In this document: positions 1 through 64,000 of the stretch, piece after piece | How the letters are laid out: each line of letters begins with the position of its first letter | Position numbering within the stretch: the first letter of the stretch is position 1 | Source of the DNA: Streptomyces coeruleorubidus | Lineage (GTDB): Bacteria; Actinomycetota; Actinomycetes; Streptomycetales; Streptomycetaceae | Length of the DNA stretch: 64,000 bases | Direction of reading: 5' to 3' | Assembly: GCF_028885415.1 (NCBI RefSeq) | Contig: NZ_CP118527.1 | Span: 1-64,000 of the forward strand | Notes under the pieces: model-generated | The model's input: only the letters and a program-made list of their open reading frames with translations | What the model was told of the DNA's origin: nothing | The model's database searches: none | Made by a program: the position numbers and the translations under genes

Positions 1-1049
1 GTCAGGGCCACGCGGACGAACTCGGCGCCTGCCGGGCCGTAGAAGTCGCCGGGGGCGACCAGGATGCCTCGCTCCGCCAGGTGGGACACCGTGTCCCAGC
101 AGGATTCGCCCCTCGTCGCCCACAGGTAGAGGCTGGCCTCGCTGTGGTGGATGCGGAAGCCGTGGGCGAGGAGGGCCTCGCGCAGGAGGCCGCGGCGGGC
201 GGCGTAGCGCTCGCGCTGGACGCGGACGTGTTCGTCGTCGCCGAGGGCCGCGATCACCGCCGCCTGGGTCGGTGCCGACGTCATCATGCCGCCGTGCTTG
301 CGGATCTCCAGGAGGGGAGCCAGGACCGCGGGATCGCCGGCCAGGAACGCCGCGCGGTAGCCGGCCAGGTTCGAGCGCTTGGAGAGGCTGTGGACGGCGA
401 CGATGCCCTCGTACGAGCCGCCGTTGACGTCCGGGTGCAGCACCGAGACCGGGTCGGCCTCCCAGCCCAGCTCCAGGTAGCACTCGTCGGAGAAGAGCAG
501 GATGCCGTGCTCGCGGGCCCAGGCGACGATCCGGGTGAGCTCCGCCTTCGCCAGGACCTTGCCCGTCGGGTTGGACGGGGAGTTCAGCCAGAGGAGCTTC
601 AGGCCCTCGGGGTCCAGCTCCGTCGGGTCGTCGTAGACCTGGTACTCGGCGCGGGCGAGGCGGGCGCCCACCTCGTACGTCGGGTAGGCCAGGCGCGGGT
701 AGGCCACCCGGTCGCCGGGGCCGAGGCCCAGCTGGGTCGGGAGCCAGGCGACGAGCTCCTTGGAGCCGACGATCGGCAGGACGTGGCGGTGGGTGACGTC
801 CCGGGCGCCGAGGCGGCGCTCGACCCAGCCGGTGATCGCGTCGCGCAGCTCGGGCGTGCCCCAGACGGTCGGGTAGCCCGGGGAGTCCGCCGCGGCGACC
901 AGCGCCTTCTGGATCAGCTCGGGGACCGGGTCGACCGGGGTGCCGACCGACAGGTCCACGATGCCGTCCGGATGGGCGGCGGCCGTGGATTTGTACGACG
1001 TCAGCTTGTCCCAGGGGAAAGTGGGGAGACGGTCGGAGACTGCGGACAC
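1..1049 (-). CDS. dapC: succinyldiaminopimelate transaminase DapC (3' end cut by window edge)
   Basis: PLP-dependent fold-type I aminotransferase of the lysine/meso-diaminopimelate pathway, acting in the cytosol on N-succinyl-2-amino-6-ketopimelate with glutamate as donor. The translation starts at a GTG (1047-1049, VSAVSDRLPTFPWDKL) and shows the nucleotide-like stretch NSPSNPTGKVL and the PLP-lysine motif SLSKRSNLAGYR. These are typical of the actinobacterial DapC family. About 349 codons are present and only the last few residues run off the window. The gene lies directly downstream of fdxA on the same strand, the usual actinobacterial order. The family name is secure. Whether it also works as a glutamate-prephenate aminotransferase cannot be seen. 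Confidence 0.9.
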   Translation of the reverse strand, partial: MSAVSDRLPTFPWDKLTSYKSTAAAHPDGIVDLSVGTPVDPVPELIQKALVAAADSPGYPTVWGTPELRDAITGWVERRLGARDVTHRHVLPIVGSKELVAWLPTQLGLGPGDRVAYPRLAYPTYEVGARLARAEYQVYDDPTELDPEGLKLLWLNSPSNPTGKVLAKAELTRIVAWAREHGILLFSDECYLELGWEADPVSVLHPDVNGGSYEGIVAVHSLSKRSNLAGYRAAFLAGDPAVLAPLLEIRKHGGMMTSAPTQAAVIAALGDDEHVRVQRERYAARRGLLREALLAHGFRIHHSEASLYLWATRGESCWDTVSHLAERGILVAPGDFYGPAGAEFVRVAL

Positions 1050-1176
1050 GGTTTCTGGCTCACTTTCTGGTACGTACGAGCCTTCGCGGCAAACGCCTCG
1101 GCCCCGTACGGCGATCAGGGCGTGATCGGGCCGTACGGGACCGAGGCGGCACGGATGTGCGGGCCGCTTGCGGTGA

Positions 1177-1494
1177 CTAGGCCTGCGGCGGCAGCGCGGC
1201 GATGAAGGGGTGGTCGCGCTCGATCAGCCCCAGCTTGCTGGCACCGCCGGGCGAGCCGAGCTCGTCGAAGAACTCGACGTTCGCCTTGTAGTAGTCCTTC
1301 CACTCCTCCGGAGTGTCGTCCTCGTAGAAGATCGCCTCGACCGGGCAGACCGGCTCACAGGCACCACAGTCGACGCATTCGTCCGGGTGGATGTACAAGG
1401 ACCTGGAGCCCTCGTAGATGCAGTCGACCGGGCACTCCTCGATGCACGCCTTGTCCTTGACGTCGACACAAGGCTGCGCGATGACGTAGGTCAC
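1177..1494 (-). CDS. fdxA: 7Fe ferredoxin FdxA
   Basis: A 105-residue soluble electron carrier with one 3Fe-4S and one 4Fe-4S cluster. The N-terminal half carries CVDVKDKACIEECPVDC and the second cluster motif CVDCGACEPVCPVEA, the seven-iron Cys pattern of actinobacterial FdxA. The start is a GTG at 1492-1494 behind a strong GAGGAGG (about 9 nt spacing). It precedes dapC on the same strand and is divergent from the acetyltransferase at 1635. Typical partners are P450s and other oxidoreductases; no partner is encoded beside it here. Confidence 0.96.
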   Translation of the reverse strand: MTYVIAQPCVDVKDKACIEECPVDCIYEGSRSLYIHPDECVDCGACEPVCPVEAIFYEDDTPEEWKDYYKANVEFFDELGSPGGASKLGLIERDHPFIAALPPQA

Positions 1495-1634
1495 GCTGTC
1501 GTTCCTCCTCGATAGGGCGCTGGCGGGCCTCCTCAGGCTCCGCCGCCTGGCGCGCGGGAGCGCGGCGTCGTCGATGCCCGCCCCTAGTATCTCCGTTCCT
1601 GGGCATGATCCGAACAGGAGGGGTGAACTGACCT

Positions 1635-2651
1635 GTGGAAATCTCTGCCGCCGGGCGACTCGAGGTCCGTATCACCGCTGCTGACGTGGGCAAACGGGTC
1701 TCCGTACGGAGCTTGATCGAACATGCACCTCCAGGTGAGAAGTTCACCGACACGGTCGGGGTTCTCACATCATGGGACAAAGGTGTGTTGCTGATCACAC
1801 GGAAGGGTGGCGAGAGCGTCCGCATCGTGGAATCCGCGCTGGTCGCGGGCAAGGTCGTACCCGCCGCACCGGCGCGTCGCCGCGGTCCGGCCGCCTCCTA
1901 CGAGGAGCTGGCCCGGGTCGCCGCGCGGGCCTGGCGGCCCGTGGAGAGCGAGCTGCTCGGGGACTGGGAGCTGCGGGCTGCGTCCGGGTTCACACGGCGG
2001 GCGAATTCGGTGCTGCCGCTCGGTGACCCGGGCGTGTCCCTGGACGAGGCCCTCGACGCCGTTCGGCGGTGGTACGCCGAGCGTGGCCTGCCCGTCTACG
2101 TCCAGACCGCGACCGGTGCCGAGGGCACGCAGGAGCTGCTGTGCGCGGAGCTGGAGGCGCGGGGCTGGGTACGGGAGGTGACCGCCGAGATGTGGGTCGG
2201 GCCGCTGGCGCCGGTCGCCGACCTCGCCGAGCCCTCGGGGGTGGTGCTGTCCCGGGAGGCCGACGAGGCGTGGCTGGCCCGGTACCAGCGCAAGGGCGTG
2301 AGCGAGGTCGCGTTGCGGGTGCTGGGGAGCGGGCCTTCGGTGTGGTTCGCGACCGTGACCGGTTCGGCTGAGGACGAGGCTCCGGCCGCCATCGGGCGGT
2401 GTGTCGTCGACGGGCGGTGGGCCGGGTTCGCCGCCGTCGAGGTCGATCCGGATCTGCGGCGGCAGGGGCTGGGCACGGCCGTGATGGCGGCGCTGGCCCG
2501 GCGGGCCCTCGACGAGGGCGCGTCGGCCGCGTGGCTCCAGGTCGAGGCCGAGAATGAGGGAGCGCGGGCGTTGTACGCGGGGATGGGTTTCGCCGCGCAC
2601 CACGCGTACCACCACTACCGGGCGCCGGATGCCCGCGCCTTTGGCCGGTAA
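1635..2651 (+). CDS. GNAT N-acetyltransferase with N-terminal SH3-like domain (Rv0428c type)
   Basis: A 338-residue protein. Residues 1-75 form a small beta-rich SH3/Tudor-like domain (GVLTSWDKGVLLITRKGG) like the one preceding the acetyltransferase in the mycobacterial Rv0428c family. Residues 110-330 are a GNAT domain with the acetyl-CoA loop RRQGLGTAV and the C-terminal ENEGARALYAGMGF signature. It should acetylate a small molecule or protein amine, but the substrate is unknown. The start is a GTG at 1635 with an AGGAGGGG about 13 nt upstream, longer spacing than usual. It is followed after 30 bp by the transglutaminase-like gene on the same strand, so the two are probably cotranscribed. 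Confidence 0.88.
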   Translation: MEISAAGRLEVRITAADVGKRVSVRSLIEHAPPGEKFTDTVGVLTSWDKGVLLITRKGGESVRIVESALVAGKVVPAAPARRRGPAASYEELARVAARAWRPVESELLGDWELRAASGFTRRANSVLPLGDPGVSLDEALDAVRRWYAERGLPVYVQTATGAEGTQELLCAELEARGWVREVTAEMWVGPLAPVADLAEPSGVVLSREADEAWLARYQRKGVSEVALRVLGSGPSVWFATVTGSAEDEAPAAIGRCVVDGRWAGFAAVEVDPDLRRQGLGTAVMAALARRALDEGASAAWLQVEAENEGARALYAGMGFAAHHAYHHYRAPDARAFGR

Positions 2652-2681
2652 CCGATCGTCGTGAGAGGGCACGAGCCAGCT

Positions 2682-3532
2682 ATGCGTCCCCCGTATCCCC
2701 CGCCCCCCGAGCGTTCCGCCGAGCTGCGGCGGTGGTTCGCCGAAGAGGCCCGGTCCGAGCGGCCCGATCTGTCGACGCTGTGCCTGCTGGTGGGCGCGGA
2801 GGCGGACGGAGCGCTGGACGAGGCGGGCATGGACGCCGCGCAGGTCGAGCTGGACCGGCTGGCCGGGCTGCTGCCGTACCGGCCCGGGGGCCGCGGGCGT
2901 GGGCGGTCGCCCTGCGGGAGCTGCTCGGTGACCGGCTGGGGTTTCACGGCACCCCGGCGGACTACCGGCGCCTGGAGTCCTCCCTGCTCCACGAGGTGCT
3001 GGTGCGGCGTCGCGGGCTGCCGATCCTGCTGTCCGTGGTGTGGATGGAGGTGGCCCGGCGGGCCGGGGCGCCGGTGTACGGGGTGGCTCTGCCCGGGCAT
3101 TTCGTGGTCGGGTTCGGACCTGACGAGGGGCAGGTGCTGGCCGATCCGTTCGACGGGGGGCGGGTACTCACGGGGGCGGACGCCGAGTTGATGGTTGCCG
3201 GGGCGACGGGGACGCAGCTTGATCCGTCGATGCTGCGGCCGGCCGATCCGCTGGATGTGGTGTTGCGGATCCTGAACAACGTGCGGGCGTGGGCGGCGGC
3301 TCGGCCGGAGCGGTCGGATGTGGCGCTGTGGGCGGTCGAGTTGTCGTTGCTGTTGCCCTCGCATCCAGCTCGGTTGCGGTACGAGCGGGCGCAGTTGCTG
3401 GTGGGGCGAGGGGATTTTCTGGGCGGGGCCGTGGAGCTGGAGGCCTACGCGGAAGTGGTGCGGGCAGTGGATGAGGGGGCTGCCGAGCGGGTGCGCGGGG
3501 AGGCTCACGCGGCCCGGGCGATGCTCAACTGA
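2682..3532 (+). CDS. transglutaminase-like / SirB1-family protein (frameshifted)
   Basis: Two reading frames together give one SirB1-type transglutaminase-like protein. The first (from ATG 2682) gives the N-terminal domain with RPDLSTLCLLVGAEADGALD. After about 2890 a second frame continues with WAVALRELLGDRLGFHG, RRRGLPILLSVVWMEVARR and the catalytic-type region VYGVALPGHFVVGF (His), running to the stop at 3532. Adding one base in the G/C run near 2880-2900 makes the length 852 nt, or 283 residues, which fits the family. The enzymatic role of SirB1-like proteins is not settled. The break looks like a one-base deletion, not decay. Confidence 0.8.
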
Positions 3533-4033
3533 CGCCTGCTCGCCGTAGGGGCCTTGTTCACGACCAGCCCTTTTCCCGTGCTGCTCGGACCGCCTCCGCG
3601 CGGTTTCCGGGCCTCGCCGCGGCAGCCGCCCGTGCGGCTCGTCGCGGTCGTCGTCCCGTCAAGGCCGGTGTAGGCCTTGGTGACCGCGTCCGTCATGAGG
3701 GCCTTGCGCTTTGGGGTCGGTGACCCCGTAGCGCCGCTCATTGGCCGAACGCGGTACGCCGAGCCGCTTCAGACGAGCGGGCCAGGTGTATCCCTTCGCC
3801 TTCACGCATGTCCCCGCCAGCTCGTCGACGGCCTGGTCGAGAACTGCTCGCTGCTCCGCGCTGACGCCGTAGGTATCGAGGGGGAGGATCGGCACCTGAA
3901 CACCGGCAACGGTCTTCGTGGGCGGGGAGGAAGAGATCTCGGGTTCGCTCACCGTCAGGCCACCCGATTGGCATCCCGACAGCATCACGACGGAAAGGGC
4001 GGCAACGCCGGCGGCCACTGAGCTCTTCCGCAT
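3505..4033 (-). pseudogene. lipoprotein (frameshifted and internally shortened)
   Basis: The ATG at 4033 opens a clear lipoprotein signal peptide (MRKSSVAAGVAALSVVMLSGC, lipobox LSGC), followed by a conserved-looking stretch with ELAGTCVKAKGYTWPARLKR and RSANERRYGVTDP. Near 3740 the frame breaks. A second frame supplies MTDAVTKAYTGLDG, a later Cys (TGGCRGEARK) and the stop at 3505. The joined product is shorter than I would expect, so part of the middle may be missing as well as the frame. It is probably an extracytoplasmic lipoprotein of unknown function. The 3' end runs convergently into the end of the transglutaminase-like gene. Confidence 0.6.
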
Positions 4034-4105
4034 CAGGTCAGACGCTTCCTCCGATGGAGAGAACCCGAACGGGATGCGCCCCGGGAACGGGGCGCATCGT
4101 CGCGT

Positions 4106-4390
4106 TCAGTTCGGGCAGGCGGAATTCGAGCCGAAGCAGTGCGAACTCGCCGCGTTGTCGAGGGACAGGGACACCTGATTGATGTGATCGCCCGGGGGAA
4201 TGGCGTTGAGCGCACCGGTGTAACCGGAGTGCTGGTAGAAGTGCAGCAATGTGTCGGGGTCCATGTTCTTCACCGAGGACACGGTGTTGTCGAGGGCCGT
4301 ACCGGTGCCGTAATAGGTGCTGCCGCTGTAGTTGGTCTTGCTGTAGAGCGTGTCGTACAGGCCGCCGCTGTAATTCGCGAGTCTGTACAA
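4106..4390 (-). pseudogene. peptidase inhibitor I36-like fragment lacking its signal peptide
   Basis: The translation shows the Tyr/Asn/Ser-rich pattern LANYSGGLYDTLYSKTNYSG and ends SSHCFGSNSACPN, as in small secreted Streptomyces beta/gamma-crystallin-like I36 inhibitors. The only in-frame start is a TTG at 4390, close behind an in-frame TGA, and no signal peptide or first crystallin motif precedes it. The N-terminal half is therefore missing or out of frame. It sits between the lipoprotein and a strong hairpin at 4488-4525. Confidence 0.5.
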
Positions 4391-4487
4391 ACAGCCTCGC
4401 CGCCGCCCGAAGACTCACACGTCCTACGAGAGCAGGAGGGATCATTTTCGGTCATTCGAAAGCAGCTGGATTCCCGCTAGACGGGCT

Positions 4488-4525
4488 GAGGGGGCGCCCC
4501 GGCCATGAACCCGGGGCGCCCCCTC
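4488..4525. terminator. 15-bp stem terminator hairpin
   Basis: Perfect inverted repeat: arms 4488-4502 and 4511-4525 with an 8-nt loop. It lies just beyond the stop of the 933-residue minus-strand gene (4539) and would end its transcript before the I36 remnant. Confidence 0.8.
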
Positions 4526-4538
4526 AACCTGCTCACGG

Positions 4539-7340
4539 CTAACTGGGGTTGGTGTCGATCACACCGACGCGGTCCGCCGCCGTCTTGCCGAGCAGGGCCG
4601 GTCGCATGGCGCCGATGACGTCGTCGGGCGTCACGGGAGTCTTCTTGCCGTTGCCCCGCGTGATCAGCACGTCGTCGTAGGCGCCGCCGTACAGCTCCTT
4701 CAGCGCGGCCTTGTCGTAGTACTCGACCAGCTTGTTGTCGACGGCCTTGACGCGGAGGAACCTCCACAGGGAGTTCTGGGGGCTGAACTTGACCTCCACC
4801 CCACCCGCCTCGACCGTGACAATGCCCGACATCGCCGGCTTGGCGAACTTGTTCATCATCCGGTCGACCTCGGCGTTGGAGATCTTCGGCTGCTGGGTGG
4901 TCGTCGGGATGGCCACCGAGGTGGCCGAGCCGGTCTCCACCTGGGTGCGGTACGCCTCCTCGATCGACGCGGTCGCCTTGGCGACGTCGATGCCCTTGCC
5001 GGGCTTGCCGTAGACGGGGACGGCCTTACCCGGCTCGAACTTGATCGTGCCCTCGGTGACCGAGCCGGCGCCGCCGGCCGCGCTCTCCAGGGAGGCGTGC
5101 AGCTTCTCCTCGTCGACAGGCATGACGGGCGTGACGACGCGGTGGTTGCCGAAGAGCGAGCCGATCACGGAGACCGGGTTGTAGTCGCTCTTCGCCGCCG
5201 CGTCGGCCGTGGCGTCCATGTCGAACTGGAGGCCCGCGTTGTCCGGGTCCAGGGCGACGGTCTTGCCGCCCACCGACAGCTTCAGCTCCTTGCCGACGCG
5301 GTCGTCGAAGGCCTCGTCGAGCTTCTTGACCGCGCCGTCGCGGGTCGTGCCGCCGATGTCGACGCCGAGCACGGTGGTGCCCTTGGGTACGTCGGTGCGG
5401 TTCATCAGCAGTCCGGCGCCGTAGACGCCACCGGCCATGACCACCAGGCCGGCGGCGAGCAGCACGAGCTTGTTGCGCCCCTTCTTCTTCGGCGCCTTCG
5501 AGGAGCTCGCCGGGGGCGGGGAGACCGGCTCGGGCAGCTTCGGGGCCGTGTGGGGCACCGGGCCGTCGCCGGGAGCGCCCGGGCCGTACGGCGAGGCCGC
5601 GCCGGGCGGTACGACGGGGATGCCGCTGGTGACGGTGTGTCCGGAGACGTTGTCGTGGCGGGGGCCGTAGCCCTGGCCCTCCGGCGGCTCGGGGGCCGGC
5701 TTCTGCGGGGTGAGGATGGCGGTGTCGTCGCTCATCCCGCCGCCGGGGCCGTGGCCCGCGGCGCCGTGGCTGGTGGGAGCGGAAGCGCCGGGGGCGCCGC
5801 CGAGGGGGCCGGGGCCACCGGGGCCCGAGGGGGCGCCGGGGCCGCCATGGCCTCCGGGGTTGCCCGTACCGCCGGGGCCGCCAGGACGCCCGGGGTTGGC
5901 CGTACCGGCAGGTCCGCCGGGTCCGCCCGTGCCGGCGGGGCCGCCTATGGCTCCGGGACCGGCGGGTGCGGCGGGGTCGCCCGGCCGACCGGGGTCGTTG
6001 AAGGCGCTGGGGCCACCCGGCGTGCCGGGGCCACCGGGCGTACCGGGGCCACCGGGCGTGCCGGGGCGACCGGGCTCGTCGAAGGCACCGGGGCCACCGG
6101 ACCTACCCGGCTCGTTGAAGCTGCCAGGACCACCGGAGCGACCAGGATCGCTGAAGCCACCGGGGCCGCCAGGAATACCCGGCTCATTGAAGGCGCCGGG
6201 GCGACCGGGCTCGCTGAAGCCGCCGGGGCCACCGGGGCCACCCGGCTCGTTGAACGCACCGCGGCCACCAGGACCACCCGGCTCATCGAAGGAACCCGGC
6301 CCACCCGGACCACCGGGCTCATTGAAAGCACCAGGCCCGCCGGGGCCGCCCTGCTCGTTGAAGCTGCCCGGCCCGCCGGGGCCGCCCGCCGGGGGGACCA
6401 TCGGGCCGTCCCCGGTGACCGGACCGGTGGTCGGGCCGGCCGGGCCCTGTGTGCCGGGGCCGCCGGGCCCGCCCGCGTCGCCGAAGCCGTTGGGAGCGCC
6501 CTGGCCGCCGTAGCCGCCCTGGTCGTTCCCGCCGAGGCGGTCGTTCTCCGAGAAGTACGGCAGGTCGTCGCGGCGCGTTTCGCCACCGTCACTGCCCGGG
6601 GCGGGACGTGAACCGTTGCCGAGCGGGCCCGCCGCCAGTGCCTCGGTGACGTCGAAGGAGCCCGTGCCGCCGCCGTGCCCGGGCGCGACGGGGCCGCCGG
6701 TCGCGCCGCCGGGGAGCCCCGCACCGTTCGTGCCGCCGGACCGGGAGCCGCCCGGCCTGCTCATGGAACCGACCACGCCTCCGGGCCGCCCGGCACCGGA
6801 GCCACCCGCAGCGGGGCCGCCCGAACCGGTACCACCGGCACTCGGACCAGCCGCACCGGGACCACCCGCCGCCGGACCCGAACCGCCCGGCAGACCGGCC
6901 CCGTTGGTGGAGCCGCTCCCCTGACCGGCCTTGCCCGAGCCCGACTTGCGGGGCGCGAACCAGTCGCTGGTCGGCTTGTCCTCGCCGGACCGGGCGGGCT
7001 CGGCAGGAGACTCGACCGTGCCGGTGCCTCTGGGCGTGGCGGCGCCCGGAGCCGTCGCGTCGTTGCCGGCGTCGGCGCCGGTGTCGCCGGAGGCCTCCGC
7101 ATCCGCGACGGGCTTGCGCACGACCACCGGCGGAATGGGCCGGGACCCGGGGATGTTGATCCGGATCCGGGTCGTCAGCGTGGTCTCGGTCTTGCGTTCC
7201 TCCGGCCGCGTGGCCGAACGGCCCGCTTCCGTACCGCCGTCGGAGACCGTCGGGGTCCCGTACGGCGGCGTACCCGACGGGTAGGCGGCTCCGCCGCGCC
7301 CGTTGGGCCCGGAGGACGGAGTGTCAGTTTCACGACTCAA
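4539..7340 (-). CDS. collagen-like membrane protein with C-terminal peptidoglycan-binding (VanW/YoaR-type) domain
   Basis: A 933-residue protein in three parts. Residues 1-620 are disordered and rich in Gly/Pro/Ser. Residues about 290-500 contain many imperfect copies of a collagen-like block (for example [33 protein letters not shown]). A lysine cluster and one membrane helix follow at about 622-650 ([20 protein letters not shown]). The last 280 residues are extracellular and match the PG_binding_4 type domain found before VanW domains ([37 protein letters not shown]). It is probably a type II anchored cell-wall protein with a long cytoplasmic tail. No catalytic VanW domain is present. The repeat region is prone to length variation and to misassembly. 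Confidence 0.8.
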
Positions 7341-7497
7341 GGCAGGTTCTCCCGGTTGGCTCCGCCGCCCGACACAACCTCACGCGGGCAGCTCGGCGGC
7401 GCGCACCACCATACTGGCCACTTCTCACCCGCATCTCAGGACCGCTGGGGAAACTCACACCGGACCCCCACGGGCGCGTCCTGGCGAAGTGGTACGT

Positions 7498-7790
7498 CAC
7501 TTGCCAAGTCGGACGGGGTCGCCGTCCGGTTGCCGCCTCGGGGCGAGGGTGGCACAGATCACAGCCACGCCGATGCCCCGAGCAGGAAGAGATAGGAGCC
7601 GGCCCCCGCCGCGAACAGGAAGTCGCCCTCCGGGCGGCTGGCGGTGAGCAGGACCACGGCGAGCATCCAGCCGGCGGCGGCCGCGACACCCCCGGCCGCC
7701 CGCGGGTGACGGAGAAGGTGCAGCGCGTCGTGGTGGAGGCGGGCAGGGCGCGGAATGTGACGGGCGCGGATCGACGCCCCGGGTTCTGTG
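7498..7790 (-). pseudogene. DUF6113 membrane protein, 3' part, frameshifted
   Basis: The translation contains the family signature AGWMLAVVLLTASRPEGD followed by FLFAAGAGSYLFLLG, a two-helix hairpin. Directly after the LLG the frame slips near 7570. One inserted G restores GIGVAVICATLAPRRQPDGD up to a TGA at 7498-7500, the expected C-terminus. The upstream half (initiator and first helices) is not recognisable above about 7790, so this copy is probably truncated as well as frameshifted. It lies upstream of the collagen-like gene on the same strand. Confidence 0.55.
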
Positions 7791-8194
7791 CCTTGTTGGT
7801 GGCTGCTGGAGTGATATCCAAGGCGGAGTCCCTCAACTGTTGAACAGCGCATGCGTGGCTGGGCTGCGCCGTGCGTGAGGTGGGCAGAGGGCGTGGCAGG
7901 TCTACCCGGCCGGCTGCCGGCAGTTCTCGCTATCCACGCCGGAGGGCAGTTCGCGTACGGAAGTGAAGGCCGTCGCCTGCGGGCCCGCCCGCCCGCATCA
8001 GGCCGCGCCCCGGGCCATGCCCTGGCCCCTGGGCGGACATCGACCGCCGGCGGGCGGCATTTGCGCTGTGAACTCGTGATTTGCGCTGTGAACTCGTGGC
8101 CATCACATGCTCGCCATGAGTCAGGGCACTTCTTGGTGATTACGCACTGGCCCGTACCCATGGGCTCCGAGCTGCCAGCGGTCCCGGAGACGCT
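7791..8194. other. non-coding stretch with a 20-bp tandem duplication
   Basis: No coding sequence I can support. The only structure seen is a direct tandem duplication of a 20-bp unit at 8060-8079 and 8080-8099 (unit begins TTTGCGCTGTG), identical except for the last base. Confidence 0.4.
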
Positions 8195-9033
8195 TCAAGC
8201 CGGGTGCAGGTCGGTGTGCAGCAGGTGGTGGTCCGAATACGGGGTGGGTTGCACGCGGTGCTCGAGTGGGGCGATGCCCCGCAGGAAGATGTAGTCGAAC
8301 TTGCTGTGCCAGTCGGTGGTCGGCTTGCAGGTGCCGGTGGGCGAGGGATGACACTGAGGGTCTGTGTCCGCGGCCAGTGACCATATCCGGGTGAGTTCGG
8401 GAGCATCCGGCACCGCGTTGAAGTCGCCGAGAACGATTGCGCGGTCGTGCCGGGCGACGTCTGCGGCCAGCACCCCATCTGGTCTGCCCGGACTGCTTCC
8501 TGACGTCGTTGGGCGAGGTGTGTGTTGAAGACCCGGACCCGCTGGCCGCCCACCATGGTCGTGACTGCCATGTACCCACGGTCCTCGGATCCGCCCTCGG
8601 GGTATTCCACGTGGACGCGGTCTGTCATCGGTGCCGCCGAGAGAACCGCCTGGCCGAAGCCCCCAGGATTCCACGGCACTCCCCCGCAGCGACCCCAATC
8701 CTGAAGAACCGTCCCGTACTCGACGTGGTAATCCAGCCCGTAAAAGCCCCTCAGATAATTCCGGATCCTCTCGACGTCACGCACGCACGCTTCCTGCAGA
8801 CCGATGACCTGGGGCGCATACGCGGCGATCTCCGCCGCCCGGTCGACGTTGCTCACCTCGCAGGGATTACAGATGTTCCACGTCATGACCCGGTTCGGGA
8901 CCATGTCCCTGACGTCAGCGACAGGCAGCGACTTGCCGAAGAGGCCACTGCCCGGTGCGCTGGGGCCGACGAGCACCACACACGCCACGGCCATGGCACC
9001 CGCAAGCAACCGCGTGCTCCTGCCGAACACCAT
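8195..9033 (-). CDS. secreted endonuclease/exonuclease/phosphatase (EEP) family protein (frameshifted)
   Basis: The ATG at 9031-9033 follows a GGGGAGG site and opens a hydrophobic export signal (LLAGAMAVACVVLVG). The EEP motifs follow in order: MTWNICNPC, the catalytic Glu in VIGLQEAC, RVFNTHLAQRR, then GDFNAVPDAPEL, KFDYIFL and the final SDHHLLHTDL. The motifs before and after about 8480 lie in different frames. One added base makes 840 nt (279 residues), a normal EEP length. It is likely an extracellular phosphodiesterase or nuclease. It does not form an operon: the upstream neighbour is divergent. Confidence 0.82.
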
Positions 9034-9279
9034 CGCCTCCCCAACGCGCCCACCCTGGCATCTGACGTCTCCCAGCACGAGATTAAGGGACGGGGCGTTC
9101 AGCAACACATGCTTCCGGCCCCACAAGGCGGCCGCGGGCCCGGCTGCTGGCCCCGCAGTGCGCGCCTCCCGCCGAGGGCCGCGGCCGGGACCGGATGCCG
9201 ACAGGTCTGCTGCGGGGCGTGCACCCGCGCGTCGGAAACCGGGTGCGGTCTGTCGATGCCGTGGTGTGTGATCGGGGGT

Positions 9280-10146
9280 ATGGCGATTGTGTTGGGCAAG
9301 CCGGGAGTCGACGAGCTGGGCCAGGCTGTGGGCGTGCTGCGGGAGTGGCAGTACGAGGGGGCGCCGATGCAACTGCATCCGGGGGACCTGGGCTGGTTCT
9401 GGCGGTCAGGTGCGGAAGCGACCGCCGCGGCCGTAAGGACGTGGCGCCGGGACGGACAGATTCTCGCCGTCGGGCTGCTGGACGGTCCCGGGCTGTTGCG
9501 GCTGACGATGGCGCCAGACGCTCAGCGGGACGAGGAACTGGCGCAGCAGTTGCTTGAGGACGTGACCGAGCCGGAGCGTGGCGTGCTGCCCGAGGGAAAG
9601 GTGAACGTCGAGGCGCCGATGGGTGCGCTGGTCCAGGATCTGCTGTTCGAGGACGGCTGGAACACCGACGAGCCGTGGACGCCGCTGCGCCGTGACCTCA
9701 CGGAGCCGGTGAAGGACCCCGGCGTGCGGGTCGAGGTGGTCGGGCCGGAGCAGGCGCATGTGTTTGCCGCCGTGCATCGGGCAGCGTGGGACGGGTCGAG
9801 GTTCACGGACGAGCGCTGGCACGCGATGGCGGCCGGATTGCCGTACGCCGACGCCCGGTGTCTGGTCGCGTACGACGACCGGGGCGACGCGGTGGCGGCG
9901 GTGACGGTGTGGTCGGCCGGTCCGGGGAGGCCCGGGTTGCTCGAACCGATGGGCGTGCACCGGGAACATCGCGGTCACGGCTACGGCAAGGCGATCAGCG
10001 TCGCCGCGGCGGCCGCACTCCAGGAGCTGGGCTCGTCGAGCGCGATCGTCTGCACCCCCAGCTCCAACGTCGGTGCCGTCGCCACCTACAAGTCAGCTGG
10101 CTTCCAGCAATGCCCCGAGGTCCGGGACCAGCACCGGGACGCCTAG
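9280..10146 (+). CDS. GNAT family N-acetyltransferase
   Basis: A 288-residue protein with an N-terminal GNAT-like half (LREWQYEGAPMQLHPGDLGW) and a C-terminal GNAT domain carrying GVHREHRGHGYGKAISVAA (acetyl-CoA loop) and SNVGAVATYKSAGF. The start chosen is ATG 9280 behind GGGGG; GTG 9268 is an in-frame alternative. The open frame extends far upstream only because there is no stop there, and that part is antisense to the EEP gene. The TAG stop (10144-10146) is part of the CTAG duplicated by the adjacent IS element, so the insertion left the gene intact. Substrate unknown. Confidence 0.85.
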   Translation: MAIVLGKPGVDELGQAVGVLREWQYEGAPMQLHPGDLGWFWRSGAEATAAAVRTWRRDGQILAVGLLDGPGLLRLTMAPDAQRDEELAQQLLEDVTEPERGVLPEGKVNVEAPMGALVQDLLFEDGWNTDEPWTPLRRDLTEPVKDPGVRVEVVGPEQAHVFAAVHRAAWDGSRFTDERWHAMAAGLPYADARCLVAYDDRGDAVAAVTVWSAGPGRPGLLEPMGVHREHRGHGYGKAISVAAAAALQELGSSSAIVCTPSSNVGAVATYKSAGFQQCPEVRDQHRDA

Positions 10147-10212
10147 TAGTGCTTCGTTACGTTGCGTGATCTCGGCTGATCGTGGGCAGCTTCCCGAAGT
10201 GAGGTTGGGGAA

Positions 10213-11433
10213 GTGGAGCGGCTCCGGGGCGAGTTGGCGGAGTTCGTTGCCGATGTGTTCGGGTCGGTTCCGCGGCGGGATCAGCGGCGGTGGGGCGAGT
10301 GTTATCTGCGGGGCCTGATGCTCGACGGCCGGCGCAAGTCGATCCAGCCGATGGCCGAGCGTCTGCCGGACGGCAATATGCAGGCTCTGCAGCAGTTCGT
10401 GAACCAGTCGCCGTGGGAGTGGACGCCGGTGCGTCAGCGGATCGCCCGACGGTTGTGCGAGGTGATCCAGCCCGAGGTGTGGGTCGTCGACGATGTGTCG
10501 TTCCCCAAGTGCGGCACCGCTTCGGTGGGGGTGGCCCGCCAGTACTGCGGAGCGGTCGGCAAGCGGGCGAACTGCCAGGTCGCGGTCAGTGTCCATGCCG
10601 CCACCGACACTGCCTCGTGCCCGTTGGAGTGGCAGTTGTATCTGCCGCATGAGTGGATGGACGAGCCGGACCGATGCCGCAGGGCAGGAGTCCCCGACGA
10701 CGTGGTGCACCGGGAGAAGTGGCGTCTCGCGCTCGGTCTCCTGGACACACTCGCCGAGTGGCAGTTGAAGGCGCCGGTCGTGGTCGCCGACGCCGGCTAC
10801 GGCGTCAGCACGCCGTTCCGGCTCGGTCTCCAGGAGCGAGGGCTGTCCTATGTCCTGGCCCTGAACGGCAAGGAAGTCGCCCACCCGGAGGATGTTGAGC
10901 CGCACCAGCCTGCTTATGGCGGGCTCGGACCGCCCACCCTTGCCCGCTACCGCACCCCACCGCGAGCCGTCTGCGTCCTCGCAATGGAGGCGGGTGCGCA
11001 GCGGTTCACCGAGGTGACCTGGAGGCAGGGCAGCAAAGGCGCGATGACCTCACGGTTCGCGGTGCTGACGGTGCGGCCCGCGGGCAAGCAGTCCCTGGCC
11101 GCAGCGCAGGAAGCGGGCGGCGGCCGCAACCGGTGGGACGGCGTCCTGCCCGTCCAGACACTCCTCGTCGAATGGCCGGACGGCCAGGACGCTCCGACGG
11201 ACTACTGGATATCGAACCTGCCTGCCACCACACCGGCCGCAGACCTGGTGCGGTGGGCCAAGATGCGCTGGCGCATCGAGCACGACTACCGCGAACTCAA
11301 ACACGGCCTGGGACTGGATCACTTCGAGGGCCGCACCTGGCGCGGCTGGCACCACCACGTCACCCTCGTCACCGCCGCCCAGGCCTTCCTCACCCTCAGG
11401 CGGCTCGACCCAAAAGCCCAGATGCCGGCCTGA
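10213..11433 (+). CDS. IS701 family transposase
   Basis: A 406-residue DDE transposase. The N-terminal region has the family pattern RRDQRRWGECYLRGLMLDGRRK and NMQALQQFVNQSPWEW. The catalytic acidic residues are seen in WVVDDVSFPK, VVVADAGYGVS and WRIEHDYRELKHGLGLDHFEGR. The start is GTG 10213 with AGGTTGGGG just upstream. There are no frameshifts or internal stops, in contrast to the other transposase genes in this window. A 10-bp stem hairpin follows at 11440-11470. Confidence 0.96.
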   Translation: MERLRGELAEFVADVFGSVPRRDQRRWGECYLRGLMLDGRRKSIQPMAERLPDGNMQALQQFVNQSPWEWTPVRQRIARRLCEVIQPEVWVVDDVSFPKCGTASVGVARQYCGAVGKRANCQVAVSVHAATDTASCPLEWQLYLPHEWMDEPDRCRRAGVPDDVVHREKWRLALGLLDTLAEWQLKAPVVVADAGYGVSTPFRLGLQERGLSYVLALNGKEVAHPEDVEPHQPAYGGLGPPTLARYRTPPRAVCVLAMEAGAQRFTEVTWRQGSKGAMTSRFAVLTVRPAGKQSLAAAQEAGGGRNRWDGVLPVQTLLVEWPDGQDAPTDYWISNLPATTPAADLVRWAKMRWRIEHDYRELKHGLGLDHFEGRTWRGWHHHVTLVTAAQAFLTLRRLDPKAQMPA

Positions 11434-11439
11434 CTCTCT

Positions 11440-11470
11440 AGCAGGTCCTCGATGTCCTTCAGGACCTGCT
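11440..11470 (+). terminator. hairpin after the IS701 transposase
   Basis: Perfect 10-bp inverted repeat (AGCAGGTCCT, 11-nt loop, AGGACCTGCT) inside the element, 7 bp after the transposase stop. Confidence 0.6.
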
Positions 11471-11612
11471 GAGGTGCTGGACCGGCATCTGCACCACCTG
11501 CGGCCGACCCCTCACCACACGCAGACACAGAGCCAGAACCTAACGAAGCACTACTAGGTGTGCTGTTTGGGCGATCATGTGACTGCCCCCTGCCTGGGTC
11601 GTTGTTGCGAGC

Positions 11613-12459
11613 ATGGGACGGGGCGATCTGACGGATGCCGAGTGGGAACGGTTGCGGCCGTTCCTGCCGGTGAGCAATGGACGTTGTGGCCGGTGGCGGG
11701 ATCTTCCCGAGAAGTACGGCCCCTGGAAGACCGTCTATGAACGCACCGCCTGTGGTCGGCCGACGGCACGTGGGAGCGTCTGCTGCAGCAGGTCCGGGCC
11801 TGGGCCGACGCCGCGGGCGAGATCGACTGGGACATCTCGGTCGACTTCACCATCGTGCGGGCTCATCAGCACGCGGCCGGTGCCCGGACCGGACCGCCGC
11901 CGGCGCCCGCGTCAAAGGGGGCCGGAACGGCAGAACACCAGGGCGAAACACCGTGGCAGAGCCTGCTCACCCGGCTGGTGGAGGTGGTCCGGTGCACGCG
12001 TCCACTAACGACGAGAGCTGTCTGCCCGATGTGCGGCTGGCTCCAACCCAATTTGTCAGCGGCCGCCATCTGCTCTGCGCCGAGAAGCAGCTCCAGCACG
12101 GCGTCACCGGCTGACGAGGTGAGCCAGGGTTCCTGATCCACGCCGTACCGCCCATCCGCGGCAAGCGCGGACGATCCCGTCAGCGCCCCGACGTCCTCTA
12201 CGCCGACCGCGGTTAGGACCACAACGTCTACCGCCGCCAGGTCCGTGAGCTGCGCATCCGCACACTCATCGCCCGGCGCGGCACCGGGCACGGAAGCGGC
12301 CTGGGCAAGAACCGCTGGGTCGTCGAAGCGGCCTTCGCACTTCTGCGCTGGTTCCGCCGACTGCGTATCCGCTGGGAAATCCGCGCCGACATCGACCAGG
12401 CCTTCCTCACCCTCGGCTGCGCAATCATCTGCTGGCGGCGCCTCAAAGAACAGTGCTGA
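11613..12459 (+). pseudogene. IS5-family transposase remnant
   Basis: Pieces of an IS5/IS427-type transposase are scattered over three frames. The N-terminal motif is LTDAEWERLRPFLPV; middle pieces include a broken VRAHQHAAGA region; the C-terminal DDE region is KNRWVVEAAFALLRWFRRLRIRWE, ending in WRRLKEQC and a TGA at 12457. At least one internal stop (near 12215) and several frame changes are needed to join the pieces, so it is not functional. It begins about 55 bp after the IS701 element and ends 10 bp before the ArsR gene. Confidence 0.75.
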
Positions 12460-12468
12460 TCTGAGCCC

Positions 12469-13448
12469 TCAGCCCGAACCGGCGACCAGCGCCTCGCCGA
12501 GCGGGGTGCGCCGGTAGAGCACCGACCGTCCGGACCGGGCGCGGACGAGCAGCCCCGCGCCTCGCAGGATGGCGAGGTGGTCTCCAACCGCGCCGGGTGC
12601 CATGGCGAGGCTTCGGGCGAGGTGGCTGGTACTGGCCGGGGCGTCCAGCGCCAACAGCAGCCGGGCTCGGGCCCGGCCGACCAGAGCGGTCAGCGCGTCC
12701 GGTTGGGGGACGGTCGCCTGTTCGCCCCACAGGGCGGCGGTGCCGCGGGCAGGATAGACCAAGGTCCTGGGCCAGGGGTCTTCCAGGTGGGCGGCGATAT
12801 TCCCGACGAAGACCGAAGGGATCAGCAGTAGCCCGTCGCCGGCGAGGCGGACGTTTCCGACTGGGGGAAGAAGCCGATCTCGATACCGCCGGCGCGCCAG
12901 GCGATGCTCGGGTGCAGGCTCTCGATGGTCGTGGCCCATCCGTGTTCGCCGATCACACCCACCCGGTGCACGACATCGCGCTCACAGATCGCGCGCAGTT
13001 GCGGCCAGTCCGTGGCGAGTAGCTCGTGCCACGCCTGGTTCATCGCCTCGGCGATCCTGGAGACGGCGTCCGTGGAGTCGAGCACTGCGCGTACGCGGGG
13101 ATCATGGGCGGACGGGCCGGTCGCGGTGGTGGCGAATTCGTGGCGGGCCGCTTCCAGCGGTGTGGCCCGGATCATGGCCAGGTCGTCTGCCCAGGTCTGG
13201 TTGAGGCCGCGCGGGGGCGGGGCGACGAAGTTCGGTCCGGATTGCGGGGTGTGCAGGGCGAGGGCGGCGTCCAGTTCGGTCTCGCGGCGAAGCCGTTCAA
13301 AGGCCGGCAGGAGCCGGGTGGCCCAGGCTCGCGGCAGCTGCCGGTTTTGGCCGGCGAGCGAGCGTAGTAGTAAGCAGAGGTCCATCGCCGGCGACAGTGC
13401 GAAGCGGCTGCGCAACAGGTCCTCGACGGAGACTTCGAAGCGGAGCAC
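12469..13448 (-). CDS. ArsR-type winged-helix regulator with DUF5937 domain (frameshifted)
   Basis: From the ATG at 13448 the protein begins MLRFEVSVEDLLRSRFALS, the DUF5937 N-terminal domain. After about 12855 a second frame gives VFVGNIAAHLEDPWP and the C-terminal ArsR winged helix (STSHLARSLAMAPGAVGDHL, RSGRSVLYRRT). One base restored in the G5 run near 12855 makes 981 nt (326 residues), the family's normal size. It is divergent from the MFS transporter at 13538 with an 89-bp shared promoter region holding an inverted repeat (13479-13498). It is therefore likely to repress the transporter and itself. The ligand is unknown. Confidence 0.8.
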
Positions 13449-13478
13449 CCTGTGATGCTACCGCCGGACGTCTGTTCC

Positions 13479-13498
13479 GATTCGTGCAGCGACGAATC
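13479..13498. promoter_or_regulatory. candidate operator between ArsR-type regulator and MFS gene
   Basis: Inverted repeat GATTCGT-N6-ACGAATC in the short intergenic space of the divergent pair, upstream of both start codons. This is the expected position and symmetry for the winged-helix dimer's own operator. Assignment by position and symmetry only. Confidence 0.5.
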
Positions 13499-13537
13499 AT
13501 TGGTGAGTGGCGTGGGCGCACGGCGAGGCTGGGCGTC

Positions 13538-14869
13538 ATGACCCCAACCGCCGAACCCGCGCAGGTCAACCATCGTGCCACCTACCGGGAGGTGCTGGCC
13601 GAGCCGCGATTCCGGCTGCTCTTCTCGACCCGCGCCGTCGCGATCACTGCGGGCTCGCTGCGGATCACCACGCTCTCGGTGCTGGTCTTCGCGGCCACCG
13701 GCTCCGCGCTGTTGAGCGCACTGGCCTTCGGCATCGGCTTCCTCCCGCAGTTGTTCGGCTCGCTGCTGCTGGGCTCACTGGCCGACCAACTGCCGCCCCG
13801 CGCGCTCATCGCCGGCGGCTACGCCTTGGAGTGCGCCGCCGCCCTGCTGCTCGCACTGGTGCGGATGCCGATCGCGGCAAGCTTCGGTGTCGTGGCGCTG
13901 GTCGCCCTCGCCACACCGGTGTTCGGCGGCGCGTCGAGTCGGCTGGTCGCGCAGTGGCTAAAGGGCGACGCCTATGTACTGGGCCGTTCACTGAACAACA
14001 TCGCCTCCTCTGGCGCGCAATTGTTCGGTCTGGCGCTGGGAGGTGCGGTCGTCGCGGTACTCGGCCCGCACCGGGCGCTCGCGGTAAGCGCCGCCCTCTA
14101 CCTCGGCTGCGCGCTCGCTATCCGCATCCGGCTACCCCGGCTGGAGCTGGGAGAGTTCGGCGGCACACCCGGCAGCGCTCGGGGCGATGGCGGGGCCGTC
14201 CGGGCAAGCCTGCACGGTGTCGGCCTGCTGCTGCGCGGACACACGGTACGACGACTGATGCTGGCCCAGTGGCTACCGCCCGCGTTCGTAGCGGGCGCGG
14301 AAGGTCTGATCGTCGCCTACGCGGGAGGACGCCACTTCGCGCCCGGCTGGTACGCGGTGCTGATGGGCTGTCTGCCGGTCGGCATGCTTGTCGGTGACCT
14401 GCTGGTGGGTCGACTGCTACGGCCACCCACCCGGGAGCGACTGGTAGTCCCGTTGATTGCACTGACGGGACTGCCGCTGGTCGGCTTCGCTACCGAGCCC
14501 GGAGTGGGTGTCTCGTCCTGTCTGCTGCTGCTTTGCGGCTTCGGATTAGCCTACGGTCTCGGCCTGCAACGGCCGTTCCTGGACGCCCTGCCACAGGATG
14601 GCCAGGGCCAGGCCTTCGGTCTGCTCGGCTCCGGCAGCATGACGCTGCAGGGCGTCGGGCCGGCCTGCTTCGGCTCGGTGGCCGCAGGCATCGGAACAGG
14701 CGGCGCAATCGCCCTGGCAGGCGGCGCGGCGGTGCTTACCGCCGGCTGGATTCTCACCTGGCACCCGCCCACCTCCCCGGTCCCCGTCCCGAACTACTCA
14801 ACGGGATCAGAGAACGGCACCGAACAGCATGCGTGTAGTTCTCCTGCGCAGTTGTGTCAGGAGTCCTGA
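13538..14869 (+). CDS. MFS transporter
   Basis: A 443-residue membrane protein with about 12 hydrophobic segments (for example SVLVFAATGSALLSALAFG, ALAFGIGFLPQLFGSLLLG). The inter-helix loop LADQLPPRALIAGGY replaces the common DRxGRR motif of MFS loop 2-3. The start is ATG 13538, just beyond the divergent ArsR gene. It is likely a drug/metabolite exporter induced when the regulator is released. The last 40 residues (after WHPPTSPVP) are hydrophilic and may be an extension caused by a late frame change. Confidence 0.85.
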   Translation: MTPTAEPAQVNHRATYREVLAEPRFRLLFSTRAVAITAGSLRITTLSVLVFAATGSALLSALAFGIGFLPQLFGSLLLGSLADQLPPRALIAGGYALECAAALLLALVRMPIAASFGVVALVALATPVFGGASSRLVAQWLKGDAYVLGRSLNNIASSGAQLFGLALGGAVVAVLGPHRALAVSAALYLGCALAIRIRLPRLELGEFGGTPGSARGDGGAVRASLHGVGLLLRGHTVRRLMLAQWLPPAFVAGAEGLIVAYAGGRHFAPGWYAVLMGCLPVGMLVGDLLVGRLLRPPTRERLVVPLIALTGLPLVGFATEPGVGVSSCLLLLCGFGLAYGLGLQRPFLDALPQDGQGQAFGLLGSGSMTLQGVGPACFGSVAAGIGTGGAIALAGGAAVLTAGWILTWHPPTSPVPVPNYSTGSENGTEQHACSSPAQLCQES

Positions 14870-14946
14870 GCCTCGGCTCTGCCAGCCGTTGCGGACCACG
14901 TACGGGATCTTGAGACCACGAACAGCCCAAGGAAGGTTCATGCCGC

Positions 14947-15531
14947 ATGATCGATGAATTCGCGAAGGACAACCTGCACGGGAGACTGCGGCGGGACCGC
15001 GAGGCGCTGCTCTGGAAACTCGACGGCTTGTCCGAATACGACGCCCGCAGACCTTTGACAGCGACCGGGACCAACCTCCTCGGCCTGGTCAAACACGTGG
15101 CCACCGTCGAGGCCAGGTACTTCGGCGAGGTCTTCGACCGCCCTTCCCCGGAACCGCTGTCCCGGTGGCAGGACCACGACGGCAGCGATCAGTGGGCGAC
15201 CGAGGACGAGACCCGCGATCAGATCATCGGGTTCTACCGGCGCACGTGGGAACACTCGGACGCGACGATCAACGAGTTCCCCCTCGACGCCCCCGGCCAC
15301 GTGCCGTGGTGGCCGGAGCCTTGTCCCAACACGAACCTGTTCGCCATCATGGTCCATGTCCTCGGCGAATCCATCCGGCATGCCGGGCACGCCGACATCC
15401 TGCGCGAGGGTCTCGACGGCCGGACCGGGGTGCGCGCCGAAAACGAGCAGCAGATCGACGAGGAAGCCCGTGCAGCCTACTGCGCGAAGATCGAGCAGGC
15501 CGCCAGGTCGGCCGCATCAATCAAGGCTTAG
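14947..15531 (+). CDS. DinB-family (DUF664) protein
   Basis: A 194-residue four-helix DinB-like protein. It has the histidine pattern of the metal site: VKHVATVEARYF near residue 45, MVHVLGESIRHAGHADILRE near 140. Actinobacterial members of this fold include mycothiol-dependent enzymes. The start ATG 14947 follows AGGAAGG. The gene lies downstream of the MFS gene, separated by 77 bp. The reaction cannot be assigned from sequence. Confidence 0.85.
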   Translation: MIDEFAKDNLHGRLRRDREALLWKLDGLSEYDARRPLTATGTNLLGLVKHVATVEARYFGEVFDRPSPEPLSRWQDHDGSDQWATEDETRDQIIGFYRRTWEHSDATINEFPLDAPGHVPWWPEPCPNTNLFAIMVHVLGESIRHAGHADILREGLDGRTGVRAENEQQIDEEARAAYCAKIEQAARSAASIKA

Positions 15532-15536
15532 TCGGA

Positions 15537-15607
15537 CATATCAGGCAGCCTGACATCGGCTCCCCTACCGGCGCTTGCGATTTCCGAGCACCCGGCCACC
15601 TGATATG
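15537..15607. repeat. 9-bp inverted repeat (CATATCAGG ... CCTGATATG)
   Basis: Arms at 15537-15545 and 15599-15607 flank 53 bp just before the Tn3 fragment. It could be remnant ends of a small mobile element or a weak terminator. Confidence 0.3.
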
Positions 15608-15630
15608 CCCGCGTCACCCGATGTGGGCGT

Positions 15631-15797
15631 TCAGTCCGCGACTTCGTCGTCCTCGTCCAGCTCGAGCGCGTCCGCGTCGCTCAGCGGGCGCCGGGCGCCG
15701 GCGGCCGGGGTCGAGGCGGTGAAGCTGTAGCGGCCGAGCAGGTTCAGGTTGCGGAGAGGGGAGAGCCGGGTGATGTCCTCCTCGCGGATGGGACCGG
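15631..15797 (-). pseudogene. Tn3-family transposase, C-terminal fragment
   Basis: The last ~54 codons match the Tn3 TnpA C-terminus: REEDITRLSPLRNLNLLGRY followed by SFTAS and an acidic tail ELDEDDEVAD, stop at 15631-15633. Upstream (above 15797) the sequence changes abruptly to an IS5-type fragment on the other strand. Only the tail of the transposase survives. Confidence 0.7.
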
Positions 15798-16100
15798 CTG
15801 CTGACTCACGTGCAGCAGCATTCCGACGCCGTTGGCGCGGTCGACTGGACGGTGGTGTGCATCGACTCCACGACCGTGCGGGCCCACCAGCACGCGGCCG
15901 GGGCCCGGAACGGGGGCCCTGGCCGGGCCAGGCGATCGGTCGGTCCCGCGGCGGGTTGACCACGAAGGCCCACCTTGCCTGCGCCGGCCGCGGTCGGCCC
16001 TTGGTCTTCACCCTCACCGGCGGCAACGTCAACGTCTGCACCCAGTTCGAAGCCGTGATGGCCCGCATCCGGGTGCCGGGGGCGGGCCCTCACCCTCGCC
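15793..16100 (+). pseudogene. IS5-family transposase fragment
   Basis: Central part of an IS5-type DDE transposase in two frames: VDWTVVCIDSTTVRAHQHAAG (catalytic Asp region), then LTTKAHLACAGRGRPLVFTL and GGNVNVCTQFEAVMARIRVP. Both ends are missing. It differs in detail from the remnant at 11.6-12.5 kb but belongs to the same family. Confidence 0.7.
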
Positions 16101-16216
16101 TGCCTACGGCTCCCCACTGTTCTGGTGGGGGCGTTCGTGCTGAGCCGCACGGCCGATCCTCCCCGGCAGGACCGTGGCCTGGACCCGGTGGCGGAGTCCC
16201 AGCGGGAGTGGCGCCG

Positions 16217-17323
16217 TCAGGGCGCTTGTTGTCGGCGTTCCCAGAACGGGTGCTCCGGCCAGCGCTGTTCCTGGCCGTAGGTCTCGGCGTGATGCCGCTC
16301 GTAGGCGTCCGTGATCCGCTGCAGGAACAGGGAGTAGTCCGCGAGGGCGGCCGTCTCGCCGGACAGGCACAGGTCGACGGTCCGCCCGGCGCGGGCTCCC
16401 GTGTGCAGGGCCGTGAGGATGCCCTGGGAGGAGAGCGGGTCGAAGGCGAGGGCGGCGTCCCCGGCGGCGATCCATCCGGGACCCGCCGCAGGGGACAGAC
16501 GAAGCCCGTGGGCCGCGGTCCAGCGGGGCGCGGGGGCGTGGGCCGGGTCGTAGCCGTCGAGGCGGATACGGACATGGCGGGTGGTCCCGATCGCGTCGAG
16601 GAACCCCTCGGCGGTACGCAGGGCGGAGTCGGTCAGGTCCGCGTCGGTGAGGTATGCGACCAGTCGCCCGGCCGGGACCCTGGCCGTGTACCACCAGCCG
16701 CCGGGGACCGCCTCGACGAGGGTGCGCAGCTCCGCGTCCTCGGTGCGATGACCGGGGAGCCGACGTCCGAACAGGGCGAACACGGCCATGAGCCGGTCCT
16801 GCTTGCGGCGCCGGCCGCGTCGGCGGCCGATCACGGCGCGGCGGCCGGTGGCGTCCACGACCCAGTCGCAGCGCACCTCTTCGAGGCGGCCGTCTCCGCG
16901 GATCAGGACGCGCCGGTCCCCCACGTGCGTGAGGTGCGGCACGGCCTCGGCCCGGCGCAGCTCGGCACCGGCTGTCCCGGCGGCGCTCCGCAGGAACGCG
17001 TCGAACCGGGTCCTGTCGAGGTGCCAGCCGTGTCCGTGCGGGTCATGGAGGTGGCTGCGGCCGTGCAGTTGCTTCGATCCCCAGGAGGCGTAGGTCCCCA
17101 CGCACCGCAGGTGCGGGCCTGTGGCGAACTCGGGCCACAGGCCCAGATCGTGCAGCAGCGGCCGGGCCGCGGGCAGCAGGGTCTCGCCGATGCGGAACGG
17201 GGACGACGCTGGGCCGCCCGTGCCCTTGTCGACGAGCAGGACACGGCGGCCGGCCCGTGCCAGTACCAGTGCCGCGACGGCGCCTGCCGGACCGCCTCCG
17301 GCCACGATCACCTCGAAGGTCAC
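16217..17323 (-). CDS. lodB: LodB-type FAD-dependent oxidoreductase
   Basis: A 368-residue flavoprotein of the group that matures CTQ-dependent LodA oxidases. The dinucleotide fold is at the N-terminus (VIVAGGGPAGAVAALVLARAG), the second FAD motif is at about residue 275 (GWIAAGDAALAFDPLSSQGI), and a halogenase/monooxygenase-like WVVDATGRRAVIGR lies between. The start is a GTG (17321-17323) overlapping the TGA stop of the LodA fusion gene by four bases (GTGA), with AGGAG upstream, so translation is coupled. Family knowledge says LodB forms the cysteine tryptophylquinone in LodA; that role here is inferred from the pairing. The frame is intact. Confidence 0.85.
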   Translation of the reverse strand: MTFEVIVAGGGPAGAVAALVLARAGRRVLLVDKGTGGPASSPFRIGETLLPAARPLLHDLGLWPEFATGPHLRCVGTYASWGSKQLHGRSHLHDPHGHGWHLDRTRFDAFLRSAAGTAGAELRRAEAVPHLTHVGDRRVLIRGDGRLEEVRCDWVVDATGRRAVIGRRRGRRRKQDRLMAVFALFGRRLPGHRTEDAELRTLVEAVPGGWWYTARVPAGRLVAYLTDADLTDSALRTAEGFLDAIGTTRHVRIRLDGYDPAHAPAPRWTAAHGLRLSPAAGPGWIAAGDAALAFDPLSSQGILTALHTGARAGRTVDLCLSGETAALADYSLFLQRITDAYERHHAETYGQEQRWPEHPFWERRQQAP

Positions 17324-20318
17324 CGCTCCTCCGGGAAGCGTGCCACCTTCTCGAAGTAGCCCGCCATGACGTGCTCGTGGGGTACGTCCGTCCGCTCCAG
17401 GGCCGCGGCCACGGCGCCGCCGTTCAGTGCCGGATCCGCCGCCTCCGGCACGTGCAGGCACCGCAGGTTCCGCAGCGCGGGCGGAGGCTGCTCGGGGTGG
17501 AAGCTCACCGTGGATTCCACGAACATCGTCTCGGGCAGCTCCGGGTCGTCGGCGGCGCCGGTGCGCCGTTCGACGAGGCCCAGTTTTCCGAAGTCCTTGA
17601 CCATGGCGTTCATCTGCTCGATGCGGTCCTGGGGCAGCCACCTGTCCCAGACGGCCCGGCGCTCGAAGGCGGTCCGGCGTTCCTCGGCGGGCCTGCCGGG
17701 GTCGACCGCCTGGTCGTAGTCCTGTTCCGTCAGGACGTGGTTGGGCACGCGCGCGGGCCAGAAGGTGGGCAGGTAGGGGTCGTAGCGCGGGCCGAACCCC
17801 AGGTAGTAGCCGGAGCGGCAGCGCGCGGTGTCGGTCTGCCAGGGCACCGCCATCCAGCGCGTCAGATCGCCCGGCCCCTGCGCGTACAGCGGACCGTCGA
17901 CGCCGAGTGCCGCCTGCGGAGTGAGCACCTCGCCATGGTCGGACTCCGGGGTTCCGGGGGCGCGGTGCCGCACCCGGAACGGTGCCGCGTACAGGCTGCT
18001 GTGGCGCATCGGCCAGGACAGTTCGCACCCCGGGTGGAACGCGTCGGCCAGACAGAACGACAGGGCCGCGCGGTCGAGCATGCCCGGCCGCTCCGCCGGC
18101 GGCACCTCGTCGAGGTTTCGCGGCGGCACCGCCGACGGGTCGTGGTCGGCGTCGAAGTCCCCTGCGGCCCACCGGGCCAGTGACCGGTACTGCAGCGAGG
18201 ACAGCGTCAGATGCTGCCGTGCGGAGACCGGCCGCACGCTCATCGAGTCACCGTAGAGGGGCGGCCACGGTACGGGGGAGAGACCGTCGCGGTCGAGGTC
18301 CCGCATCGTGGCCCAGATCTGCTGGCGCAGCTCCGCGTGGCGCGGCCCGGGGTCGGCCAGCCTGGCGAGCCGCCCGGGCGCCAGGAAGTGCTCCCGCCCG
18401 CCGTGTCCGAACAGCGCGGCGATGCCGCGGTTGACCCACTGGAGGTCGCACAGGCGCCGCAGGATCGGCAGGACGTCACGGGTGAACGAGACGTTCTCCG
18501 GCAGCGGCAGTGTTCCGGCGGACACGAAGACGTCGCGCATCAGGTCGTACATCGTGCGGACGGACTTCAGCTCCGGCGCGAAGTTCGGTGGCGCCACCAC
18601 CACCCAGGCCGGTTCGACGGGGACGCTACGGCCGTCGATGTGCACGCGTGCCGTCACCGGGCCGTCGGAGATGTCGTCGTACCAGCCGTCGTTGTTGGCG
18701 AAGTGCGTGGCCTGAGCGTGGTCCACCGAGGCCGAGACGCCGTGCCCACCGAGGAACAGCAGCCGGCCGGCGCCGTCGGTGCGCACCTCGCCCAGATGGA
18801 CGGGCTTCCCGAGGAAGCAGCCCGTGTCGAACCGGTACTCGGGCCGGTCGGCGCGGTCCCGGCCGCGGATCGAGCGGGGACCGGGGTCGATGACCAGCCC
18901 ACCGCGCTCCTTTCGGGGCACCTTGGGATTGCGGGGCGTGCTGGCGGGGGCGGCGGCCGCTTCGGGATGTCCAGGGCCAGCTGGAACTGGTACCAGGCGG
19001 CCTTTTTGTTGGCGACATGCACGGTCCACCGGATGTCGGCGTTGTCCGCGGTCAGCTCGGCGACCGGCTCGCCGGCGGCGTTGTAGCCGTAGACGCGGAA
19101 GCGCGCCGCCTGCCGTTTCAGGGCGCCGGTGGCGTCCTTGTACGAGCCGGCGGGCAGCGGTGGAGGGTCGTCCACCTCGGGCGCGAGGAAGAACTCGTCC
19201 GCGCTGTCTCCGACCCGTGCCACGCCGATGGCGGGATGGATCGCGGCCCGCACGATCCGGGTGTCACGCCCGTGCGGTTCGGCGGACGGCGGGCGTGCGG
19301 GGCCGGGTTCCGCCGCCGGAACGCCGTTCGCGTCGCGGCGCCGGGCGGCCGACGCCCGGTACACGACCTTGCGGGCCTCGGCCATGCTGCCGACCGGCTT
19401 GTGCTCGGCCAGGCAGTGCCAGGGGTTATATGCCAGGTTCTCGCCGTAGGCGTCCTGACCGCGTGCCCGGACGTCCTGCTGACGCAGGGTCAGTCTGGCT
19501 ACGCGGACGGGGGCGCTCAGCGACTCCTCCCAGCGCACGGTGGCACGGTCCAGGGGCATACGGTCCGGGTCCGTGCGGAACTGCACCATCAGGTCGAAGG
19601 TCGCCTCACCCGCGGCCAGCCGGTGCCGCAGATCTTCCCGGAAGAAGGAGGGGTTCTCCTCGGGAGGCGCCGCCTGGGGGTCACCGGGCGGGCAGGAGAC
19701 CGGCACGAGCACGTACTTCACATGGCGGTCGGGCCCGAACGCGTACGGCAGCACGCCCCAGTACCTGGCCGTGAGCGTGCTCTCCTCGGGCTTGCGCATG
19801 GCCTGCAGGATGCTGCGGGTCACCGGGTGCGCGTTCTGGTACGCGACCGGATCCTGCTGGAACTCGCACATGTCCCGGGCGGTGTCGACGAAGAACACGT
19901 CATGGTTCTGCAGCACGAGATCCTGGGTGTCCGCCCGGCCGTCGTCCTCCAGCAGCTTCGGGCCGGGAACGCCGAACAGCTTGATGCCCATGCCCAGGGT
20001 CCGACGGAAGTCCGGACGGTCCGGCAGGACATCGCTGGAGAAACGAACCCAGGCGGTCAGACCGTCCTGCTGGTCCCGGGCGGCTCTGAGGAACCCGACA
20101 CAAAGGTCCGGCGGCAGATCGGGAGCGACCGTGAGCACGCCCCGGGCGGTGCCGTGGTACTTGACGAAGACCGGTCGCAGGACCGGGTCCTGGCCCTGGG
20201 AGATCCGCTGCCCCATGCGCTTGTCCACGAACTCGGCCAGAATGCCGGCGATCGGCTCGGCCGCGCAGTCGGTCGGGGCCTGCGAGGAGCTCTGGTGCGG
20301 GTCGGCTGTACCGGTCAT
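17320..20318 (-). CDS. catalase-like domain fused to LodA-type CTQ-dependent amino-acid oxidase (frameshifted)
   Basis: One gene of 999 residues once a single base is restored near 18962 (2999 nt become 3000). Residues about 30-330 are a catalase-like haem domain of the y4iL type: distal His in FVKYHGTARGVLTV, Asn in LQNHDVFFVD, candidate haem Tyr in RYWGVLPYAFG. From residue ~354 the protein is a LodA/GoxA oxidase (RIVRAAIHPAIGVARVG, DIRWTVHVANKKAAWYQFQL, LVIDPGPRSI). The quinone precursor Cys is in HPGCELSWPM (~764) and its Trp partner in TRWMAVPWQTD (821 or 826). The start ATG 20318 follows AGGAGAG. LodA enzymes oxidise an amino group (lysine epsilon, glycine) and release NH3 and H2O2, so the fused domain could detoxify the peroxide. 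The substrate is unknown. LodB follows with a 4-bp overlap. Confidence 0.8.
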
Positions 20319-20962
20319 GGGCGCGCTCTCCTGCTGCTCGAGCTGATTCGGAGTTCCCTGCTCATAGGTGGAGCGAGACTGGAGAAAATATGTCTGACCG
20401 GGGACAAGTTCCTCCGGTCGCGGGTGCCCGAATTCCGTCGGCCCTTGTCAGTGCCGACGAAGTACGCCCGGACGGCGGAGTCGCGGGTGGTCCAAGGGGA
20501 TGCGGAGACGGTGATCGGTGACAAGCTGGCCGACGATTTCCGCCGTGCCCGCCTCGGGGTACAGCGCGCGGCAGCCGCGCGGACATCGCCGCAGCAGCCG
20601 CAGCGGGCCATGGCACCGGCCAGGGCGACGGCTCCGAGGCGGTCGACGCGGTCCAGGAGGCCGCCCGGGACCAGCCACAGCCGGTACTCGTCGCGGGTCC
20701 AGCCCATCATCAGCTCGACGCCCCGGGGCGTTGCCGCCGGCCACCGGGCTGCTGAGCTTGCCCACCTCGGCCTTGCCTAATCACCCACCGCCGCGTCCAA
20801 GGCCTTCGTCAGGACCTCTAAACGCTCTTTAAGAGGGTCAATGCAAACGGCACGCCACCGAAGCGGGACCGATGCCAGTCCGTTTGCCGTGGAACTCCCC
20901 GGGATCGTCTTCCCACAGGACATGCCTCAGGGCCCCGGCGTTTGCCTCGGATGTCTGGTTGA
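20319..20962. other. no supported gene; unrecognised broken coding on minus strand
   Basis: A stretch on the minus strand (20765 down to about 20450) has protein-like character (GWTRDEYRLWLVPGGLLDRV, then RDSAVRAYFVGTDK) but needs a frame change and matches nothing I recognise. The rest (20319-20450 and 20766-20962) shows no gene and may carry the promoter of the catalase-LodA gene. Confidence 0.3.
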
Positions 20963-21190
20963 TCATGTGATCCCGTAGAGGGTGAGGACGCGGTGGCGTT
21001 CGGTGTGGGCTCGGCGTCCGGCGGCGGTTTTGACGTACCCGGCGAGTTTGAGCGCGCTGCGGATCAGGTCGCGGACGGCGGCGAGCACGGCGTGCGTATT
21101 GCGGGTCCTGACCTCGGACTTGTCCTCCCCGAAGACGGCATCATGCACCCAGTGAAGATCCCCCATCTTGAAGATGCGGGTCACGAGGCT
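20963..21190 (-). pseudogene. ISAs1-family transposase, C-terminal fragment
   Basis: About 73 codons: DLHWVHDAVFGEDKSEVRTR, AVLAAVRDLIRSALKLAGY and RRAHTERHRVLTLYGI. This is the typical end of ISAs1 transposases (region after the last catalytic Glu). No N-terminal or DDE core remains. Confidence 0.7.
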
Positions 21191-21329
21191 GGTGTGAGTC
21201 GGTGGGTGTGTTCTGGTGCTGGTCGCGGGCGGTTGTGGCAGTTCAAGATCGACTACCGTTGCGGTGATCGCGGATCCTCGGGTTCCCCGGCGTGAGCGAG
21301 GCGGGTGTCCGTACGATCCGGGCGGGAAG

Positions 21330-21669
21330 TGTGTGACGAACTGGAGGAACTGGCCGTCGCTGAGCGGGGTCGCGCGACGCCTGGCCGAGCAGGTGCACCT
21401 CGAAACGGAACCTGAATCGACGTCTCCTGGGGCCGCCGGCAGGCCGCGAGCGAGGCGTCGACAAGAACGTGCTGCCCAACCACTACCAGCGGATCATGGA
21501 TGTGGTGCGGCGGGCGGGCGCCCCGGTCACGGTCAAGCAGGTATGCCGCGAGTCAGGGATATCGCTGGAGCCGGCCCGCTCGGAGGCGATGCGCGCGAAG
21601 CTGAACCGGCTGGCGGAGCGGGGCTGGCTGCGCAAGCTTGCCGACAGGAAGTTCACCACCACGCTGTGA
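21330..21669 (+). pseudogene. small winged-helix accessory gene of a mobile element (degenerate)
   Basis: The intact C-terminal frame (GTG 21469 to TGA 21669) reads NHYQRIMDVVRRAGAPVTVK and MRAKLNRLAERGWLRK, a small winged helix. I associate this pattern with accessory ORFs beside Streptomyces transposases. Upstream pieces in other frames (CDELEELAVAER, ARRLAEQVHLETEPE) look like its N-terminus, so the original gene was probably ~110 residues and is now frameshifted. The family link is from memory. Confidence 0.45.
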
Positions 21670-21936
21670 GCGTGCTCCGCCGGAAAGGGCGATGCCGTAA
21701 CGTCCGTGCGCCCAGAGGCAGTTGATAGTTCATGTCAAAGAGAACCAACCCGTGCGGCGTCGGGTGCGGGGACTACCGGCCGGCACGTGACGGGCGCCGC
21801 CCTGAGGGCCGTCGATGACGACACCCTCGACCCGATCTGCGCGCCGAGGTCGCTGCCGAGGACGCCCTCCGCGCCCGGACCGCAAGCGTGGGATGGGCCT
21901 CGGTGCGGCCGGGGAATTCCGCACCGCACCGTTCCG

Positions 21937-22168
21937 TCACAGGGCGTCGAGCTGCCACTGCTGGTTGGTGCCGGAACCGGCGGGCCGCTGGATGACGTAG
22001 TAGGCACCGCCCGCATCGACGAGCTTCCACCGCCGGCTGTCGCCGCCCGTGTCCTGCCACTGGACGAGCTGGGTGCCCTGGGCGGAGCCGCCGGGGCTGT
22101 CGAGGACCTCGCCGCTGTGGCGGGCGGCGAGGCGGAAGGATCCGTCGGCGTCGGGCGCCACAGCCATA
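21937..22168 (-). pseudogene. ricin-type (RICIN) lectin domain fragment
   Basis: About 73 codons ending at a TGA (21937-21939). The sequence has beta-trefoil repeats: SFRLAARHSGEVLDSPGGSA, GTQLVQWQDTGGDSRRWKLV and GGAYYVIQRPAGSGTNQQW. This is the C-terminal carbohydrate-binding tail of a secreted enzyme whose catalytic domain is absent. It joins directly, out of frame, to the end of a truncated transposase at about 22168. Confidence 0.65.
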
Positions 22169-23000
22169 CGGGGAGTGGATCGTGGCCGCCGGGCAGACGG
22201 TCTACCTCCAGGCGGATCAACGTGCCTTCGATGACGGGGAGTTCGCTGGTGTGGTCGATCCATGCGGAGCGGGTGGTCAGCCGGGGGTGGATGCGGTCCC
22301 AGGCCATCGCGTGAGCGATGCCGTAGCGGTCGGTGACCTCCACCGGCAGTCCTTCCAGCAGATAGGCCATGCGCGGAGCGTCGTAGCCGGCGTCGAGGAC
22401 AACCAGGATGTCGCGGTACCCCGCGTGCCAACGGCCCATGTCGATGAGGTCCTCGACCACGCGGCGGACCTGGGCCGCGGTGACCTCGGCGACATCGTCG
22501 GCCGGCCCCAGGCGCAGGGCGTCCAGGATCTGGCACCACGAGGCCCGGCCCGACTCCAGCGCGGCGACGAACGAGTAGGGCCAGCCGGGCACGAACTGGT
22601 CCGAGGAACGTCCGCTGCGGCCGTAGACGTGGCAGAACAAGCGGTCCGCACTGGTCGGCGCGTCCGGCCGGAGCCAGTGGGTGACATCCACCGCCAGGAC
22701 CAGACGTCCGTCGGCGGCCTCGGGCTGCGGCAGCCCGGCCAGCACCTGCCGCAGCCGCAGCCGCAGCACATCGACGTTCCCGCTGTTCAGCGCGTCGTAC
22801 ATGGCGCCGTGCCCGCGCCGGTGTTCGGCCGTCAGCGTGAGGTCCACCGGCGTGGTCACCGGCCCGTCCGCGCACAACAGTGCGTCGGCCAGCTCGAACA
22901 GCGTGTCTCGTCGCGCGGTCAGGCAGTCGAAGAAGTCGCCCCGGAAGCATGACGCCACCGCAAACGCTTCCCGCCGGACATCGTGTTGCAGCAGACTCAT
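22168..23000 (-). pseudogene. truncated transposase with internal deletion (NF041680-type)
   Basis: From ATG 23000 the reading frame gives the N-terminal part of a Streptomyces DDE transposase: FRGDFFDCLTARRDTLFELA, DGRLVLAVDVTHWLRP (first Asp), GRSGRSSDQFVPGWPYSFVA, DILVVLDAGYDAPRMAYLL (second Asp). After EGLPVEV the sequence jumps to AHAMAWDRIHPRLTTRSAW, skipping roughly 70 residues of the family, and the C-terminus with the catalytic Glu is gone. The frame is replaced by the RICIN fragment at about 22168. Confidence 0.7.
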
Positions 23001-23140
23001 TCCCCCACGGCCTTCGTCCTGGTCAAGTGCCTCTTTGGTCGGAGCACAGGATCAGGCGGAGGCCGTGTTCACGTCCCCGGAATCCTCGTACGAGCGATCA
23101 CGTTCGGCGCGTGGTTCGAGGGCAGGCACAAAGCCCAAAC

Positions 23141-23419
23141 TCAGAACGGAACGGCCAGCCCGGCCTCGCGCAGCCGAAGCAAGGCCCTGCCCATACACTC
23201 GGCGACCGACACTCCGTCAGTTCTCAAGCCATTGGTCAACGGGCCACCGCTGGCAGCAAAGGTCCACGCCGGCTGACCTTCTCGCAAGCGTTCCGCATCG
23301 ACCCGGATCACGGCCCCCACACCCTGCGCAGCGAGCCATTGCAGGATGAGCAGCGTCGCATCCTCCACGCCGCTGTCCGCGGGATCGAGCTTGGGCCACC
23401 GCCCCCTTGCCCTGGTCAT
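23141..23419 (-). CDS. conserved hypothetical protein, 92 aa
   Basis: Short protein from ATG 23419: MTRARGRWPKLDPADSGVED, then LLILQWLAAQGVGAVIRVDA and MGRALLRLREAGLAVPF. The frame is open and codon use is normal. I recall similar small actinobacterial proteins but no function. It sits between two transposase remnants on the same strand. Confidence 0.55.
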   Translation of the reverse strand: MTRARGRWPKLDPADSGVEDATLLILQWLAAQGVGAVIRVDAERLREGQPAWTFAASGGPLTNGLRTDGVSVAECMGRALLRLREAGLAVPF

Positions 23420-23499
23420 GGCGACCACCCTACTCAGCGACCTACCGAGTCCGATCGAGCCGGACGACCTTAAAGAACTTCCCAGTGACGATGTCAAGC

Positions 23500-23920
23500 C
23501 GCTGTCGTGACGGTTGGTAGGGCCTCGTAAACACTCTCCGTCGCGGATCATGGCCCACAAGACGTTGGCTCGTCGGCGGGCCAGAGCGAGCAAGGCCTGC
23601 TTGTGTCCCTTCCCCTCGTTCCGCTTGCGCCCGTAGTAGGCCTGGGAGGCGGTGCAGGTTCTCAGGCTGGCCATGGAGGAGAGGGAGAAGGCCCGGAGCA
23701 GGCCGCGGTGGTAGCGGCGCGGGCGGCGCATGTTGCCAGGCGGTCGGCCGTGCCGAAGGCCTCCGGGTCGCCGCCGGTGGCGGCCGATGAACTCGCGGCC
23801 GGGGAGGGCGCCCATGCCGGGCAGGCTCCGGATCACCGTCGCGTGTCGGTGCTCGTTGGACCGGGCCTCGATGAGCGCGTCGAGTTCGGCGATGGCAACC
23901 GGGCGAGAGCCAGCAGCTAC
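23500..23920 (-). pseudogene. IS110-family transposase, C-terminal fragment
   Basis: Matches the Transposase_20 half of IS110 enzymes: AIAELDALIEARSNEHRHAT, VIRSLPGMGALPGREFIGRH, then NMRRPRRYHRGLLRAF, SQAYYGRKRNEGKGHKQALL and ARRRANVLWAMIRDG. At least one frame change lies near 23760. The N-terminal DEDD domain is missing. The fragment abuts the 3' end of the NACHT gene. Confidence 0.75.
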
Positions 23921-23951
23921 GTTTCCGGGACGGCACGCTGGTACGTGGGAA

Positions 23952-26191
23952 TCAGTCGCTGGCTCGCGCTTGCTCCGCCAGACGCTCCTGAAGGTGGGCG
24001 TGCCGGAACTGGTACACCCCGCCTGTCTGTCGCAGGATCCCGCGGCGGTGCGCGTCCGCCAGGAATCCAAGGAGTCGCCGTGGCTGGCGTCCGCACACCG
24101 TGAGCCATCCACGGCCCAGCAAGAAAATCCCCCATGCCCGTGACGACAGCACGGTGAATCCCACGGCGAGGCCGAACAGAAGACCCACGGCCAGGCCGAA
24201 TGCCACCGAGTCCGTTGGAGGGAAGGCGAGACCCGCGGCAACCGCGCCGGCCGGGCTGTACGCGCATGCTCCCAGGCGCCCGTAGGCGACTCCACCGACG
24301 ACCGCTCCGGCGATCGCTCCCGACAGACCGAATTCGACCCCCATGCGGAGCCCTAGGGGAAGGTCCAGCATGAGTCCGCCCGAGGCCTCCTCGGTGAAGA
24401 TGATCGCCGCGGCGTAAGCTATTCCGAGCGAGAACGAGAAGGACGCGCAATGAGCGAGTGCGGAGGTCCTGTCCCGCCGGAAGACGACCAGGGGCGTGGA
24501 AGCGTTGGCCACATTGGCCGGGACGTCCAGCCACACGCGCAGCCCCACCGCGAGACCGAAGGCGAGGCCCAGCCCGAGGACGATGGGCCCTGGGAAGTCG
24601 AACGCTGTCCCCAGGGCGAGTCCGGTGACCACGCCGACCGGGAATCGGAGGAGGAAGGGTCCTGCGGTTCCCCGGAATCGCGCCTCGAGACAGGACGGTT
24701 CTGGCTCCGAGTCCAGCGCACAGCAGGTCCCGGCGGCGAGCGCGAAAAACAGTCCGTAGGCGAACCCGATGGCCGGGTCGGCCGCGATGCCCCCGACAAG
24801 GCCGAACAGAACTCCGGATACGAGGCCGGCCGCAAGCCCGCGCACCGCGCGCGGCACGCCATGGATGTACTGCCACCACGCGATGTCACGCGTACCGAGC
24901 CGGCTCAGGTGAGAGGCGAGGAAGGTGAGCCACACCTGGGCTTGTTCCGGACGGCAGCGGCCCGTTCGCGCGGATCCGAGCGGCGCGGTGCTGGTGGATG
25001 CGTGCGGGAAATATGAAGCGAAGACAAAGGAGTTGAGCAGGTGCTTCTCGAGTACTGAGGTGTCGGCGAATCTGATGTCGATGAGTTCGACGGGGTCGGC
25101 GGAGGTGTCGCTGTAGGCGACTCTGGCCATGGACGACATCAGCGGCGTGGAGAGCACCTCGATGAGCGCCTGCGCGACGGCGTCGGTGCCGCTTTCTCGC
25201 AAGTAGTCGAGGACCGGCGTCCACTTGGTGGTGAGCGCCCCATGTGCTTCGCCGTTCGTGCGCCGCGTGGTGAAGGGCAGGTAGCCGACCAGCTGGTCCA
25301 GGCCCAGCGGCTGCAGCTCGATGACCGCGGCCGCTGTGAACACGTCGGCGGATTCGATGGTGCGCCGATATTCGTCCGTACGACTAGTCAGGATCACCGG
25401 CGTTTCCAGGTCGAGCGTCGCGTTGAGGTGCCGGATGGCATCCGAACGACAGGACTCGGGCATCTCGTCCAGACCGTCGAGGACGGGGAGGACGTGGTCC
25501 ATCAATTCCGCGGCCCAGGTGGCCCCGGATGGCGCCGTGGCGCTCAGCGCGGGGAAGTCCTTCGCGATGTGCTCGGACATCCAGAACCGAAGGCTCTGCT
25601 CTCCCGGGCGCCATGACGCCAGGGAGAACAGGACCGGCACACGGTCCCCGGGCCGGCGGGCCTCGAGGATCTGGAGGACGAGACGCAAGGTGAGCACCGT
25701 CTTGCCCGCGCCGGGCTTGCCCAGGACGACCAGTCTCTTGGAAGGGACCCCGTCGAATGTCCTCAGGACATCGGCGAGTTCACCCTCCACGTCTAATGGT
25801 GCGATGTTGCCCGACTGCCTGCGGATGTTCGCCCAGTGGTCGGTGATCAGCGGATCGGCCCTCGTCCAGCGAACGGGCAGGGGAAGGGGTCTTGCAGTCG
25901 ACGAAACCTCTCCTCCGCGCGCCACTGCTCCCGTACTGCCGCTGCCAGGTCTTCCGTCGCCTGGCGCAGGCGCTCGGAGAATTCGGGAGTGGGTGCTGGG
26001 GGCTCGGCAGAGAGGAAGTCCGCGAGGAGTCCCAGGAGGCCGACAAACAAGGCGAGAGCGCTGGCCCACTTGTCGATCTTGTCCAGTTCCCCGAGGACGA
26101 CGAAGAACGCGGCCACGGCGAGAACGGTGGAGATCCAGACGGCCTTGACCCAGCGCGGTCTCCGCCACCAACTCATGGGCCGCTCCGTCAT
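23952..26191 (-). CDS. membrane-embedded NACHT NTPase (frameshifted)
   Basis: ATG 26191 begins MTERPMSWWRRPRW. Two membrane segments follow at about 15-60 (AVWISTVLAVAAFFVVLGEL, ALALFVGLLGLLADFL), then a short helical linker. After a one-base slip near 25875 (C run) the protein continues with PLPVRWTRADPLITDHW and a NACHT domain: Walker A VVLGKPGAGKTVLTL, Walker B LPVLDGLDEMPE, then ILTSRTDEYRR. The last ~290 residues are Gly-rich membrane helices (VRGLAAGLVSGVLFGLVGGI, GLALGTAFDFPGPIVLGLG and others, about eight). A short soluble tail, YQFRHAHLQERL, ends the protein. Restoring one base gives 746 residues. NACHT proteins are STAND-type signalling ATPases and some are phage-defence proteins; that role here is inference. 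Confidence 0.8.
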
Positions 26192-26522
26192 GCCGACATC
26201 ACCTTTGCCCACAACCCTCCATCAGGCCATCGGCTGATGCTGCACAAAGACCGGAGCCGACCACTTTTGCCGGATGTGGAACACGCCAGGATCGTCCAGC
26301 AACTCCTGGGCCCACCGAGCGGCGCGCGCCCGTGCAGGGCCGGCCACGAGGGCGGACGGGGCAGGACCCGGACGGCATCTTCAAGGCGCGCATGCCGTTC
26401 AGCCACGGTCTTGCACGTGCCACAGACCGTCGCCATCAGCGCGAGCGTGCAGCGTGCCGAGGTACCGCCACGCCCGTAGGCCACCCAGCTGGGCCGCACT
26501 ATCAGCAAGCCGCACGAACCGG

Positions 26523-27088
26523 TCAGCCACACCATCGACCTGTTGACTGAGCTTGAGATGCAACCCACGGATTCGAACACCTCTGACCGGCGCCTGTCGG
26601 CAGAGGTCGTTCTCTTTCCGAACCTCGGGTGCGGTTTCCGCTGGTCCGGCCGACGACCCGGTAGCCGGCGTCCAGGTAGTAGGCGTTCAGGCGCGCGTTG
26701 TCGGCCAGGCAACCCAGACGCACGACCGCCCTCCCCGCCGCGGCAGCGCGGCGCTCCGCAGCACGCGGCAGAAACCGCCCCGTCCCCGGCTGGGCGCTGT
26801 TGCGGTCCACCATCAGCAGATGCACATAGCCGGCCACCGGCGCTGTGGTCCCCAGGCGTCCTCGTCTTCCGACCACAGCTCCCAGGCCCCGACCACGCGG
26901 CCGTCGGCCTCGGCGAGCCAGACCTCACCAGCCGCCATGGACCGGCGGAAGTGGTCCTCGTCCAGCTGGCCGGGCTGCCACTGGCCGGTAATGCCCTGGG
27001 CGAGCATCCAGCGGGCAGCGTCGTCGCGCAAACGAACCAGAGTGGCGAGGTCGGTGTCGTCGGCGAGGCGGAAGTGCAGATCATTCAC
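26523..27088 (-). CDS. GNAT N-acetyltransferase (frameshifted)
   Basis: Starts at a GTG (27086-27088): VNDLHFRLADDTDLATLVRL, with GQWQPGQLDEDHFRRSMAAG and VVGAWELWSEDEDAW. Near 26850 the frame changes and continues PVAGYVHLLMVDRNSAQPGT (acetyl-CoA loop region), RLGCLADNARLNAYYLDAGY. One added base gives 567 nt (188 residues). The last ~35 residues do not look like the family, so the true end is uncertain. Substrate unknown. Confidence 0.65.
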
Positions 27089-27249
27089 GTCGCGATCCTC
27101 GCACGGGCCCGCACCGGCATCAGCGGCCACACCCCAGCCAGCCGCGTCACCGGCCTACCCGAACGGCATACCAAGGGCGTGAGCTGTGTGCGCGAAGAAT
27201 GAGCGCAACTCGGTGGCGTTCGGCGTGGAGATCAGGGAGGCTCGCGCGC

Positions 27250-27762
27250 ATGGTATCGGTAGTGCAGAACGTGGCGATCGACTGTGCGGACGCCTACGAG
27301 CTGGCTCGGTTCTGGAGCAGTGTGACTGGCCGTCCGCTGCATCCGGAGGACAGACCAGGTGACCGGGAGACTCAGGTGCTGCTGGCGGAGGGCCCGGTGT
27401 TGTACTTCAACCAGGTGCCCGAGACCAAGACAATCAAGAATCGGATCCATCTGTGTTTGCGCCCTGAGACCTCGCGCGATCAGGAGGTGGACCGGCTGCT
27501 GGGCCTCGGCGCCACCTTTGTCGCCGATCACCGGCATCCTGATGGTTCAGGCTGGGCAATCCTCGCTGATCCCGAAGGCAACGAATTCTGCGTACTGCGC
27601 AGTGAGTCCGACCGAGCCGCCATGAATTCCTCTGACCAGTTGGAACCCGGTACAGTCCGCCCCCCGGCCGGGGTGACGACCAGTGGCAGGCCTGACTCGG
27701 CCCGGGTACTGCCTCGTTGGCACGCGCGGGCATCGCACTCAAAGTCGATTCCGGGCACCTGA
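27250..27762 (+). CDS. VOC (glyoxalase/bleomycin-resistance) family protein
   Basis: A 170-residue protein from ATG 27250. The single VOC domain occupies residues 1-115: QNVAIDCADAYELARFWSSV, VLYFNQVPETKTIKNRIHLC and the C-terminal DPEGNEFCVLRSE with the usual metal-site Glu. The last 45 residues are low-complexity and probably unstructured, or reflect a missed stop. VOC members bind small molecules or act as metal-dependent enzymes; this subgroup is unassigned. Confidence 0.8.
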   Translation: MVSVVQNVAIDCADAYELARFWSSVTGRPLHPEDRPGDRETQVLLAEGPVLYFNQVPETKTIKNRIHLCLRPETSRDQEVDRLLGLGATFVADHRHPDGSGWAILADPEGNEFCVLRSESDRAAMNSSDQLEPGTVRPPAGVTTSGRPDSARVLPRWHARASHSKSIPGT

Positions 27763-27888
27763 CACAACTCGGTGGGAACATCCGGCTCCGCCTGTCCGTA
27801 CCATCTCTACACCACAGCACCATGCCGCCGAGACCTCGCCCCAGAGGAACACCGCAGCACGGCCACACGCCGAGGAAAGGTCAGCACC

Positions 27889-28524
27889 ATGCCCGAGACA
27901 ACAACTCCCGCCACTGAACTGGCGTCGCAGTACATCGCCCAGGTGACCGGCGACCTTGAGGCAAACGTCAAGGAGCAGGAACGGATCAGTGCGGAAATCG
28001 CTTCTCTGCAGGAGCAGCTCGCCGCACTGCAGCATGACCACGCCGTGCTGGTGAACATGCAGCAGGCACTCGGCATCACAACTGCCCCGGCAGCCGAGCC
28101 CGCAGCCGAGAATCACGGCGCCGCGGTGCCCTCTCCGCGACGGAAGAAGGCCGACGCCACGCCCGGCGGAAAGCAGAGGGCACGCAAGTCCACGACCCGG
28201 TCGCGGAAGAAGGCGGCCACGGAGCCCAAGGCCCCCGAGGCCAAGGCCGCGGGCACCCCGAAGGCGGCCCAGCCCACCCTGGTCGAGCTCATCCGCCGCC
28301 ACCTCGCCGAGCAGAAGGAACCGCGCTCCGCCGCAGAGATCTCCGCGGCCCTCAACCAGGCTCACCCCGATCGCGACATCGCCGCCAAGGTCGTGCGCGT
28401 CACGCTCGAGGGCCTCGTGGCCAAGAGCCAGGCCGAACGCACCAAGCAGGGCCGGTCCGTCTTCTACAGCGCCCCCGCGTCGGAGCCGACGGCTGCGCCC
28501 GAGGCCGAGGCACAGCCTGCCTGA
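27889..28524 (+). CDS. coiled-coil / basic linker / winged-helix protein
   Basis: A 211-residue protein starting at ATG 27889 behind AGGAAAGG. Residues 10-60 form a heptad-rich coiled coil (VKEQERISAEIASLQEQLAA). Residues 75-120 are Lys/Arg/Ala-rich, histone-like (KQRARKSTTRSRKKAATEPK). Residues 125-190 look like a winged helix (TLVELIRRHLAEQKEPRSAA, KVVRVTLEGLVAKSQAER). It is probably a nucleoid-associated or regulatory DNA-binding protein. A hairpin terminator follows at 28530. The function is not recognised beyond this. Confidence 0.7.
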   Translation: MPETTTPATELASQYIAQVTGDLEANVKEQERISAEIASLQEQLAALQHDHAVLVNMQQALGITTAPAAEPAAENHGAAVPSPRRKKADATPGGKQRARKSTTRSRKKAATEPKAPEAKAAGTPKAAQPTLVELIRRHLAEQKEPRSAAEISAALNQAHPDRDIAAKVVRVTLEGLVAKSQAERTKQGRSVFYSAPASEPTAAPEAEAQPA

Positions 28525-28529
28525 GAACG

Positions 28530-28556
28530 CCCACGCCCACCCTGATGGTGCGTGGG
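28530..28556 (+). terminator. hairpin terminator after the winged-helix gene
   Basis: Imperfect stem CCCACGCCCACC / GGTGCGTGGG around CTGAT, starting 6 bp after the stop codon at 28524. Confidence 0.6.
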
Positions 28557-28700
28557 ACAGCCGCCTGCCGTCTTGACACGGCGGGCGGTCCGCCCGGAAC
28601 GGCACCCCCGCGGAGTGCTGCGCGCCGCCAGGATGATGCCCAGGACCTTCCGCACTGTGCGAGGACTCCAGTACGGGGAACGCAAAGGCACCGAGGCCGT

Positions 28701-28820
28701 GCTCCGGCCGGACTGGTCGGCCGGAGCGCACGCTTACGTCCCTCCACCGACCCTCATGGGGCCGTCGGTCGCACAGGTCATGGCTCGGTTGGAACGAGCG
28801 GGATTCGGCAAGCTCGTTCC
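28701..28820. terminator. two hairpins in the non-coding stretch before the GH64 3' end
   Basis: 28701-28727: perfect 10-bp stem GCTCCGGCCG with a 7-nt loop. 28791-28820: perfect 9-bp stem GGAACGAGC with a 12-nt loop. They lie in the 350-bp gap 28525-28874 between convergent genes and probably end the GH64 transcript. I see no convincing gene in this gap. Confidence 0.5.
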
Positions 28821-28874
28821 GCGAGTCGATGGCGGTGCCAGTGGCTGTGGGAGGAGCGCCGGCCAGGGGGCAGG

Positions 28875-30069
28875 TCAGTTGAGGGGGTCGAGGGTGAGGT
28901 ACGCCTGGCGCGGGTTGCCGTCGTGGGCCAGGGACTCGTGGTGGCCCACGTCGTCGAAGGCGAAGGCGTACGCCTTGCCGTCGGCCATCTGGGCGTGGAT
29001 CTTGCGCGCGTAGTGGTTGGTGACGTTGTCCTTGTAGAAGGCGCCGGCGCTGGAGTCGGGCTGGTGCGGGTTGGTCAGCAGGGTGGAGCGGTTGAAGCCG
29101 GCGCACAGGGTGCGGGAGATCGGGCCGCTTCGGCGCGTCGAGCTTTCTGTGGCAGCCGAAGACGGAGGAGGCGTCCGGCTTTTCGAAGCTGGTGACGGTG
29201 GCGCCGGCGGTGTCGGTGAAGCGCATGACGTTGCCGGAGACGCGGCCGTGGTACCTGGTGCCCGGCCGGTCGGCGAACGGGGTGACCGTCAGCGTCGAGG
29301 TGGAGTACTTCTGCCAGACGCGGTTGATGTAGTCGTCCATGACGGTGGCCGGCAGTGCGCCGGTCTCCAGGCCGTACAGCGGGGACAGGGCGCGCAGTAC
29401 GGTGCCGTCGGGGCGGGTCTGGATCAGGCCGGCCCAGCCTCCGGGCTGTCCCTTGAGGGCGTTGAAGAAGCCGTGGTAGCCGCCGGGCTTGAGGCGGCCT
29501 GTGGATGCGGTGGTTCCGTCGGCTCGCTGCACTCCTACCGCGTATGGTACGGAGAACATGTCGACCTGTGTGCTGTTGATCCACAGGCCCGCGTCGTTGA
29601 GTGTGTACTCCGACCAGTTGAACAGGATGTTCCGGTTGGGGTCGGCGGGGTTCTGTACGGCGGGCTGGACCAGGCCGCCGGTGGTGAGTCTGAACACCAG
29701 TTTCTGGCCGTAGGAGAAGTACACGCGGCCGGAGAATTTCGGCAGGCGGATGGTTTTCGACTGGCCCGCGGCCGGGCCCGGGATCGATGCGTCGGGGGCG
29801 GGGGTCGGCGGGTTGCCGCCCACCGGCCAGGGGTGGAACGTGCCGTTGGCGTCGGCCCAGCCCTGCCGTCCGGTCGACAGCTCGGTGCCGAGGTTGTAGA
29901 TGTACACCTGCTCGCCGCGGGCCGAGTCGTTGGTGATCTTCAGGGGGATCGTGGCCGGGACGGCGGCGTGGGCCGGTGTACCCGCTCCGGTCGCGAGAAG
30001 TGAGCCGGTCAGGGCCGTCGCGAGGGACAGCCCGACAGCCGTGAGGCCGCGTCTGAGAGTGCGTAACAT
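28875..30069 (-). CDS. secreted glycoside hydrolase family 64 beta-1,3-glucanase (frameshifted)
   Basis: ATG 30069 opens a Sec signal peptide (GLSLATALTGSLLATGAG, cut near PAHA). The thaumatin-like GH64 domain follows: ATIPLKITNDSARGEQVYIY, FSGRVYFSYGQKLVFRL, LFNWSEYTLNDAGLWINST, KPGGYHGFFNALKG. Near 29125 the frame slips; two restored bases give ISRTLCAGFNRSTLLTNPHQ, HYARKIHAQMADGKAYAFAF and DDVGHHESLAHDGNPRQAYL to the TGA at 28875-28877, in total 398 residues. GH64 enzymes release laminari-oligosaccharides from fungal or algal beta-1,3-glucan. A perfect LacI-type palindrome lies 45 bp upstream. Confidence 0.88.
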
Positions 30070-30113
30070 GCTCGTCGTCTCCGTTCGACAAGTGGCCGAT
30101 CCGGGAAAGTGCG

Positions 30114-30127
30114 TGAGAGCGCTCTCA
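30114..30127. promoter_or_regulatory. LacI-family-type operator palindrome upstream of GH64
   Basis: Perfect 14-bp palindrome TGAGAGCGCTCTCA, 45 bp upstream of the GH64 start. It resembles Streptomyces CebR-type operators (TGGGAGCGCTCCCA) used by sugar-responsive LacI repressors at glycoside hydrolase genes. It also lies 53 bp after the NRPS stop, so a terminator role is a weaker alternative. Confidence 0.65.
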
Positions 30128-30179
30128 GAGCGTGCCGCGTTGGTCCGGACCTGTCAATGCGCCGGGACGGACGAGGGTG

Positions 30180-33100
30180 TCAGTGCCCGAGTGCCCTGCC
30201 GGTCTCCCCGCGCAGGAGGTCAACGTAGTCGCGGGTCCAGTCCTCGATCGTGGGGCGGTCCCACAGGTCTGCCGAGTACTCGACGAAGCCCTTCAGTTCG
30301 TCGCCGGCCGGGACGAGGCCGAAGGTGAGCAACGTACGGGACGCGGCGGGGGCCAGGTCCTCCACGGCCGTGGTCAGGCCGGGCAGTTCCACCTCGGCGT
30401 CCAGCGAGCTCTGGTAGGCGAAGCCGACGTCCAGCCGGTCCGGCACCTCGACGCCCGTGCGCTCTTGCAACGCGGGGGCGATCCGGCGCACCGGCACGGC
30501 CCGGTCCATGCATTCCACCGCCGTACGGCGACGCGGTCCGTCAGGGCGGCGAAGGAACCGGCGGCGCCGCCCGCACGGGCAGCGCGAAGCCGGAGATCGT
30601 GCAGGCCAGCAGGGATTCGAACGCGCGGCGCTCACGGTTGGCGTAGGAGATGTTGAACACCACGTCGGCCTGCCCGGACTTCTGCGCGAGCAGTCGGCCC
30701 AGGGCCGCCGCGGTGACCACGAACGGCGTCGTGCCCCGCTGGCGCGCGAGGCGTTCGACGGCGGAGCGCACATCGGCGGGGACGGTGAACATCACGGCGC
30801 CGCCCCGGCCGCTCGGCTGCTCGGGCCGGGGCCGGTCCAGGGGCAGGCCGACCGTGAACGGCACGCCGTCCAGCTCGCGCAGCCAGAAGTCCAGGTTGCG
30901 TTCGTCGGCGGCCTCGTCGGCCCGTTCCCGCTGCCAGCGGGCGTACTGGGCGGGCTGGCACCGCACGGGCGGCAGGGCGTGGGGGTCGCCCCGCAGGGCG
31001 GAGCCGTAGAGCGCGGCCAGTTCCTTCAGCAGCAGGCTGGCGGACCATCCGTCGCAGGCGGAGTGGTGCAGGACGAGGAGCAGGACCCAGGTGCGTTCGC
31101 CGGTGCGCAGCAGGCGCAGGGACATCGGCGTGCCGCGGGTGGGGTCGACGGGCGTTTCGGCGGCCCGGGTGCTCGCCTGGTCCAGGGCTGGTTGCCGCTC
31201 GTGCGCGGGGCGTGCGGTGAGGTCCTCCAGCGGCAGCTGAACGGGGCAGGGCCGCAGTACCTGCTGTTCCCAGCCGTTCCCGCTGCGGGCCAGGCGGGTC
31301 CGCAGTCCCTCGTGCCGTTCGACGAGCTGGGTCAGGGCGGTGCGCAGGGCCGCGATGTCCAGGTTCCCGGAGAGGGTGATCCGCAGGGCGACGTTGAAGA
31401 CCTGCGGGAGGGGGTGTTCGGCGTGCACCGTGGCGAAGCGGGACTGCTGGGCGGTGGCGGGTGCCCGGCGCTCCACCGGGCCGGGGTCGTCGGTCTCGGC
31501 CTCGGTTTCCGTCTCGGTTTCGGTTTCGGCCTCCGCCTCGGTTTCGGCCTCGGTTTCGGTCTCGGCCGACGGGCTCGGCTTCATCGCCGCGAGCGTTTCG
31601 GCCAGGTGGGTCGTCATGGCCCGCAGTGTCGGCTCCTGGTAGAAGCCCAGCATCGGGTATTCGGTGCCGAACTCCTCCCGGACCTGGTTGACCAGCCGCA
31701 TCGCGGTGATCGAGTGGCCGCCCAGGTCGAAGAACGAAGTGTCGGCCGTGACGGTGTCGGCGTCGATGCCGAACTCGGCTGCCCACAGGCGCCGTACGCG
31801 CCGTTCGATGTCCGTGCGGTGGCCGGACGCCGGATCCCCGCCGGTGCCGCTCGGCCTGTGGCCCGGTGCCGTGGTGACGAGGTCGGGCGCCGGCAGCGCG
31901 GTGCGGTCCAGCTTGCCGTTGCCCGTCAGGGGCAGGGCGGTCGGGATCCGCCAGGCACGCGGCACCAGGTACTCCGGGAGCCGGGCGGCCAGTTCCTCGG
32001 CCAGGAGGCCGGCGAGCGCCTGCCGGTCGTCGGCCGAGACGCCGATCGGGCCGGCGGGGACGGCGTAGGCCGCCAGATAGGCCTCCCCCTGGTCGTTGCG
32101 CCGGGCCAGCACGGCCGCCTCGCGCACCCCGGCCAGGGCGTTGAGCACGCGGGAGACCTCCTCCGGCTCGACGCGGAAGCCCCGGATCTTGACCTGGTCG
32201 TCGGCCCGGCCGCAGAACTCCAGTGTCCCGTCACCGCTCCAGCGGACCAGGTCGCCGGTGCGGTACCTGCGGGCATCCGGGCCGCGGTCGGGGTCCGGCA
32301 GGAAGCGCTCAGCGGTGAGCTCGGGGCGGTGCAGGTAGCCGAGGGCCACGCCCGGGCCGCCGACGTACAGCTCCCCCACCGTGCCGACGGGTACGGGGCT
32401 GCCGGACTCGTCGAGCACGCTCAGCGTCACGTTGTCGACCGGGCCTCCGATCGCGATGGAACGGGCGGGGTCGACTCCTGGCCGACTCCCTGGCCGACTC
32501 CCTGGCCGACTCCCTGCGGGGACACCGTTTCCGTGGTGCACAGGACGGTGACCTCGGTGGGCCCGTACACGTTCACCGTCTCGTACGGCGCCTCGGACCG
32601 CGGGCGGGTGCGCAGCACGTCACCGCCCAGCAGCAGATGCCGCAGCGGGGGCTGATCGCCCGCTCGCAGCCGCAGGAGCTGTTCGCCCAGGGCGGTGGGG
32701 AGGATGGAGAAGGTGACGCCCTGCTCGGTGTACCACCGGGCCAGGGCGAGCGGATCCCTGCGCATGTCCTCGCCGGCGATCGTGACCGACGCTCCCGCGG
32801 TGAGCGCCGGCCAGATCTCCAGGACCGAGGCGTCGAAGCTCTGGCTGCACACGACGGCGCTGCGGTCGGCCGGGGTGGAGGCGAAGCGCCGGTGCTGCCA
32901 CTCGCACAGGTCGACCACGCCGCGGTGCGTCAACATGACACCCTTGGGGGTGCCGGTGCTGCCCGAGGTGTACAGGACGCAGCACGCGGACCGGGTGTCG
33001 GGGGCGGGCATGGTGGCGTGCGGGCGGTGCGGCCGGTCGCGTCGGGTGGTACGACAGTCACGTGCCCGGGCAGGTTCAGCGCGGTGGCCGCCTCGTGCGT

Positions 33101-36100
33101 GGACACCAGGGTTCGGGCCCCGCACTCGGCGATGACCTGCTCGGCGCGTGCCCGCCCCAGGGACGGGTCGAGCGGCACATAGGCACGGCCCGCCTTGAGC
33201 GTGGCGAGCATGGCGACTACCAGGTCGGTGGAGCGTGGCAGCCACAGCGCCACCACGTCGGCGTCGCCGTCGGTTGTGGTGTGCTGCTCGCGCAGGACTG
33301 CGGCCAATTGCCCGGCGTGCTCTTCCAGTTCGCGGTAGGTGAGGCGGCTGGTGCCGCTGATCACCGCCGTGCTGTCCGGCCGGGCGGCTGCCTGCCGGGC
33401 GACGAGGGCGTGGACGGTGGTGTCCGCGGGCGGGCGGGCCGGGCCGCGCTGCCAGGACCGCGGTACGGGCTCCCCTTCGGCGGCGGTCTCGACGGCGGCC
33501 GGGGCGAGCCGCGACAGGGGCGCATCGGGAGTGTCGACAGCGGCGGTGATCAGGTCCGGAAGGTGGTGAAGAACCCCTCGACGGTGTGCTGGTCGAACAG
33601 GTCGGTGTTGTACTCCAGATGGCAGCGGATGCCCTGCGGCTGGTCGGTGAAGTAGACGGTGAGGTCCGTCAGCGCCTTGTCCGGACCCACGTCCAGCGGG
33701 ATGGCCTCGATGCCGGGCAGGTCAAAACGGAACGGCTCGGCACGCTGGAACTCGGCGAACGCCTGGAACACCGGCGTCCGGTCGACCGCCCTGACCGGGG
33801 CGAGTTCCCGCACGACCTTCTCGAACGGCACGCGCGCGTGGTCGTACGCGTCGAGGGCAACCGAGCGCACCCGGTCCAGCAGCGCGGTGAACGCCGGGTC
33901 GCCGGACAGGTCGAAGCGCAGCGCGAGCGTGTTCACGAAGAACCCGAGCACGTGCTCGGCCCGCTCGGGCCGGTCCGAGAAGGGGGTGCCGACGACGATG
34001 TCCGTCTGCCCGGTGATCCTGTGCAGCATCGCCGCGTACCCGGCGAGCAGCGTCATGAACAGGGTGCTGCGGCGGGTTCGGCTCAACTCGCGCAGCCTGC
34101 AGGAGAGTTCCGGGTCGAGGGTGTGGAAGACCGCCCGGCCGTTGGAGGTCATCGGCGACGGGCGCGGCCGGTCGGTGGGCAGGGCGAGGACGGGCAGGTC
34201 GCCGGCGAGGGTGCGGTGCCAGTGGGCCAGGTCGGCTTCGGTCTCGGGGCTGTTCGCCGACGCCGCCTGTTCCCTCGCGTGCTCGACGCAGCTCCAGGTG
34301 AGGGCCGGGAGGTCGGGGGCGGTGCCGTCGCGTTCGGCCCGGTAGAGGGCGGAAACATCGCGGGCGAGGATGGTGGCCGAAGCCGCGTCGACCACGATGT
34401 GGTGCAGGGACAGCACGAGGACGTGCTGCGCCTCGGCGAGCCTGACGAGCCGGGTGACGAACAGCGGGCCTTCCGCCAGGTCGAAGCGGCGTGCGCTCTC
34501 GGCCGCCAGGACGTCCTGGAGCGTGGTCCGGGTACTGCCGGTGCCGTCCACGACCTCGAAGTCGGGCTCGGCGGATGCCCGCACCAGCTGACGCGGTTCG
34601 CCCCCATCTCCCGGAAGACGGTGCGCAGGCCCTCGTGCCGGGCGACGAGGCCGCGTAATGCCGCGTGCAGGGCGGGTACGTCGAGGGGGCCGTCGAGACG
34701 GACGGCCTTGACCTCGTTGTAGGCGGTGCGCCCCGGGAGCAGGCGCTCCAGGAACCAGATCCGCTCCTGACCCGGCGACAAAGGGGCCTCGGCAGGGGCG
34801 CTTTCGCCAGGGACCGGTCCGGCAGTGGACGGCCGGTGGTAGTGGCGGCGCAGCGCGTCCAGGCGGGGCAGTCCCGAGCGCAGCTCGTCGGGTGCGACAC
34901 CGAAGTCGACGAGCGCCACGATCTCGTCTGCGCCCGCCGCGGTCACCGCGTCCACGACCGGGCGGACACTGTCCACCGTGCCGATCAGGGCGCGCTGGTC
35001 GCAGTAGCGGCCGTAGGCGCGGCGGAACACGGCCTCCAGGTCGTCCTCGCTGAGCGCGGCCAGATCGACGCTGTGCCCGAGGCTGTTGGTGACGCCGCTG
35101 AACAGGGACAGGGAGGCGCGCATGTAGCGGGACAGGGGTTCGTACGCCTGAGTGCGTGCGGTGTCGTGGTCCTCCGCGAGGTAGGTGTGCAGCAGGACCG
35201 CCACCCGTCCGGCATCCGGGTCCAGGCCGTGCCGGGCCCGTGCACTGCGGTAGCGGGCGATGTTGTCCCGGAGCTGTTCGACGCTCTGGGTCATGAGGTT
35301 GGTGACGATGCCCAGGCCGTGGCGGGCGGCCAGTTCGTACGAGGCGGGGTTTGCGACGACGGCGGTGTACATGGGCGGGGCGTCCTGCACCGGCCGCGGG
35401 AAGAGCCGCAGGTCGGCGGCCTCGCCGTCACCGGTGGTGCGACGCACCGCCTCGCCGCGCCAGAACCTCCGCACCTCCTCCAGCTGTTCGAACATCAGCT
35501 CCCTGTGCCGGCCGAAACGGTCCGGGAAGAAGGCGAAGTCCTTGGAACTCCAGCCACTGGCGACACCGATGCCGACGCGCCCGCCGGAGAGGTTGTCGAC
35601 CATCGACCACTCCTCCGCGACCCGGATCGGGTCGTGCAGGGGCAGGACGACCGAGCCCGCGTTGAGGCGGATGCGCTCGGTCCCACGGGACAGCGCGGCC
35701 GCGAGCACCGCCGGGTTGGGGAAGAGGCCTCCGAAGGAGTGGAAGTGGCGCTCGGGCATCCACAGGGCATGGAAACCGTGCCGGTCGGCGAACCGGGCCA
35801 CCTCCATCAGGAGTTCGTACTGGCCGTGCCGGGGCGCCGAGGCGTCCTGCGGGTAGTCGCCGAAGAAGTAGACGCTGAAGTCGGCGGTACGTGGGGCGGT
35901 TTCGGCCGCGAGTGCCGTGCGGGTCCCGGTGACCGCCGCGGTGTTCCAGGCCATGGCGGCAACGGGGGCGGACGTCGACGCCGGCGCGGTCGGTGCCGGT
36001 GCCTGGTCCGGTTCCGGGGGCGTGGCCTTCGGCGCTACGGGCCGCCCGCCCGGGAAGAACCCGGCCGACCGCAGCTCGCGTAGCGAGTCCCGTACGGCGT

Positions 36101-37592
36101 CGGCCACGAACTCGATGTCGCTGTCCGAGTGGGCCGTGGAGAGGAAGAAGTTGCGCCACTCCCAGACGTGCACGCCGCGCAGCATCAGGTGGTGGTAGAG
36201 GAGCTCCATGTCGGCGCGGTGCTCGAAGCGGAACTGGGAGCCGAAGTGGGTCATCCGCAGCGGGTACTCCTCGGCCTCGAAGAAGCCGTTGAGCGTCGTG
36301 GCCAGTTCCGCGGTACGCGCGTTCAGGCGCTCCTGGAGGTGCGGGCTGTGCTCCTTGAGGTGGGTGAGGACGGCACGGGCGGCGACCATCGACACCGGGT
36401 GCTGGATGTACGTACCGCCGAAGAACGTCGTGTCGGCAGGCGGGTAACTGTCGTCGCCGTACGACCAGTAGCCGCCGTCGACGCCGTCCATGATGTCGGC
36501 ACGGCCCGCGATGGCGCCGATGGGAAAGCCGCCGCCGAGGAGCTTGCCGTAGGTGGCGAGGTCGGGGGTCACGCCGTACAGCTCCTGCGCGCCGCGCGGG
36601 GCGGGGCGGAAACCGGTCAGCATCTCGTCGAAGAGCAGCACGATGCCGTGGCGGCGGGTCAGCTCCCGCAACTGGCGTACGAACTCGCCCGGTTGGAGCG
36701 AGGGGTGCCTGCTCTGCACCGGCTCCACGACGACCGCTGCGATGTCGTCGGCGTGCCGGGTGATCGTCTCCAGGGCGGTGTCGCTGCCGTATTCGAGGAC
36801 CAGCAGATCGGAGACGGCGGCCTGCGGGATGCCCCTGGAGACGGGCACGGTGATCTGGTCGGCGCCGCTGCCCGAGGCGCGGCCGAGGACGTTGTCGGCG
36901 TGGCCGTGGTACGCGCCCAGGAAGGTGACGATCTTGTCGCGGCCGGTGGCGGCGCGGGCCAGGCGGATGGCCGCCGAGTTCGCCTCCGTGCCGGAGTTGG
37001 CGAAGGCCACCCGCTCCAGCCCGGTGAGTTCGGCGAGGAGTTCCGCCGCCTCGCCGGTCTCGATGGTGCGGGGGCCGAGCTGGATGCCGCGGGACAGGTG
37101 CTCGCGCACGGCCTCGCTGACGAAGTCCGGCTCGTGGCCGAAGAGGAGCACGCCGAAGCCCATGGTGATGTCGACGTACTCGTTGCCGTCGGCGTCCTCC
37201 AGCCGCGCCCCGCTCGCGCGGCGGCCCGCGACCGGGTACAGCATCTCCTTCGTGGCGCTGCGGAAGCCGACGACGGCACGGCTGTCGGCCAGGACGCGGC
37301 GGTAGCGCTGGGCGATCTGCTTGGAGGTGGGGGTCTTGGCGGTGTAGCGGCGGACGAGGTCGTCCAGATGCCTCTGCTGGGTGTGCGGGGAGGCGTCCCG
37401 CACCATGCCGGAGTTCCTCGCTACCGACACTCGGGGGCCGTGGACACGCGCCGGTTCCGGGGACCCCTGTTCCGGGCCGGGGGTTCCGTCGCCGATCTGC
37501 TCGCCGATCTGCTCGGCGATCCGCCGGGAGAGCTCCTCCATCGCCGCCAGGTCACGGTCCAGTGCGGCGGATACGCCGTTCAGCCCGCTCAC
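30180..37592 (-). CDS. hybrid synthetase: aminotransferase - luciferase-like monooxygenase - C - A - PCP - C (several frameshifts)
   Basis: Starts at GTG 37592 (GTGA overlap with the PKS stop); 2472 residues after six one-base repairs (near 34600, 33565, 33020, 32495, 30570, 30525). Domains in order: N-terminal coiled coil (10-30); class III PLP aminotransferase (~64-510; Lys in [12 protein letters not shown]); luciferase-like monooxygenase (~569-914; [29 protein letters not shown]); condensation domain (~934-1347; HHIVVDAAS); adenylation (~1374-1880; [43 protein letters not shown]); PCP ([12 protein letters not shown]); a Glu-Thr repeat linker; and a terminal condensation domain (HHSACDGWS). 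No thioesterase or reductase follows. The order predicts beta-amination and oxygenation of the PKS-bound acyl chain, then addition of one amino acid. Confidence 0.85.
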
Positions 37593-40500
37593 TTGGCCAC
37601 CTTGCCGTTGAGCCGCTCCGTCACCGAGGCCGTCTGGAGAGCCAGCAGCTGGGAGAGCTGGGACATCATCTGGAGCTGTATCCGGGACATCTGCTGGATC
37701 TTGTGGGCCAGATCCTCCAGCTCCTCGCGAGTCGCGTACTCCGGAGCCGGGGCAGGTGCGGGAGTCGTGGCGGGAGTGGGCGCGGACAGGGCGATCGCGG
37801 GCTCGGGCACGGCAGGGGCGGGTGCTTGCGGTGCGCCCGCCTGCATGGCGACGGCCGGAGGCTGCGCGGCGGGCTCCGGCGCCCCGGACCTCTCCCCCAC
37901 GGCTTCCGCCGAACCCGTCCCGGCGTTCGGCATACGGGCGACGATGAACTCCGCGAGCCGCCGCGGCGTGCCCGTCTCCTCCAGCAGCTGCCGCATCGTC
38001 ACCTTGACCTGGTGCTCCTGTTCCAGTTCCCGCAGCACGCTGATCATCTGCAGCGAGTCGGCGCCGAGCTCGAAGAAGTTCGCGTCGCCGACGATCGCCG
38101 ACGGATCCCCGCCGAGATGCCGGGCGGTCGCATCGACGATGCTGTGCAGTACCCGTGCGACCGCTGCCTCTTGCTGAACCACTTCGGCTCCCTTGCTCGC
38201 TGATGTTCCCCTGTTGAGGGCCGTCGGCTCCGGCCCCGTCCAGTGGTCCTGGTGCTGGAATCGGTATCCGGGCAGCGGGATGCGTCTGCCGCCGCTGCCG
38301 GCCAGGAGCGTCTCCCAGGCGACGTCCGCTCCCGCGCAGTGCAGCCCCGCGGCCGCTCCCCAGAGGGCGCCGAGCCCGGTGCCGCGCCGTAGGGACGGCA
38401 GTGCCCGTACGTCGGGCAGCGCCCGGCGCGCCAGACCGCTGAGGGTGGTGTGCGGCCCGATCTCCAGCAGTACGTCGGGCTGCTCGGCGCCGATGCCGTG
38501 CAGCGCCTGGTCGAAGCGGACGGGCTCGCGGGTGTGCCGTAGGAAGTGGTCCGCGTCGGGGATCCAGCCGGGCGGGCGGGTCACACCGTCCAGGGCGCTG
38601 ACGAACGGAAGCAGCACCGGCCGGAAGTCCGCATCGTCGAGGGTCTTCCGGAACTCCTCCAGCATCGGTTCCATCGAGGCGGTGTGGAAGGCGCGGGTGA
38701 CCGGCAGCCGATGACCGGGTGTGCCCCGGTCGTCCAGCAGTTCGCACGCCCGCTCGACGGCCGCCACGGGCCCGGCGAGCACCTGGGCGCGGTCCCCGTT
38801 GGACACGGCAGGCTCCAGTCCGGGGATCTCGGCGGCCAGGGCGAGGGCGCTCGCCCGGTCGAGCGGCGCGGCCACCATCGCGCCCGGTGCGCAGCGCTGC
38901 CGCATCAGCCGGCCGCGTTCGGTGGTCAGGCGCAGACCGTCCTCGAGCGACAGGGCTCCGGCCGCGTACAGGGCGGCGTACTCCCCGACGCTGTGCCCGG
39001 TCACGGCCTGTGGTTCGACGCCGCAGTCGCGCCACAGCCGGACGAGGGCGCATTGCAGTGCGAACAGCGCGGGCTGCGCGATGTCCGTGTCTCCGAGCGG
39101 CGCCTCCCCCGAGTCCTCCGTACACAGTGCCGCGAGCAGGGAGTCGCCGGTGAGGTCGCGGTAGTGCTGTTCGCAGGTGTCGAGCACTTGGCGTGCGGCG
39201 GGGAAACGCGCGTAGAGAGCGGAGGCCATGCCGGGGTGGTGGCCGCCCTGGCCGGTGAACTGGAACGCCACGAGCGGGGCTCCCTCCCGGGGGCCGTCCC
39301 CGTGGTCACCGCCGCTCCGGTGGTTGCCGTGGTTCCTGCGAGCCACGCGTCGAGGACGTCGGCGAGGGCTGCCGGGGTGGAGCCGCGGGCCGCGAGGCGG
39401 TGGCGGCCGTGGGCACGGCCGACGGCGGCGGTGGTGACGAGGTCCGACAGCTGCGGTGCGGGTGGCTGCCGTAACCGGTCGCGGAAGGCGCGGGCGTTGG
39501 CCGCGAGGGCTCGGGGGCTGCTCGCGGAGACGAGCAGCACGTCGGGAGGCGCGGCCGAGCCGGTCCTGGGCGCGGGTTCGGGGCCTGTTCCAGGATCAGA
39601 TGGACGTTGGTGCCGCCGACGCCGAGTGAGGTCAGGCCCGCGCGTCGGGGTATGTCGCTCGCGGGCCAGGGCCGGGCGGTCCGGGGGATGTAGAAGGGGC
39701 TGCGGTCGAGGTCGATGCGGGGGTTGGGCTCGGTGAAGTTCGCCATCGGCGGGATCACGCCGTGGCGCAGGACCAGCAGGGTCTTGACGAGGCCGGCCAG
39801 TCCGGAGGCGGCGTCGAGGTGGCCGATGTTGGCCTTGGCCGAGCCGAGGGCGCAGAAGCCTTCGCGGGCGGTGTCCTCGCGGTAGGCGCCGGCCGCGCCT
39901 TCGAACTCGATCGGGTCGCCCTTGAGCGTGCCGGTGCCGTGCGTCTCCAGGTAGCCGATGGTGTCCGCGCCGACGTCCGCGCGTCGCAGCGCCTGGCGGA
40001 TGGCGGCGTGCTGGCACTGGGCGCTCGGCGCGGTGAACGCCGATTTGCCCGCGCCGTCGTTGCTGATGCCCCAGCCGCGGATGACGCCGTGGATGGTGTC
40101 GCCGTCGGCGACCGCCCGGGCCAGCCTCTTCAGTACGACGGCCAAGACGCCGGTGCCTCCCACCGTGCCGTCGGCGCCGGCGTCGAACGCCCGCAGGCGG
40201 CCGGACCTGGACAGGATCGAGCCCTTGACGTGGCGGTAGCCCAGGACCTGCGGAACATGGACGGCGGTGGCGCCGACGAGGGCGATGTCGCAGTCGCCCA
40301 TGAGCAGCGACTGGGCGGCCGCCTGCACGCCGACCAGGGAACTGGAGCAGCCTGTCTGGAGGTTGACGGCCGGGCCGGTCAGGCCCAGCCGGTAGGCGAC
40401 GCGGGTGGCGGCGAAGTCGGCGTAGTTGCCGACGGTGATCTGCATGTTCGCCGCCCAGTCGGACGTGGGGTGCCTGGGCAGGACGTTGTTGAGCAGGTAG

Positions 40501-40900
40501 TTCTGGAAGGTGTACAGGTGGTATCCGGTGCTGGCGTAGACGCCGACGCGAGTGCCGCCGCGTTCGTCCGGGTAGCCGGCGTTCTCCAGGGCGTGCTGGG
40601 CACATTCCAGGAACATGCGCTGCTGCGGGTCGGTGAGCCGGGCCTCGCGGGGCTCATCGCGAAGTGCTGTGCGTCGAAGCCGGCGATGTCGTCCAGCAGG
40701 CCGGAGGCGCCGACGAAGTCCTCCGCCTCGTACTCCTCGGCGGGGACACCGGCGGCGGCGAGTTCCTCGTCGGTGAAGCGGGTGATGCAATCGGTGCCGT
40801 CCCGGATGATCCGCCAGAAGTCCTCGGGAGTGTCGGCGCCGGGCAGCCGGAAGGCCATGCCGATGACTGCCATCCGCGGGTCGGGCTCGCTCGTGCTCAT
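37589..40900 (-). CDS. type I polyketide synthase, KS-AT-ACP (three frameshifts)
   Basis: ATG 40900 begins MSTSEPDPRMAVIGMAFRLP; 1104 residues after three one-base repairs (near 40660, 39600, 39310). KS (~7-430) has the active Cys in TGCSSSLVG and the two His in ETHGTGT and ANIGHLDAASG. AT (~540-850) has GQGGHHPGM, GHSVGEYAAL and AFHTASM, pointing to malonyl-CoA. ACP (~917-987) has FFELGADSLQM. No ketoreductase, dehydratase or loading domain is present, so the product stays a beta-ketoacyl-ACP and the starter must come in trans. A C-terminal coiled coil (EELEDLAHKIQQMSRIQLQM) looks like a docking domain. The start overlaps the MFS stop (TGATG). Confidence 0.87.
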
Positions 40901-42177
40901 CAGCCGCGTCCTTCCGTCACGCTCGGTCTGTCGCGGCCTGCGGGTTCTTCCGCGGGCGGGGCGGGTGTCGCTCTGCCCCGGCTGACCAGCCACAGCAGAA
41001 GGGCCGCGCACAGGGCGATCGCGAGGCCGTGGAACGCGGCCACCACCTGGAGCGGCGAGAAGGTCTCCAGGAGGGCGCCGCTGACGAGCATGCCCAGGCC
41101 AAAACCGGTGTTCTCGGCCGAGGCGGTGAGTCCGAAGAGGCGGCCGCGCTGGTCGTCGGGGGCGGTCTGGAGCCTCGACACGTACACGATCTCGGTGAAT
41201 CCGTCGGCGGCTCCGGCGACGAGCGCGGCGATGACGGCGGGCACGGTCGGCAGCCCGCAGAAGACCACGATGAACCCGGCCGACATCACACAGGCGCCGA
41301 GCGCGAACGCCCGCTCCCCCGGTGTCCGCCCGGTCCTCTTGGTCACCCGGCCGATCACCTGCTGGGCGACGATGTTGCCGATGGCCCACGTGGCCCAGAA
41401 CTGGCTGATGAACGTGGCCGGATGATCCGGGTCCAGGCTGCTGGAGTAGAGGGGGAGGGCGACGTTGTGGGACGACGAGCCCAGCCCGTCGACCGCCCGG
41501 ATGGCGATCATCGCCATCAGCAGCGGTGCCGTGCCCAGCAGCATCCTGGCCGTCCAGCGCGCGGCGCCGAGGTCCTTCGCGGAGCCGCCGCCCGTGGCGT
41601 CGGGGGTCGCTGCGTCGGTGGCCGCCCTGGTGCGGACGGGAAGCAGGGACAGCACGGTCGCGGAGACCAGGAAGGTCCCGGCGTCCAGCGCGAACGCCGC
41701 GGAGTAGCCGAGCTCTGCGACCACCACGCCCGAGGAGGCGAATCCGGCGATCATGGCGAGTGAACGCCCGGTCACCAGCAGCCCGTTGGCCCGGACCCGG
41801 TGCTCGGCGCCGACGATCTCCGGGATGCTGCTGCGCAGGGCCACCTGGGAGAGTGTCGAGCAGCCGCCGGTGACCACGGCCAGGACGTACAGCAGTCCCG
41901 GGCGCGTGCCCTCGGGGGCGAGCAGCAGCGACAGCAGGGCCACGGCCTGGCACACGTCGGCGCCGACCATCAGGCGCTTGCGGTCGTGGACCGAGACGAG
42001 CCGTCCGCTCACCCAGCCCGACACGACACTGGTCGCCAGCCGTACGGCCATGAAGAGGCCGGCGGCCAGCGCGCTGCCGGTGGCGTCGTAGACGAAGACG
42101 TTCAGCGCCACCATGTTCAGGTAACTGCCGTACGCCGAGATGCCGTTGCCCAGGACGAGCAGACGGAAGTACCTCAT
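40900..42177 (-). CDS. MFS transporter of the PKS-NRPS cluster
   Basis: A 425-residue protein with about 12 membrane segments: LLVLGNGISAYGSYLNMVAL, SGWVSGRLVSVHDRKRLMVG (MFS loop 2-3), AFALGACVMSAGFIVVFCGL. It resembles EntS/macrolide-exporter type MFS proteins. The start chosen is ATG 42177 (MRYFRLLVLGNG) with AGGGGAAGG directly upstream; the ATG at 42198 lies before this site. Its stop overlaps the PKS start by one base, so it is the first gene of a coupled three-gene operon and the likely product exporter. Confidence 0.88.
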   Translation of the reverse strand: MRYFRLLVLGNGISAYGSYLNMVALNVFVYDATGSALAAGLFMAVRLATSVVSGWVSGRLVSVHDRKRLMVGADVCQAVALLSLLLAPEGTRPGLLYVLAVVTGGCSTLSQVALRSSIPEIVGAEHRVRANGLLVTGRSLAMIAGFASSGVVVAELGYSAAFALDAGTFLVSATVLSLLPVRTRAATDAATPDATGGGSAKDLGAARWTARMLLGTAPLLMAMIAIRAVDGLGSSSHNVALPLYSSSLDPDHPATFISQFWATWAIGNIVAQQVIGRVTKRTGRTPGERAFALGACVMSAGFIVVFCGLPTVPAVIAALVAGAADGFTEIVYVSRLQTAPDDQRGRLFGLTASAENTGFGLGMLVSGALLETFSPLQVVAAFHGLAIALCAALLLWLVSRGRATPAPPAEEPAGRDRPSVTEGRG

Positions 42178-42516
42178 GCACCTTCCCCTGGTCTGCATGA
42201 AGGGTGTGACTGGAGTGAGACTTGGATCGCCCTGCCCGACTGGTCAGCGGTGATACGGGATCCAGGCGGACGGCGGTCGCCGACGTGGTCGCCCGTCGCG
42301 CCCGCCGGTCACGCCCCCTTGCAGGCACAGCACAAAAGCCATTCCCCCCAATACGCCGCCGGACGACGGCTATTGGTCCGCAACCCAAGCAGATCCGGAC
42401 AGGCGCGTTCAAGACTCCGAGAGTGGTCTAGACGACTTTCGGTCCGGATTTGGCGATTTCGGAGCGCTCGGGATCGGACCTGACCGTGCCTGGCGCTCAG
42501 CGTCGCAGGTCCGCCT
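42178..42516. promoter_or_regulatory. region upstream of the PKS-NRPS operon
   Basis: About 340 bp without a gene I can support. It must hold the promoter of the MFS-PKS-NRPS operon, but I see no clear -35/-10 pair. Its far end is the junction with the truncated GH127 gene (about 42517), so the operon appears to have been placed next to unrelated DNA. Confidence 0.35.
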
Positions 42517-43475
42517 CGTTCGGTGCCGCCGCAGCAGGTGCCGGTGTTGCCGTACTGGCGTCGGACGCCCGGGCCCATGCCGACGAAGTAGGTGACCTCG
42601 GGGCTGTCGGTGCTGGGGGCATCCCAGCGGGAGGCGAGGATGTGGTTGGTCAGGCCCCGCTCGTAGTAGTCCATGTAGGCGGGGTCGGGGTCGTGGAAGA
42701 AGAGCTGCCGGCTCAGCTTGAGCATGTTGTACGTCGCGCAGGTCTCGGCGTTCTTGTCGTCGAGGGTGGCCGCGATGGCGTCGCGGGCGCGGAACATCTC
42801 GCCCTGACCGGTGCCGCCCAGGGCGTACATGCGGGGGCCCGCGACCATGCCCCAGATATTGCGGGCCGCGGCGGCGTAGCTCTCCTCGCCCCGTGTGGTC
42901 GAACAGGCGGAGGTAGCCGGTGAACTGCGGGATGTGCTGGTTGGCGTGTCTGTCCTCCAGGATGAGGTGGATCGCGGGGGCGATCGGTGTCGCGGGCCCG
43001 TCCGCCGGGACGCGTGCGGGCCGTTCCGCGATCCACTTCGCCCGGTCCTCGAAGTAGGCGATGGCCTCGTCGTACTCCTCCCGCGTGACCGGGTCTGCGA
43101 ACGCGGCGCCGTCCAGGTGCTCGCCGGTTCCGGTCACCAGGACCTGAAGCGGCCAGTCCTCGCGGTTCATGTCGCCGAACCCGTAGTGGCGTTGGGTCTC
43201 GGGATGGCGAGGCAGGCGGCGCGGGCCGCGGCCCGGTTCTCCTCGGTCCGGTCGGCGAGGAAGGCGTCGACGGCCGCCAGGCAGCGGTCCGTGGAGTCCG
43301 GGCGTCCGTCGAACTGGTCGATGGCGTCGCGGACCTCGGCCGGCAGCAGCTCGGGCGTGAGCCGGGTGCGCGGCTCACTGAACCGCCATGCGGCCGGCTC
43401 ATGCGCGGACACCCTGGCGCCGTCCGGGAGTTCGGTGGCGACCAGTCGCAGCGCAGCTGTAGGTGACGCGGTTGC
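42517..43475 (-). pseudogene. GH127-type (beta-L-arabinofuranosidase/DUF1680) remnant
   Basis: Three frames read together give a family-like chain. First comes SAHEPAAWRFSEPRTRLTPE and VDAFLADRTEENRAAARAAC. Then MNREDWPLQVLVTGTGEHLD, DPVTREEYDEAIAYFEDRAK and HLILEDRHANQHIPQFTGYL. Then YALGGTGQGEMFRARDAIA, AETCATYNMLKLSRQLFF and VTYFVGMGPGVRRQYGNTGT, with CCGGT at the end. The catalytic double-Cys region (GTCCGGT) is reached and the sequence then stops matching at about 42517. Both the N-terminus and the C-terminal third are missing. Confidence 0.65.
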
Positions 43476-43547
43476 CGATCACCCCGGCATTCTGTCGGAA
43501 CCGCTGGTCGGCGCAATGTGTTCGTCGCCTGCGCGGCGACGCCCGGA

Positions 43548-43586
43548 AGCCGGGTCCTCCCCCGCCGTCCGGAGGAGGACCCGGCT
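43548..43586. terminator. 13-bp stem terminator hairpin
   Basis: Perfect inverted repeat: arms 43548-43560 and 43574-43586 (AGCCGGGTCCTCC). It lies 18 bp after the stop of the secreted protease gene. Confidence 0.8.
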
Positions 43587-43603
43587 CCCGGCCGGCCGGT
43601 GGC

Positions 43604-44611
43604 TCAGGACGACTGAGCGCTCCGGTACAGGTTCTGCGCGTCCGCGCCGAAGTACGGGCCGTACATGGCGTTGGGCAGGAAGTTGTACTTGAAGCTGTTC
43701 ACCGAGGACTGCAACCCGGCCCCGGTGGCCTCGTCGAACTGGGTGAACCACGGGCCGCCGCTGGAGCCGCCCGTCATGTTGCAGGTCATACCGTGATCGC
43801 TGGACAGCAGGAAGTCCCGGTAGGTGGTGCCGCTGCAATAGATGAACTTCTCGCCGTCGTAGGGAGCGGCGGCCGGGAAGCCGAAGGCGTACATGGCCTT
43901 GTTGTAGCCGGTGTTGAAGGCCAGGCCCTGGCCTCCGACGACGTCGGTCAGCTTCTTTCCGTCCAGCGGGGCGACAACGGCCGCGCCGATGTCGTAGTTG
44001 ATGTCCTCACTGGCCGTCCACTGCGGCGTGGAGAGGGTCTTGGACGCGGCCCAGGTGCCGTACGGGCGCTGCCCGTCGTGGTAGCCGGGCACGAACACCC
44101 AGTTGGTGTGCCAGGCGCCCTCCATCTTCACGCAGTGGCCCGCGGTGATCACAGTGCTCTTGTTGGCGCTGGTGACGGCGTTGCCGGAGCAGGAGGCCGT
44201 ACGGCCCTGGTAGGTGAAGAACACCCGCCCCGCGGTCTTGGTCACCGCTCCGCCCCCGGTCCAGGGACCGCCACCGTTCGGGATCGCCAGAGGTCCCGCG
44301 TCGGCGGCGGGCGTGCTGGGTGCCACGACGGTCGCCTTGCCTTTACGGGGTGCCGATGCCCGCACGTCGGAACGGTCGACGGACAGCACGTCCAGCGGGG
44401 TGGCCGCGCGCATCCGCTGCGGGGTCCAGAAGGCGAGGGCGCGTTCCTGCGCCGAGGGCACCACCGCTCCGGGGTCGGGCGCGGCGCTCGCCGGGGTGGC
44501 GGTGACGCCGGTCGCCAGCAGTGCGGCGACGCCGGCGAGTGAGCCGAGCACGGTGCGGCGAACACGGGCGCCGCCACCGGAGGAGCGAAGGCTACGAGGT
44601 GTGCCTGTCAC
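43604..44611 (-). CDS. secreted trypsin-like serine peptidase
   Basis: A 335-residue exported protein. A twin-Arg/Sec-like signal (RRTVLGSLAGVAALLATGVT, cut near ASAAP) is followed by a ~90-residue propeptide and a chymotrypsin-fold domain. The catalytic triad is visible: His in VITAGHCVK, Asp in INYDIGAAVV, Ser in MTGGSSGGPWF. Cys pairs (CSGN/GHC and YCSG/MTCN) suggest disulphides. The start ATG 44611 is the first in frame. It is transcribed alone and followed by a strong hairpin. The substrate is probably extracellular protein. Confidence 0.92.
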   Translation of the reverse strand: MTGTPRSLRSSGGGARVRRTVLGSLAGVAALLATGVTATPASAAPDPGAVVPSAQERALAFWTPQRMRAATPLDVLSVDRSDVRASAPRKGKATVVAPSTPAADAGPLAIPNGGGPWTGGGAVTKTAGRVFFTYQGRTASCSGNAVTSANKSTVITAGHCVKMEGAWHTNWVFVPGYHDGQRPYGTWAASKTLSTPQWTASEDINYDIGAAVVAPLDGKKLTDVVGGQGLAFNTGYNKAMYAFGFPAAAPYDGEKFIYCSGTTYRDFLLSSDHGMTCNMTGGSSGGPWFTQFDEATGAGLQSSVNSFKYNFLPNAMYGPYFGADAQNLYRSAQSS

Positions 44612-44848
44612 GCGGTCTCCTTCTGCTGTGGGGCCGGGTGGCGGGGGCGTCCACCCGGTCAGGAAGGGGTGTCACTGCGAACCAGAGGGCAGCGTGCCAC
44701 CGGGAGACCGATTTGGACAGGTGCATGCCACGGAGATGACCGAAACCCCACACATTCCCCTCGCCGGGGACACGGGCGCATCAGGGACACGGGTACGTCG
44801 CGGACACCGGCCCATCAGAGACACGGGCGCATCGGGGACAAGGGGGCA
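44612..44848. repeat. intergenic region with short degenerate tandem repeat
   Basis: Between about 44766 and 44860 a unit near 20 bp (core GGGACACGGGCGCATCA) recurs five to six times with changes in sequence and spacing. No gene is seen. The left part should carry the protease promoter. Confidence 0.5.
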
Positions 44849-45412
44849 TCAGGGACAAGGGCGGGCACAAAAGAACCCGGCCTCCACCGGGTCTGTGGTG
44901 GAGGCCGGGGCCGGAAGAGCGGGGCCCTGGGTGTCAGAGGGGGTGGGGCCGGTGCCGCCGGGCCGGATGCGGCCGCGCCAGGCGCCGGACTCGGCTCCGC
45001 GCTCCTCGATGTACTGCTTGAAGCGCTTCATGTCACCCTTGACCCGCCGGTCGATCGTGCCGAGCATGTCCCCGGCCTTCTCCACGGCTCCGCTGGGCTC
45101 GATGTCCAGCACGAGCTCCACGCGGGTGTGGGTGTCGTCGACGCGCTCGAAGCGGACCGAGCCCTTCTGGTTGGTGTCTCCGCTGGTCGTGCGCCAGGTG
45201 ACACGCTCGTCGGGCAGCTGGTCGACGATCTCGGTGTCGAACTCGCGCCGTACTCCGCCGATCTTGGTGGTCCAGTGGTTGTGACGGTCGTCGAGCTGCC
45301 TTACCTCCTCGACGCCCTCCATGAAGTTCGGGAACTCCTCGAACTGGGTCCACTGGTTGTAGGCGGTGTGGAGCGGGACGTCGACTTCCACGGTTTCCTT
45401 GACGGTGCTCAT
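44849..45412 (-). CDS. SRPBCC (START-like) family protein
   Basis: From ATG 45412: STVKETVEVDVPLHTAYNQW, FEEFPNFMEGVEEVRQLDD, ERVTWRTTSGDTNQKGSVRF. This is the cyclase/dehydrase-like SRPBCC fold (helix-grip) of about 150 residues, binding a small hydrophobic ligand. The last ~30 codons include a perfect 13-bp terminator hairpin (44876-44909). One base added in the C run near 44935 creates an early stop just before that hairpin, so the true end is probably about 44935 and the extra tail is an artefact. Confidence 0.85.
   Translation of the reverse strand: MSTVKETVEVDVPLHTAYNQWTQFEEFPNFMEGVEEVRQLDDRHNHWTTKIGGVRREFDTEIVDQLPDERVTWRTTSGDTNQKGSVRFERVDDTHTRVELVLDIEPSGAVEKAGDMLGTIDRRVKGDMKRFKQYIEERGAESGAWRGRIRPGGTGPTPSDTQGPALPAPASTTDPVEAGFFCARPCP
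44876..44909 (-). terminator. 13-bp stem terminator hairpin overlapping the SRPBCC 3' end
   Basis: Perfect arms CCCGGCCTCCACC (44876-44888) and its complement (44897-44909) with an 8-nt loop. Its position inside the open frame argues that the frame has been extended by a missing base. Confidence 0.75.
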
Positions 45413-45609
45413 CTGTATGCCTCCGTTTTCCTGATCGACTGCTGGAGGCCCATCGGCCCACACACAGGTCCGGGCCCGTGGCGGGACGAGTACCCGGGAT
45501 CTTGCGGTTGCCACACGGTTCCCTGCGGTCAGGGAAAGGGGATCAGTGCTGTCCGGGAAAGGGAACGGAACCGGCCCGGCCACCGGTCGAACATGGATAC
45601 GATCCCGGC

Positions 45610-46035
45610 GTGCGTCTCCCCCGCTCGGCCTCCGGCTGGACCATGGCCGTCTTCGGCGTGCTCGCCGCCGCCCTCGGGGCGGTGGGCCTGCTCTCACCGG
45701 CCGCGCAGCTGTCGCTGCTCGGTCTCGCCGCCCCGGGCGAGCGTGCCGCCGGGGACTTCACGCCCGCGTTCATGACGGCGTCGTCCATGGCGGCTCTCAA
45801 CATGGGCGTGTACTACGTGCTGGCGGCGCTGGCCGACTGGCGGGCCTTCTTCCGGTGGACCGTGCCGTTCCGGCTGCTCACCTGCACGGTCTTCACTGTC
45901 GCGGCGCTCAGCGGGCGAGCGCCGGGCGTCTTCGTCGGTGTCGGTCTGTGGGAGGGCGCGGGGGCGGTCGCCACGGGCGCGGCACTGCTGCTGGAGCGGC
46001 GCCGCCGGGCGGGCGGGCCGGCGCCCGCACCGTGA
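45610..46035 (+). CDS. small membrane protein, four helices
   Basis: A 141-residue protein starting at GTG 45610 (RLPRSASGWTMAVFGVLAAA). Four hydrophobic segments are visible, at about 10-35, 55-75, 80-105 and 108-130 (FRLLTCTVFTVAALSGRAPG, VGLWEGAGAVATGAALLLE). Family not recognised; it could belong to small uncharacterised actinobacterial membrane proteins. It is convergent with the flavin reductase gene, sharing a long hairpin at 46023-46075. Confidence 0.65.
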   Translation: MRLPRSASGWTMAVFGVLAAALGAVGLLSPAAQLSLLGLAAPGERAAGDFTPAFMTASSMAALNMGVYYVLAALADWRAFFRWTVPFRLLTCTVFTVAALSGRAPGVFVGVGLWEGAGAVATGAALLLERRRRAGGPAPAP

Positions 46036-46075
46036 CCGGGCGGGCCAGGACCAGCTCTCTGGTCACGGTGCGGGC
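46023..46075. terminator. 15-bp stem bidirectional terminator
   Basis: Perfect arms GCCCGCACCGTGACC (46023-46037) and its complement (46061-46075), loop 23 nt, between two convergent genes. The left arm overlaps the last codons and stop of the membrane protein gene. Confidence 0.75.
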
Positions 46076-46078
46076 GGG

Positions 46079-46708
46079 TCAGGCGGCGGGGGCGGTGGCC
46101 CTGGCCGTCTCCGAGCGGAAGCCGCGGCCGAACTCGGGGGCCAGGCCGTGGTAGTGGCGGAAGTTGTAGATGAGCGGGCTCCAGACGGCCGGGTCGATGT
46201 GGTGGGTGCCGGGCACGACGACGCGTTCGGCGGCGTGGACGCGCAGGACCTCGCACTCGACGCTGAAGAAGAGGCCCGCTCCGCCGGGCGTCAGCGCGCG
46301 TGCCCGTGCCTCCAGTTGGAGGGCGCACTCGGCGACGCGCGGCGGCTTCACGAGGTCGGCGGCGGCCGGGGTGAGCCCGGCCGCCGCGAACTTGTCCGGC
46401 TCGTAGCGGTACAGCGCCCGCTTGGCCTCCGGCACCGGGTGGGCCCCGGTGAGCGGGGCGAGGCGTTCCACGTGTTCCCACAGCTCCGGGGAGGCGATGT
46501 TGATCACGAGTTCCGGTCGCTCGGCGAGGTTGCGCACGGTCCGGCTCTCGCTGCCGATGCCCAGGACGATGTGCTGTCCCAGGGCCCATGCGGAGGAGAT
46601 CGGGGCGAGATTGCAGGTGCCGTCCTCGTTCTCGGTGGTCAGCAGCACGACGGGCGTGCCGAAGTAGAGGACGCTCGGCTGGATCACTCGGTGGGTGTCG
46701 GTCGTCAT
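46079..46708 (-). CDS. flavin reductase family protein
   Basis: A 209-residue FMN-binding split-barrel protein: SVLYFGTPVVLLTTENEDGT, CNLAPISSAWALGQHIVLGI, RPELVINIASPELWEHVERL. This is the flavin_reduct/HpaC-like fold, here with a C-terminal extension ending EFGRGFRSETARA. It may reduce FMN or act on a flavin-linked substrate. It is divergent from an ArsR-type HTH gene with a near-perfect palindrome between them, so that regulator probably controls it. Confidence 0.85.
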   Translation of the reverse strand: MTTDTHRVIQPSVLYFGTPVVLLTTENEDGTCNLAPISSAWALGQHIVLGIGSESRTVRNLAERPELVINIASPELWEHVERLAPLTGAHPVPEAKRALYRYEPDKFAAAGLTPAAADLVKPPRVAECALQLEARARALTPGGAGLFFSVECEVLRVHAAERVVVPGTHHIDPAVWSPLIYNFRHYHGLAPEFGRGFRSETARATAPAA

Positions 46709-46734
46709 GGCTCAGGACGCTACGGGCGGGACGT

Positions 46735-46750
46735 TTCGATGCGCGTCGAA
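46735..46750. promoter_or_regulatory. candidate operator between flavin reductase and HTH gene
   Basis: TTCGATGCGCGTCGAA is a 16-bp palindrome with seven of eight base pairs matching. It lies between the divergent genes and just upstream of the preferred HTH start at 46775. Confidence 0.5.
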
Positions 46751-46774
46751 GTGTCGGCCGGGGACAATCAGCCG

Positions 46775-47500
46775 GTGACCAGCCTCGACGTCCATGCCGA
46801 AGAACCGGATCTCGCCTCACTGGGGACGCTGCTGGCCGATCGCACGCGCGCCGCGATCTGTCTCGCCCTGCTCGACGGCCGCGCCTGGACGGCCTCCGAG
46901 GTGGCCCGCCTCGCCGGTGTCGCGCCATCCACGGCCACGAGCCACCTGAACCGGCTGGTGGCCGGTGGTCTGCTGGCTCAGGAGCGCCGGGGCCGGCACC
47001 GCTATGTGCGTCTGGCGGACCCCGGCATCGCGGAGATGATCGAGGCGCTGGCGGCCAGGGCGCCCCGCCGGCTGGTCCCGGTCCGTTCGCTCACCGCCGC
47101 CCGCCGGCACCGCGCCGTCGGCTTCGCCCGGGTCTGCTACGACCATCTCGGCGGCTCCCTCGCCGTGGCGACGACCGAGGCCATGACCGCTCGTGGGCTG
47201 TTGTCCTGGGAGTCCGGCCCGGCACTCACCGCGTCCGGCGCGGCATGGCTGACGGGCCTCGGGATCGCGGACGAGGCGGTGGGGGCGGCGGGCCGTCCGC
47301 ATGTGCGCACCTGCCTGGACTGGACGGAACAGCGCCTGCATCTGGCGGGCGCGGTGGCCGCGGCCCTGTTCCACCGCGCGCTGGAGGCGTCCTGGCTCGT
47401 GCCCGGCGACGGCTCCCGCGTCGTGCGGCTGACGGACCAGGGACGCGACGCCTTCCGACAGCACCTGGGCCTGGCGGACGAGGTGCTCACGGCCGGCTGA
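46775..47500 (+). CDS. ArsR-type HTH transcriptional regulator
   Basis: About 241 residues. The N-terminal winged helix is clear: SLGTLLADRTRAAICLALLD, WTASEVARLAGVAPSTATSH, LNRLVAGGLLAQERRGRHRY. A ~140-residue C-terminal domain of the kind following ArsR domains in actinobacteria holds RTCLDWTEQRLHLAGAVAAA. GTG 46775 is preferred because the palindrome at 46735-46750 then falls in the intergenic space; ATG 46739 is the in-frame alternative but overlaps the palindrome. It is probably the regulator of the divergent flavin reductase. Confidence 0.85.
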   Translation: MTSLDVHAEEPDLASLGTLLADRTRAAICLALLDGRAWTASEVARLAGVAPSTATSHLNRLVAGGLLAQERRGRHRYVRLADPGIAEMIEALAARAPRRLVPVRSLTAARRHRAVGFARVCYDHLGGSLAVATTEAMTARGLLSWESGPALTASGAAWLTGLGIADEAVGAAGRPHVRTCLDWTEQRLHLAGAVAAALFHRALEASWLVPGDGSRVVRLTDQGRDAFRQHLGLADEVLTAG

Positions 47501-47529
47501 GCACCTCCCCCGCCCCGGGACGGCCGGGC

Positions 47530-47817
47530 TCAGAACCGGTGTTGCTGCTGCGGCTGCCCGTACGTCTGGCCGCCGTTGCCACTCGCGCTCTGGGCCTGCA
47601 ACTGCTCCGCCTGTTCCTTGGTCACCTTCTGTTCCGCACCGCAGAAGGTGCACTGCGTGAGGTACTTCGTCGAGATCGGGAACAGCGGCACGAAGAACAG
47701 CGTGAACTTCGTGACGCGCTTCCTGAGCGTGTGGGCGGCGGGGTTGCCGCACTGGCCGCAGACCAGCGTCAGTATCGCCAGCTGGTACAGGTACCCCTTG
47801 GTGCCGAAGATGATCAC
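47530..47817 (-). CDS. zinc-ribbon domain protein
   Basis: A 95-residue protein from GTG 47817 (VIIFGTKGYLYQLAILTLV). Two CxxC pairs form a zinc ribbon (CGQCGNP and CTFCGAEQK) around a hydrophobic segment, KFTLFFVPLFPISTKYLTQ. The C-terminus is Gln/Gly-rich. It is a conserved small protein in Streptomyces with no known function. Confidence 0.85.
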   Translation of the reverse strand: MIIFGTKGYLYQLAILTLVCGQCGNPAAHTLRKRVTKFTLFFVPLFPISTKYLTQCTFCGAEQKVTKEQAEQLQAQSASGNGGQTYGQPQQQHRF

Positions 47818-47990
47818 GTGACGGTCCTTCCCGGGTCGGATCTTCCCCCAGTGTCCTGTATCGCGTTCCACCCCGGCGAACCGGTACCCGAGGCGGATGT
47901 GCCCTCGTTCGTGTGGAGAGCCCGGCGGGGCGTGGTCCAGTCGGGTGAGAGCGGGCCGAGTGCCTCCGGGTGCGCCGTTACGGTTCCGCG

Positions 47991-48481
47991 GTGACCTCGA
48001 TCTCCCCCGAAACGCAGCCCGTGCACACCGGCGACCTGGGCTCCCTCGTCGTCATGTCCTGGCGGAGCACATCCCCACCGGGGACGTTCCGTACGTCCTG
48101 GCCTGCTCCCTCGGAGACGGTGCGAACGGCCCGGAGGCCACGTCGAAGGCCATCGAGCAGTTGCTGACCGGCGCCGGCCTCCCTCCGGGCGAGGGCCTCG
48201 TCCACGCGACCCAGCGGCCGAGCCTGCCGGTCGGCCTGCTCGTCGTGCCCGGGTCGGCCGTCCTCACCGTGCAGCACCTCAAGTCCCAGTTCGTCCCGCC
48301 GTCGACCTGGCTGCAGGCCGTGGGCGAACTCGGGTACGCCTACCTCATCTTCGCGACCCGGCCGTGGCCGGAGGGCGCCGAGCCGGGCGACTTCGAGACG
48401 CTGTCCGCCTTCACGTCCGACGAGGACGTGCTGGCGTCGGCCGCGCATGTTGTCCTGCCCGCCCGGAGCCTGCGCAGCTGA
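47991..48481 (+). CDS. DUF5949 family protein (frameshifted)
   Basis: GTG 47991 gives VTSISPETQPVHTGDLGSLV and VMSW; after a one-base slip near 48063 the frame continues EHIPTGDVPYVLACSLGDG, LTGAGLPPGEGLVHATQRPS and GFETL-like acidic C-terminal sequence to the TGA at 48481. One restored G gives 492 nt (163 residues), the DUF5949 size. Function unknown. A strong hairpin (48490-48521) separates it from the convergent pgm. Confidence 0.75.
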
Positions 48482-48489
48482 AGCCCACC

Positions 48490-48521
48490 CGGCCCGGGCC
48501 ACCGTGACGTGGCCCGGGCCG
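48490..48521. terminator. 13-bp stem bidirectional terminator between DUF5949 gene and pgm
   Basis: Perfect arms CGGCCCGGGCCAC (48490-48502) and its complement (48509-48521) with a 6-nt loop, between convergent genes. Confidence 0.85.
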
Positions 48522-48534
48522 TCCCGTGCCGTGC

Positions 48535-50175
<1,641 letters not shown>

Positions 50176-50424
50176 GGGCCCGCTCCTCCACATGGGTGTA
50201 ATTCTTCGCTTGCGCTCTCATCCTTCCTCGTCACAGCCGTCACGCGCGAGAGGGGCACCGCTGTGAGGGCCGGATGTGCGCCAAGCCACGCGGCGGACCG
50301 GCGGCCCGGCTGTCCGCGCCAGGAACCACGAGGAGGCGGCGCCGCGTACCACCGGGACACCCGGTGCTGCGCCGCGCCGCCTTCCGGCCTTGTGGGCGTC
50401 CTGCCGGGCGCCCTCCGCCTCGGG

Positions 50425-50853
50425 TCAGATCCGCCCGCCGGTGAGCCGGGTGAGCGGGCCGTGCGTGTGGCGTTCCGCGCGGCGTCCCACCGCGTACGAC
50501 GCGGCGCTCAGGGCGGTCAGCCCGGCCCCGACGCCCGCGGCGACGCCCTTGCGGTGGGCGATCGTCGTCCAGGCCGTCTTCGCCGTGGCGGCGACGTGGC
50601 CCGAGGCCGCGACGACCGCCTGGCGGCCCGCCTCGACACTCCTGGCCGCGGTCTGCACGGCCGCCGTCGTCGTCTCGGCCGAGCGTTCGGCGCCGGCCTT
50701 GACGGCTGACGCCGCATTATCGGCCTTGGCCGACGCGCGCTTCGCGGCCCGGGTCGTCGGCGCGGTGGCCTTGTCCGCGGTGCTGCGGGCCTTGGACTCG
50801 GTCGTCCGTATGGTGGTCGGCTTCTGATTCGTGCGCTTGTTCTCTTCGGTCAT
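50425..50853 (-). CDS. Ala/Lys-rich protein with one membrane helix
   Basis: A 142-residue protein from ATG 50853. The first ~100 residues are a long Ala/Thr/Lys-rich helix (ARSTADKATAPTTRAAKRAS) of apolipophorin/LEA-like composition. A Gly/Ala-rich segment near the C-terminus (VAAGVGAGLTALSAASYAVG) could span the membrane. Function not recognised. Confidence 0.6.
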   Translation of the reverse strand: MTEENKRTNQKPTTIRTTESKARSTADKATAPTTRAAKRASAKADNAASAVKAGAERSAETTTAAVQTAARSVEAGRQAVVAASGHVAATAKTAWTTIAHRKGVAAGVGAGLTALSAASYAVGRRAERHTHGPLTRLTGGRI

Positions 50854-50991
50854 GGACTCCGACTTGCCTCTGACTCCGGCGGCAAACACGTTCGGTCGCG
50901 CACCGTCCGGGCGGGCGAAGGGCTGAGCACCTCGTCGGAGGGGTAAGCGAGCTACAGGCAAGACGACGTCAGAACACGAGGGAAGTGCATC

Positions 50992-51138
50992 ATGGCCGGC
51001 ATCCTGAATCGCATCAAGCAGTTCGCCCGGAGCCCGCAGGGGCGGCGGGCCGTCGAGCAGGCACGGCGAGCCGCCGCAGATCCTCGCAAGCGGGCCCAGG
51101 CCCAGCGGCTGCTGGGCAAGCTCCGCGGCCGCCGCTGA
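50992..51138 (+). CDS. small basic protein, 48 aa
   Basis: ATG 50992 behind GAGGGAAG gives MAGILNRIKQFARSPQGRR, then a helical Arg/Ala-rich stretch ending LLGKLRGRR. Codon use is normal. The pattern resembles small Streptomyces proteins of unknown function. It lies divergent from the Ala/Lys-rich gene and upstream of the lipoprotein gene. Confidence 0.6.
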   Translation: MAGILNRIKQFARSPQGRRAVEQARRAAADPRKRAQAQRLLGKLRGRR

Positions 51139-51253
51139 CCGGTCCGCACCGGCCGCACCGGAATTCTCCCGAGACCAACTCTTCGAGCGCATACGTGTGT
51201 TCATGCCCGGCATGGGCACTTGGGTCGCACCACACCCGAGAGGAGCTGGTTCG

Positions 51254-52126
51254 ATGGGCAGGGCAGGGAACGGCAGGAAGGTCTGTGCCTTAGGCGTCGC
51301 CGGTGTGCTGGCCGGCACGGTGCTGGTCGGCTGCGGCGACGACGACGGCACGGGTGACCGCGCACGGGGTTCCTCGGCCGGAGGCAACGCACAGGAGCAG
51401 GGCACGCAGGCGGTGCGCTCGGCCTACGACAGGACGGCCGAGGAGGACACCGCCAAGGTGAGGCTGCGCGTGCAGACCTCGGCCCAGGGCGCCTCGCAGA
51501 CCGCGAACGGACAGGGCGCCGTGGACCTGGACGACGGCGACAGCGTCATGACGCTCACGGTGCAGGGGCAGCGGATCGAGCAGCGGGTGATCGATCAGGT
51601 GCTGTACCAGAAGATGCCGGAGGGGCAGGCGCCGGGCGGCAAGCCCTGGATCAAGATCGACCTGGGGAAGGTCGCCGCACAGCAGGGCGCGGGCGACCGG
51701 TCCATGAGCGATCCGGCACAGTCCGCGGCCTACGCCAAAGCGATCACCGACAAGGACGTGACGGAGAAGGGCACGGCCACGATCGACGGCGTCCGGACCA
51801 CGCACTACCGCGTCTCCGTCGACGTCGCCGGGCTGCCCGACGGAGACACGCTGCGCCAGCAGGTCGGCCCGACTCTGCCGATGGACGTGTGGCTCGACGA
51901 AGAGGGCCGCATGCGCCGTCAGCAGATCGACATGACCCTCAAGTCCGCCCCGGGCTCGACGGAACGGTCCTCCAGCGACACCTCGTCCTCGCCTCAGCGG
52001 GTGACGGTGCGCACGGTCATGGACTTCACCGACTTCGGCACCGAGGTGGAGGCGGACGCGCCCCCGGCCGGGCAGGTCACCGACATGACCGGCAAGGCCC
52101 TGGAGCAGGGCAAGGGGCAGAGCTGA
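51254..52126 (+). CDS. LppX/LprG-like lipoprotein
   Basis: A 290-residue lipoprotein starting at ATG 51254 behind GAGAGGAG. The signal ends in the lipobox LVGCGDDDG. The mature part resembles the actinobacterial LppX/LprAFG fold: AEEDTAKVRLRVQTSAQGAS, YQKMPEGQAPGGKPWIKIDL, DGVRTTHYRVSVDVAGLPDG, LPMDVWLDEEGRMRRQQIDM. Family members carry lipids or glycolipids at the cell surface; the ligand here is unknown. It is convergent with the SDR gene at 52133. Confidence 0.82.
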   Translation: MGRAGNGRKVCALGVAGVLAGTVLVGCGDDDGTGDRARGSSAGGNAQEQGTQAVRSAYDRTAEEDTAKVRLRVQTSAQGASQTANGQGAVDLDDGDSVMTLTVQGQRIEQRVIDQVLYQKMPEGQAPGGKPWIKIDLGKVAAQQGAGDRSMSDPAQSAAYAKAITDKDVTEKGTATIDGVRTTHYRVSVDVAGLPDGDTLRQQVGPTLPMDVWLDEEGRMRRQQIDMTLKSAPGSTERSSSDTSSSPQRVTVRTVMDFTDFGTEVEADAPPAGQVTDMTGKALEQGKGQS

Positions 52127-52132
52127 CCCAAC

Positions 52133-53083
52133 TCACCGCACGCCGCGGCTGCGGAACCTCCGTACGAGGTCGTCCGCGGCCGCCGGCCAGTCGGGACGGC
52201 CGAAGGTGAAGCCCGCGTCCAGGAGGCGGCCGGGGACGACGCGGCGGCTCTTCAGCAGCAGTTCGGTGTCCGAGCGCAGGGCGAAGGCGCCGGCCTCGGC
52301 CATCCAGCGCGTCGCGGGCAGGCCCACCGGGACGCCCCAGGCGCTCCGCAGGGCGCGCATGAAGTCGCGGTGCGGCAGGGGCGCGGGAGCGGCGAGATTG
52401 ACCGGCCCCGTGATGTCGTCCCGGGCGATGAGGAACTCGACCGCCCGGACGAAGTCCTGGTCGTGGATCCACGACACGTACTGTGCGCCGCCGGCGACGG
52501 GGCCGCCGAGGCCCAGCCGGGCCAGCCGCAGCAGGACGTCGAAGACGCCGCCGCGGTCCGGGCTCATCACCATGGCGGCACGCAGAGCCACCTTCCGGGT
52601 GTCCGGGGTGTCGGCCGTCTCCTGCTCCCGCTCCCAGGCCTTGGCGATGTCGACGCTGTAGGCCCAGTAGCCGGGGGCGTCGGGTTCGGTGCCTCCGATC
52701 ACACCGGTGGCCTCGTCGTTGGGCGCGTCGTAGCGGTGGGCGTAGACGGTCGCGGTGCTCATCTGGAGCCAGATCCGGGGCGGTCGGGCGGCCGCGGTGA
52801 TCGCCTCGCCCACGACCCGGGCGGAGTGGACCCGTGAGTCCATCATCTCGCGGAGGTTGGCGGGGGTGTAGCGGCAGTTCACGCTCCGGCCGGCCAGGTT
52901 GACCACGACGTCGCTGCCGTCGATCTCCCCCGCCCACGGACCCAGGGTCGCGCCGTCCCAGTGCACTTCGTCCCGCTGCCGCGGACGCCTGCTGAGCACC
53001 ACGACGTCATGTCCGGCCGCGCTCAGCGCCCGCTTCAGGACGGTGCCGACCTGCCCGGTGCCGCCGGGTATCACGATCTTCAT
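52133..53083 (-). CDS. NAD-dependent epimerase/dehydratase-like protein (TIGR01777 type)
   Basis: A 316-residue atypical SDR. The N-terminal nucleotide motif is GGTGQVG (IPGGTGQVGTVLKRALSAAG), with DVVVNLAGRSVNCRYTPANL, MSTATVYAHRYDA and a C-terminal DUF1731-like region (MRALRSAWGVPVGLPATRWM, RVVPGRLLDAGFTFGRPDW). This pattern is typical of the YfcH/TIGR01777 group. The reaction is not known. Confidence 0.85.
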   Translation of the reverse strand: MKIVIPGGTGQVGTVLKRALSAAGHDVVVLSRRPRQRDEVHWDGATLGPWAGEIDGSDVVVNLAGRSVNCRYTPANLREMMDSRVHSARVVGEAITAAARPPRIWLQMSTATVYAHRYDAPNDEATGVIGGTEPDAPGYWAYSVDIAKAWEREQETADTPDTRKVALRAAMVMSPDRGGVFDVLLRLARLGLGGPVAGGAQYVSWIHDQDFVRAVEFLIARDDITGPVNLAAPAPLPHRDFMRALRSAWGVPVGLPATRWMAEAGAFALRSDTELLLKSRRVVPGRLLDAGFTFGRPDWPAAADDLVRRFRSRGVR

Positions 53084-53196
53084 GTCACTCCCCCTCGATG
53101 TATGGGAGTGACCCTAGCTCATATTTGAACGCGTTCAAAACACTCGATGGCGTGGGACTCAGCCTGCGCAGATGTGCCATCGGGCAAGATGGGGCC

Positions 53197-53526
53197 ATGA
53201 GCGTAGTCAAGATCAATGTGCTGACCGTGCCCGCCGAGCAGCGGGAGACGCTGGAGAAGCGGTTCGCCTCCCGCGCGCACACCGTGGAGAGCTCCGACGG
53301 GTTCGAGTGGTTCGAGCTCCTCCGCCCCGTGGAGGGCACCGACACCTACCTCGTCTACACCCGGTGGCGTGACGAGGCGTCGTTCCAGGCCTGGATGGAA
53401 GGACCGATGAAGGCCGCGCACCAGGGCGGCGGCGAGGGAGGCGAGCGCCCCAAGCCCGCGGCGAGCGACTCGACGCTCTGGTCGTTCGAGGTGGTACAGC
53501 AGGCGGGGCCGAAGGGCGCCTCGTGA
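53197..53526 (+). CDS. antibiotic biosynthesis monooxygenase (ABM) domain protein
   Basis: A 109-residue ferredoxin-like ABM-fold protein from ATG 53197: SVVKINVLTVPAEQRETLEK, SSDGFEWFELLRPVEGTDTY and YTRWRDEASFQAWMEGPMK. Several family members are haem-degrading (IsdG/HmoB-like) monooxygenases, and the middle sequence fits that group. Haem ligands cannot be confirmed. Divergent from the SDR gene. Confidence 0.85.
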   Translation: MSVVKINVLTVPAEQRETLEKRFASRAHTVESSDGFEWFELLRPVEGTDTYLVYTRWRDEASFQAWMEGPMKAAHQGGGEGGERPKPAASDSTLWSFEVVQQAGPKGAS

Positions 53527-53542
53527 TCCAGGGGAAAACCCT

Positions 53543-54176
53543 TTAGCCGTCGCCCTGTTCCACCGCCGATTCCGCCGTGAGTACGAGGATCGCGATCTGT
53601 ACGCGGTTCTCAAGAGCCCGCGGGCGACCAGTTCCGCGACGTCCCGTTCGCGCCGGGTGAGTGCGTCCAGCGGGTCGCCCGGGCCGCCGGGCGGCCCGCC
53701 GGCCTGTGACGAGCGGGGCCGCACGCCGGACAGCAGCGGCGCCGGCAGGTCGGAGAACGCCCGAATCAGCCGCCGCGTGACCGTCGGCGCGAGCTTCGCC
53801 TCGCCCGCCGCGACCACTCCGATCGCCTCGACCAGCAGCTCCGGCGTGGTGTTCTTCAGCAGGAACCCGCCGGCCCCGGCGCGCAGCGCGGCGTGCACGT
53901 ACTCGTCCACGTCGAACGTCGTCAGCACCAGCACGCGCGGTCGCGGCCCCGGGTGCGGCCAGCCCTGGAGGATCCGCGCGGTCGCCCCCACCCCGGTCAT
54001 GCCGGGCATCCGTACGTCCATCAGCACCACGTCCGGGCGCGGTTCGTACGCCGTCTCGACGGCCCGCGCGCCGCCTCGCCCACCACCTCGACGTCCGTAC
54101 GCCGCAGCATGGCCCGCAGTGCCGTCCTGACCAACTCCTGGTCGTCCACGGTCAGCACCCGCACCGGCGGCGTCAT
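53543..54176 (-). pseudogene. NarL-family response regulator with deleted HTH core
   Basis: ATG 54176: PPVRVLTVDDQELVRTALRA (acidic pocket), then after a one-base slip near 54080, YEPRPDVVLMDVRMPGMTG (phospho-Asp) and RVLVLTTFDVDEYVHAALRA. The LuxR domain begins LTRRERDVAELVARGL and then jumps directly to ENRVQIAILV at about 53610. Roughly 35-40 residues, including the recognition helix, are missing. The product could not bind DNA normally. Its ATG overlaps the stop of the kinase remnant (ATGA). Confidence 0.7.
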
Positions 54177-54320
54177 CGGCCGTCCCGGCAGGCCAGTCCC
54201 TCTCGCACGGGGACGGCGCCGGCGTGCTTGCGTACGTTCGACAACGCCTCCTGCACGACGCGGTACCGCAGCTCCGCGGGGGTAGGCCGTACGGCGTGGT
54301 AACGGGGGTCGGTGGTGCCT
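54173..54320 (-). pseudogene. sensor histidine kinase, C-terminal fragment
   Basis: About 45 codons: RYHAVRPTPAELRYRVVQEA followed by LSNVRKHAGAVPV, the N-box of a NarL-type (HisKA_3) kinase. The G-boxes and the whole N-terminal sensor are absent. The stop overlaps the response-regulator start by 4 bp, as expected for a former operon. Confidence 0.6.
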
Positions 54321-54349
54321 CCCCGGGGGACGGCGGCCGGAGGCCGTGC

Positions 54350-55701
54350 TCAGGTGCGCCAGGAGCGCGAGGGTGCGGCGGTACGGCCGACCGCCGCCGC
54401 CAGCTTGCGGAGCCGGCGCCAGTCCAGTCGGGGTGGCGCCTCGGGGACCCCGGGGCGGTTGCGCGGCACCCGGACGCGCAGGGCGCGGCGGGCGATGCGG
54501 CAGTGGACGGGGCGGGCAGGGTGAGCGCCTCGCCGTCGAGGCCGACCTCCAGGTGCGGTGCGTCGGCCTCGACGACCACGTGCTGGGCGGTGAGCACCGT
54601 GAGCCCCTCCGGGCGCGGGGCCAGCAGGAGTTCGGCCGCTTCCACGGCACTGTCGACGCGGACGGCGAGCACGCCCAGCTTTCCGGAGTCGAGGCGCTCG
54701 CGCCGACCGAAGCCGAACGGATCGTCCATGCGGTACGGGTTGTTGCTCACCAGCACGGCCTGCGGGTCGGCGATGGTGGTGCCGTCGGCGCCCGCCGTCA
54801 GCCGCGGGCCGCTCTGCCGGGTGAGCAGCTCCGGCAGCCGCTCCAGCGCCGCGCCGACCTTGTCCTCGCGATAGCCCGGGCTCTGGACGACGGCCCCGTA
54901 CACGCCGAACGACGCGTTGTTGACGAAGGGCCGGTCGTCGGCGAAGCCGAGGTCGACGCGGAGTTCGACCCCGTCGGTGAGGGCGTCGAGGCACGTGGAC
55001 GGATCGTCGCGGTCCAGGCCCAGGTCCATGGCGAAGTGGTTGCGCGTGCCGGCCGAGATGACGAGGAACGGCAGGCCGTGTTCCGCCGCGACGGCGGCGA
55101 CCAGAGCCTGCGTGCCGTCGCCGCCCGCGACTCCGAGCAGGTCGGCTCCGTCGGCCACGGCGGCCCTGGCCAGCGCGGAGACGTCCTGGTGCTTCTCCGG
55201 GTCGAGGAGGACGACCTGGGCGCCCAGCGCCTCGGCCTTCTCCTTGAGGCCGAACTTCCCGACCTTGCCGCCGCCGGAGCGGGGGTTGAGCAGGAGGAAG
55301 GGGCGCTTCGGCGGTGGCGTGCGGTACTCCTTGACCCGTACCGGCCGCAGGCCCGTGCTGCGCAGGGCGTAGCGGCCGCTCCAGACCGCCAGGCACCACA
55401 GCAGCAGGGACGCGAAGACCACCCAGAGGAGATTCGCGGCCGCGAAAACGATGATGACGGCGACGGGGGTGACGACGGCCAGTGCGGCCGACGCCGTCCG
55501 GGCCGGTCCCCGGCGGGACAGGACCCACCAGAGTGCCGCCGCGGTCAGGGCGAGTCCCGCCAGGCCGGCCGCGAGCAGCAGCAGTCCTTTCAGACCGCCG
55601 GTCACCAGGGGCAGCGACGCCGCCAGCGCGACCGCGGCCAGGGCTCCCCTGGCCGCCCATCTCTGCCGGCGGTGACACCGCTCGCTCATCGCCGATCCCA
55701 T
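54350..55701 (-). CDS. membrane-anchored diacylglycerol kinase family protein (frameshifted near C-terminus)
   Basis: ATG 55701 behind GGAGGG. Residues 10-110 hold four hydrophobic segments (LVTGGLKGLLLLAAGLAGLA, VIIVFAAANLLWVVFASLLL). The DAGK catalytic domain follows: RPFLLLNPRSGGGKVGKFG, DLLGVAGGDGTQALVAAVA, FLVISAGTRNHFAMDLGLD, DDRPFVNNASFGVYGAVVQ. A one-base slip near 54520 separates EALTLPAP from the basic C-terminal tail (HCRIARRALRVRVPRNRPG). One base restores 450 residues. It phosphorylates a lipid or sphingosine-like alcohol. Confidence 0.85.
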
Positions 55702-56020
55702 GAGGTCCCTCCGCTCGAAGGCGCGGGCGGGCCTTCCAGGCCGCGCCCGGCCGTGAAACATGGTGCCCGCCGACGGATCGGCATGGCCACTGCCATCCCT
55801 GATGGCTCCCCTGCCGTGGCGCACGTCAGACGTGACGATCTTCCGGGGCGGAGCCATCGGTAGCGTACGCGGCCCTTGTGAGCGCGGTTCCGCGCCCCGG
55901 GGCACATCGGCGCTCACCGGCTCGGCCGCTGTCGACAGTGACTTCGCACTCCCTCTTGACCTGTTGAGTCTTATTACGCAACTCTGCTGCCACAGTTCCT
56001 GTCGAGGAGGCCGGCACGCG
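55702..56020. other. intergenic region between divergent genes
   Basis: 319 bp without a gene. A TTGACC followed by an A/T-richer stretch with TATTAC at about 55956-55978 could be promoter elements for the SRPBCC-LLM operon, but spacing is poor for a standard sigma-70 promoter. Confidence 0.3.
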
Positions 56021-56527
56021 ATGGAGTGGACGGGCGCGCGGTATGCGGACAGACCGACGGTCGAGGTGACGACGTGGATCGCCGCCCCGCCGGGGCGGGT
56101 GTGGGCGCTGGTGTCGGACGTGACGCGCATGCCCGAGCTGAGCGAGGAGTTGCAGTCGGTGCGGTGGGTCGACGGGGCCACTGGTCCCGCGGTCGGGGCC
56201 CGGTTCGTCGGGCGGAACAAGCACGAGGCGTTCGGCGAGTGGGAGACGACCTCCACGGTCGTCGCGTGCGAGCCCGGGCGGGTGTTCTCCTGGGCGGTCG
56301 GGGATCCGGCCGAGCCCAGTGCCGTCTGGCGGTTCGGCCTCACGCCCGGGAACGGCGGGACCGAGCTGTCGCAGTGGATGCGCATGGGACCCGGGCGCTC
56401 CGGGCTCTCCTTCGCGATCGACGCCATGCCGGAGAAGGAGCAGAAGATCGTGTTCGTGAGGTTGCGGGAGTTCGAGCGCGGCATGACCGCCGCGCTGGAG
56501 CGCATCCGGCAGTGGGCTCAGGCGTGA
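56021..56527 (+). CDS. SRPBCC (polyketide-cyclase-like) protein
   Basis: A 168-residue START-like protein from ATG 56021 behind GAGGAGG: VEVTTWIAAPPGRVWALVSD, GRNKHEAFGEWETTSTVVAC, ERMTAALE-like C-terminal helix. It probably binds a hydrophobic ligand. Its TGA overlaps the ATG of the LLM oxidoreductase (TGATG), so the two are translated together and likely act on related substrates. Confidence 0.87.
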   Translation: MEWTGARYADRPTVEVTTWIAAPPGRVWALVSDVTRMPELSEELQSVRWVDGATGPAVGARFVGRNKHEAFGEWETTSTVVACEPGRVFSWAVGDPAEPSAVWRFGLTPGNGGTELSQWMRMGPGRSGLSFAIDAMPEKEQKIVFVRLREFERGMTAALERIRQWAQA

Positions 56528-57585
56528 TGCGGACGGCGACGACCGTCGAGGCGTCGGGCCTCGGCTCCTGGTCCCGGCAGGCCGACTTCGTCGTCGAGGC
56601 CGAGAAACTGGGGCTCGACGTCTGCTGGGTGGCCGAGGCGTGGGGCTCCGACGCCCCGTCCGCCCTGGGCTTCTACGCGGCCCGTACGGAACGGATGCTG
56701 CTGGGCTCGGCGGTCATGCAGGTCGGGACGCGCACGCCGGTGGCTCTCGCACAGACGGCGATCACCCTGTCCAACCTGTCCGGCGGACGTTTCCTGCTCG
56801 GTCTCGGCCCGTCCGGTCCACAGGTGATGGAGGGCCTCCACGGAGTGCCGTTCGCCCGTCCCCTGGCTCGCGTGCGCGAGACGGTGGAGATCGTGCGGCA
56901 GGTGCTCGCGGGCGGCAGAATCTCCTACCCTGGCTCGGAGTTCAGGATTCCGCTGCCCGGCGGGGAGGCGGTGCCGATGCGCCTGTCCATGCGGGCCGAG
57001 CACGCCGTGCCCGTCTATCTGGCCGCGCTGTCGCCCGCCATGCTGCGACTGACCGGCCAGGTCGCGGACGGCTGGCTCGGCACCAGCTTCGTACCGGAGG
57101 GCGCGGCGGACGCCTACTTCGCTCCGCTGGACGAGGGACTGGCCGCCGCCGGCCGCAGCCGCGCCGGCTTCGACGTCTGCCAGGGCGCCGAGGTCGCGTT
57201 CGCCCGGGACGAGGAGGCGCTGGCCGCCATGGTCGCGGGCCGGAAGAAGGAACTCGCCTTCAGCCTGGGCGGCATGGGCTCGGCGTCGGCCAACTTCTAC
57301 AACCGGGCCTACAGCCGGCAGGGCTGGGCCGAGGTCGCGGCGGAGGTACGGGAGCGCTGGCAGGCGGGCGACCGGGACGGAGCGGCCGGTCTGGTGACCG
57401 ACGAGATGGTGCTGGCCACCACGCTCATCGGCACGGAGGAGATGGTGCGGCGGCGGCTGCGCGTCTGGCGGGACGCCGGGGTGGACACGGTCCGCCTCTA
57501 CCCGGCCGGGGAGAGCCTCGATGAGCGGCTCAACACCCTCGGCAGGGCGATCGAGTTGGTCCGCGAGACCGGCGGCGCGGTCTGA
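56527..57585 (+). CDS. LLM-class F420-dependent oxidoreductase
   Basis: A 352-residue luciferase-like TIM barrel: LGLDVCWVAEAWGSDAPSA, LGSAVMQVGTRTPVALAQTA, LSGGRFLLGLGPSGPQVMEG, VYLAALSPAMLRLTGQVADG. Motifs and lack of an FMN-reductase partner fit the actinobacterial F420-dependent subgroup. The substrate is unknown. It is coupled to the upstream SRPBCC gene by a one-base start/stop overlap. Confidence 0.88.
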   Translation: MRTATTVEASGLGSWSRQADFVVEAEKLGLDVCWVAEAWGSDAPSALGFYAARTERMLLGSAVMQVGTRTPVALAQTAITLSNLSGGRFLLGLGPSGPQVMEGLHGVPFARPLARVRETVEIVRQVLAGGRISYPGSEFRIPLPGGEAVPMRLSMRAEHAVPVYLAALSPAMLRLTGQVADGWLGTSFVPEGAADAYFAPLDEGLAAAGRSRAGFDVCQGAEVAFARDEEALAAMVAGRKKELAFSLGGMGSASANFYNRAYSRQGWAEVAAEVRERWQAGDRDGAAGLVTDEMVLATTLIGTEEMVRRRLRVWRDAGVDTVRLYPAGESLDERLNTLGRAIELVRETGGAV

Positions 57586-57671
57586 ACCCGGCGGGCGGGT
57601 AGGCTCCCGTGCCGATCGCCGGAGGACACGGCCAAGCCGATCACCGGTGACACGACCAACAGGGGGACTTC

Positions 57672-58680
57672 GTGCAGGCCAGGGCCAGCGTAACCGCGCT
57701 CGCATGCCTGCTGGCGGGCGCCGCCCTGACCGGGTGCGGCGCCGGCGGCACCGGCGAGGAGAAGTCCGCCGGCGACATCCTCGACGAGGCCAACGCGACG
57801 ATGCGGAAGCTGAACTCCGTCACCGTCGACATCACCAACCGCACGACGAGCGGCGGTTCGGTCACCAACCGCCTCGTGACCGACCTCGACAGCCGGTGCA
57901 GATCCCGGACCACGTGGTCCGGGGGCAGCGCCCTGGAGCAGATCCGGCTCGGCGAGACCGACTACGTCCGGCCGAACCGGGCCTACTTGCAGAAGTGGAA
58001 AGAGCTATCCGGGCCTCACGGGCGAGCAGCGGCTGTGGGTGAAGACGCCGGTGGATCCGGCCGGCAGGGGCGGTGACGGTCTCGCCTCCTGCGAACGGCC
58101 CTTCGACTCGTTCGGCACCGCGCGCAAAGGCGGCTCCGCCCGCGTCGAGGGCACGAAGGCCGTCGAGCTGATCGTGACCGACAAGGCGGACAAGGAGGGG
58201 ACGTACACCTTCTACGTGGCCGCCGAAGGCAAGCCGTACCTGCTCAGGACGGTCTACAAGAGCGCCGCACAGCACACCACCACCTCCTTCAGCGCCTTCG
58301 ACGAGCCGCTCGACATCCGGGCACCGAAGGCGTGCGAGGTGCTGAGCGTGCCGGGCGGCCGCCGACCTGGCGCCGGAGGAGAGTCGTCGACAGCGCTTTC
58401 CGTTGGAATTCGGCAGCAAGTGGCCGAGCGGGGCGAATCGGCTCACAAAGGCTTGACGGGGCGGGATGGGCTCGGCCTACTGGAAGGCGCAGCCGGCCGT
58501 GTCGGGGGTCTGGTCCGGTGCCGGCCCGGTGGGCCGAATCGCTCCGTCCTCCCCCACCGAGACGCAGGTCAGGGGTCTGATGGTGCGGCGACGTTGGGCA
58601 GCGGCGGTGGGCCTGGCGGTGTGCCTGCTGTTGCTGCATCTCGCCGTCCCGGGGCTCGCGCAGGGCGGGCGCACGGCTGA
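57672..58680 (+). CDS. lipoprotein (frameshifted)
   Basis: From GTG 57672: signal peptide LACLLAGAALTGCGAGG with a lipobox. The mature sequence (GDILDEANATMRKLNSVTVD, RLGETDYVRPNRAYLQKW) continues in another frame after about 58010 (GLTGEQRLWVKTPVDPAGRG, ELIVTDKADKEGTYTFYVAA, LDIRAPKACEVL). A two-base deletion in a CTCT-like repeat (ELYPGL) explains the slip. The end is uncertain, because after EVLSVPG the frame no longer looks like protein. Its fold resembles the lipoprotein at 51254. Confidence 0.65.
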
Positions 58681-59080
58681 GGCCGCGGTCACGGCGGCGG
58701 TGGATGCGGTGGATGCGGTGCAGCCGGGGGCGGCTTCGGGCGCCGGGGCCGAAGGGGCCAGGGCCGAAGGGGCCAGGGGCGAAGGGGCCGAGGCCGAAGG
58801 GGCCGGCGGCGAAAGGCCCAGGGACGAAAGGACCCGCGGCGAAACACCCAAGGCCGAAAGCGCCGGGGAGCCCTGTCCGTACGAGGAGGAGCCGTCGGTC
58901 CGGCAGCAGGCGGCACGGACGCCGAGGGCGGCGGGAGCGGCCCGGGCGGGCGCCGTGGTGAGCGGTGCGCCCGTGGTGGACCGGGGTGGTACGGACGTCC
59001 GAGCGGCGGGCACGGCCCGGCGTCCGGAGACGGTCGCATCCGCCCCGGACGCCGTCGAGTTACAGACGTTCCGCTGCTGA
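58580..59080 (+). CDS. secreted repeat-containing protein
   Basis: A 166-residue protein from ATG 58580. The signal or anchor is VGLAVCLLLLHLAVPGLAQ. Residues ~50-95 are tandem Gly-Ala-Glu units (EGARAEGARGEGAEAEGAG) encoded by a 12-15 bp repeat at about 58737-58862. A conserved-looking C-terminal half has CPYEEEPSVRQQAARTPRA and the end VELQTFRC with a terminal Cys. Unknown function. Similar proteins upstream of this acetyltransferase family are familiar to me from Streptomyces. Confidence 0.65.
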   Translation: MVRRRWAAAVGLAVCLLLLHLAVPGLAQGGRTAEAAVTAAVDAVDAVQPGAASGAGAEGARAEGARGEGAEAEGAGGERPRDERTRGETPKAESAGEPCPYEEEPSVRQQAARTPRAAGAARAGAVVSGAPVVDRGGTDVRAAGTARRPETVASAPDAVELQTFRC

Positions 59081-59195
59081 GTGACGGCAGTACCGACCAG
59101 GGCCTGCGCCGTGCGGCCCGAGTACTGCCTGGTGCCGGTACGCGGTGAGGTGCAGGCCTTCGTGTGTCCCCATGCCGATGACACAGGAGGCAGAG

Positions 59196-60280
59196 TTGCC
59201 CGGAAAGCGCGTTCTGATTCTGAAGCCGGACGAACTGAGCCCGACCGACCACAAGATGTGGCGGGAGATACGGACGGAGTCCGGAGCCCCGGCGAATCCT
59301 TTTCTCGACCCGGCGTTCACCACGGCCGTGGGACAGGTCAGGCCCGCGGCCAGAGTGGCGGTGTTGCAGGACGACGGCTCCCCGGTCGGATTCTTCCCGT
59401 ACGAGAGGGGTCCCTTAGGGCAGGGCCGGGCCATCGGGCTCGGCGTGTCCGACAGTCAGGGGGCCGTGCTGCGCCCCGGGATCCGGCTCGACGCCCGCAG
59501 GTTACTGAGGTCCTGCGCGCTGTCGTCCTGGGAGTTCGACAACCTCGAAGCCGGCCAGGGGTGTTCGAACCCCACGCGGTCGAGGAGCTCGCGTCCCCGG
59601 TCGTCGACATCGGCGAGGGGTTCGAGCGGTACACGGCGCGGCTGCGGGCGAAGTCGCCGAGCTTCCTCAGACAGACCCTGGCCAAGGAGCGCAGGCTGGC
59701 CCGGCAGGTCGGCGAGGTGCGGTTCGCGTACGACGCCCGGGACCCGGACGCCCTGCGGGCGCTGATGGAATGGAAGTCGGCGCAGTACCGGCGGACCGGC
59801 CGGCGGGATCGGTTCGCGCAGGAGTGGATCACCCGGCTGGTGGGGCTGCTCGGGCGGAGCGAGGATCCGGAGTGCCGTGGCGTGCTGTCCGTGCTGTACG
59901 CGGCTGACCGGCCCGTGGCCGCGCACTTCGGTCTGCGCTCGCGCACGGTGCTGTCCTGGTGGTTCCCGGCGTACGACCGCGACTACGCCAAGTACTCCCC
60001 CGGCCTCGTGCTCCAGCTGAGGATGCTGGAGGCCGCGGCGGCCGACGGCGTCGAGACGGTCGATCTGGGGAGCGGTCCGGCCCGCTACAAGGAGTCCCTC
60101 AAGACTCGTGACCTGCGGGTGTACGAGGGGGTGGTGCTACGGCCGGTGCCGGGCGGGGCCGTCCACTGGCTGGGCCGGGAGCCCGCACGGGCCGCGCGCC
60201 GCTTCGTCCGCAACCGGCCCCGCCTGGCCGGCGCGGTGGCGCGGACACTGGAGGAAGTGGGGCGGCTGCGCGGTCACTGA
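59196..60280 (+). CDS. GNAT/FemAB-like (BioF2-type) acetyltransferase (frameshifted)
   Basis: A TTG at 59196 sits 5 nt after a perfect AGGAGG and is the best start (LPGKRVLILKPDELSPTDHK); the ATG at 59178 is before the ribosome site. After a one-base slip near 59565 the C-terminal acetyltransferase_6 domain continues: YTARLRAKSPSFLRQTLAKE, WWFPAYDRDYAKYSPGLVLQ, TVDLGSGPARYKESLKTRDL. One base restored gives 361 residues. Members of this clan modify cell-envelope glycans or peptides. It is convergent with the AMIN-like gene over a hairpin (60296-60321). Confidence 0.82.
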
Positions 60281-60295
60281 GACCGGCCCGTCCGG

Positions 60296-60321
60296 GCGCC
60301 CGGCTCCGCAGAACCGGGCGC
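60296..60321. terminator. 8-bp stem hairpin between convergent genes
   Basis: Arms GCGCCCGG (60296-60303) and its complement (60314-60321), loop 10 nt, between the acetyltransferase and AMIN-like genes. Confidence 0.55.
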
Positions 60322-60328
60322 ACCGCGG

Positions 60329-60919
60329 TCAGCTCGTGCCGCTCCAGCTGTGGGCGACGTCCACTATGACGCGGCCGTCGAGCTGCAACACCCGGAAGGG
60401 CAGCCGGGCGCGGACGCCGAGCCCGACCTGGGTCTCGCCCTCGAAGCTGCCGGCGAACCGGGTGTCCCGGAAGGTGCGGTAGCCGGTGAGGTCCACGCCC
60501 GGCAGCGGGCGCGCCACCCGGCCGGGATACGTGGCGGCGCCGGTCTCCGGGTCGTAGGCGGGCGCGGCCACCCGTACCTCGAGGACGGCTCCGCCGGCCA
60601 CGGGGATGTGCCGGCCCGATCCGTCCTGGTGGAGCTGGTCGACGTAGCGGACGGAGTAGCCGACGTCGCTGCCCCCGCCGGGCAGGTCGATGACCATCCG
60701 GTCGAAGCAGGCGTGACGGCCGGTCCGGATGTCCTTCACCGGCGCGAGCGTGGCGCTGGTGTCGGTCTTGGGCAGGCTTCCCCAGCCGGTCGGGCAGGTC
60801 GTGGCCTGAGTGGCGGCCTGGGGGGTGGCGACCGGTGCGGCACCGGCCGGGACCGCCGCCACGCCCACCGTGGCGCCGACGAGCGCGAGAGTCGCGCATG
60901 CTGTTCTGATTCGTACCAT
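60329..60919 (-). CDS. secreted AMIN-like domain protein
   Basis: A 196-residue exported protein from ATG 60919. The signal is ACATLALVGATVGVAAVPAG (cut near AGAAP). The mature domain has HACFDRMVIDLPGGGSDVGY, LEVRVAAPAYDPETGAATYP, GYRTFRDTRFAGSFEGETQV and ends VIVDVAHSW. This matches the AMIN-like secreted (lipo)protein group. It probably binds a cell-wall component. Divergent from the PP2C gene. Confidence 0.8.
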   Translation of the reverse strand: MVRIRTACATLALVGATVGVAAVPAGAAPVATPQAATQATTCPTGWGSLPKTDTSATLAPVKDIRTGRHACFDRMVIDLPGGGSDVGYSVRYVDQLHQDGSGRHIPVAGGAVLEVRVAAPAYDPETGAATYPGRVARPLPGVDLTGYRTFRDTRFAGSFEGETQVGLGVRARLPFRVLQLDGRVIVDVAHSWSGTS

Positions 60920-61067
60920 TACTGCCCCCGAGGCTCGGATGTTGCTGATATCGGGTGAGACGGCCGATGGGACCGAAAGGTTGCACCCACCGCGCCGGAC
61001 CGCCGACCATGGCACATCCTGGTGGGGAGCGATGGGGTCCGGTGCGTCCGTACCGGGAGGACGCGAG

Positions 61068-63639
61068 ATGGATGAGGCAACCGCCGTACCGGACGGGCCG
61101 CGGCCACCCGAGGGCCGGAGCCGGGGCGGTGGTGACGGCCGGGTCCGGACCGGGGACACCGGCTGGATCGAGGATGCCCTGACCGCTCCGCTGATCGAGG
61201 CCGTACGGGACCTCGAGGGCTATGGCGGACTGGTCTACCTGCGCTCGCGCGACCGGCGTTCGCTCGTGCTCGCGATGGTGACCGGGGTGCCCCGGTCGCT
61301 GCTGAGGACCTGGTGGCGGGTGCCGGTGGGCGGTGCGCTGCCCATGGCGGAGGCCTACCGGCGGGGCGAGACCCTGTGGCTGCCCGACGAGCGGGCCACC
61401 ATGCTGCGCTTCCCGCACTTCACCGCCGGGCTGCCGTACTCCTTCGGCTCGGCCTACCAGCCCCTCCGGGTCGGCGGGGAGCCGGTGGGTGTCCTGGTCG
61501 TACTGCGTTCGGCCGCCCGGTCGCCGATGGACGCGGAGGCGGTGGAACCGGCGCTGCGCCCCGCCGGGCAGGCCATGGAGGAGCGTCTGACCCGCCTCGC
61601 CGCCGCCCGGCCGGGCGCGGGCTGCGCCGCGTCCCCGATCGAGTACGACGACGAACCGGTCGGCGTGCGGCTTCCCACGCCCGCCGTCCACTCCGTCCGG
61701 GTCGGGCTCATCGACTGGGACCTGGACAGCGGCCGGTGCTCCGCGGACGATGAGGCCCTCGCTCTCCTCGGCATCGGCCGGGCGGACTTCGGCGGCACGA
61801 TCGCGGACATCGAGGCCCGTGTCAGCCCCGACGACCTGCACGAACTGCGGGCGAGCCGGCACGACGCGCTCACGCTCGGCCGGGTCGGATCCCGGCACTT
61901 CCGGGTGCGGGACGACTCCGCGGGCGACGAGGAGGCCGGCTACCGGCCCGTCGAGCTGTGGGGGCACCTCGCGCGCGGTGGCACGGGTTCCGGCCGGATC
62001 CTGGTGGCGGCCCTCGTCGACGCGGTCAGCGGGCTCACCGCGGCCGAGGCCGCCGAGCGGCTGCCCGACGGTCTCTTCTCCCTGGACCAGGACGGCCGCC
62101 TGACGTACGCCAACCGCCGCTGCGAGGAGCTGCTGGGCGGCGACCGGGAGGCGCTCCTGGGCCGCTGTCCGTGGGAGGTGATCACCTGGCTCCGGGATCC
62201 CGCGTACGAGGACCGCTACCGGGCGGCGATGCTGTCGCAGGAGCAGGTGTCGTTCCTCGTGCGGCATCCCGCCGGGAACTGGCTGAGCTTCGTGCTGTAC
62301 CCGGATGTGCACGGACTGACGGGCCGGGTCTATCCGACCGGCCCGCCCACCGGGGCCGAGGCGGCGCGCGAGGCCGGCTCCGCCGCCGGTCCCGTACCGG
62401 GGGCCACGGCTGCCGCACCGCCGCCCGGGCCGGTTGCCGCGGCGCGTGCCGGGGCGCTCTACCACGTGGTGCAGATGGCGAGCGTGCTCACCCAGGCGGT
62501 CACCGTCGAGGACGTCTGCCGGGCCGTGTCCGAGCAGCTGCTGCCCGCGTTCGGCGTCCGGGAGCTCGCCCTGTACACGGTCCGCGACGGCCGGATGTAC
62601 CTGCTGTGGGAGTCGGGCTACCCGGAGGGCTTCCTCACCCCGTTCGAAGGTGTCACCCTCGACACGCAACTGCCCGGCGTGCACGCGCTGACCACGCGGC
62701 TGCCGCTCTTCTTCGAGTCGCCCGAGGACCTCTCCGTCGCCTACCCGGGCATCATCCTGGACCGTATGAGCGCCTGGTCGTTCCTGCCGCTGATCGCCTC
62801 CGGGCATCCCGTCGGCTCGTGCATCCTCGGCTGGGACGCCCCGCGCCGGTTCACCGCCGACGAGCGTTCCGCGCTCACCGCGCTGAGCGGTCTGGTCGCG
62901 CAGGCGCTGGAGCGGGCGCGGCTCTACGACGCCGAGTCCGCCGTCGCCCGCGGTCTCCAGGAGGGGCTGCTGCCGCACCGGCTGCCCGCCGTCGAGGGGC
63001 TGCGCACCACCGGACGCTATCTGCCCGGCACTCAGGGCATGGCCATCGGCGGCGACTGGTACGACGTGATCACCACGGGGCGTGGGGTGGCCCTGGTGAT
63101 CGGGGACGTCGAGGGCCACAGTGTCGGCGCCGCCGCGGTGATGGGCCAGCTGCGCAGTGCCGTGCACGCCTTCGCCGCGAGCGAGCGGCCGCCGCAGGAG
63201 GTCATCGCGCACACCAACCGGCACCTGGCCGAGCTGGACGCGGACGTCTGCGCCACCTGCTGTTACATCGAGCTGGATCCGCGTACGGGGCGTGCGTCCG
63301 CCGTGCGGGCCGGGCATCCCCGCCGCTGCTGCGCCACCCCGACGGGCACGCCGAGACGCTGGATCTCGTGGGCGGCGTCATGCTGGGCGTGCAGCCCGAC
63401 GCGGTCTATCCGTCACGGCGCTCACGCTGGCTCCCGGCAGCGTCCTCGCCCTGTACACCGACGGGCTCGTGGAGCAGCCCGGCAGCGACATCGAGACGGA
63501 TATCGAGGAGGTCCGCCGCTGCCTTGCCGACACCCCGGCGGACTCGGTGGACCGTCTCGCCGACCGGCTGGTGCGAACGGCACGCCGCGCCCGGGAGCGG
63601 CCCGACGACGTGGCGCTGCTGCTGACGGCGTATCGCTGA
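61068..63639 (+). CDS. multidomain PP2C (SpoIIE-type) phosphatase with GAF and PAS domains (frameshifted)
   Basis: ATG 61068 behind GGGAGG. Residues 30-190 form a GAF-like domain (GYGGLVYLRSRDRRSLVLAM). A PAS region lies at ~335-430 (LPDGLFSLDQDGRLTYANRR). A second GAF spans ~460-620 (YHVVQMASVLTQAVTVEDV). The phosphatase is at ~630-857: LQEGLLPHRLPAVEGLRTTG, MAIGGDWYDVI (metal Asp), VIGDVEGHSVGAAAVMGQL, then after slips near 63315 and 63410, DLVGGVMLGVQP and VLALYTDGLVEQPG, DDVALLLTAYR. Two restored bases give 857 residues. Such enzymes dephosphorylate anti-sigma antagonists in stress signalling. Confidence 0.87.
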
Positions 63640-63760
63640 GCGAACGGGCTGCCGGGGGTGCCCTCGCGCCCCGCCCCGCTTTTTCGCAGGTACCCCCCTC
63701 ACGCGACCGGCGTCGACGGCGCGGCGCGGGGTACGGTGGGCGGGACGGGCGAGCGAGGCG

Positions 63761-64000
63761 GTGGTGGCGGTGGAGTGGCAGCGGTACGCCGAGCAGATGG
63801 CGATGCTCGCCCGGGATCTGGTGGCGCAGGACTCGGTGCAGGCGACGCTGGACGAGATCTCGGCAGCCGCTGTGAAGCTGGTCGAGGGCTGTGACGCGGC
63901 CGGGATCCTGGCGGTGTCCAAGGGCCGGGCCGTGACGCTCTCCGTGTGCGGCGACATGGTCGAGGAGTCCGACCGGTTGCAGGGCGAGCTGGGCGAGGGA
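63761..64000 (+). CDS. GAF (probably GAF-ANTAR) domain protein, 5' part only
   Basis: GTG starts at 63761/63764/63770 are in frame; the protein reads VEWQRYAEQMAMLARDLVA, VQATLDEISAAAVKLVEGC, DAAGILAVSKGRAVTLSVCG and runs off the window. This is the N-terminal GAF region of the Streptomyces GAF-ANTAR RNA-binding antiterminator family; the ANTAR part would lie beyond the edge. Confidence 0.75.
   Translation, partial: MVAVEWQRYAEQMAMLARDLVAQDSVQATLDEISAAAVKLVEGCDAAGILAVSKGRAVTLSVCGDMVEESDRLQGELGEG

Follow-up and report, generated by a model that had tools for sequence, protein, structure and literature searches.

The window is the 64,000-nucleotide stretch of Streptomyces coeruleorubidus DNA that was analysed. 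On its minus strand, from 42.2 to 30.18 kb, lie in this order the genes of an MFS exporter, of a polyketide synthase (PKS) with the domains KS-AT-ACP, and of a synthetase (NRPS) in which an aminotransferase (AMT) and a luciferase-like monooxygenase (LLM) precede the domains C-A-PCP-C (Table 1). This gene and domain order, proposed in the initial annotation, was confirmed by Pfam matches, which in the NRPS include Aminotran_3 and Bac_luciferase with E-values of 2e-54 and 1.4e-54. In the PKS, Pfam searches identified no loading module, KR, DH, ER or TE. The overlapping start and stop codons that had also been pointed out recur among relatives. In the 54 related loci with a PKS, the PKS-NRPS overlap is 4 bases long in 45; between MFS and PKS, 26 loci show an overlap of 4 bases and 20 an overlap of a single base. 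From the latter overlap in relatives, the start of the PKS gene was placed at 40903. The relatives nearest to the genome belong to Streptomyces.

Table 1. Genes and domains of the cluster in the window.
Feature	Position	Strand	Evidence
MFS exporter	40900..42198	-	MFS_1, E 3.7e-35, match placed at 40900-42243
PKS, KS-AT-ACP	37589..40903 (start inferred)	-	ketoacyl-synt N and C, Acyl_transf_1, PP-binding, matches placed at 37589 to about 40880; several frames, 3 indels
NRPS, AMT-LLM-C-A-PCP-C	30180..37592	-	Pfam
AMT domain, class III aminotransferase	36045..37382	-	6kfm match; lysine motif
LLM domain, FMN-dependent, MupA/Atu3671 family	34848..35879	-	TIGR04020; 6ket match
First condensation domain (HHIVVDA)	33555..34790	-	PF00668 in two pieces; motif 34384-34404
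Adenylation domain	31912..33500 (upper edge approximate)	-	PF00501/PF13193 in pieces; motifs
Peptidyl carrier protein (LGGHS)	31603..31803	-	PF00550, E 5.8e-18; motif 31711-31725
Terminal condensation domain (HHSACDG), last of NRPS	30180..31473	-	PF00668, E 2e-44; motif 31048-31068

The reading frames of the two large genes are broken. Compared to the locus L001 of S. coeruleorubidus ATCC 13740 (93.7% identity over 12,008 aligned bases), the window contains nine frame-changing indels, three in the PKS and six in the NRPS. Eight of them are one missing base, and the remaining intragenic gaps are multiples of three. As a result of the frame breaks, several Pfam matches are partial: of the 456 positions of the condensation profile, the first C domain covers 4-65 and 96-427 and the terminal C domain 2-290, and AMP-binding (PF00501) is covered only at 152-384 of 384. 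Searched by itself, the last piece (30180-30773) matched no Pfam profile; by eye, its end is like that of the relative P0083. All 12 catalytic motifs that were sought are present, spread over three frames. They include QTGCSSS (core 40338-40355), HGTGT (39927-39941) and NIGH (39819-39830) of the KS, GHSVGE (38981-38998) and RAFH (38684-38695) of the AT, GADSL (38051-38065) of the PKS ACP, and the AMT lysine motif YGKLLGGG (36528-36551). The inactive AMT or monooxygenase core that the initial annotation had named as a contrary case was thus not encountered. In 20-kb samples of the same contig, 3.5, 4.0, 7.5 and 4.5 frame jumps per 10 kb were counted at 64, 100, 200 and 500 kb. The samples at 1.0, 5.0, 7.0 and 9.2 Mb contained none, the one at 2.84 Mb had 0.6, and those near the right end had 1.0 and 1.5. 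This distribution points to assembly quality more than to gene decay, and the nine indels have the appearance of assembly errors. The possibility that the genome holds the cluster twice, as a terminal repeat might, was also considered and rejected: a 1.5-kb DNA probe found only itself and partial matches, the best with 68% over 384 bases, among the 40 of 540 first-look candidates that were scored.

The AMT and LLM domains define the predicted chemistry. Residues 71-516 of the corresponding piece match the AMT of mycosubtilin synthase A (MycA; 6kfm) with an E-value of 4.2e-136, and the LLM matches PuwE of the puwainaphycin pathway (6ket) with 1.4e-108; these two were the only solved sequences below 1e-60 for AMT-LLM. 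For the LLM, the TIGR04020 score is 449.5 bits at a cut-off of 244.45, which was exceeded in none of 14 control genomes. The AMT is therefore of the class III MycA type including the lysine motif, and the LLM, like the KS-AT-ACP module without KR, is of the PuwE type. An acyl ligase domain in front of the PKS module, as in the iturin family, was not found: the PKS proteins of L001 and of locus L043 gave no AMP-binding match, and the only such match in P0083 is its A domain. A pair of AMT and monooxygenase domains has been proposed to make 3-amino-2-hydroxy-acyl units (PMC13252402). Formation of an alpha-hydroxy-beta-amino acyl warhead, as originally suggested for this cluster, is supported by this homology and is highly probable.

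In the NRPS, the HHxxxDA motif of the first C domain is present in all 113 relatives of 2300-2750 residues among the 120 listed, and the HHxxCDG motif of the terminal C domain in 112 of these 113. P0083 contains an intact terminal motif (HHSMCDG) and no TE. The code of the A domain reads D-A-L-S-L-G-V-V-L-K, where S at 278 was assigned by eye and K follows from the rule, and that of P0083, read by eye, is DALSLGIVLK, a hydrophobic pocket. Close relatives are nearly fixed in this code, since 110 readings from 120 proteins comprise 97 times DAL-LGVVL and 13 close variants, and more distant loci differ (for example DAL-IGIIA in L044, DAV-VGIVA in L051, DGM-LGVVA in L048). Among solved chains matched in one stretch, the best was a fragment of microcystin synthetase B (8hlk, 333.5 bits), compared to 308 bits for A1 of LgrA; LgrA chains top the match list because each has two A domains. 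Microcystin synthetase B takes leucine at this domain, A1 of LgrA valine. A confident reading as a leucine code was not possible, which, together with the differing codes of the more distant loci, speaks against the bestatin/amastatin reading given below.

In 77 related loci, only MFS (56 loci), PKS (54) and NRPS (69) are broadly conserved; the next family occurs in 12, and the flanks differ between loci. No loading or resistance gene was found to be conserved beside the trio, no FAAL/ACP loading or acyl-ligase family is broadly conserved in the 77 loci, and the NRPS ends in a C domain without TE. The most widespread neighbour families are one in 12 loci (the member tested is a small LuxR-type HTH protein), a GH64 glucanase in 11, a C domain in 10 and a hexapeptide acyltransferase in nine. 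In the C-domain family (cluster 5), which is of stand-alone size, two of the 10 are probably fragments of a split NRPS. Its one tested member, from L028, consists of a TubC-type docking domain and a C domain; it appears therefore that the terminal C domain is kept when split off. For the MFS protein of L001, TIGR00900 and EntS gave matches that stay under their cut-offs. To determine prevalence, 36 genomes of the same genus were sampled; TIGR04020 matched at 1e-60 in 18 of them, and in these the AMT-LLM piece was used as the query. The gene was found in nine of the 36; the cluster is not peculiar to the studied genome and occurs in many species.

Known systems resemble the trio in parts. To our knowledge, MycA has no LLM. 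It shares the in-line class III AMT with the trio but contains an acyl ligase within the same protein (PMC4219810). In the cyanobacterial puwainaphycin pathway, PuwE likewise combines one PKS module, a class III AMT and a monooxygenase with one NRPS module, whose A domain is predicted for valine; along with a FAAL and an ACP, the pathway depends on an additional PKS module, other NRPS proteins and a TE (PMC4219810), whereas the trio lacks a loading gene, would incorporate one amino acid and ends in a C domain. The microginin synthetase (mic) uses a PKS module with AMT to form beta-amino-alpha-hydroxydecanoate, but is loaded by a FAAL (MicA) and an ACP (MicB) and has two to six NRPS modules and a TE; its products inhibit aminopeptidase M, and the word monooxygenase is absent from the review (PMC12250027). 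For tychonamide and floridanemamide, an AMT-monooxygenase pair is tied to the 3-amino-2-hydroxy residue as well, within large many-module cyanobacterial clusters whose starter comes from an alpha-keto acid (PMC13252402). The bacillamide synthetase BmdB, part of a three-protein system, also ends in a terminal C domain, which is established to condense a free amine; this is tryptamine from a decarboxylase of the cluster, and the system has no PKS, AMT or LLM (PMC8795117).

The trio is also present in S. olivoreticuli ATCC 31159 (L043), which is a bestatin producer according to the title of a cited genome paper. In this genome, the trio's LLM is the only TIGR04020 match above cut-off (444 bits; next 136), and the trio's AMT, with 87% identity, is the only close one (next 40%, in a frame of 449 residues). 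A competing AMT-LLM system was not found over the cut-offs used. Bestatin and amastatin consist of a head group and an aliphatic residue, which equals the predicted acyl-amino acid plan. The resemblance to these inhibitors, a guess of the initial annotation, is strengthened by this occurrence. The starter, the amino acid and the mode of release are predictions. On the other hand, since nine of the 36 sampled genomes contain an AMT-LLM gene, the occurrence in a bestatin producer could be a coincidence with a chance of about one in four, and bestatin, a dipeptide acid, needs no terminal C domain. We regard the link of the trio to bestatin as close to an even bet. No published bestatin, amastatin or actinobacterial AMT-LLM cluster was found in the open-access literature (subscription journals may differ), nor was an actinobacterial cluster of the same order with another product, which the initial annotation had named as a contrary case.

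Taken together, the three genes probably (at about 0.6) suffice as an assembly line whose product, an alpha-hydroxy-beta-amino acyl peptide, belongs to the bestatin/amastatin class. Since the neighbourhood contains no conserved loading gene, the KS would accept a short acyl-CoA straight from primary metabolism; the best candidates are phenylacetyl-CoA and isovaleryl-CoA. The former would lead to 3-amino-2-hydroxy-4-phenylbutanoate, the head group of bestatin, the latter to 3-amino-2-hydroxy-5-methylhexanoate, that of amastatin. The domains are those of a single extension, presumably by malonyl, without reduction of the beta-ketone. By homology, the in-line AMT would convert this ketone to an amine and the LLM would hydroxylate the alpha carbon, in either order. 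The first C domain would then join the acyl group to one amino acid on the PCP, probably an aliphatic one, and the terminal C domain, standing in for a thioesterase, may pass the chain on to an amino acid or short peptide that is free, following the precedent of BmdB, or allow hydrolysis. The MFS protein would export the product.

The choice of starter is not readable from the sequence. Both ATCC 31159 and S. coeruleorubidus have a phenylacetate-CoA ligase that scores above cut-off, and in the studied genome the ligase occurs as two sub-cut-off pieces at 556 kb; it shows the supply of phenylacetyl-CoA only. The same chemistry might start from acetyl, isobutyryl or anteiso or longer fatty acyl groups and yield a product that has no relation to bestatin, perhaps an amide that acts as a signal or binds metal, with which the frequency of the AMT-LLM gene and the EntS match are compatible. 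We consider this unlikely, given that no other AMT-LLM system of the bestatin producer exceeds the cut-offs used and that no acyl-ligase or ACP family accompanies it broadly. Less likely still is ring closure by the terminal C domain, through attack of the beta-amine or alpha-hydroxyl, to give a small cyclic amide or depsipeptide instead of a linear inhibitor; the missing TE, the conserved HHxxCDG motif and cluster 5 would agree with this, whereas BmdB, the one bacterial precedent for a terminal C domain considered here, performs an intermolecular amine condensation (PMC8795117). Finally, that the cluster is a decaying pseudogene whose copy in the window makes nothing is very unlikely and was set aside, because the nine indels are mostly of the single-base pattern, the motifs are kept and frame jumps are raised in all four samples taken between 64 and 520 kb, and the ligase gene at 556 kb is likewise split.

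The trio might represent the biosynthetic locus of the bestatin-family aminopeptidase inhibitors, a view to which we give somewhat less than even odds: through its choice of acyl-CoA, the KS without loading module would set the head group, the terminal C domain would select the C-terminal residue, and the cassette would be carried by about a quarter of the sampled genomes of the genus. Bestatin (ubenimex) is used as a drug and, in the laboratory, as a standard inhibitor. With 12 kb, three genes and a single module of each kind, the cassette would be an easy system for dissecting the assembly of alpha-hydroxy-beta-amino acids by AMT and LLM. If this assignment is true, the spread of the trio would mean that many Streptomyces produce bestatin-type inhibitors unnoticed.

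The domain order proposed in the initial annotation, an MFS exporter followed by a KS-AT-ACP polyketide synthase (PKS) and a nonribosomal peptide synthetase (NRPS) with aminotransferase (AMT), luciferase-like monooxygenase (LLM), C, A, PCP and C domains, was recovered with Pfam. Because the genes are spread over several frames, some profiles matched only in part, and the last piece had no Pfam match on its own. KR, DH, ER and TE domains were not matched in the ten cluster pieces (Pfam, E 0.01). All 12 motif patterns sought were present, spread over three frames; the motif search found the active-site cysteine of the KS and HHSACDG in the terminal C domain. The window also contains a phosphoglucomutase/phosphomannomutase gene.

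Location of the trio and of other genes considered
Feature	Location	Strand	Domains or size
Trio	42.2 to 30.18 kb	minus	MFS; KS, AT, ACP; class III aminotransferase, LLM, C, A, PCP, C
Last piece of the trio	30180-30773		
Phosphoglucomutase/phosphomannomutase gene	window 48535-50217	minus	open frame, 560 aa
Second LLM megasynthase of this genome	L089:4007-15169 (G000 2,838,000-2,856,000)		3,720 aa; AMP-binding, KS, AT, ACP, LLM, C, A, PCP, C in one protein
Phenylacetate-CoA ligase gene of this genome	G000:C1:556556-557760		
AMT-LLM locus of Marinactinospora thermotolerans	L042:2970-15994		AMP-binding-KR-PCP protein preceding a 3,068-aa AMT-LLM synthetase
Gene directly after the trio, S. olivoreticuli ATCC 31159	L043:17248-18006		hexapeptide-repeat acyltransferase

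The window is the left end (bases 1-64,000) of one 9.41-Mb contig. Its cluster is 93.7% identical over 12,008 aligned bases to that of an S. coeruleorubidus relative (L001), with 27 gaps, 13 of them not multiples of three. Nine of these 13 lie inside genes (three in the PKS, six in the NRPS), eight being one missing base and one being five extra bases; the remaining four fall in flanking DNA or at the edge of the alignment. Frame jumps per 10 kb, estimated with a simple composition model, were 0, 1.9, 4.4 and 1.3 in successive window quarters. In 20-kb samples outside the window, the rate was 3.5, 4.0, 7.5 and 4.5 at 64, 100, 200 and 500 kb, 0.6 at 2.84 Mb, 0 at 1.0, 5.0, 7.0 and 9.2 Mb and, towards the right end, 1.0 and 1.5. 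In the relatives L001, L006 and L008 it was 0.4, 0 and 0. The phenylacetate-CoA ligase gene is likewise split over two frames, neither piece reaching the cut-off; S. coeruleorubidus and S. olivoreticuli each have it in a single frame that passes. The raised rate indicates that the contig's first ~0.5 Mb (window to ~0.52 Mb) was probably poorly polished, and we infer that the frame breaks are assembly errors of this chromosome arm.

Mycosubtilin synthase A (6kfm) was matched by the AMT piece with E 4.2e-136, and the puwainaphycin synthetase PuwE (6ket) by the LLM piece with E 1.4e-108. Of the three distinct solved sequences below 1e-60, two were mycosubtilin synthase A. A 2026 preprint (PMC13252402) ties an aminotransferase-monooxygenase domain pair to tychonamide-type 3-amino-2-hydroxy residues. 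By homology, the trio would make an alpha-hydroxy-beta-amino acyl unit (probability about 0.8). The initial interpretation is supported in part and sharpened. The second LLM megasynthase had no aminotransferase match in its 3,720 residues, suggesting that a beta-keto thioester can be a substrate of the LLM. In five of 18 same-genus genomes searched, its LLM region was matched at 54-59% by frames 3,606-3,984 aa long. The AMT-LLM module is already known from cyanobacteria; a loader-free, TE-free actinobacterial trio was absent from the literature searched.

A genome-collection scan confirmed 240 stretches, and 77 related loci were kept from the 80 best; several of these loci are cut by contig ends. 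Genes were called with an in-house tool and clustered (>35% identity, 60% coverage), which placed the NRPS family in 69 loci, MFS in 56 and PKS in 54, the next family in 12. PKS and NRPS genes overlap by four bases in 45 loci. Since flanking genes vary between clades, the three genes behave as an independent cassette. Among the 120 listed of 990 relatives from a protein search, 113 measure 2,300-2,750 aa, and those named are nearly all Streptomyces. The LLM profile TIGR04020 matched at 1e-60 in 18 of 36 same-genus genomes and exceeded its cut-off in none of 14 control genomes. In nine of the 18, both domains of the AMT-LLM piece are matched with 64-90% identity, in one case as two parts (66% and 59%); this count (9/36) concerns the AMT-LLM gene alone.

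In the 113 proteins of 2,300-2,750 aa, the first C motif HHxxxDA is present in all, the terminal HHxxCDG in 112 (HHSTCDA in the remaining one), the AMT lysine motif in 110 and LGGHSI in 105. HGTGT occurs in all 54 PKS proteins, and the KS cysteine was seen in L001 and in the 27 that a script chose for holding ACSS. The AT motif, which we take to be of the malonyl type, reads RAFH in 45 and HAFH in nine, with GHSVGE in 48 of 54. The script read 110 A-domain codes from the 120 listed proteins, about ten giving none: 97 DAL-LGVVL, two DGL-MGIVL, one DAM-LGVVL and, with 299/301 unread and VVL, six DAL and four DAM. Codes of distant loci differ, e.g. DAL-IGIIA (L044), DAT-MGIVA (L045), DAV-VGIVA (L051), DGM-LGVVA (L048) and DAL-AGIVV (L034). 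Among solved chains LgrA ranks top by whole-chain score, yet its chains hold two A domains; LgrA A1 alone scores 308 bits, a microcystin synthetase B fragment (8hlk) 333.5 bits in one stretch. The substrate is leucine for this part of McyB and valine for LgrA A1. The pocket is predicted to be aliphatic, nothing finer.

A link to bestatin comes from S. olivoreticuli ATCC 31159, whose locus L043 contains MFS, PKS and NRPS. According to the title of a paper cited in PMC12472026, this strain can produce bestatin. Its single TIGR04020 match above cut-off (444 bits; next 136) belongs to the trio; two pass in this genome and two in S. coeruleorubidus. Its one close AMT match is likewise the trio (87% identity; next 40%, a 449-aa frame). 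Its PKS is 73% identical to that of L001 (81% in the KS part), and, in a FastTree phylogeny of the 53 sequences with both motif anchors, its AMT-LLM nests within the trio family of Streptomyces. Its A code, DALSLGIVLK (P0083), was read by eye, as was the serine at position 278 of the A-domain codes. Bestatin is 3-amino-2-hydroxy-4-phenylbutanoyl-leucine, which can be dissected into phenylacetyl and malonyl units, aminated, hydroxylated and joined to leucine. KS-AT-ACP-AMT-LLM-C-A-PCP with phenylacetyl-CoA would follow this plan, and isovaleryl-CoA as starter would give the amastatin head group. The bestatin-type link of the initial annotation is strengthened by this strain; however, roughly one in four sampled same-genus genomes carries the AMT-LLM gene, so one co-occurrence is weak. 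Moreover, bestatin needs no terminal C domain, whereas the trio NRPS has one. A bestatin-family product has an even or slightly less than even chance.

A gene family directly follows the trio in nine loci including the bestatin strain; several hosts are verticillate Streptomyces. In Marinactinospora thermotolerans, the AMP-binding-KR-PCP protein is possibly a loader for a keto acid. In L028, L034, L035 and L041 the NRPS stops at the PCP and a separate gene of ~500 aa comes next. This family occurs in ten loci, although in L067 and L074 the member is probably a piece of a divided NRPS. L028, the only member tested, consists of a TubC-type docking domain and a C domain. Retention of the terminal C domain even as a separate protein speaks for its being functional. 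The bacillamide synthetase BmdB shows that condensation of a free amine is possible for such a domain (PMC8795117). Release of the trio's chain onto a free amine is about an even bet. The terminal C domain hints at a possible additional amino acid on the chain, as in phebestin and probestin, and bestatin may be a shorter or hydrolysed product.
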